From an uncultured Parabacteroides sp. (GTDB lineage Bacteria > Bacteroidota > Bacteroidia > Bacteroidales > Tannerellaceae): a stretch of DNA of 32,837 bases. The first letter of the stretch is position 1. Each line of letters begins with the position of its first letter. The DNA lies in the NCBI GenBank assembly GCA_946055095.1, contig CAMGEM010000006.1, positions 1 through 32,837 of the forward strand, in the 5' to 3' direction. The notes below the pieces were generated by a model. It searched no databases. It was not told where the DNA came from and saw nothing but the letters and a program-made list of their open reading frames with translations. Shown one piece after another: positions 1 to 32,837 of the stretch. The position numbers were made by a program, and so were the translations under genes.

Positions 1-67
1 AGTGAACAAACTTCGGGAAGTGCTTCGACAAATGTTTTGCGAATAACTTCACCGAAGTTTATTCCAC

Positions 68-655
68 TCAGAACCTCTTTAGCTCTTGATAGAGCCGCTG
101 AACGGGTAGCCCCATCACATTATAGAAACTGCCATGGATGGATTGCACACCCACGTAGCCGATCCACTCCTGAATGCCATAACCTCCGGCCTTGTCATAC
201 GGACGATAACGATCCAGATAGTAGTTGATCTCCTCATCCGAGAGGGCAGCGAAGCAAACCTCTGAGACTACAGAAAAGGCGACCTGCCGCTCTTTGGTGG
301 TTATGACCACACCCGTTATGACCTGGTGTACATGGTCAGAAAGTGCCCGCAACATGGCAAAGGCCGCCTCCCGATCCTTTGGTTTTCCCAACACGCCATT
401 AAAGGTCCAAACAATCGTGTCCGCCGTGATCAGCAACTCATCCGCTGCCATCGTAGCGCGATAAGCCTCAGCCTTCGCTTTCGCGATATGCAGCGGGATC
501 TCTGTCGAGCGCAAGGTTGCCGGATAGGACTCGTCGATACCACTGATCGTACGCACCTCAAACGGCACATCCAATCCCGCCAGCAGCTCCTTTCGTCGTG
601 GAGAGTTGCTGGCGAGAATAATCTTGTATTTGTGTAAATTAGTCAACATAGCCAT
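68..655 (-). CDS. maf: Maf family nucleotide pyrophosphatase / septum formation inhibitor-like
   Basis: Translation has the Maf signature IILASNSPRRKELLAGL and ITADTIV. The ORF track start at 685 overlaps the upstream gene; internal Met ([12 protein letters not shown]) is more likely. Confidence 0.9.
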   Translation of the reverse strand: MAMLTNLHKYKIILASNSPRRKELLAGLDVPFEVRTISGIDESYPATLRSTEIPLHIAKAKAEAYRATMAADELLITADTIVWTFNGVLGKPKDREAAFAMLRALSDHVHQVITGVVITTKERQVAFSVVSEVCFAALSDEEINYYLDRYRPYDKAGGYGIQEWIGYVGVQSIHGSFYNVMGLPVQRLYQELKRF

Positions 656-1176
656 TACCAACCAAAGGCCTCCTCGCCAAACCAATGTCCCTGCGCACGC
701 ATCGTCTGCTCTATCACATCACGTGCCACACCTTCGCCACCTCGCCGAGCGGAGATATACTTGGCGATCTCCTTTATCTCGGGAGCCGCATCCGCCGGTG
801 CTACCGGCAAACCCACTAACTTCATCACCTCATAATCGGGAATATCATCGCCCGCATAGAGCACCTGCTCCGGCTGCAACCCCGTCTTTTGCATGAAGTC
901 TGCGAAGTCATGCTTCTTCACCGCGCTCCGCATGTAAATGTGCTGCACACCCAAACGGGAGTAACGGATCTTGACAGACTCAGTGTAACCACCAGTAATG
1001 ATCGCCACCTCATAACCCTTCTTCACGGCCAACTGCATCGCATAGCCATCTTTTATGTTCACGGTACGCATCGGGTCGCCATTGGGATGTAACGAGATCA
1101 CATCGCAAGAAAGCACGCCATCCACATCGAACACGAAGGCTCGAATCTTTTTCAAATCGTAATTGATACTACTCAT
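655..1176 (-). CDS. KdsC-like HAD phosphatase (3-deoxy-D-manno-octulosonate 8-phosphate phosphatase family)
   Basis: Short HAD without cap; [12 protein letters not shown] and [11 protein letters not shown] motifs typical of the KdsC family. Confidence 0.85.
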
Positions 1177-1940
1177 GATTTACAATGTTGGTGAATACTT
1201 TGGCTCATCAAAGTGTAGATCGCTTGCTTAGCCGGATCCGCTTCGAGTTGTGCCAACTGTTTCTGAATTACATGCTCATCATAACGAACCGCCGGACCAG
1301 TCTGCGCGGCCAAAGGAGACATGTCATGCACCTTCGCTGCCGTCTCGTCGATCAGCGGCAACAAGAAATGGGTATCTATTCCCTCTTTCTCCAACAACTC
1401 GCCCCCCAATACATACAGATGATTCACGAAATTGCATGCGAAGACCGCTGCCAAATGCAGGCTCTTCCGCTTCTCCGATGAGAGTCTTTGCACAGATGCT
1501 GAGAGCAATCCCGCCAATGCGCAAAGCCGCTCCTCCGTCTCCGCATCACTCCCCTCAATGAAGAAGGGCACTTTCGATACATCGACTGCTCTGGTCTTAC
1601 TGAAAGTTTGTAACGGATAGCAAACGCCATACTGCTTCGCATGACCGGCGAAGAGCGTCATCGGCATACTGCCTGCCGTATGCACCCAAGTGCCCTCGTT
1701 AGGGCTCAGTCGAGCCACCACTTCCGGCAAAGCCGTATCTTTCAAAGCGAAGAAATAGTAATCTGCATCCGATCTCACTGCCGCCAAGTCACTTGTCCAA
1801 GCACAATCCAACTGCTGAGCCAACGTCGCCGCATGGCTCTCTGTCTGACTATATACCTGCAAAATAGTTATACCCGCAGCTCGCATAGCCAAAGCAATGC
1901 GGGTCGCCAAATTGCCTGCACCTATCCAAACGACCGTCAT
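1173..1940 (-). CDS. Rossmann-like / DUF2520-type NAD(P)-binding protein
   Basis: N-terminal [17 protein letters not shown] dinucleotide-binding motif; start reassigned to [10 protein letters not shown] (1940); 4-bp overlap with its upstream and downstream neighbours. Confidence 0.75.
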
Positions 1941-2503
1941 TCCTGCGCTCCTTCCTGAGGCGCGGCTTGAGGCATCGTATATTGACCGATATGCACCTTC
2001 TCCCATGCCAAGTTCGCCTCGTCAAACGGTTTGCGAGTGACTGCCTTATGGCCAAAGCCGATGATCGAGAGCACCTCCATCTGATAGGGGATGTTGAACA
2101 GCTGACGCACGTAGGTAGCCGAATCGCCATCATCCTCCCGGTCACGACCCCGCACCTGGCACCAACAGCTGCCCAAGCCTAAATCCTCCGCCTGCAACTG
2201 CATATAGATCGAGGCAATCGAGCAATCCTCTATCCAAGCATCGCTCTCCATCACGTTGCCCATCACGATGATCGCCAAAGCACAATCCGCCAAGAAAGCC
2301 GCACCCGCCGGCTTACACTCTGCCAACTTTGCCAACATCTCTTTCTCCTCCACGACCACGAATTGCCAAGGTCGTTTATTCTTAGAGGTCGGTGCCATCA
2401 AACCGGCACGCAAGATCGCCTCCACCTGCTCGGGCGAAAGCAACTCTTTCGTAAACTGCCGACTACTTCGCCGGCTTGCTATCAATGTCTTAAAATCCTT
2501 CAT
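1937..2503 (-). CDS. Nitroreductase family protein
   Basis: ASRRSSRQF...MAPTSKNKRPWQFVVV and LGLGSCWCQ motifs of FMN nitroreductases. Confidence 0.85.
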   Translation of the reverse strand: MKDFKTLIASRRSSRQFTKELLSPEQVEAILRAGLMAPTSKNKRPWQFVVVEEKEMLAKLAECKPAGAAFLADCALAIIVMGNVMESDAWIEDCSIASIYMQLQAEDLGLGSCWCQVRGRDREDDGDSATYVRQLFNIPYQMEVLSIIGFGHKAVTRKPFDEANLAWEKVHIGQYTMPQAAPQEGAQE

Positions 2504-2511
2504 ATACTCAA

Positions 2512-3939
2512 TTAAACATTACTTCTTTCAATCTCCTCCAACGAACGCCCGGTCGTCTCAGGAACCCAACGCCACATGATCAACAGATAGGGCAAACACA
2601 TGCCAGCGAACAGCAGGAAGGTGCCCTCGGGTGTCAGATGCTTCAACATCCAAGGTGTGAGCTGTCCGATCAGGTAGGTGCCAATCCACAAGGCAAAGCC
2701 AGCGATCGACATCGCCAAGCCACGCACCCGGAGCGGGAACATCTCCGACAGCAACACGAATACTACCGCACAGATGGAAATGGCACAGCAAAAGATATAG
2801 AACAGAAAACCGATCAGCAGGAACAGGCTTGAAACGCCTTGCGCTTGCCCATAGTGGAAGTAATAGGCGATGGCCAACAGCCCGATGATCATGCCTGATA
2901 CACCCCAATAGACCAGCTTCTTCCGCCCTACTCGATCAATGATGAAGAGCGCGATGACCGTTGTCAACAGGTTGACCATACCTACCAGTACCTGATAGAA
3001 CAGTGAGTCTCCCCCCGACAAACCACTTTGCTCGAAAATGCTGGGGCCATAATAGAGCACGGCATTCACCCCCATGAACTGTCCCAAGATGGCAATCGCA
3101 CTACCCACGGCCACTAATTTCAAGACCGCCGGACGCAACAAGTAGCTCCACTTGCCCTCCTCCAATCGACGGGTATCCTCCAACAGTTGAAGAATGGTCG
3201 AACGTTGATGATCCGCTGCCTCCGGATGACTATAGATGCACCGCAGTACCCGATCCGCATCCCCCATGCGCTGCCTCAAGAGTAGCCAACGAGGACTCTC
3301 CGGAATTAAGAAGAGTACACCAAAGAAAAGCACCGCCGGCAATGCACAAAAGCCCAACATCGCTCGCCAACTCTCCACGTAGAAAAGTCGCTCGAACAAG
3401 GTAGGATCGCCTACCACAGGCAGCGTAGCCATCCCCCGCTCCGCCACGCCAAGCAACAGATGGTTCACGCCATAAGCCGCCACGATACCAAAGGTGATGC
3501 CCAACTGATAAAGCGACACCAAACTGCCCCGGTAGCGATCGACCGCAATCTCCGAGATGTAAAGCGGGGAGACGATGGAGATCACGCCAATACCTACACC
3601 CACTAAAATACGGGAGAGCACCAAAGTGGTGAAATCGACGCTCAACGCACAGCCCACCGCTGAGAGGCAGAAGATCACCGCCGCAAACAACATTGTCCGC
3701 TTCCGGCCAAACCGATCGCCTAACTCCCCAGCTATGGCCACACCGCCAATCGAACCGATCAACGCACAACCCACATACCAGCCTAACTGCATCTCATCCA
3801 GTCCGAAACGCAAGGCCACCTGCTGGTTGGTACCCGAAACTACTGCCGTGTCATACCCGAAGAGGAAACCGCCCAATCCCGCTACCAACGAGAGGAAGAG
3901 CAGATAAGCGAAATGCACATCCTGATTGTTCTGCCGCAT
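2512..3939 (-). CDS. MFS sugar porter family transporter
   Basis: GFLFGYDTAVVSG, GDRFGRKR, PESPRWLL and VPETTGRSLEEIE: sugar porter family signatures. Confidence 0.9.
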   Translation of the reverse strand: MRQNNQDVHFAYLLFLSLVAGLGGFLFGYDTAVVSGTNQQVALRFGLDEMQLGWYVGCALIGSIGGVAIAGELGDRFGRKRTMLFAAVIFCLSAVGCALSVDFTTLVLSRILVGVGIGVISIVSPLYISEIAVDRYRGSLVSLYQLGITFGIVAAYGVNHLLLGVAERGMATLPVVGDPTLFERLFYVESWRAMLGFCALPAVLFFGVLFLIPESPRWLLLRQRMGDADRVLRCIYSHPEAADHQRSTILQLLEDTRRLEEGKWSYLLRPAVLKLVAVGSAIAILGQFMGVNAVLYYGPSIFEQSGLSGGDSLFYQVLVGMVNLLTTVIALFIIDRVGRKKLVYWGVSGMIIGLLAIAYYFHYGQAQGVSSLFLLIGFLFYIFCCAISICAVVFVLLSEMFPLRVRGLAMSIAGFALWIGTYLIGQLTPWMLKHLTPEGTFLLFAGMCLPYLLIMWRWVPETTGRSLEEIERSNV

Positions 3940-3951
3940 AAATAATTGCTA

Positions 3952-5052
3952 TTACAGGTTGAAATACTCTTTGTACCGATTATAGAGGTGTCCCGCTGAG
4001 GTGAACATCGACTGTGGACTCATAAAATGGGAGAACTCAAAGGTAATCGCCTTGTCGTAGTGCTGGCGAGCCGCCGCCTCCAGCTTCAAGCGCAACTTAT
4101 CGAACTTGATCGGCATGAAACGAATCGGCATATCCCGATCGAAAGACTCGGCGTTGGTCCAGCACTGGATGCCATATTTATCCGCCATTTTCTTGTTCAC
4201 ACTGAAGAAAGCGTCCAGCTCGTCATAGTCGATATGTCCATCCTGGAAAGCGCACGCATCCACATAGTCATGAATGCCCTCGAAAATCTCCGACCATTCC
4301 CGCTCGTGCGCCTCCACGGACACCGCCTGCTCCTTCGTCAAACTGCCTGAGGCCGCATCAACCGCCTTCTTGCCATCAATCCAAGGGGAGATCAACGTAG
4401 GCAGACCACCCGATACCTCCTTGCACTGCTTGCCTAAGCTGGCAAAAGCGTTTATCGCCCCCTTCGTCGCTCGGCTGATCTCCTGTGAGAGATACCATCC
4501 GCCAAAGCTCTTATGGTGACCATATTTCTTCCAAACCTCCTCGATCACAAACAGATTGGAATCTATTTCCCAGCTCATATCACCGGTGTCCCAATATTTA
4601 CCAGAGTCATAGAGGCCAAAATAGAACTTCATATCGTATTTATCCGCCAAACGCAGATACATATCAATCAGATCCACCGATGGCATATAGCAACCGAAGG
4701 TCTTCATCAGATACTCCGAGGGATAGGTAATAAACTTCCGATAGCCCGAACGGATCACGATCACGGTGTCGATACCGATCGCCTTCATGTGGGCGAAGTC
4801 GCGATCCCACTCCTGCTCACCCCAATTCTGATGAACGATGTCGTGCGAGATCTCATCGAGAAATGTACCCGTAATCTTCAGCCCCTGTGCCTTGGGTACA
4901 ATTAATGGATTGTTAGTAGTAGAGACGTAGCGCGCTACGTCTTTACCATCATTCGGCGCTGCACATCCAGAAAGGGATCCGGCAGCCAACGCCGCGCTGC
5001 TGACGGATAATTGCTTGATAAAATTTCTTCTACTGTTCGTCATGGTTTCCAA
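3952..5052 (-). CDS. DUF4434-like exported lipoprotein (glycosidase-like fold)
   Basis: Tat-like SRRNFIKQ plus lipobox LSGC; body ITGTFLDEISHDIVHQNWGEQEWDRDFAHMKAIGIDTVIV resembles DUF4434 proteins. Confidence 0.7.
   Translation of the reverse strand: METMTNSRRNFIKQLSVSSAALAAGSLSGCAAPNDGKDVARYVSTTNNPLIVPKAQGLKITGTFLDEISHDIVHQNWGEQEWDRDFAHMKAIGIDTVIVIRSGYRKFITYPSEYLMKTFGCYMPSVDLIDMYLRLADKYDMKFYFGLYDSGKYWDTGDMSWEIDSNLFVIEEVWKKYGHHKSFGGWYLSQEISRATKGAINAFASLGKQCKEVSGGLPTLISPWIDGKKAVDAASGSLTKEQAVSVEAHEREWSEIFEGIHDYVDACAFQDGHIDYDELDAFFSVNKKMADKYGIQCWTNAESFDRDMPIRFMPIKFDKLRLKLEAAARQHYDKAITFEFSHFMSPQSMFTSAGHLYNRYKEYFNL
4919..4946. repeat. 28-bp palindromic repeat, copy inside the DUF4434-like CDS
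   Basis: GTAGAGACGTAGC-GC-GCTACGTCTTTAC; one arm mismatch; same TGTTAGTA-type left flank as the intergenic copy. Confidence 0.9.
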
Positions 5053-5147
5053 CTTTTATAGTTTCAACGACCCCAAAATTAGCTATTAATTATGATTTAT
5101 TGGCCCATGCGATAAGAAAACATCAAGATCCATCCAGAAACGTTCTA

Positions 5148-6752
5148 CTATACGATCCCTAAATAGGCGGCGGCTCCCTCCGCACAGCGTTCGCCATCGA
5201 TAGCGGCAGAGACAATGCCTCCAGCATAACCCGCTCCCTCCCCACAGGGGAAAAGGCCGGCCACAGTGATGTGCTGATAGCTATCCCGGTCACGCAGGAT
5301 GCGCACAGGCGAGGAGGTGCGTGTCTCGACACCGATCATCGTGGCTTCGTGAGTGAGGAAACCTTTGGACACCTTGCCGAAATAGCGGAAGCCCTCCCGC
5401 AAACGGGTGGTGATGAACTCGGGCATCCAGAAATGGAGCGGGGAGGCCAATAACCCAGGGGCATACGAAGAGACAGGCAGGTCGAAGGAGTTGCGCTTCT
5501 GGATAAAGTCAGTCATGCGCTGTGCGGGAGCCGTTTGCCTACGACCGCCATTCTGCCAACAGAGCGCCTCCAGACGCTCTTGGAAAGCCATCAACGCTAA
5601 GGGTGAATCGGGCGACACGGGTGTTCCATCTGGGTCAAAGAGGGTCTCTCCACCCGTCAAGGTAGTGTAATCCTCGGGATGCAACTCGACAACCATACCT
5701 GAGTTCGCCCATTTAGAGCCTCGATTTGAGGGTGACATACCATTAACCACCACCTGATTAGGGCCGCTGGCAGCAGGCACGACAAAGCCTCCGGGGCACA
5801 TGCAGAAGGAATAGACGCCTCGCTCTTGCACCTGCGTCACGAAGCTGTACTCCGCCGCCGGCAGGTAGTCGCCACGCCCCTCCTTGCGGTGGTATTGGAT
5901 CTGATCAATCAGCTGCTGCGGATGCTCCAAGCGGACACCGACAGCCAATCCCTTCGCCTCGATAGGGATGCCCGAGGCATAGAGGTAACGATAGACATCC
6001 CGTGCGGAGTGGCCGGTCGCCAAGATCACAGGGCCCATAAAGGTCTCGCCGCTGTTGGTCTCCACCCCGATCACCCTGCCTTCCCGCAGGATAAAGCGAT
6101 CCATGCGGGTTTGGAAATGCACCTCGCCTCCACAACGCAGGATCTGCTCACGCATCCGCTCGATCACTCGTGGTAGCTTATCGGTGCCTATATGAGGATG
6201 GGCATCGACCAAGATCGTAGGGCTTGCCCCATGCTGACAAAAGACATTCAGGATTTTATCGACGGAACCCCTTTTCTTGCTGCGTGTGTAGAGTTTCCCA
6301 TCGGAATAGGCACCGGCACCTCCCTCGCCAAAGCTGTAATTCGACTCGCTGTTGACAGTATGCGCCCGGCTAATCAGTGCGATGTCTTTCTTCCGTTCGT
6401 GCACATCCTTGCCTCGTTCGAGGATAATCGGGCGTAACCCCAACTCAATCAGGCGCAGGGCGGCGAAAAGACCTCCAGGCCCTGCACCCACCACCACGAC
6501 CGACTGCGCATCCGACACATCCCGGTATTCCACCGATTGGTACTCAGGTTCGGTCGGCTGCTCGTCGATGAAAAGCCGCAACTTAAGATTGACAAAGATC
6601 GTACGCTGACGGGCGTCGATCGAACGTTTCAACATGCGCACCGCTTGAATCCGATTAACGGCCACAGCGGTTTCTCTTGAGGCTACACGCTTCAACGACT
6701 GCTCGTTGGCCGCCTCTTCCGGTACTATTCTGACTTGAATTTCCTTGATCAT
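5148..6752 (-). CDS. FAD-dependent dehydrogenase/oxidoreductase (COG2509-like)
   Basis: VVVGAGPGGLFAALRL FAD-binding motif; GEGGAGAYSDGKLYTR and PCGEGAGYAGGIVSAAIDG. Confidence 0.85.
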   Translation of the reverse strand: MIKEIQVRIVPEEAANEQSLKRVASRETAVAVNRIQAVRMLKRSIDARQRTIFVNLKLRLFIDEQPTEPEYQSVEYRDVSDAQSVVVVGAGPGGLFAALRLIELGLRPIILERGKDVHERKKDIALISRAHTVNSESNYSFGEGGAGAYSDGKLYTRSKKRGSVDKILNVFCQHGASPTILVDAHPHIGTDKLPRVIERMREQILRCGGEVHFQTRMDRFILREGRVIGVETNSGETFMGPVILATGHSARDVYRYLYASGIPIEAKGLAVGVRLEHPQQLIDQIQYHRKEGRGDYLPAAEYSFVTQVQERGVYSFCMCPGGFVVPAASGPNQVVVNGMSPSNRGSKWANSGMVVELHPEDYTTLTGGETLFDPDGTPVSPDSPLALMAFQERLEALCWQNGGRRQTAPAQRMTDFIQKRNSFDLPVSSYAPGLLASPLHFWMPEFITTRLREGFRYFGKVSKGFLTHEATMIGVETRTSSPVRILRDRDSYQHITVAGLFPCGEGAGYAGGIVSAAIDGERCAEGAAAYLGIV

Positions 6753-6764
6753 ACTTGCTTTTAT

Positions 6765-8135
6765 TTATCCAAACAACCGGGCAAATGCCTCCTCTACTTT
6801 CCGCACCTGCACAATCTCGATCGACGTCTTCGCCGTATCGAACCCCTTCAAATTGTTGTGGGGGATCAGGATGGTAGAGAATCCCAATTTCTCCGCCTCC
6901 ATGATGCGTTGCTCGATGCGATTCACCGGGCGAATCTCGCCAGAGAGCCCTACCTCGCCAGCCATGCAAATGCCTGGCTCTATGCTGATGTCTAAACTGG
7001 AGGAGAGGATGGCCGCCAACACGGCCAAATCAATGGCTGGGTCATTCACCTTCAATCCTCCGGCGATGTTGAGAAACACATCTTTCTGAATCAACTTGAA
7101 GCCTGCCCGCTTCTCCAAAACGGCCAAGAGCATGTTCATGCGTCGCAGGTCGAAGCCGGTGGCACTGCGTTGGGGGGTGCCATACACCGCCGAACTCACC
7201 AAGGCTTGCGTCTCGATCAGGAAGGGACGGATGCCTTCGATCGCCGCCGCTATGGAAACGCCACTCAATCCCTCATGGTTTTGCGTCAACAACAGCTCGG
7301 AAGGGTTGCTCACCTCACGCAAGCCATTCTGCCTCATCTCATAGATACCCAACTCCGCCGTGCTTCCGAAACGGTTTTTGATGCTGCGCAGGATGCGATA
7401 CATGTAATGCTGATCGCCCTCGAATTGCAACACGGTATCCACAATGTGCTCCAACACCTTAGGGCCGGCGATACTGCCCTCCTTGTTGATATGGCCGATC
7501 AAGAGCACAGGCACTCCGCTCTCCTTGGCGTATTTCAAGATCATCGCACTGCACTCACGCACCTGCGAGATGCTGCCGGGAGAGGATTCTACCAACTCAG
7601 TGAAGATGGTTTGGATAGAGTCGATGATCAACAGGTCGGGTTGGATATTAGCCGCCTGCGTGAAGATCTGCTCCAAATTGGTTTCGCAGAGGATGAAACA
7701 TTGCGGGTTGTCGTGCGCCAACCGATCGGCTCTCAGTTTCAATTGCCTACTGCTCTCCTCGCCGGAGACATAGAGCGTCTTCCACTCTGTCAACCCCAAC
7801 ACCGTTTGCAGTACCAACGTCGATTTGCCGATGCCCGGCTCTCCGCCAATCAGCACCAAGGAACCCCTCACCAAGCCACCCCCTAACACCCGGTTCAACT
7901 CCGCATCATGAAGGTCGATGCGCTCTTCCGACTCAGTCGTGATGTCACGCAACAACTGAGGACGGCTATGCCCCCTCTCCACCATGCCGGGTACCGGCCG
8001 TTTGACGGCCGGCTCTTTGGAGACGATCTCCTCCACGTAAGTGTTCCATTCGCCACAATTGGGGCACTTCCCCACCCATTTCGGCGAGGAAGCCCCACAA
8101 TTGGAACAGATATAAACCGTCTTAGCCTTTGCCAT
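6765..8135 (-). CDS. radA: DNA repair protein RadA/Sms
   Basis: N-terminal CSNCGASSPKWVGKCPNCGEWNT zinc finger, GGEPGIGKST Walker A, RadA KNRFGS motif. Confidence 0.97.
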   Translation of the reverse strand: MAKAKTVYICSNCGASSPKWVGKCPNCGEWNTYVEEIVSKEPAVKRPVPGMVERGHSRPQLLRDITTESEERIDLHDAELNRVLGGGLVRGSLVLIGGEPGIGKSTLVLQTVLGLTEWKTLYVSGEESSRQLKLRADRLAHDNPQCFILCETNLEQIFTQAANIQPDLLIIDSIQTIFTELVESSPGSISQVRECSAMILKYAKESGVPVLLIGHINKEGSIAGPKVLEHIVDTVLQFEGDQHYMYRILRSIKNRFGSTAELGIYEMRQNGLREVSNPSELLLTQNHEGLSGVSIAAAIEGIRPFLIETQALVSSAVYGTPQRSATGFDLRRMNMLLAVLEKRAGFKLIQKDVFLNIAGGLKVNDPAIDLAVLAAILSSSLDISIEPGICMAGEVGLSGEIRPVNRIEQRIMEAEKLGFSTILIPHNNLKGFDTAKTSIEIVQVRKVEEAFARLFG

Positions 8136-8148
8136 TACACTAACAAGA

Positions 8149-8763
8149 TCACCACTTATACAGCTCTACGGTGCCATCCGCTTTCGACAGCTCCACTAAA
8201 GCATGTTCAAAATAGAAGTTGCCTAACTTCTGCCCTGTCTGCTCGTTATACATGGTCTTCAAGTGCGGACGAGAATCTAACGCTTGATTGGACACCGCCT
8301 CATCATCGACACAAGTGGCCTCTCCGGAAATGCGAATCCACTCCCGATCCTTTCCGACCGATACGATCTCGACATGCGGATCTTGCAAGATCTGCTGATA
8401 GACTCCTTTGCTCTGCCCTACATGGAACCAGATCTTATCTTGGAAGAAAGTCACGACACCTGTCGGACGCACACGGGGCAATCCCTGCTCCACGGTAGCC
8501 ACGAAGAAGGGCATACTCCCTTTCAAGAACTCCATCGTCTTGTTCATCGCCTCCGCAGGAGCCAACTCCACCGCCTTCACACCCAAGCCAGTCGCACCGG
8601 TTGTCGCATCGGTAATCTCCGCATAGGTAGTCGGTTTCGCCTCCACCACCTGTGCGGTATTCGGTGCTTTCCCCTCGTCATCACTTGTCTCAACACTCAC
8701 CTTCGCCGTACAAGCAGCCAACAGCAAAGCTACACACCCGGCACTCCAAAGATACTTTTTCAT
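8149..8763 (-). CDS. Pyridoxamine 5'-phosphate oxidase-like (PPOX split-barrel) lipoprotein
   Basis: Lipobox LLLAAC; MPFFVATVEQGLPRVRPTGVVTFFQDKIWFHVGQSKGVYQQILQDPHVEIV typical of the PPOX family. Confidence 0.75.
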   Translation of the reverse strand: MKKYLWSAGCVALLLAACTAKVSVETSDDEGKAPNTAQVVEAKPTTYAEITDATTGATGLGVKAVELAPAEAMNKTMEFLKGSMPFFVATVEQGLPRVRPTGVVTFFQDKIWFHVGQSKGVYQQILQDPHVEIVSVGKDREWIRISGEATCVDDEAVSNQALDSRPHLKTMYNEQTGQKLGNFYFEHALVELSKADGTVELYKW

Positions 8764-8817
8764 ACTGATAAATTTACATTGATTTATACCTCAAAAATTT
8801 GCTAATCGTTTACTCAC

Positions 8818-9831
8818 TTATTTTCCAACGGTGACAACCTTCTGCCCGATCGCACACCCTTTCTTTACCTCGGAGCTGCCCTTCTCCTTATAGAGGAAGC
8901 CACGGAACATGCCTTGGCTGTTATATGGCATCGCAAAATTACCCTTGCGATCCACGGCGATCAAACCACCATTTCCCGCATCCGTGTTCAACTCTTTGTG
9001 AATGATGTAATCGGCAGCCTGCTCAACCGTCTCATTCAAATACTTATAGCGTGCGCAAAGGTTAAAGGCTACGGCATGACGGATGAAATACTCGCCATGC
9101 CCCGTACAAGACACCGCACAGCTGGCGTTATCGGCATAGGTTCCCGCACCGATCACCGGCGAATCACCGATGCGTCCCCATTTCTTGCGTAACATACCGC
9201 CCGTGCTCGTTCCTGCCGTCAGGTTGCCCTGCTTATCCAACACCACGCAGCCCACGGTACCGTTCTTCTTACTCTCCTCCTTGAACTGCTCTACCCACTT
9301 CATGGTTTTCGGCGTAGCGAAATAGAGGTTGTCTTCCACCATCTCCAAGCCCTGCTCACGGGCGAACTCCTCCGCACCGACACCGCTCAACATCACATGG
9401 GGGGATTGCGTCTTCACGGCGTAGGCCGCATTGATCGGGTGTTTTACATGCTCCACACCGGCTACCGCACCGGCACTCAGGTCTTTCCCCTCCATGATCG
9501 AGGCATCCAACTCAAAAGAGCCATCAGCTGCCACCGTCGCACCGATACCCGCATTGAAGAGCGGATTTCCCTCGAAATAGTTGATCACCGCTCGCACTGC
9601 CTCGTGGCCCTCGCCTCCAGCCGCTAAGATCTTGTCGCCAATTAACAACGCAGAATCCAACGCATTATAATACTGCTGAGCGATCTCTGGCTTTTCCTCC
9701 AAAGAACCCATCGCTCCGGCTCCACCATGCACGACGATCACATACTCACGCTCTTGCGCCATCGCCGCTGTGGACACCAACAAGGCCGCAGCCACCAACC
9801 ACTGTTTCATTCCATTCTTTTTCATATCCAT
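8818..9831 (-). CDS. Exported isoaspartyl peptidase / L-asparaginase (Ntn hydrolase)
   Basis: Signal peptide; VVHGGAGAM, NGTVGCVVLDKQGNLTAGTSTGG nucleophile region. Confidence 0.9.
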   Translation of the reverse strand: MDMKKNGMKQWLVAAALLVSTAAMAQEREYVIVVHGGAGAMGSLEEKPEIAQQYYNALDSALLIGDKILAAGGEGHEAVRAVINYFEGNPLFNAGIGATVAADGSFELDASIMEGKDLSAGAVAGVEHVKHPINAAYAVKTQSPHVMLSGVGAEEFAREQGLEMVEDNLYFATPKTMKWVEQFKEESKKNGTVGCVVLDKQGNLTAGTSTGGMLRKKWGRIGDSPVIGAGTYADNASCAVSCTGHGEYFIRHAVAFNLCARYKYLNETVEQAADYIIHKELNTDAGNGGLIAVDRKGNFAMPYNSQGMFRGFLYKEKGSSEVKKGCAIGQKVVTVGK

Positions 9832-9849
9832 TTGTTTATTATTTGTTTG

Positions 9850-12800
9850 TTAATGCTCACTATATTTCAATACGACAGGTCCCATCAAACCGCTCTTCCG
9901 CAAGGGGGCATTGGCTTTAGGACCAGAAATCGTCCACGTCTTACGCTCCGCCTCGGGCAACCCGGCATCATACACTAAACGATTGAACCAAGTGCTGGTC
10001 ACCTCGATCGTCAGCTCATTCTTGCCCGCCCGCAAAGCCGATGAGAGATCCACCGCATAGGGTGCACACCACACAGTGCGTAGCTTCTTTCCGTTCAACG
10101 TGACCGTGGCGATCATGTCCACCTCACCCAAATCCAACCAGCAAGGCGCATCAGTCGGCTGTTGATTCCACTGGAAGGTAGTGGTATAGGTAGCCGTCCC
10201 TGAGAACGCTTTTCCCTCCGCCGAAGGCAACAGTTCACACCAAGGCTTCAGTTCCTTAACCTTCAGCTGGCGAGGAGCCCCCCATCCGTCGGGGAAGGCC
10301 AACGTCCATTTGCCCTCCAACACTTGCTGCTTCGTCAACGCAGGCACAGCCTTCGTCTGATCCGCCTCGCCCGGTGCGTTGAATACCACGAAACAGGAGC
10401 CCGCCTCAGGCAAGTTCAACTCCACCTGCGTGTAATCGCCTTGCGACGTAGCAGGAAGGGCACGGCTCTCACCCGTCACCGGATCCCACAGTTCCACGGA
10501 TCCTCCCGCACGGAAAGCCAACGTACCTTGGAAAGCCTTGCCGATCGGTGCACAAACAAAATACCAATCTGCTCCAGCTGTTTGGCGATGCGTCCACAAA
10601 GCTCCCTCACCCTTCACGTCCGGCTTCACCTGCAGGGTTCGTAAGGCCTCCTCCAACGTACAATTCGCCAGCACTTTGCCTTTACCCACTGTACGTACAC
10701 CCGTCGGCTGATCGCCCCACAGCTGCCGCACCACTTGTTGAAACGCCTGTTCCGCCGTCTCACCACCACTCAAGGTGGCCATGCCCTTCGGGGCATTCCC
10801 CACGACAATCGCTCCTGCCTCTACCAAAGCCAGCAGCTTCTTCACCGTTGCGGGCAACATCCGCTCCGTATCGGGCATCCAAAGCAACCGATAGCTCAAT
10901 CCCTCAGGTGTCACTAAACGGCCATCCCGCACGGAAAGGCGATTCAACAACACATCCGGATTGCAATAATCATATTTATACCCCGCAGGGAAAGGCGCCT
11001 GCTGATCAGGCTTATGGTTCATCTCATCGCCCAAATACCACAACACGTCTGACACCGGCACGCCTCGCTCCAGCAGATAGCCGCAACGGGCCAGATAGCC
11101 CGTCAGCTCCGGCATGTGCTTCCACCATGTTTGTCCACGCAAGAAGGGGGTACCGATCAAGGAACCAAAAGAGGTACCCGGTTGCAAGAAGTCGGTGCGA
11201 GGATTGTGCGTATAGGTATGGAAGACATTATGCGTCACTCCCTCCACGAAATGGAAATTGGCGATCTCTTTCAACATCTCCCAATGCTCGTCCCACGTCA
11301 AGGCGAACGAGGTGAACGATTCCGCTGCCACCCGAGGCTTGCCATACAGACGGGCCGCCGAGGCGGTTGGCTTGATCGGCTTGAAATTCAATGAACCGAC
11401 GTAATTGGTCATGGTCGGTTGCCAGAACTCACACATCGGCACGTCGGCATACTTGAAGAACTTCATAATATCCGTAGGGAATACATCGCCCGAAGCGGTC
11501 TCGTAGGCGATGGAAAGTCCCTGCTCCTTCGCCAAGGTAGCCATCCGTCCAAAGAACTTATTCACATAGAGATCGTCGATGGTTTGTCGCCAATCCAACA
11601 GGAAACGATCCGTCGTCTCCGGATCATCCACCACATAGCCAAACACGGCAGGCAGCCAACGACGCAACGCATAACCCGACACCCGTTGAAACTCCTGCTC
11701 CATCGCCGGTGTCCAGGTCTGCGTCTTACATTCCCAGCTATCTAATAGCATACCATTCAGCAATCCACCTTGCAATGCTCCAGTAGCCAACTTCCCTATG
11801 TAACCCGCAAAATGGGCATTCGGCCCTGACTCCGACAGTTTATCACACTCCCAACCCGTTCCTTCAGGAGGAGCCGGAGCGTTCTTCATGCCCGTATTGA
11901 CATGCCCGATGCGCAGAATCGTCCACGCCCCCGCTTGGGGAGCTGTCCAACGGAGAGAGCCATCTGGCTGCATGGAGCTGGTTATGTCTTGTATTTCTGA
12001 AGCCTTCACATAGGATAATGGGGATTGCCAAATGCCATCCGCCGAGCGGTCAATGGAACGAAGTGTCCAACCCGCCTCCGACTCCCAACTATGCTTGCGA
12101 GCCGCACTGTAAAGACGGACGCTACTCAGTTTCAGGTCATGTGCGTTTATGATTTCCAAGCGATAACGATCTACCCCCGAGACCTCTTGACAAGCTATTG
12201 TGAAAGGACTGTCATCCTGCCAATTGCTCTGTGGAAGATCCGTTGAGGCCACCTCTACAGGCTTGCCCAAACGAGGCAATGCCAGCAAACGCACCTTCAC
12301 ACCGGGCTCATAGACCCAAGCGCTGTTCATGCTGTTAATGGCTGGTAACTCCAACGTGCGCACCACGGTTTCCTCCGGAAAACGCACCTCCACCCAATGA
12401 GGCGTATGCTCGTCAGCAGGCGACAATTTCAACCGGGCACCATTAGGATCGGTCAAGCAGGCTTGCCAATCCTCCTCGTCACTACCCTTTATCTCAATCG
12501 GCTGCAACGGCTTGCCCGTGTCGCCCAACGGTGTCGGGAAAGCCAAAACCGTCACATCCCTGTAATCACGCCACTCCTCCGCACTCGGTTCAGGAAGGGG
12601 CAACTGCGCCATCACGACATCTCCGGTCACATGCACGTCCGTCCGGCTATACACCAAATGGCGCATGGCGTTAGAGGGAGCGATCCAAGGGCCTCCAGAC
12701 ATAGCCCATCCAGGGCAGTTTTGCATCGTTAAGCGCAACCCCAACCGGCGGCACTCCTCAGCGGTATGGCGTACGGCATTTTCCCATAACGGACTCAAAC

Positions 12801-13128
12801 AGGCAATTTGTGGATCCACACCCGGCCATTGCCCACCAAATTGACCATGAAACAGTTGTACGCCTGAAATTCCAGCCGAAGCGATCGCCTCCAAATCTGC
12901 CGTGATGCCCTCCAGTGAGACATTGCCACCAATGTAATGAAACCACGTCTCCGGATAATAGATCTTATCCGGTTGACGGAAAGTGGAACGATCTTGCTCT
13001 GCAAAAGGACGACTCAGCACCGCTCGATCAGGCACAGCAGCCACTTGGGCGGAAACGAAGTTTCCTCCACCAACCAAAGCCGCAACCACTGCCCAACATT
13101 TAATATGTAACGTATTCCTCCAGTTCAT
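9850..13128 (-). CDS. GH106-like (alpha-L-rhamnosidase-type) glycoside hydrolase
   Basis: PETWFHYIGGNVSLEGITADLEAIASAGISGVQLFHG and GLRLTMQNCPGWAMSGGPWI as in GH106-like proteins; start reassigned to MNWRNTLHIKCWAVVAAL, which is followed by a signal-like segment. Confidence 0.75.
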   Translation of the reverse strand: MNWRNTLHIKCWAVVAALVGGGNFVSAQVAAVPDRAVLSRPFAEQDRSTFRQPDKIYYPETWFHYIGGNVSLEGITADLEAIASAGISGVQLFHGQFGGQWPGVDPQIACLSPLWENAVRHTAEECRRLGLRLTMQNCPGWAMSGGPWIAPSNAMRHLVYSRTDVHVTGDVVMAQLPLPEPSAEEWRDYRDVTVLAFPTPLGDTGKPLQPIEIKGSDEEDWQACLTDPNGARLKLSPADEHTPHWVEVRFPEETVVRTLELPAINSMNSAWVYEPGVKVRLLALPRLGKPVEVASTDLPQSNWQDDSPFTIACQEVSGVDRYRLEIINAHDLKLSSVRLYSAARKHSWESEAGWTLRSIDRSADGIWQSPLSYVKASEIQDITSSMQPDGSLRWTAPQAGAWTILRIGHVNTGMKNAPAPPEGTGWECDKLSESGPNAHFAGYIGKLATGALQGGLLNGMLLDSWECKTQTWTPAMEQEFQRVSGYALRRWLPAVFGYVVDDPETTDRFLLDWRQTIDDLYVNKFFGRMATLAKEQGLSIAYETASGDVFPTDIMKFFKYADVPMCEFWQPTMTNYVGSLNFKPIKPTASAARLYGKPRVAAESFTSFALTWDEHWEMLKEIANFHFVEGVTHNVFHTYTHNPRTDFLQPGTSFGSLIGTPFLRGQTWWKHMPELTGYLARCGYLLERGVPVSDVLWYLGDEMNHKPDQQAPFPAGYKYDYCNPDVLLNRLSVRDGRLVTPEGLSYRLLWMPDTERMLPATVKKLLALVEAGAIVVGNAPKGMATLSGGETAEQAFQQVVRQLWGDQPTGVRTVGKGKVLANCTLEEALRTLQVKPDVKGEGALWTHRQTAGADWYFVCAPIGKAFQGTLAFRAGGSVELWDPVTGESRALPATSQGDYTQVELNLPEAGSCFVVFNAPGEADQTKAVPALTKQQVLEGKWTLAFPDGWGAPRQLKVKELKPWCELLPSAEGKAFSGTATYTTTFQWNQQPTDAPCWLDLGEVDMIATVTLNGKKLRTVWCAPYAVDLSSALRAGKNELTIEVTSTWFNRLVYDAGLPEAERKTWTISGPKANAPLRKSGLMGPVVLKYSEH

Positions 13129-13160
13129 TGGATTACCTATTTTGTATTGAATGAAATCAT

Positions 13161-13265
13161 TTATAAACTTGTCAACCACTTTTTTCCTCGCTTCGTATAA
13201 GTCCAAGCAAGTATGCCACCAATGATCACACCCAATACAATCAATAAAAACAAAAATGTATCCAT
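13161..13265 (-). CDS. 34-aa predicted single-pass membrane protein
   Basis: Read directly from the minus strand: MDTFLFLLIVLGVIIGGILAWTYTKRGKKWLTSL*. One hydrophobic segment plus basic tail; lies between two same-strand genes. Absent from the supplied ORF track, whose shortest entries are 60 aa. Confidence 0.55.
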   Translation of the reverse strand: MDTFLFLLIVLGVIIGGILAWTYTKRGKKWLTSL

Positions 13266-13269
13266 CACT

Positions 13270-13491
13270 TTACGGTTTTAAGATTCGACAACCAAGCCAT
13301 GCAGACATTACAGAAATCATAATGCCTATGACTATCACTATATAATTAACACCTACTGATGATCCTGTGAAAATCGGGCTCATGCCTCCTATCACAACAC
13401 CTGTAAGCACTATTTTAGCTATATCAATGAAAAGCTTCGAAAGCGTCTCACGATACCTGTAATTCCGTTCTCTTAGATCGCTCCTATCCAT
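13270..13491 (-). CDS. 73-aa small membrane protein, possibly DUF6722-like
   Basis: Two hydrophobic helices after a charged N-terminus (LRERNYRYRETLSKLF); CAAAAATA (minus-strand TATTTTTG) sits upstream. Confidence 0.6.
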   Translation of the reverse strand: MDRSDLRERNYRYRETLSKLFIDIAKIVLTGVVIGGMSPIFTGSSVGVNYIVIVIGIMISVMSAWLGCRILKP

Positions 13492-13568
13492 ATGTTATAC
13501 ATTTATCATAGCTATTTGGTTTTATCTCGCAAAAATAAGACTTTTCTCTCTTTCTTTCCCTCATATTA

Positions 13569-14807
13569 TCAAAATTGTTTCAAGAGGAAAGAGGGATTAA
13601 TCCGCATACAAACGGAAGCGGAGAAACCAGATCCACTACTTGCAGAGATAGGCAAGCCATCAGCTCCTTGCAACTGATCCGAAAGACGTTGAAAATAATC
13701 GACCTCCACCAAGAAATGGAAGCCTTTTCCCAACGAACGACCATACTCCGCCCCGAAATAGAGCAACTTAGGATTTGCGAAGGTTGCCCCTGGATCGGTC
13801 AACGAAGCCGCACTGAAATAGGGATTGCCGAACAGCGAGATGAAATCCTTCGCCTGCCAATAAGCGCCCTTCAAACGGAAATCACGCACATCCGCAAAAA
13901 GACGGGCATACACTCCATAGCCTTGATCCAATGGCCAAAGCGTGCCGGCTTGCTGGTAATACCCCAACAGATCGACCTCGAAACCCATCCGTCGCAAGTA
14001 GCGATAGCCCGGTTGCCAACAGACTCCCACTCCCACGGCTCCATTCATTAATGTCTGTACCGATTGCGTCGTGATCGTATCAATCTCCCCTCCTCGATGC
14101 TGCACCAATGCCTGCACCGGCGAATAGAAATGAAACGGGGCGGAAGGATCATTATACTTCACCCGACCGGAAACACCAACCGTAAAAGCCTCCTGATGCG
14201 AGTCTTCCTTGAAAATAAAACTTTGCCAATTCACCCACGCATCCAGATCGAAACGCCTTGCGTGATAAAGCACCTGCAACCCCATCTCTGGATCACATGT
14301 TAAATTCAACTCCGGGTTGTACAATGGCTCGATTAAACGATGATTGGCAGCACCATAGAGATTGCCCAGCACCACATCTACCTGCTCCGAAAGGGCCATC
14401 TGTGCCCGGAAATAGGGCAAGATATGTGTTCCTTTTTGATACTGACTCCCTTTCCATTGCGCAATATCTTGATAAGCCATACTGGGATATTTGTTCGCCC
14501 CATGATACACCAAAAGGTGTGCCCCCAACTCCACCTTCATACGCTCTAACGGGTAATAAACCAACTTGGGTTGTAGCCAAAATCCCGGCAGCGAATACCC
14601 CTTTACCACCTTTCCCGAATACTCATTGTCTTTGAAAAAACTGAGGTTATCCAATTCTACCGACAACTGTCGCACCCGTTCAACCGCCACATGAGAATCA
14701 GCGATATAGGCACCTTCCGCCCCTTGCGCGCACACGACATCCTGCCATAAGGCACTCATCAATCCGATCGCACCACAGCATAAACCCCGTATAATCGCTC
14801 TTTTCAT
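13569..14807 (-). CDS. Putative outer-membrane beta-barrel protein of unknown function
   Basis: Signal peptide at MKRAIIRGLCCGAIGLMSALW; many alternating aromatic/hydrophobic strands; C-terminal Phe. Start reassigned from 14879. Confidence 0.6.
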   Translation of the reverse strand: MKRAIIRGLCCGAIGLMSALWQDVVCAQGAEGAYIADSHVAVERVRQLSVELDNLSFFKDNEYSGKVVKGYSLPGFWLQPKLVYYPLERMKVELGAHLLVYHGANKYPSMAYQDIAQWKGSQYQKGTHILPYFRAQMALSEQVDVVLGNLYGAANHRLIEPLYNPELNLTCDPEMGLQVLYHARRFDLDAWVNWQSFIFKEDSHQEAFTVGVSGRVKYNDPSAPFHFYSPVQALVQHRGGEIDTITTQSVQTLMNGAVGVGVCWQPGYRYLRRMGFEVDLLGYYQQAGTLWPLDQGYGVYARLFADVRDFRLKGAYWQAKDFISLFGNPYFSAASLTDPGATFANPKLLYFGAEYGRSLGKGFHFLVEVDYFQRLSDQLQGADGLPISASSGSGFSASVCMRINPSFLLKQF

Positions 14808-14987
14808 CGTTCTATTTCTTTGTCCATCACCTCGCGAACTTAACGAAAAAAGCGACAAAAGGACGTTTTCATAGCACATTTATCCTCTTTTGTTTCCTTT
14901 CGGACAAATATAAGACACTCGAAGTGTTTCTCCTTTGCTGAAAAAGGGCTACCTTCGCGGGGTTATTTTTGCGATAAATATAGAAGT

Positions 14988-15686
14988 ATGGATTATGCGA
15001 TCATTGCCGCAGGCGAAGGATCTCGCTTAGCGCAAGAAGGAATAAAGTGGCCCAAGCCTCTGGTCAAGTTGAACGGTATAGCATTAATTGATCGGTTAAT
15101 CGACGTGTTCCTTCGGAATAACGCCAGTTCCATCAATATCATTGTCAACGAGCAAATGACTGAGGTGCAAGACCATTTGAAGGCTTTACAGCTACCTGTT
15201 CCCTTCCATCTATTAATCAAGTCAACGCCCAGCTCCATGCACAGTTTCTACGAGTTGAGCCAAATATGGCAGGGTGAGGAGATCTGTTTGACAACAGTGG
15301 ACACCATTTTCCGGGAAGAGGAGTTCAGCGGATATATCCAAGCTTTTCGTCAAGAGAAGACGTTGGATGGATTGATGGCCGTCACCGATTACATCGACGA
15401 CGAGAAGCCACTCTACGTCCAAACCAACGAACAGTTGGATATCGTTAACTTCCTCGATCGCTCGAACGGCGATTGCCGTTACATCTCCGGTGGCATCTAT
15501 TGCTTGCGTAAGCCAGCCATCGGTGTGTTGAAGAAGGCGATAGACGAGGGCATGTCACGCATGCGCAACTACCAGCGCCAGCTGATCGCTGAGGGATTGC
15601 GACTGAAAGCCTATCCGTTCAGCAAGATTATTGATGTGGATCACGCAGAGGACATCGTGAAGGCAGAGGCCTTCGTGCAAGCATAA
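14988..15686 (+). CDS. NTP transferase-domain protein (sugar/alcohol-phosphate nucleotidyltransferase)
   Basis: IIAAGEGSRLAQEGIKWPKPLVKLNG nucleotidyltransferase signature; first gene of a plus-strand operon. Confidence 0.85.
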   Translation: MDYAIIAAGEGSRLAQEGIKWPKPLVKLNGIALIDRLIDVFLRNNASSINIIVNEQMTEVQDHLKALQLPVPFHLLIKSTPSSMHSFYELSQIWQGEEICLTTVDTIFREEEFSGYIQAFRQEKTLDGLMAVTDYIDDEKPLYVQTNEQLDIVNFLDRSNGDCRYISGGIYCLRKPAIGVLKKAIDEGMSRMRNYQRQLIAEGLRLKAYPFSKIIDVDHAEDIVKAEAFVQA

Positions 15687-15719
15687 AACTTTACGACAAA
15701 AGAGAGACGAACGAACAAA

Positions 15720-16586
15720 ATGAAGGAATTAACATTAGCTGGCATCCGGAGAGGAAACCAATTCTCTCCCAATCATGTGGGAAATGATGCCGCCATTTTC
15801 GCCTTGACGGCGGAACACCTGCGCAAATTGGGATGCAAAGTCAATGAGCACATCGAGTCAGACCTGCTCCTTGGCGATCCTACCGAGCAAGGTATATTTA
15901 ATATGGTAAGAGATTGGAAATCGATTCATAAATTGCAGGCGTTGGAAGATCGTGGCTACTGCGTGGTCAATTCCGGCTACGGCATTGAGAACTGTACCCG
16001 CGAGAAGATGACCCGCTTGCTGCTCTCCAACCACATCTCTCATCCCCGTAGCTTGATTCTCCAAACCACGGAGGACCCGATCGCCCAGATGGAAGAGGAG
16101 GGCTTCTACAACTGCTGGATTAAACGAGGTGATTTCCATGCGATCCACCGTGAGGACGTGACCTATGTGCGCAACCCGGAAGAGGCACGCACGATTTTGA
16201 AAGAGTATGCCATCCGCGGCATTCCCTCAGCCGTGATCAACGAGCACTTAGTGGGAGACTTGGTGAAGTTCTACGGCGTGGCAGGCACCGACTTTTTCTA
16301 CTGGTTCTATCCCTCCAACATGCACCACAGCAAGTTCGGATTAGAGGCCATCAATGGCACCGCCAAAGGGTTGCCATTCGATGAGCAGACCTTGCAAACG
16401 CTTTGTAACGAGGCAGCGAAGGTGTTGCACGTAGAGGTATATGGTGGAGATTGTATCGTAGATGAGGAGGGTACGATCCGACTGATCGACTTCAACGACT
16501 GGCCCAGTTTTGCCCCTTGTCGGGAGGCAGCCGCCCCCTACATCGCCCGTCGCATCTACGACATCATGAGCGAACGGCTTTCATAA
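15720..16586 (+). CDS. ATP-grasp-like protein of unknown substrate
   Basis: CWIKRGDF (nucleotide-binding Lys), INEHLVGDLVKFYGV, and C-terminal RLIDFNDWPSF resembling ATP-grasp metal-binding D-x-N. Confidence 0.6.
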   Translation: MKELTLAGIRRGNQFSPNHVGNDAAIFALTAEHLRKLGCKVNEHIESDLLLGDPTEQGIFNMVRDWKSIHKLQALEDRGYCVVNSGYGIENCTREKMTRLLLSNHISHPRSLILQTTEDPIAQMEEEGFYNCWIKRGDFHAIHREDVTYVRNPEEARTILKEYAIRGIPSAVINEHLVGDLVKFYGVAGTDFFYWFYPSNMHHSKFGLEAINGTAKGLPFDEQTLQTLCNEAAKVLHVEVYGGDCIVDEEGTIRLIDFNDWPSFAPCREAAAPYIARRIYDIMSERLS

Positions 16587-16618
16587 ATTTCATACACGAC
16601 AATTAACAACTTCACAGC

Positions 16619-17524
16619 ATGAAAGAACAACCGCAAAAGCCCAGCTTGGAATCGACATTGAAGTCGATGGACACGGAAGAGTTTATCGATATCCATTTCT
16701 ATCGGCCGATTGGCTATCAGTGGGCTTTGTTTTTTAATAAGTTGGGTGTCACACCCAATGCCATCACCGTAGCCAGCATCTTCATCGGTATTGCCGCTGG
16801 TATCTGCTTTTATCCCAAAGATCTGATCACTAACGTGATCGGTATGCTTTTGCTCATCTGGGCAAATTCGTATGACAGCGCCGACGGACAGTTGGCACGA
16901 ATGACCGGACAGAAAAGCGCACTCGGACGTATTCTCGACGGTACGGCAGGCGACTTTTGGTTTATCGCCATCTACGCTGCTATCTGCCTCCGCTTGACAC
17001 CTGAATGGGGCATCTGGATCTGGCTCTTAGCCGCCGTGACCGGTTGGTTTCACAGCAAACAGGCAGCGATGGCCGACTATTACCGCAACATCCACCTCCT
17101 CTTTCTCAAAGGGAAATCAGGCAGTGAGCTCTCTCACTCTCCGCAGCTGAAAGAGAACTTCAAGAAGATGAGTTGGAAGAAGGATTTCATCTACAAGCTT
17201 TTCGAGATGTTCTACATCAACTACACGCAGGGGCAAGAGGCATGGACACCTCGTTTCCAAGCGATGATGCAACGCATCCGCACGAAGCACAACGGGCAAG
17301 CACCAACCGAGTTTTGCCAAGCGTTTCGCTTGCGCAGCCTTCCGTTGATGAAATACACCAACATGCTCTCGTTCAACACGCGTGTGATCGCCCTCTTCGT
17401 GAGCCTATTCATCGACATGCCTTGGCTCTACTTCGTGTTCGAGATGACCGTGCTCAATAGCATGTTGCTCTACATGATCCGTACCCACGAACGCATTTGC
17501 AAAGAAATGATTGATAGTTTATGA
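16619..17524 (+). CDS. CDP-alcohol phosphatidyltransferase family protein
   Basis: DSADGQLARMTGQKSALGRILDGTAGD matches D(x2)DG(x2)AR(x8)G(x3)D except that the final Asp spacing is x4 instead of x3; several TM helices. Confidence 0.88.
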   Translation: MKEQPQKPSLESTLKSMDTEEFIDIHFYRPIGYQWALFFNKLGVTPNAITVASIFIGIAAGICFYPKDLITNVIGMLLLIWANSYDSADGQLARMTGQKSALGRILDGTAGDFWFIAIYAAICLRLTPEWGIWIWLLAAVTGWFHSKQAAMADYYRNIHLLFLKGKSGSELSHSPQLKENFKKMSWKKDFIYKLFEMFYINYTQGQEAWTPRFQAMMQRIRTKHNGQAPTEFCQAFRLRSLPLMKYTNMLSFNTRVIALFVSLFIDMPWLYFVFEMTVLNSMLLYMIRTHERICKEMIDSL

Positions 17525-18234
17525 TTGAGACAACGAGAATAAAAGGTCTTCTTTTCGATTACGGAGGAACGATCGACAGCAACGGGCTCCATTGGGCAGA
17601 AGTTATCTGGCAGGCATACGAAGCCCTGCAAGTCCCTGTAAGCAAGGAATGTTTCCGGGAGGCATACGTCTATGGCGAACGTACCTTAGGTAAGAACCCG
17701 ATCGTGCAGCCACACCACACCTTCTTGGACATGCTGCGCTTGAAATGCAACCTGCAAATCCAATGGTTGCAACAGGAGGGACATCTTTCCATGGAAGTGA
17801 ACCCAGCGAATGAGATCGCAGAATGGTGCTATGCCTATGCGCACCAAGCAATCAACCAAGCACGCCCTATCTTGAGGCAGTTGGCAGAACGCTATCCCAT
17901 GGTGTTGGTTTCTAATTTCTATGGTAACATCGAGAGCGTGCTCCATGATTTCGAGTTGGACAACCTATTTGGTTCGATCGTAGAGTCGGCCGTGGTAGGT
18001 GTACGCAAACCGAATCCCGCCATCTTTCAGATGGGCGTTGATCGTCTATGTATGAAACCGGAAGAGGTGGTTGTGATCGGCGACTCGTACGATAAGGACA
18101 TCGTACCTGCCACCCAAATCGGCTGCCAAACCGTTTGGCTAAAAAGTATTGGCTGGGCACCCTATCGAGGTGATGAGACAGCGGATGCGGTCATCTCCGA
18201 CTTCCAGGAGCTGAAAGCCGTCTTTGGACTTTAG
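17521..18234 (+). CDS. HAD superfamily protein with atypical motif I (DYGGT)
   Basis: LLFDYGGTIDSNG motif I, VLVSNF motif II, KPNPAIF motif III, VVIGDSYDKDI motif IV; 4-bp ATGA overlap with the upstream gene. Confidence 0.88.
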   Translation: MIETTRIKGLLFDYGGTIDSNGLHWAEVIWQAYEALQVPVSKECFREAYVYGERTLGKNPIVQPHHTFLDMLRLKCNLQIQWLQQEGHLSMEVNPANEIAEWCYAYAHQAINQARPILRQLAERYPMVLVSNFYGNIESVLHDFELDNLFGSIVESAVVGVRKPNPAIFQMGVDRLCMKPEEVVVIGDSYDKDIVPATQIGCQTVWLKSIGWAPYRGDETADAVISDFQELKAVFGL

Positions 18235-18276
18235 TCCGCTATCCCTCTTTCCGCTCTCATGCTGGCTTGATCTATG

Positions 18277-18368
18277 TTTCATCGGAGAAGCAAGTAATAC
18301 TTCTCCGACAAAGTAAGTACTACTTCTTCGGCAAAGTAAGTATATCTTCTCCGAAATATCAGTAGTAC
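18277..18368. repeat. Degenerate tandem array, ~4 units of 23 bp
   Basis: Units at 18277-18299, 18300-18322 (CTTCTCCGACAAAGTAAGTACTA), 18323-18345 (CTTCTTCGGCAAAGTAAGTATAT), 18346-18368; includes the inverted pair TCGGAGAAG/CTTCTCCGA (18282-18308). Confidence 0.8.
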
Positions 18369-18383
18369 TGCTCAAAAAACGCC

Positions 18384-19025
18384 TTACCGCACGTAAGCCA
18401 CCAAGCCAGGGAGAGTAGGATGGTCGCAAAAGAGTGCTTCTTTACCACTCACACGAAACGTCATCAGCTTCCAGATGATCAGCATATCTCCTCCACCACC
18501 GATCACCATCAGCAAGGCGATTACAAACCATCCCCAATCATTCATCGCTATGGCGATAAATGCAGGCAGAAAGCCCACTATAATCGTTGGCATAGCCGCT
18601 CCCCAAATATATTGCCTCCGTGTCAACGGTTCGATGCAGGCGCAATAGGGCGTCAACATCGACCAGATCACGCCAAATTGAATGGCCTTGTAGCGATGTG
18701 GGGCAAACCATCCGAACACAGCCCCATGAATCAACTCATGCAACACCGTGAGTAGCAATACGATCGCCACCACAACCAAAGGGAAGAAGGAGGCTTCCGC
18801 CATGTCCCATCCTTCATAATCCATCGGTGTCAGCAGAGTGAACAACCCCATCAGTACCAATACAAAGGGCATCGACATAACAAAGCCTAACCAGTTCGCT
18901 TTCGAAACGCTCACCGTCAAGTCATGCCGCTCATAACCTTCCGCTATCCGACGCTCATTCTCCGCATCAAAAGCCTCTTTTCGGAGCAACTCTGCTTTCG
19001 ATAGTTTTCGTTCTTTTGTCATCAC
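18384..19025 (-). CDS. DUF3267-like membrane metalloprotease-type protein
   Basis: Hydrophobic helices with VLHELIHGAVFGWF (HExxH), YCACIEPLTRRQYIWGA. Confidence 0.75.
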   Translation of the reverse strand: MMTKERKLSKAELLRKEAFDAENERRIAEGYERHDLTVSVSKANWLGFVMSMPFVLVLMGLFTLLTPMDYEGWDMAEASFFPLVVVAIVLLLTVLHELIHGAVFGWFAPHRYKAIQFGVIWSMLTPYCACIEPLTRRQYIWGAAMPTIIVGFLPAFIAIAMNDWGWFVIALLMVIGGGGDMLIIWKLMTFRVSGKEALFCDHPTLPGLVAYVR

Positions 19026-19037
19026 TCATCTGTTTAT

Positions 19038-20387
19038 TTATTCATCCAAATAATCGATTTTTAGGTCGTAATCCCACTGATCAAAATAGAGATTACCGCC
19101 AGCCCATTCCACCTCGCCTCTCTGGAAATCAACGGTCTCACTGCGAGGATAGCGTTTCTCTGGATCGAGAGGCATTCCATAGTCATTGTTGACAATCCAG
19201 CGCCAAGCATCGATACCGCCCAAGAAGAACCAATGCTCATCCTCGTTCCGCGCAAAGGTAGGCACGCCAAAAGACTGATCAACAGGCACCCAACCTACAC
19301 CCTCGAAATAGATCTCACCCCAATCGTGCAGGTTCCATTCCCCGGGATGAAGCATGAAACCGCTCTGGAAATGGGAAGGAATACCACAGAGCCGACAAAG
19401 CGTCAAGAAGAGCAGAGTGACCTGGCCGCAGTCGCCATGCCGATTGGTCAACACATATTCCGGAATATGATCAATGGTCGAATATTCCCGTGCGGATGCC
19501 CATGGGAAATGGTCATTGACCCATTGGAAAAGCAGACGAGCCTTCCGAAGCGGATGCTCCTCGCCCGCAGTCAACTCAGCCGCCAACTGGCGCAACCGAG
19601 GTGTGAAACGGATGTGCTGATCCCGCTCTCCTGTATAGGTTCGATAGAGCACTGTAGTCGTATCGTAGGGAAGCACCTGCTCGGGACGCAAGTCATGCCA
19701 TTCCGCAGCAGAGGCAAATGAGAAGGTCTCGCTGAAAACTGTCGGCTGCCCCTTCACAGCAGGTTTCTCCATGTAGAGCGTGCTATGCATACAGCCCTCA
19801 GCCGAATGCTGATAGTGTTTCTCACTGGTTGCCAAAAGTTTCACCTCAGATTGACGAGACACATCCATGCGTGGAAAAGGCAACCAGCAACGCACCCGTT
19901 CACCTGCGGGTACCGCATCGGCTTCAACAGTCAGCGTGTAAGTGATCCGAAAACGTTTAGTCTCCACAAAGGGTGTCTGTTGCGCACGAACCGCACGAAT
20001 CACTTCCGGCAAATGTCGCTGATTCACCTGTTCGCTACCGCTGAGCGCGCTTCCCTCCTTGGCGATCTTCAAAGCCCGACATACCGAATCAATCCGGAAA
20101 AGATTAGGTGCCGCATTGCGGAAATAGCGCTTCTCCCCGTCGATGAGCATACATTCCAAGGCTCCCTGCTCCTCCCATTGCCGCAACTGTGCCTCGCTCA
20201 CGTCGGGGATATATTGCTCGATATAGGCTTTCACCTCCGCCTCTGTCCGACAGAAATCCAAGCTCAACCGATGGTGTAAATCCTCTTCCCAGCTGTAGGC
20301 TTCCCTGTTTGATGTTGGCTGACAAGCCATCATCAAACTGACGAATGCCATGCCATAGATCCACAATCTCTTCATACTTGCAATCAT
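19038..20387 (-). CDS. Transglutaminase-domain lipoprotein
   Basis: Lipobox VSLMMAC; RHGDCGQVTLLFLTLCRLCGIPSHFQSGF (Cys), LHDWGEIYFEGVGWVPVDQSFG (His/Asp). Confidence 0.88.
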   Translation of the reverse strand: MIASMKRLWIYGMAFVSLMMACQPTSNREAYSWEEDLHHRLSLDFCRTEAEVKAYIEQYIPDVSEAQLRQWEEQGALECMLIDGEKRYFRNAAPNLFRIDSVCRALKIAKEGSALSGSEQVNQRHLPEVIRAVRAQQTPFVETKRFRITYTLTVEADAVPAGERVRCWLPFPRMDVSRQSEVKLLATSEKHYQHSAEGCMHSTLYMEKPAVKGQPTVFSETFSFASAAEWHDLRPEQVLPYDTTTVLYRTYTGERDQHIRFTPRLRQLAAELTAGEEHPLRKARLLFQWVNDHFPWASAREYSTIDHIPEYVLTNRHGDCGQVTLLFLTLCRLCGIPSHFQSGFMLHPGEWNLHDWGEIYFEGVGWVPVDQSFGVPTFARNEDEHWFFLGGIDAWRWIVNNDYGMPLDPEKRYPRSETVDFQRGEVEWAGGNLYFDQWDYDLKIDYLDE

Positions 20388-20411
20388 TTAATAGGTAAAA
20401 CGACTCATGCT

Positions 20412-21581
20412 CTATACTAATTCAACACCGATACCGGGTCTATCCGACAAGGTAATCTTGCCATTGACCACCTCCATACCCCGAAAACGGTCATTGGCGA
20501 TGAGCAAATTGCCATCGAGATCGGCAAAATCGACCGCAGGAGAAAGTTGAGCCGCCGCAGAGCAAGCACAGGAGGTCTCCGTCATGCAACCGACCATTAC
20601 CTTCATGTCCAAGGCTCTCGCCAAAGTGAGCATTTTCCATGCCTCCCGCATCCCCGTGCATTTCATCAGCTTAATATTGATGCCGCTGAATACGCCCTTC
20701 AAAGCAGCCACATCCTTGAGTCGCTGGATCGACTCATCCGCAAAAACAGGCAACGGACTACGCTCCGTCACCCAAGCGATGTCGTCGATCTGTCCCTTCG
20801 GCAAGGGCTGTTCGATCATCACGATGCCTCGTTCTTTCAGCCAATGTATCATGTCCAGCGCCTGCTGCCGCTCTTTCCATCCCTGATTCGCATCAATGGC
20901 AATAGGCAGATCGGTCACGGAACGGATGGTCTCGATCATCTCCTTGTCATTGTCTCGCCCCAATTTCACCTTGAGGATGTTGAAACGCTCCGCACATTCA
21001 CGGGTTTTCTGACGAACCACGTCAGGGGTATCAATGCCAATCGTAAAGGTGGTAGAGGGAGTCTTCTCCCGATCCAACCCCCAAATGCGGTACCAAGGAG
21101 CCTGTAGCAGCTTGCCAACCAGATCATGCAGGGCAATATCTACCGCAGCCTTAGCCGCCGCATTCCCTGCATCCAGCGCATCGATCTTCGCCAAGATCTC
21201 CTCCAACTGAAAAGGATCGGAGAAGTCACCAATCATACGTTGTACCCGTGCCAAAAAGGCTTGCACGCTCTCCATCGACCCCAATTCCTGTTGCAAGTAG
21301 GGAGGCATGGAGGCCTCGCCATAGCCGGTCAGTCCCTCATAGTGGATTTCCACTTGGACATCTGGGGTCGTGGAACGAGAATAGGAGGCCACGGTAAAGA
21401 CATGGCGCAGCTTCAGCTCATAGGGAAAGAAACGAAGCGTCATCTTCGGTTTGGCTCCCACGATGTGGTTGAGATAATAGGGTGCAGGGAAGGCCGTTCG
21501 AGCCGCACCTACTTGTGGCAACAACACACCTCCAAGGGTGGTCAGTGTCGCCTGCTTGATGAAATTCCGCCGTGTAATCAT
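20412..21581 (-). CDS. Dipeptide epimerase (enolase superfamily, L-Ala-D/L-Glu epimerase-like) with Tat-type signal
   Basis: TRRNFIKQATLTTLGGVLLP leader; LKVKLG, AIDANQGW, MIEQPLP, VFADESI, NIKLMKCTG motifs. Confidence 0.88.
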   Translation of the reverse strand: MITRRNFIKQATLTTLGGVLLPQVGAARTAFPAPYYLNHIVGAKPKMTLRFFPYELKLRHVFTVASYSRSTTPDVQVEIHYEGLTGYGEASMPPYLQQELGSMESVQAFLARVQRMIGDFSDPFQLEEILAKIDALDAGNAAAKAAVDIALHDLVGKLLQAPWYRIWGLDREKTPSTTFTIGIDTPDVVRQKTRECAERFNILKVKLGRDNDKEMIETIRSVTDLPIAIDANQGWKERQQALDMIHWLKERGIVMIEQPLPKGQIDDIAWVTERSPLPVFADESIQRLKDVAALKGVFSGINIKLMKCTGMREAWKMLTLARALDMKVMVGCMTETSCACSAAAQLSPAVDFADLDGNLLIANDRFRGMEVVNGKITLSDRPGIGVELV

Positions 21582-22828
21582 AACTGATAAAATGGATTGG
21601 TTCGTGTCGTATGGAGTTCAGGCTGCTTGTCAATAACAGGAAGCACCCGTGCCGCAAACAGTAAGCGTCCTAAATTGTAGGCATCAAAAAGGGGATCTTC
21701 CGGGTCGAAACTGCTAATGTGCACATCGCCTTGGGAATGAATGAACCGTTTGTTGCCCAAGTAAAAAGCCACATGGATCACCCGCTCTTTACGTTCTGGG
21801 GTGGCAGGCTTACCGAAAAAGATCAAGTCTCCCGGCTGCAGGTTACTAAAGTCAGGCGCAATATCGATGTGCTCTCCGGTATAGGCCTGCTGCGAGGCAT
21901 CCCTGGGAATGAGAATGTCATGCATGAAGAGTGTCGTACGCACGAAACCACTGCAATCGACCCCTTTGGGGGAAGTTCCAGCCCAAAGGTAGGGAATACC
22001 CATCATCTGTTGGGCTGTACGCAGGATACTCCCCGCATCCTGCTTGAGTTGCCGACGCCAAATCGATTCCGGCTGTGCCAAGGATTGCGCAATGTACCCC
22101 TCTCGTCCATCGGGATAGGCCACCTGATAGAAACCTTTCTTTTTCCCCATCAATTTGAACCGATTACCTGCCACACAGTCTGAAACCGGTTGCGCATGAA
22201 GGTTAGGCTCTTGATAAACCGTACCATAGAGCGCAGTCACGATCAATTTCTCCGCTTGGTTCCAAGCAGTGAGTTCCTCCCGTGTCACGGGGTATATACC
22301 AACATGATGTACCCACCCTATGTAGCGATCCGGAGTCTGAATGCGATACCATCCCTCATCTTGCAGCAACTTTACCGGCATACCGAGCAGGGCTTGTGTG
22401 GACATCTCCGACGAGAAATCAGCCGCAGTACGCAGGTTGCAGACCGAGACATTCACGATACCATAGCAGCGACCCTTTAGCTCCTCCGCTTCAGGAAGCA
22501 ATTTCAAGCAATCCATCACGGTGTAATTCCGCTCCGCCAGTCCTCGCAGCAGGGCTTGCTTGGCCTCAGCGGAAGTGGTTACCCCACGCAACATCACCCG
22601 ATGCGCATCACAGGTATAATCCACTTGGAAAAGTGCCACCCGTTGATCGGGCGCATAAAGTTGACGCAAACTGTCGTTGAGATGGACAATCTCAGTAGGA
22701 AGTACCGGATCTCCCGCCTGGGCTGGCATAGCGACCATGCCCCACAAGAGAAAGAGCACCAATAGCCAACTCCCCCCGATAACCGATCGGCCATTAAACT
22801 TGACTTGATGTAGATACATACGTTTCAT
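21578..22828 (-). CDS. NlpC/P60 family cysteine peptidase with SH3 domains
   Basis: GIPYLWAGTSPKGVDCSGFVRTTLFMHDILIPRDASQQ and GDLIFFGK...HVAFYLGNKRFIHSQG; 4-bp overlap with the epimerase gene. Confidence 0.92.
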   Translation of the reverse strand: MKRMYLHQVKFNGRSVIGGSWLLVLFLLWGMVAMPAQAGDPVLPTEIVHLNDSLRQLYAPDQRVALFQVDYTCDAHRVMLRGVTTSAEAKQALLRGLAERNYTVMDCLKLLPEAEELKGRCYGIVNVSVCNLRTAADFSSEMSTQALLGMPVKLLQDEGWYRIQTPDRYIGWVHHVGIYPVTREELTAWNQAEKLIVTALYGTVYQEPNLHAQPVSDCVAGNRFKLMGKKKGFYQVAYPDGREGYIAQSLAQPESIWRRQLKQDAGSILRTAQQMMGIPYLWAGTSPKGVDCSGFVRTTLFMHDILIPRDASQQAYTGEHIDIAPDFSNLQPGDLIFFGKPATPERKERVIHVAFYLGNKRFIHSQGDVHISSFDPEDPLFDAYNLGRLLFAARVLPVIDKQPELHTTRTNPFYQL

Positions 22829-22860
22829 GATTTATTTTGTTACTAACTCAAGGAAAACAC

Positions 22861-22938
22861 GAAACCCCTCCAGCGTACGCATAAATGCGAAATCGGCCGA
22901 AGGGGTTCCGCGATGTGATTGCCTCTGAAAGAAGAGGC
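22861..22938 (-). terminator. Two stem-loops downstream of rpiB, likely terminator
   Basis: GCCTCT-GAAAGA-AGAGGC (22921-22938), and AACCCCT/AGGGGTT (22863-22869/22901-22907) enclosing CGCAT-AA-ATGCG. Confidence 0.5.
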
Positions 22939-22954
22939 ATCCTGCGTGTCCGTT

Positions 22955-23392
22955 CTATTTCTGCAAAGGAATCTTACCTACTCGACGTTGATGGCGACCA
23001 CCTTCAAAATCCGTATCTAAAAAGGTCTCCACCAAGTTCTTGGCCAACACGTTAGCCACAAAACGACCTGGCATCACCAAAACATTCGCATCGTTATGCT
23101 CTCGTGCCAAGCGAGCGATCTCCTCGCTCCAGCAGAGTGCCGCACGTACACTTTGATGTTTGTTCAACGTCATGCTGATACCATTTCCCGTACCACAGAT
23201 AGCGATGCCTGGATATACCTCGCCCGCCTCAATAGCCATGCCCAACTGATGGGCAAAATCGGGATAATCGCAACTCTCTGACGAGAAACAGCCAAAATCC
23301 TTGTAAGATAACCCCCGTGCGTCGAGCACAGTTTTCACAAACTCCTTTAACTCGTAACCAGCGTGGTCACAACACAAACCTACTATCGCCAT
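22955..23392 (-). CDS. rpiB: Ribose-5-phosphate isomerase B
   Basis: GLCCDHAGYELK and GIAICGTGNGISMTLNK motifs; adjacent to transketolase. Confidence 0.93.
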   Translation of the reverse strand: MAIVGLCCDHAGYELKEFVKTVLDARGLSYKDFGCFSSESCDYPDFAHQLGMAIEAGEVYPGIAICGTGNGISMTLNKHQSVRAALCWSEEIARLAREHNDANVLVMPGRFVANVLAKNLVETFLDTDFEGGRHQRRVGKIPLQK

Positions 23393-23395
23393 GCT

Positions 23396-25438
23396 TTATG
23401 CTAAAAATTCCTTTACTTGTTGATATACATGCTGCGCCGTGAAACCGAGCTTCTCATCGAGCACCTTGTAAGGAGCGGAGAAGCCGAACGACTCGAGACC
23501 CCAGATCTTACTGTTAGATCCTACCAAGCCCTCCAAGGTCACTGGCAAACCTGCTGTCAAGCCAAACACTTTGCTTCCTGTCGGGATAACAGACTCTTGA
23601 TATTCCTTGGATTGCGCACGGAACAGACCTTCTGACGGAGCGGATACGATACGCAACTTGATACCATCGGCACGCAACAACGCAGCACCCTCTACCAATG
23701 TAGATACCTCTGAACCGGAAGCGACCAAGATCACATCGGGGTTGGCATCCTCATTGACAATGTAGGCACCCTTCGCTGCCTGCAACGCCTCTTGATAGCG
23801 ATCTGTATCAGCAGGCAAATTATTGATATTCTGACGAGAGAAAATCAATGCAGTCGGTGTGGAAGTATTCTCCATCGCCAACTTCCAAGCCACGGTAGCC
23901 TCCTCTACGTCAGCCGGACGAAGCACGAGCATAGAGCTCTTTCCCTTATGGTTCTTCAGTTTTTCCAACAGACGGACTTGTGCCTCCTGCTCAACCGGCT
24001 CGTGCGTCGGGCCATCCTCGCCGACACGGAACGCATCGTGTGTCCAGATGAACTTCACGGGCAACTCCATCAACGCAGCCATACGCATCGCAGGTTTCAT
24101 GTAATCAGAGAAGACAAAGAAGGTACCACAAGCAGCGATCACACCTCCATGCAGGCACATACCGATGCAGATACATGCCATCGTCAGCTCAGCCACACCG
24201 GCCTGGAAGAAGGCACCGCTGAAATCGCCTTTCACAAACGCATGGGTCTTCTTCAAGAAACCGTCGGTCTTATCAGAGTTAGAAAGGTCGGCCGAAGCCA
24301 CCACCATGTTCTCTACCTGCTCAGCCAAAACACCTAATACCGTGGCTGAACCCGCACGAGTTGCCTGATTCGGCTTTTGCTGAATAGCTGCCCAGTCAAT
24401 AGCGGGCACCTGGCCAGAGAACCATTGCTCCAACTTGGCTGCCAAATCGGGATGCGCCTCGCTCCATGCCTTCTTAGCGGCGTAACGCTCGGCAACGATA
24501 GCCTCCAACTCCGCACGACGCTTCGCATAGATCGCCTCCACCTCGGGGAAGATCGTGAAGGGATGCTCCGGATCACCACCCAAGTTCTTAATGGTCTCAG
24601 CGATAGAAGCACCAGCTGCAGAGAGCGGTTGACCGTGTGTGCTCACCTTGTTCTCATAGCTGCTTTGGTCGGGACCCATAGCACCCTTACCCATCAACGT
24701 ATCACCGATGATCAATGTAGGACGCATGCTCTCAGCCTTCGCCTCTGTCAAGGCCGCACGAATCTGCTGAACGTCATTGCCATTGATATGCAAGACTTTC
24801 CATCCCCATGCCTCATATTTTTTCTGTACGTCCTCAGCATCCACCTCGTCCACTTTCGTAGAAAGCTGAATGTTGTTGGCGTCATAGAACATAATCAAAT
24901 TACCCAAGCCTAATGTACCAGCCACACGACCTGCGCCTTGAGAGATCTCCTCCTGAATGCCACCATCAGAGATATAGGCATAGATGGTTTGGTTCATGAC
25001 CTCCTTACCCAAACGTGCCTGAAGGAACTTCGCCGCGATAGCAGCACCCACCGCATAAGTATGTCCTTGTCCTAACGGACCAGAGGTATTCTCGATGCCT
25101 CGGCAGACATCCACCTCGGGGTGTCCCGGTGTCACGCTACCCCATTGACGGAACTGTTGCAGCTCCTCCAACGTGTACTTGCCACACAACGCCAAGACAC
25201 TGTAAAGCATTGGTGACATGTGACCCGGATCCAAGAAGAAGCGATCACGCCCCTCCCACTTCGGGTTCTGAGGATCATATACTAAAAATTCCGAGAACAG
25301 CACGTTGACAAAATCCGCGCCACCCATTGCGCCACCCGGATGGCCGGATTTCGCTTTCTCCACCATAGACGCAGCCAGGATACGGATGTTATCCGCTGCT
25401 CGGTTCATCACTTGAATATCGTTCATGTTATGTAACAA
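23396..25438 (-). CDS. tkt: Transketolase
   Basis: ASMVEKAKSGHPGGAMGGAD, GHPEVD, GPLGQG and WTHDAFRVGEDGPTHEPVEQ. Confidence 0.96.
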   Translation of the reverse strand: MLHNMNDIQVMNRAADNIRILAASMVEKAKSGHPGGAMGGADFVNVLFSEFLVYDPQNPKWEGRDRFFLDPGHMSPMLYSVLALCGKYTLEELQQFRQWGSVTPGHPEVDVCRGIENTSGPLGQGHTYAVGAAIAAKFLQARLGKEVMNQTIYAYISDGGIQEEISQGAGRVAGTLGLGNLIMFYDANNIQLSTKVDEVDAEDVQKKYEAWGWKVLHINGNDVQQIRAALTEAKAESMRPTLIIGDTLMGKGAMGPDQSSYENKVSTHGQPLSAAGASIAETIKNLGGDPEHPFTIFPEVEAIYAKRRAELEAIVAERYAAKKAWSEAHPDLAAKLEQWFSGQVPAIDWAAIQQKPNQATRAGSATVLGVLAEQVENMVVASADLSNSDKTDGFLKKTHAFVKGDFSGAFFQAGVAELTMACICIGMCLHGGVIAACGTFFVFSDYMKPAMRMAALMELPVKFIWTHDAFRVGEDGPTHEPVEQEAQVRLLEKLKNHKGKSSMLVLRPADVEEATVAWKLAMENTSTPTALIFSRQNINNLPADTDRYQEALQAAKGAYIVNEDANPDVILVASGSEVSTLVEGAALLRADGIKLRIVSAPSEGLFRAQSKEYQESVIPTGSKVFGLTAGLPVTLEGLVGSNSKIWGLESFGFSAPYKVLDEKLGFTAQHVYQQVKEFLA

Positions 25439-25574
25439 AATTATTTTCTGCCGCGAAGATAGCCATTCTATTTTATTTATGAGGGATTATTTTCGCAGAC
25501 AAAAAGAAAAAACTTCTCTTTGAGCCAAAGTAAGAGACACTTTATGGTAAAAATCCTACCTTTGTAGAAAATCA

Positions 25575-25611
25575 GAGGGCGCACCAAATCTATTCGATTT
25601 GATACGCCCTC
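25575..25611 (-). terminator. Strong inverted repeat between the beta-barrel gene and transketolase
   Basis: GAGGGCG-CAC-CAAATC-TATTC-GATTTG-ATA-CGCCCTC; lies 14 bp past the end of the minus-strand gene at 25625. Confidence 0.6.
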
Positions 25612-25624
25612 ACCCCATTTTTTC

Positions 25625-26107
25625 TTAGAAGTTATAGCCTACACGCACAGCGAACATGGCTTGATCCATGTCTTTGATGATGTTGTATTTCAGATCCAGA
25701 CCGATCGTGAACTGGCTCGTGGCATAGAACTCACCACCTAAACCGATATTTGCACCTAAGCGGGTCTCGTTGTGAGAGAGGTCATTACCCGCATCCCAAT
25801 TCCAGAAAGAGAGGCTTAAACCTGCCAATGGATAGAAACCAAACTGATCACTCAACCGGAACAGATAATGCGCATTCATATCAATCGCCCAAGCACTATG
25901 GCCATCGTTCTTCGCGAAATAGGTCAAACTGGGATTCAAACGGAACTCATCGGTGAGGTTGTAGCGATAATCCACACCTAAGGTCGCATTCTCTGAGTCA
26001 AAACCATATCCAATGTTGAAACCCACTTGTTGATCTCCTTGGCGATTCTGTGCAAACGCACCGAGGCTGATAACAGCCAACATAAGCATTACGAATAACT
26101 TTTTCAT
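25625..26107 (-). CDS. Outer-membrane beta-barrel (porin/OmpX-like) protein
   Basis: Signal peptide MKKLFVMLMLAVISLGAFAQ; repeated amphipathic strands; C-terminal VGYNF. Confidence 0.85.
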   Translation of the reverse strand: MKKLFVMLMLAVISLGAFAQNRQGDQQVGFNIGYGFDSENATLGVDYRYNLTDEFRLNPSLTYFAKNDGHSAWAIDMNAHYLFRLSDQFGFYPLAGLSLSFWNWDAGNDLSHNETRLGANIGLGGEFYATSQFTIGLDLKYNIIKDMDQAMFAVRVGYNF

Positions 26108-26149
26108 ACGTTCTTCCTTTTTTAGTTTAACAATCAGATTTTTCTGTTA

Positions 26150-26177
26150 GTAGAGACGTAGCACGCTACGTCTCTAC
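26150..26177. repeat. 28-bp perfect-arm palindromic repeat, intergenic copy
   Basis: GTAGAGACGTAGC-AC-GCTACGTCTCTAC; nearly the same as 4919-4946. Confidence 0.9.
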
Positions 26178-26186
26178 TGGCTTATG

Positions 26187-26208
26187 AACATGTTGCTCGC
26201 AACATGTT
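26187..26208. repeat. 22-bp palindrome at the stop codon of the C69 dipeptidase gene
   Basis: AACATGTTGC-TC-GCAACATGTT, perfect 10-bp arms. Confidence 0.85.
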
Positions 26209-27848
26209 TATTTGACTTTCAAACGCTCTCCTGCGCTTTTCACAATCGAGCGATAATATTCCTCATCATAGCCGGGGAAGTCAGGATAAGCCGGAAGACC
26301 ATAGGCGTTACGCTTGAACTGGCCGTTCTCCTCCTTCTTCACATTGCCGTCGATATACTTCACGACCAAGTATTCTCCCAACTTCTTCCAACGAGCGGTC
26401 GCATTGTCGGCCGTAGAGGTACTGAACCAAGTCAAGAACTCCACAGCCTCCTTCGGATCTTTCGCATACAACTCTTGCGCAGCCTTATCGATCGCTGGGA
26501 TCACCTCCTGATAGTGGTTCTCCAACTCTTGCTGCACCTTGCGAATATCCTGAATCATGAAACTGTATTTATTGTAGGCCATGTTCGCTACCCAGTTGTG
26601 CATCCAGAAGGCAGAGGTCCAAGAGAAGTTGAGCAAATCGCCATTACCTACCCGGTAGCACTCCGGTACACGGACAGATGAGGCATAGACGGGGTTGAAT
26701 ACGGCCATATCGGCATCATCCACACCAAACCATAAGATACCGCCAATCGCATCGGGCAGCCACTCACGCATCTGCGGCACGATCACAAAGCCGGTCTGCT
26801 GCGTAGCGATGGCACGCTCGTTGGTATATTCCACGCCATCCACCTTGAAGGTCATCGGACGCCAACGGTAAGGCACCTTGTAGGGACCTGCACCCGCATC
26901 TTTCGTCATATCCAAATCGGTTCCCTCATAGTGGTTACGCATACCTTGCTGCACATCCTGCACAGAGAGTTTACGGTTCGGCTTTATATAAAGTGGCATC
27001 GGCTGCTTTGTCGGATCACCCTTGATGAAGTCAGTGTATTGATCCATCGCAGGGTCATACTGACGGAAGAAAGACCAGACACGTGCCTCACAGCCGCGCA
27101 ACGCTCCGAAATCATACGGGCAATAGGCCTGCTGGAAGCTGAAATCGGCATCCTTTCCCTTGAAATAGCCCTTCTCACGTGCAAAAGAAACCACATCCGG
27201 CGCATAGAGACAGTTCTCCTTATCATCAAACGGTATCTGCTGGATGCGAGATTGATTAGCATGTGCCGAGATACAATCATCGGGGATGCGGATTGCTACC
27301 CAGATTGCCCCTTTACGACCGGGACCTTTACCGACCATCTCCATGACCCAAGCCTCGTGCTTATCAGCGATCGAGAAAGTCTCACCTCCACTGTAATAGC
27401 CATACTCAGCCACCAAGTCTGTCATCACCTTAATGGCTTCACGAGCGGTCTTCGCACGCTGCAAGGTAATGTAAATCAAGCTACCATAATCCATGATGCC
27501 CGCCGTATCACGCAACTCACGACGGCCGCCGAACGTACTCTCGGTGATGGCCAACTGATGCTCGTTCATATTGCCCACCACGTTATAGGTACGTTCCACC
27601 TGAGCGATCGTACCTAAAGGTTTGCCAGTGTCCCATTCCACCACGTCGAGCGTAGCACCCTTAGGCCAAGTAGCTGCCGGCCAATGATACATCTCCCCAT
27701 ACAGGCCATGTGAATCCGCCGCATAACTAATCATCACGGAACCATCAATGGATGCCTTCTTTCCCACCAACAGTCCGGTACAAGCCAATGCCTCCACGCC
27801 AGACAAGAGCAAGGCGCAACAGGCAACCAGAAGTCCTTTCTTTTTCAT
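26208..27848 (-). CDS. C69 family dipeptidase
   Basis: ALACTGLLVGKKASIDGSVMISYAADSHG with N-terminal nucleophile Cys after signal peptide; ESTFGGRREL. Confidence 0.9.
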   Translation of the reverse strand: MKKKGLLVACCALLLSGVEALACTGLLVGKKASIDGSVMISYAADSHGLYGEMYHWPAATWPKGATLDVVEWDTGKPLGTIAQVERTYNVVGNMNEHQLAITESTFGGRRELRDTAGIMDYGSLIYITLQRAKTAREAIKVMTDLVAEYGYYSGGETFSIADKHEAWVMEMVGKGPGRKGAIWVAIRIPDDCISAHANQSRIQQIPFDDKENCLYAPDVVSFAREKGYFKGKDADFSFQQAYCPYDFGALRGCEARVWSFFRQYDPAMDQYTDFIKGDPTKQPMPLYIKPNRKLSVQDVQQGMRNHYEGTDLDMTKDAGAGPYKVPYRWRPMTFKVDGVEYTNERAIATQQTGFVIVPQMREWLPDAIGGILWFGVDDADMAVFNPVYASSVRVPECYRVGNGDLLNFSWTSAFWMHNWVANMAYNKYSFMIQDIRKVQQELENHYQEVIPAIDKAAQELYAKDPKEAVEFLTWFSTSTADNATARWKKLGEYLVVKYIDGNVKKEENGQFKRNAYGLPAYPDFPGYDEEYYRSIVKSAGERLKVK

Positions 27849-27887
27849 ATTTTCCTTTTTTTATTTGTTTGTTCGTCTTTCGTTTGT

Positions 27888-28733
27888 TTATGCACCTGCC
27901 AATGTGTAAAGCAAGCGGATCTCCTCCGCCCAAAGCGACTCGTCGGGTGTCTCCAAGATAATCGGTATATTGTCAAAACGAGAATCTTTCATCAACATGC
28001 GAAACAGGTCCATGCCCATCACGCCCTTGCCCACACTATCGTGTCGATCGACTCGTGTACTCAATTCTTTTTTGGAATCGTTTAGGTGAATACCTCGCAG
28101 GTAGTGGAAACCGATCACCTCATCGAACCGTCGGAAGGTATCGGCATAGCCCTCCGCCGTACGGATCTCATAGCCAGATGCCAACGTGTGCGCCGTGTCG
28201 ATGCAGACACCCACCCGACTCTTATCCTCCACCTGTTCGATGATGGTAGCGATCTGCTCAAACGTGTAACCCAAGTTGGTACCTTGTCCCGCTGTGTTCT
28301 CAATCACTGCCGTGACCCCTTCTGTTTGCGCCAAGGTCCAGTTGATGGACTCGGCAATCAAAGCCAAGCAAGTCTCTGGCTCCATCTTATTCAAATGACT
28401 GCCCGGATGGAAATTCAACAGCTTCAAACCCAACTGCTCACAACGACGCATCTCATCCAAAAACGCATCCCGCGATTTCGCCAACCCTTCGGCATCCGGA
28501 TTGCCTAAGTTAATCAAATAACTATCATGAGGCAGAATATGTTCCGGAGCAAAACCATATTCCGCACAACGCTCCTTGAACAAGGTAATACTCTTCGCAC
28601 TCAGCGGCGTCGAACGCCATTGACGTTGATTCCGTGTAAACAGTGCGAAAGCCTTTGCTCCAATCTCCTGCGCATGAAGCGGCGCATTCTCCACACCTCC
28701 TGAACTACTCACATGAGCACCAATATATTTCAT
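27888..28733 (-). CDS. nfo: Deoxyribonuclease IV (endonuclease IV)
   Basis: [49 protein letters not shown] motifs. Confidence 0.96.
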
Positions 28734-28803
28734 TTATCGTCTCGTTAATGGATTTAATCAAACAACAATCCCTCTTTGGATTTTGTTGGTAAAAGTAACA
28801 AAA

Positions 28804-28835
28804 AAAGCCGATCTCCCACCACGAGAGTCGGCTTT
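28804..28835 (-). terminator. Rho-independent-type terminator of the arginine decarboxylase gene
   Basis: Minus strand AAAGCCGA...TCGGCTTTTTTTG stem followed by U-rich tail. Confidence 0.8.
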
Positions 28836-28859
28836 ATCTGTCAAAAAGACCATATTTTA

Positions 28860-29399
28860 CTACCCTTCGATCTCCGGCTGCAAGAAATCCACGAAGCAGA
28901 GTGCGGCCAAAGCCGTACCATAACGCTTCTCGATCGTGATTCCTTCAGTGATGAAGTTGAGCTCACCCAAGTAATACTGTCCATAAGTCTTTTGATGAAG
29001 ATCGTTGATCACACGGATCAAACGAGACTCCAACTCCTCGATGCGATAACGACCGCTCACCTCACACACCAGTCCTCCAACCTTCTCATCGAAGTTCTCA
29101 TCTTTATACATCCAGGCGTAAACCACACCTGCAGATACGAACTCATCCTGGTATCCATGTGATACCGCCATGATCGTCTTCATCTCCGAACCAAAAGGAG
29201 GAAGATCAATCTCATCCATAGTCACCAGATGCGCTGTCGCAGGTATCACTGATGAATAGGTCATAATATTGAAATCAGAAATACCGGCGTCATAAAGAGC
29301 CATGTGATAGGAGCCCGCATGCTTCTCCAAGTCAGACTCACCACTTCCCTTCGTAATAAAAAAGGTGTTTGGAATCAAGTTCCCAACTTTCTTTACCAT
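28860..29399 (-). CDS. Pyruvoyl-dependent arginine decarboxylase
   Basis: FITKGSGESDLEKHAGSYHMALYDAGISDFNIMTYSSVIPATA; TYSS is the expected self-cleavage site. Confidence 0.9.
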   Translation of the reverse strand: MVKKVGNLIPNTFFITKGSGESDLEKHAGSYHMALYDAGISDFNIMTYSSVIPATAHLVTMDEIDLPPFGSEMKTIMAVSHGYQDEFVSAGVVYAWMYKDENFDEKVGGLVCEVSGRYRIEELESRLIRVINDLHQKTYGQYYLGELNFITEGITIEKRYGTALAALCFVDFLQPEIEG

Positions 29400-29441
29400 C
29401 TACAAAATATGTTTACCAGTTAATAAAAGATTAAACGCACG

Positions 29442-29449
29442 CAAAAGTA
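29442..29449 (-). promoter_or_regulatory. Putative Bacteroidetes -7 element upstream of the arginine decarboxylase gene
   Basis: Minus strand TACTTTTG matches TAnnTTTG; no clear -33 TTTG at proper spacing. Confidence 0.4.
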
Positions 29450-29583
29450 GGAACAATTTATGAAACCATCTCTCCCTTTATCGGATAAAACACTGCCGCC
29501 AAACAAATTTTCACGAAAATGTAATATGCGTACCTGTCGCATTCGCTATACGCTCCTCACGAAAACAAAAAATGCGTTCAAAA

Positions 29584-29614
29584 TTTGCGTCATTCAAAAT
29601 TATGACTACCTTTG
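29584..29614 (+). promoter_or_regulatory. Bacteroidetes-type promoter for tRNA-Tyr
   Basis: TTTG (29584-29587), 19-bp spacer, TACCTTTG (29607-29614); matches TTTG-N19-21-TAnnTTTG. Confidence 0.8.
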
Positions 29615-29631
29615 CACCCGCAAACAAGCAA

Positions 29632-29714
29632 GGGCAGTTACCAGAGTGGCCAAATGGGGCTGACTGTAACTCAGCTGGCTTACGCCTTCGGTGGTTCGAA
29701 TCCATCACTGCCCA
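29632..29714 (+). tRNA. tRNA-Tyr (anticodon GTA)
   Basis: Acceptor GGGCAGT/ACTGCCC, anticodon stem GCTGA-CTGTAAC-TCAGC, GGTTCGAATCC T-loop, long variable arm; CCA not encoded. Confidence 0.95.
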
Positions 29715-29717
29715 CGC

Positions 29718-29752
29718 AAAAAAGACGCATCTCAATGAGGAGCGTCTTTTTT
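29718..29752 (+). terminator. Terminator of tRNA-Tyr
   Basis: AAAAAAGACGC...GCGTCTTTTTT stem-loop with T tract directly after the tRNA. Confidence 0.85.
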
Positions 29753-29765
29753 TGTTTCATAGCGA

Positions 29766-30152
29766 CTATAAAGAATCCGGGATCAGCTGCGGGTCATGCT
29801 GCTTGCGGTGATCCATGATTATTGGCATGTTGCGCAAAGCCCATTGAGTCAGCTCATGAATGATGGGCATCAACGATTGCCCCATCTCTGTCAATGCATA
29901 CTCCACACGGGGCGGCACCTCCGGATAAACCGTCCGCCTCACCAATCCATCGGCCTCCAAGACCTGCAACGTGCTCGATAGCACTTTCGACGAGATGTCG
30001 GGAATATATTTTCGCAACTGGTTGAAACGCATACATCCCTCTTCGTTTAGAATCAACAGGATCAGTAGCGCCCACTTGTTCCCGAAGCGGGCAATGACAT
30101 TCCGAATCGGGCAGGCCGCTATATTCAAAAATTTATCTTCTATTTTTGCCAT
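29766..30152 (-). CDS. HxlR family winged-helix transcriptional regulator
   Basis: CPIRNVIARFGNKWALLILLILNEEGCMRFNQLRKYIPDISSKVLSSTLQVLEADGLVRR; start reassigned to MAKIEDKFLN. Confidence 0.92.
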   Translation of the reverse strand: MAKIEDKFLNIAACPIRNVIARFGNKWALLILLILNEEGCMRFNQLRKYIPDISSKVLSSTLQVLEADGLVRRTVYPEVPPRVEYALTEMGQSLMPIIHELTQWALRNMPIIMDHRKQHDPQLIPDSL

Positions 30153-30315
30153 AGTAAATGCTTTATTATGAATAAAAGTGAGCCGCAAGTAACCTGCTCA
30201 CCTTTTTGTAACTTCTTGCTTATGAATAAAATTCCCCGCAACTTTGCACTGTCGGAAAAGAGAAGATTATCCGACGCAAAGGTAATTCAACTATTTAATT
30301 CAACAAACAGAGCAG

Positions 30316-31536
30316 ATGAAAAAGCGTATGCAAGCACTCCGAATCTGGGCACTCCTTTGGCTGACTCTTTCAGCATTGCAGGCCCAAACCGCCCACCTCC
30401 AAGTGTATGGCGAAGGGAAACCAGTCTTATTATTAACCGAGGATGGCTCAAGAGTAAACAGCGAATTGACTGACAAGCTGACCGCTCACTCCATTCAAGT
30501 CATTGTACCCGACATCCATGCCTACAAAGAAGCTTTACAACAAAAAGACTCGTTGAGCGACGACCGATTAGCTATGGCGCTAATGACTACCGCCACTCGC
30601 CTCTCCCGGGAACCGATCGCCATAGTAGGATGCGGAGATCATACCACAACGGCCTGTCGCATCGCTCAACTCTATCCGGCACAAGTGGATCGAATCGTGG
30701 CTCTTGGCGAGGCGACAAAAACACTTCTGCCCTGCCCCATCCGACAAGTGTCGGAAGGAAAGCAGGCATGGAAAGCGATAGAGTCCTTCTTGCAAGCAGA
30801 TTTGAAGATGCTGCTCGCTGAGGGAAAACCGCAGGATACGAAGTGGAAGCGTATCTTGTTCGACCTGTCGCATAGTCAATGCACAGACACGTACAATGGA
30901 TACGAGACCTATCCCTACCTCCTCCCAGCATACGAGCGTATGTTACAGGAGCTGGATCATTCAGCTGAGTTGATCATCCATGAGCAGGGAGAGCTTACTA
31001 CCGAACTATTGGCTGAGGCAGATGTCGTTTTGATGCTCTCTCCGCTCAACAAGGGGCTGCAAAAGAATCTGACAGAAGCAGAACGCAGAAACTTGGTACG
31101 CTATGTGGCAGAAGGAGGCTCCCTACTCTTCTTCATTGATGACGCACACCGGGTGGATTGGCAGGCCTATGGAGCCGCCGACGTAGTCGGACCTTATGGC
31201 ATCTCGTTTGGAGCTAATGTTCCACTGCCTGGCAATGTCGGAGCGATTGCCTTCCCGAACCGCATCTTCAAGGAGCGTTATGAGATTCCTTATAGCGGAG
31301 CCTGCCTGATGCGTGGTGGAGAGCCTGTCAGCGTCTGCATGGAGGGAGGCTACCTGCACGGAACCGTCGTGGAGTTGGCGAATGGCGGTAAACTATATGT
31401 TGGCGGAGACACGATGGTTGGCCTACTTTTAGGCTTTACTGATGGCGAACGCCTCGTTTTCGACAAGATGGCTACTCGCTGGTGGGGCAAGGATTCTTGG
31501 AACTACATGAAGGAGTTGCTGAACTGGGCACTTTGA
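30316..31536 (+). CDS. Exported protein with GATase1-like (DUF4350-like) domain
   Basis: Signal peptide ending ALQAQ; KRILFDLSHSQCTDTYNG...ADVVLMLSPLNKGLQKNLTEAERRNLVRYVAEGGSLLFFIDD. Confidence 0.55.
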   Translation: MKKRMQALRIWALLWLTLSALQAQTAHLQVYGEGKPVLLLTEDGSRVNSELTDKLTAHSIQVIVPDIHAYKEALQQKDSLSDDRLAMALMTTATRLSREPIAIVGCGDHTTTACRIAQLYPAQVDRIVALGEATKTLLPCPIRQVSEGKQAWKAIESFLQADLKMLLAEGKPQDTKWKRILFDLSHSQCTDTYNGYETYPYLLPAYERMLQELDHSAELIIHEQGELTTELLAEADVVLMLSPLNKGLQKNLTEAERRNLVRYVAEGGSLLFFIDDAHRVDWQAYGAADVVGPYGISFGANVPLPGNVGAIAFPNRIFKERYEIPYSGACLMRGGEPVSVCMEGGYLHGTVVELANGGKLYVGGDTMVGLLLGFTDGERLVFDKMATRWWGKDSWNYMKELLNWAL

Positions 31537-31590
31537 ACTAAGGGGAAAGTATCCATAAATAGGTATCTCTGCTTACAAGAGCAAGGGGCA

Positions 31591-31682
31591 GTCATTACTA
31601 TTGACGAAGGCCGGTCATTACTATTAACGAGGGTTAGTCATTACCAATGATGAGGGTCTGTCATTACTATTGACGAGGGTGC
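31591..31682. repeat. Degenerate tandem array, 4 units of exactly 23 bp
   Basis: GTCATTACTATTGACGAAGGCCG / GTCATTACTATTAACGAGGGTTA / GTCATTACCAATGATGAGGGTCT / GTCATTACTATTGACGAGGGTGC starting at 31591, 31614, 31637, 31660. Confidence 0.92.
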
Positions 31683-31709
31683 ATCCCTGCTATGACAGGG
31701 GATGCACCC
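31677..31709. terminator. Strong hairpin between convergent genes
   Basis: GGGTGCATCCCTG-CTATGA-CAGGGGATGCACCC (one bulged G); fused to the last 23-bp repeat unit. Confidence 0.8.
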
Positions 31710-31724
31710 TTACTAAGCATGTTT

Positions 31725-32837
31725 TTAGGGGTTCGCTGTCAACTTCTCCGTTTGATAGATGATCGGATAATCCAGGCTATGATCATCCAATACGAAGAAC
31801 TGGAACTGCTCACCTCCCGGATAGACACGCAGCACCACATGGCCCGCTGGCTTAATCTGCTCACCCTCTGCTCCCAAACGAGCACGATTACTGCCTACCA
31901 TTCCCGCAGCAAAAACCATGCGCTCGCCGGGATAGAGTTCCTTGGAGAGCATGTTGTTTAGCGAAGTTGGCTGGGGATGATAGAAATCCCACACCGGAAG
32001 GATAAAGGCTTGTGGTTTCACAGCAGCCACATAGGGAGGAAACATCGCATCCGAATAGGCATGGTGGTTAGCCACAACCACATCTGTCTCGCCCAACAGT
32101 TGCCCGACTGCAGTCTCTATGTCAAACCATTCCGGTTTATTCTTATCCTCCGCTTGAATATCTCCCCCTGAGAAATAATCAAAATCACCATACGTAATGC
32201 GTATGCCACAGCTGCAACGATTCTCGTTCAAAAACAGATCTGCCGGCGCATCAGCGGGGACAATCTCTCGAAACGCTTCCCCCGCTCCTGTCCATAGCTT
32301 TCCATTGCCCACCATGTTGCGAATCTCGAAATTAGGATAAGCTCCTGCATCCTTGAGCAATCGGAATTGTTCGTTGCTGCCCACCTGGAATCCTTCCGTA
32401 GGGGCTCCTTCCGCATCTCGGGCTGCCACGAATCGCAGATAGTTCTTCACATGCTCCTTGGCAAAGTGCTGCTCATTCGGATAGGTATAGTTCGGATAAT
32501 CTCGATCGATCAGTTTGTGGATAGGCAGCAAGTTCGCCACATGACTGATGCCTGTCAACTTATAATCTAAGCCCTCTTTTTCCACAGCCAAAGGCCCGTT
32601 ATCGCCGATATGATCATTGTCAAAGTGGGTCATCAACGCATAGTCAATCGCCCCGCCATTCTTCAACGGCGCAGAGAAATGAGTAATATAACGTACAATC
32701 CATTCAGCCGGACGCAGTGAATCGTTGGGCATTGGCTGCATGATCTCCTGTGGCCCTCGGCTTACCCCTAAATCGCCCGCATCAATCAACATCGTCGTAC
32801 CATCGGGCAAAATCAGGAAGGCGGCATTTCCCCGGCC
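31725..32837 (-). CDS. MBL-fold hydrolase (ComEC/Rec2 C-terminal-like), 5' end beyond window
   Basis: GRGNAAFLILPDGTTMLIDAGD...MTHFDNDHIGDNG; the frame is open to the right edge, and the ORF track start (TTG) is probably not the true start. Confidence 0.85.
   Translation of the reverse strand, partial: GRGNAAFLILPDGTTMLIDAGDLGVSRGPQEIMQPMPNDSLRPAEWIVRYITHFSAPLKNGGAIDYALMTHFDNDHIGDNGPLAVEKEGLDYKLTGISHVANLLPIHKLIDRDYPNYTYPNEQHFAKEHVKNYLRFVAARDAEGAPTEGFQVGSNEQFRLLKDAGAYPNFEIRNMVGNGKLWTGAGEAFREIVPADAPADLFLNENRCSCGIRITYGDFDYFSGGDIQAEDKNKPEWFDIETAVGQLLGETDVVVANHHAYSDAMFPPYVAAVKPQAFILPVWDFYHPQPTSLNNMLSKELYPGERMVFAAGMVGSNRARLGAEGEQIKPAGHVVLRVYPGGEQFQFFVLDDHSLDYPIIYQTEKLTANP

Follow-up and report, generated by a model that had tools for sequence, protein, structure and literature searches.

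Introduction

BrickBuilt, a minisatellite/MITE of Porphyromonas gingivalis (Klein 2015, PMC4596501), is built from a 23-nt brick, published as AGAYCATARTATCCTCTCRTRTG, and its repeats grow and shrink by whole 23-nt steps; it has been reported from P. gingivalis and P. gulae only (PMC4596501). By our own reading of the published sequence, the brick followed across a unit junction contains the 12-bp palindrome TCTCATATGAGA. The REP/BIME elements of the GTAG and CGTC families are short extragenic palindromes in alternating orientation, come in several families per genome and prefer convergent and unidirectional gaps (PMC3733652). REPs usually exceed 100 copies per genome per family (PMC2817692).

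Here we describe an array of short palindromic sites between two convergent genes of an uncultured Parabacteroides sp. The window referred to throughout is the whole stretch of DNA that was analysed, 32 837 nt of contig CAMGEM010000006.1 (GCA_946055095.1).

Results

A palindromic array fills a convergent gap

The convergent gap at 18235–18383 is filled by an array of 23-bp pitch that includes a perfect inverted pair, TCGGAGAAG/CTTCTCCGA (Table 1). A preliminary description of this DNA had counted about four 23-bp units here, and this count was borne out: TRF reported a period of 23 at 18288–18354 and four sites were found. The inverted pair proved exact where it had been placed, and an independent gene caller agreed on both gene ends. 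Neither the self-match of the gap at shift 23 nor its best self-match at any shift from 8 to 59 was equalled in shuffled sequence (0/3000 shuffles each). The element is an 80–94-bp mosaic with four 11-bp near-palindromic sites, spaced 23, 23 and 22 bp apart. Folded as RNA, the gap scored better than shuffles on the two strands (z of −3.7 and −3.6). A simple scan for intrinsic terminators was negative at the array, with no T-run directly behind the hairpin, and a terminator with a T-tract was rejected; a known structured RNA was likewise rejected for want of an Rfam match at the array, the sole Rfam match in the window being a tRNA at 29632–29714. In P. distasonis An897 (L022), which has the same two genes, the gap holds no array and a different hairpin.

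Table 1. Coordinates of the array, its parts and neighbouring features in the window.
Feature	Position	Strand	Remarks
HAD-family hydrolase, upstream convergent gene	17521..18234	+	Pfam PF00702, E=6e-16
80-bp core element TTTCATCGGAGAAG...CTTCTCCGAAA	18277..18356	.	imperfect inverted ends; between-copy homology at unrelated loci ends approximately there
Perfect 9-bp inverted pair	18282..18308	.	TCGGAGAAG at 18282-18290, CTTCTCCGA at 18300-18308; 9-nt loop
Site 1, AAGTAATACTT	18292..18302	.	near-palindrome
Site 2, AAGTACTACTT	18315..18325	.	near-palindrome
Site 3, AAGTATATCTT	18338..18348	.	GAAGATATACTT reversed; GAAGATATACTT is the family's most frequent site
Site 4, CAGTAGTACTG	18360..18370	.	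optional terminal site; present too in the C7 copy and in G017/G035 copies
DUF3267 putative zincin peptidase, downstream convergent gene	18384..19025	-	Pfam PF11667, E=1.6e-19
Second window array, unit AGGGTCAGTCATTACTATTGACG	31584..31680	.	TRF, 4.2 copies of 23 bp

The second array of the window has the same pitch and lies at the same type of junction, with an unrelated sequence. Within the window, both convergent junctions carry arrays, as had been stated, and no other gap does. The loose AGTnAnTACTA core said to link the two arrays did not survive scrutiny: the match covers 9 of 11 positions and was attained by shuffled units in 46/400 trials, so it is no evidence of common descent, which we rejected. 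Weak partial relatives of the second array occur elsewhere in the same MAG, at C5:14-59 and C37:633-660.

The window array is one copy of a dispersed Parabacteroides element

The array at 18 kb is a single copy of an intergenic Parabacteroides element that is short (about 80–94 bp), dispersed and of fixed 23-bp pitch. This family has four copies in the MAG itself (G000, a 2.47-Mb assembly, 84% complete, whose nearest proteins come from Parabacteroides) and about 20 more across other Parabacteroides genomes, mostly at unrelated loci. The recurrences within G000, on contigs C27, C88 and C7, are 87–97% identical over 34–60 bp. Matches with E ≤ 0.01 were found in five others of 39 same-genus genomes (e.g. 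9 in G016, 14 in G017 and 7 in G035), and the family is multi-copy in G016, G017, G028 and G035; matches numbered 4–14 per genome. Copies of an exact 14-base core pattern occurred in the same group of genomes; a reversed control pattern gave at most one match per genome. Copies at unrelated loci have approximately 80–90 bp in common but not their flanks (orthologous pairs excepted), and many have TTTTCAGAGAAGATATACTT...AAGTATATCTTCTCTGAAAA as possible terminal inverted repeats, imperfect in the window copy.

The building blocks are the 11-bp near-palindromes GAAGATATACTT and AAGTAGTACTT and their reverses, together with 12-bp linkers used either way round. Inside the copies the order and orientation of sites and linkers vary, at constant steps of 22–24 bp; the element is therefore a mosaic and not a simple tandem repeat. 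With respect to neighbouring genes, 22–24 copies were placed: approximately 6 convergent, 11 tandem (9 of them nearer the stop) and approximately 5 divergent, a looser placement than that of the dominant 22-bp family of G000 described below. Phages and viral contigs gave no match to the family, on which ground phage or viral carriage was rejected; three short matches were found in P. distasonis plasmids.

Three G016/G017 copies (L104, L108 and L117) have GGTAACCGCATC-like sequence on their flanks, in inverted form at L104 and L108; these flanks are possibly the ends of a larger MITE enclosing the array. At L105, L118 and L121 of G035, a second palindromic array (AGTATGTAAACATAAAAGGCAA..., ~22-bp pitch) adjoins the 23-bp element and is copied with it.

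Orthologous gaps examined for target-site duplication (filled versus empty) were not alignable across the element. Among three G016/G017 loci examined, none offered a clean empty site with a target duplication: at two of them synteny breaks off and another repeat lies across the break, and one is filled in both genomes. At L103/L241 and L112/L231, G017 arrays sit exactly at synteny breaks relative to G016, which has a different repeat family at the same gene end or nearby. Arrays may thus mark or promote junctions, although a claim would need more than two loci. The RAYT transposase domain (Y1_Tnp, PF01797) was absent from G000 (84% complete), G016, G017 and G028 and gave one hit in G035; missing in 4/5 carrier genomes, RAYT was rejected as the mobiliser.

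A 22-bp pitch recurs in unrelated sequences

We surveyed approximately 1.35 Mb, taken as parts of six Tannerellaceae genomes, scoring self-match segments at every shift in gaps of at least 50 bp. In G000 and G016 (0.83 Mb), 20 gaps scored at shift 22, 5 at 23, 3 at 24 and 15 at 44, with about one gap at each other shift and almost none in shuffles. With gaps from our own hexamer-based gene caller, whose calls are not standard annotation, and an array threshold that is one choice among those possible, the six genomes yielded 50 arrays with a best pitch of 21–24 bp (22 in 33 arrays, 21 in 8, 23 in 6 and 24 in 3); each remaining pitch from 15 to 35 was represented by 0–3 arrays. The peak lies at 22 bp, with 23 as a shoulder: the shared 23-bp period is, as had been supposed, no coincidence of two arrays, but the commonest pitch is 22 and not 23. 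The autocorrelation test proposed beforehand was run on sampled gaps; the peak was present, shuffled sequence had almost none, and the outcome that would have counted against the idea did not occur.

Approximately 8% of the sampled gaps of at least 50 bp bear an array (17% in one genome), with units repeated 2–8 times every 22 (21–24) bp. Coding pieces held practically no arrays in most samples, the exception being G019, where a cluster at all shifts reflected other repeats. Gaps in 150 kb of E. coli K-12 were devoid of arrays, and samples from other Bacteroidales families had a few, some of them low-complexity or coding repeats. Perfect palindromes, TGTTGATAATTATCAACA and AAACACCGGTGTTT among them, occur in G242, of a neighbouring genus, where 88 gaps yielded 15 arrays.

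The unit was palindromic at p ≤ 0.05 in 34 of the 50 arrays and at p ≤ 0.005 in 21, and complementarity was raised across arms of approximately 8 bp. Perfect even palindromes of ~16 bp occur among the units (e.g. TGACACCCGGGTGTCA, TGTTGATAATTATCAACA and AAACACGTACGTGTTT). The commonest form combines a ~16-bp palindrome with a 6-bp linker; the window family has 11 + 12 bp instead. Grouped at 14/16 identity, a similarity never seen among shuffled units, the 50 arrays fell into 36 sequence families, and what they have in common is therefore their architecture. The median RNA fold z over all arrays was −4.0/−3.6, a score that cannot tell RNA from DNA function because palindromes fold by construction.

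Two arrays were noted alongside. On C16 of G000 (L165:2064-2181), the pitch is 11 bp, half the usual 22, and the orientation of the unit (CTCTAAGGTAG) flips midway; in G388, from another Tannerellaceae genus, a long array of approximately 23 units at 21-bp pitch (CATATTTGATTGTTCACGCAT) occupies a divergent gap (L276:17714-18199).

Arrays are biased towards gene 3′ ends

Across the six genomes, arrays occupied 15/89 convergent versus 35/511 other gaps (17% versus 7%; odds ratio 2.8, p=0.003). Of the 22 arrays in tandem gaps, 18 were nearer the upstream stop (p=0.004). These p-values are optimistic, since dispersed copies are not independent and the tests treat them as if they were. The proposed enrichment at convergent junctions thus holds overall and in G000 alone (8/29 versus 3/158 other gaps, p=1.6e-5), but exclusivity does not: G016 showed no enrichment (3/28 versus 14/149), and tandem and some divergent gaps also carry arrays.

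One dispersed 22-bp family, with the unit ATGGGCAACGTTTTNCAAAACC and its first unit inverted, supplies five of the eight convergent arrays of G000 and thereby much of the convergent enrichment in that genome. It has approximately 17 distinct copies there, seven of them between convergent genes, and most lie no more than 30 bp from a stop codon. No transposase genes were found beside its copies, the neighbours being ordinary household genes. An example is L161:17120-17255 (C12), with ~16 other loci in G000; the family is also present in L021 and L022.

Discussion

The arrays are dispersed, mosaic in structure, fixed in pitch, palindromic and biased towards 3′ ends. The window array is a dispersed palindromic element and belongs to one of many unrelated families of the same architecture, which mostly lie near stop codons. 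We think it probable that it has spread in trans and that it serves, or is tolerated, as a bidirectional 3′-end element. Such elements would spread as non-autonomous repeats, REP/BIME- or MITE-like, moved in trans by some enzyme, and would be retained downstream of genes, where they may be harmless or helpful. In both directions, the palindromes might form hairpins in the transcript, curbing read-through or shielding 3′ ends, or might be bound as DNA by a dimeric protein. That the pitch is constant suggests, for whatever makes or binds the arrays, a shared footprint of ~22 bp.

Gyrase and IHF bind E. coli BIMEs, and the palindromes here could be operators for a DNA-binding or nucleoid protein that acts as a dimer; placed at intervals of about two helical turns between convergent genes, they would absorb supercoiling or mark domain borders. 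This is compatible with dispersal; the perfect even ~16 bp palindromes do resemble dimer sites, and both the pitch, close to two helical turns, and the convergent enrichment point the same way. We nevertheless regard it as rather unlikely, because no single sequence-specific protein can have all 36 unrelated sequences as its sites, because arrays also lie in tandem and divergent gaps, and because pure helical phasing would permit pitch peaks at ~11 or 32–33 bp, which were absent from the survey. That the arrays are plain minisatellites, produced by replication slippage at palindromes and having neither function nor mobility, would agree with the likeness of units within an array and with the expansion and contraction of BrickBuilt by whole 23-nt steps (PMC4596501). 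Slippage alone, however, cannot set 22 bp across unrelated sequences, nor does it explain the same 80–130-bp element at many loci, the 3′-end bias or the use of sites and linkers in both orientations, all of which makes this origin improbable.

The window element might also be a degenerate member of the BrickBuilt MITE, mobilized by an IS5-type transposase. Like BrickBuilt, which belongs to the same order, the window array consists of intergenic tandem 23-nt units without spacers, with predicted stem-loops and a palindrome over the unit junction (TCTCATATGAGA in the brick); the BrickBuilt copy number of ~19 can be counted as a further likeness to the window family. BrickBuilt differs in its own sequence, its 12-bp IS5-like TIRs and its long leader and tail, none of which the window element has, and in reaching 18 or more units versus 3–5. 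At ≤ 1 mismatch, AGAYCATARTATCCTCTCRTRTG was found in 0/393 Bacteroidales genomes including G000, a sample that may not include P. gingivalis; at ≤ 3 mismatches it was absent from the window, and the TIR GAGACCTTTGCA gave chance-level matches only, none near the window array. The absence of both brick and TIRs contradicts membership, which we rejected, and renders such a descent highly improbable.

The reading of the window array as a dispersed 3′-end element may extend further. When unrelated sequences share one pitch, a common cause must be sought, and we tentatively suggest, at less than even confidence, that Tannerellaceae harbour an array class defined by architecture and not by sequence (units of a ~16-bp palindrome and a 6-bp linker, repeated 2–8 times at 22-bp pitch and biased to 3′ ends), with dozens of independent families per clade, a common machinery of ~22-bp footprint that makes or binds them, and BrickBuilt as one instance. 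A search confined to PubMed Central found no description of the whole class; gut Bacteroidales are heavily studied, yet such arrays hold about 8% of sampled gaps. If the suggestion is true, P. gingivalis BrickBuilt would belong to a wider class.

The closest published relatives of these arrays are the BIME/REP arrays and BrickBuilt. Like REP/BIME elements, they are palindromic extragenic repeats in alternating orientations, with several families per genome, and lie preferentially in gaps between convergent or unidirectional genes (PMC3733652); they differ in having 11–16-bp palindromes at a fixed pitch of 22–23 bp. Their copy numbers, 4–14 matches per genome for the window family and ~17 for the largest G000 family, stay far below those usual for REPs. 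With MITEs they share a short, non-coding, dispersed form, and their imperfect inverted ends may be comparable; they differ in that neither a target-site duplication nor a parent IS was found and in that many families keep one internal pitch. Given the likeness in palindromes and placement but the lack of RAYT and the fewer copies, the window element behaves as a repeat of the BIME/MITE type, although we assign it to neither.
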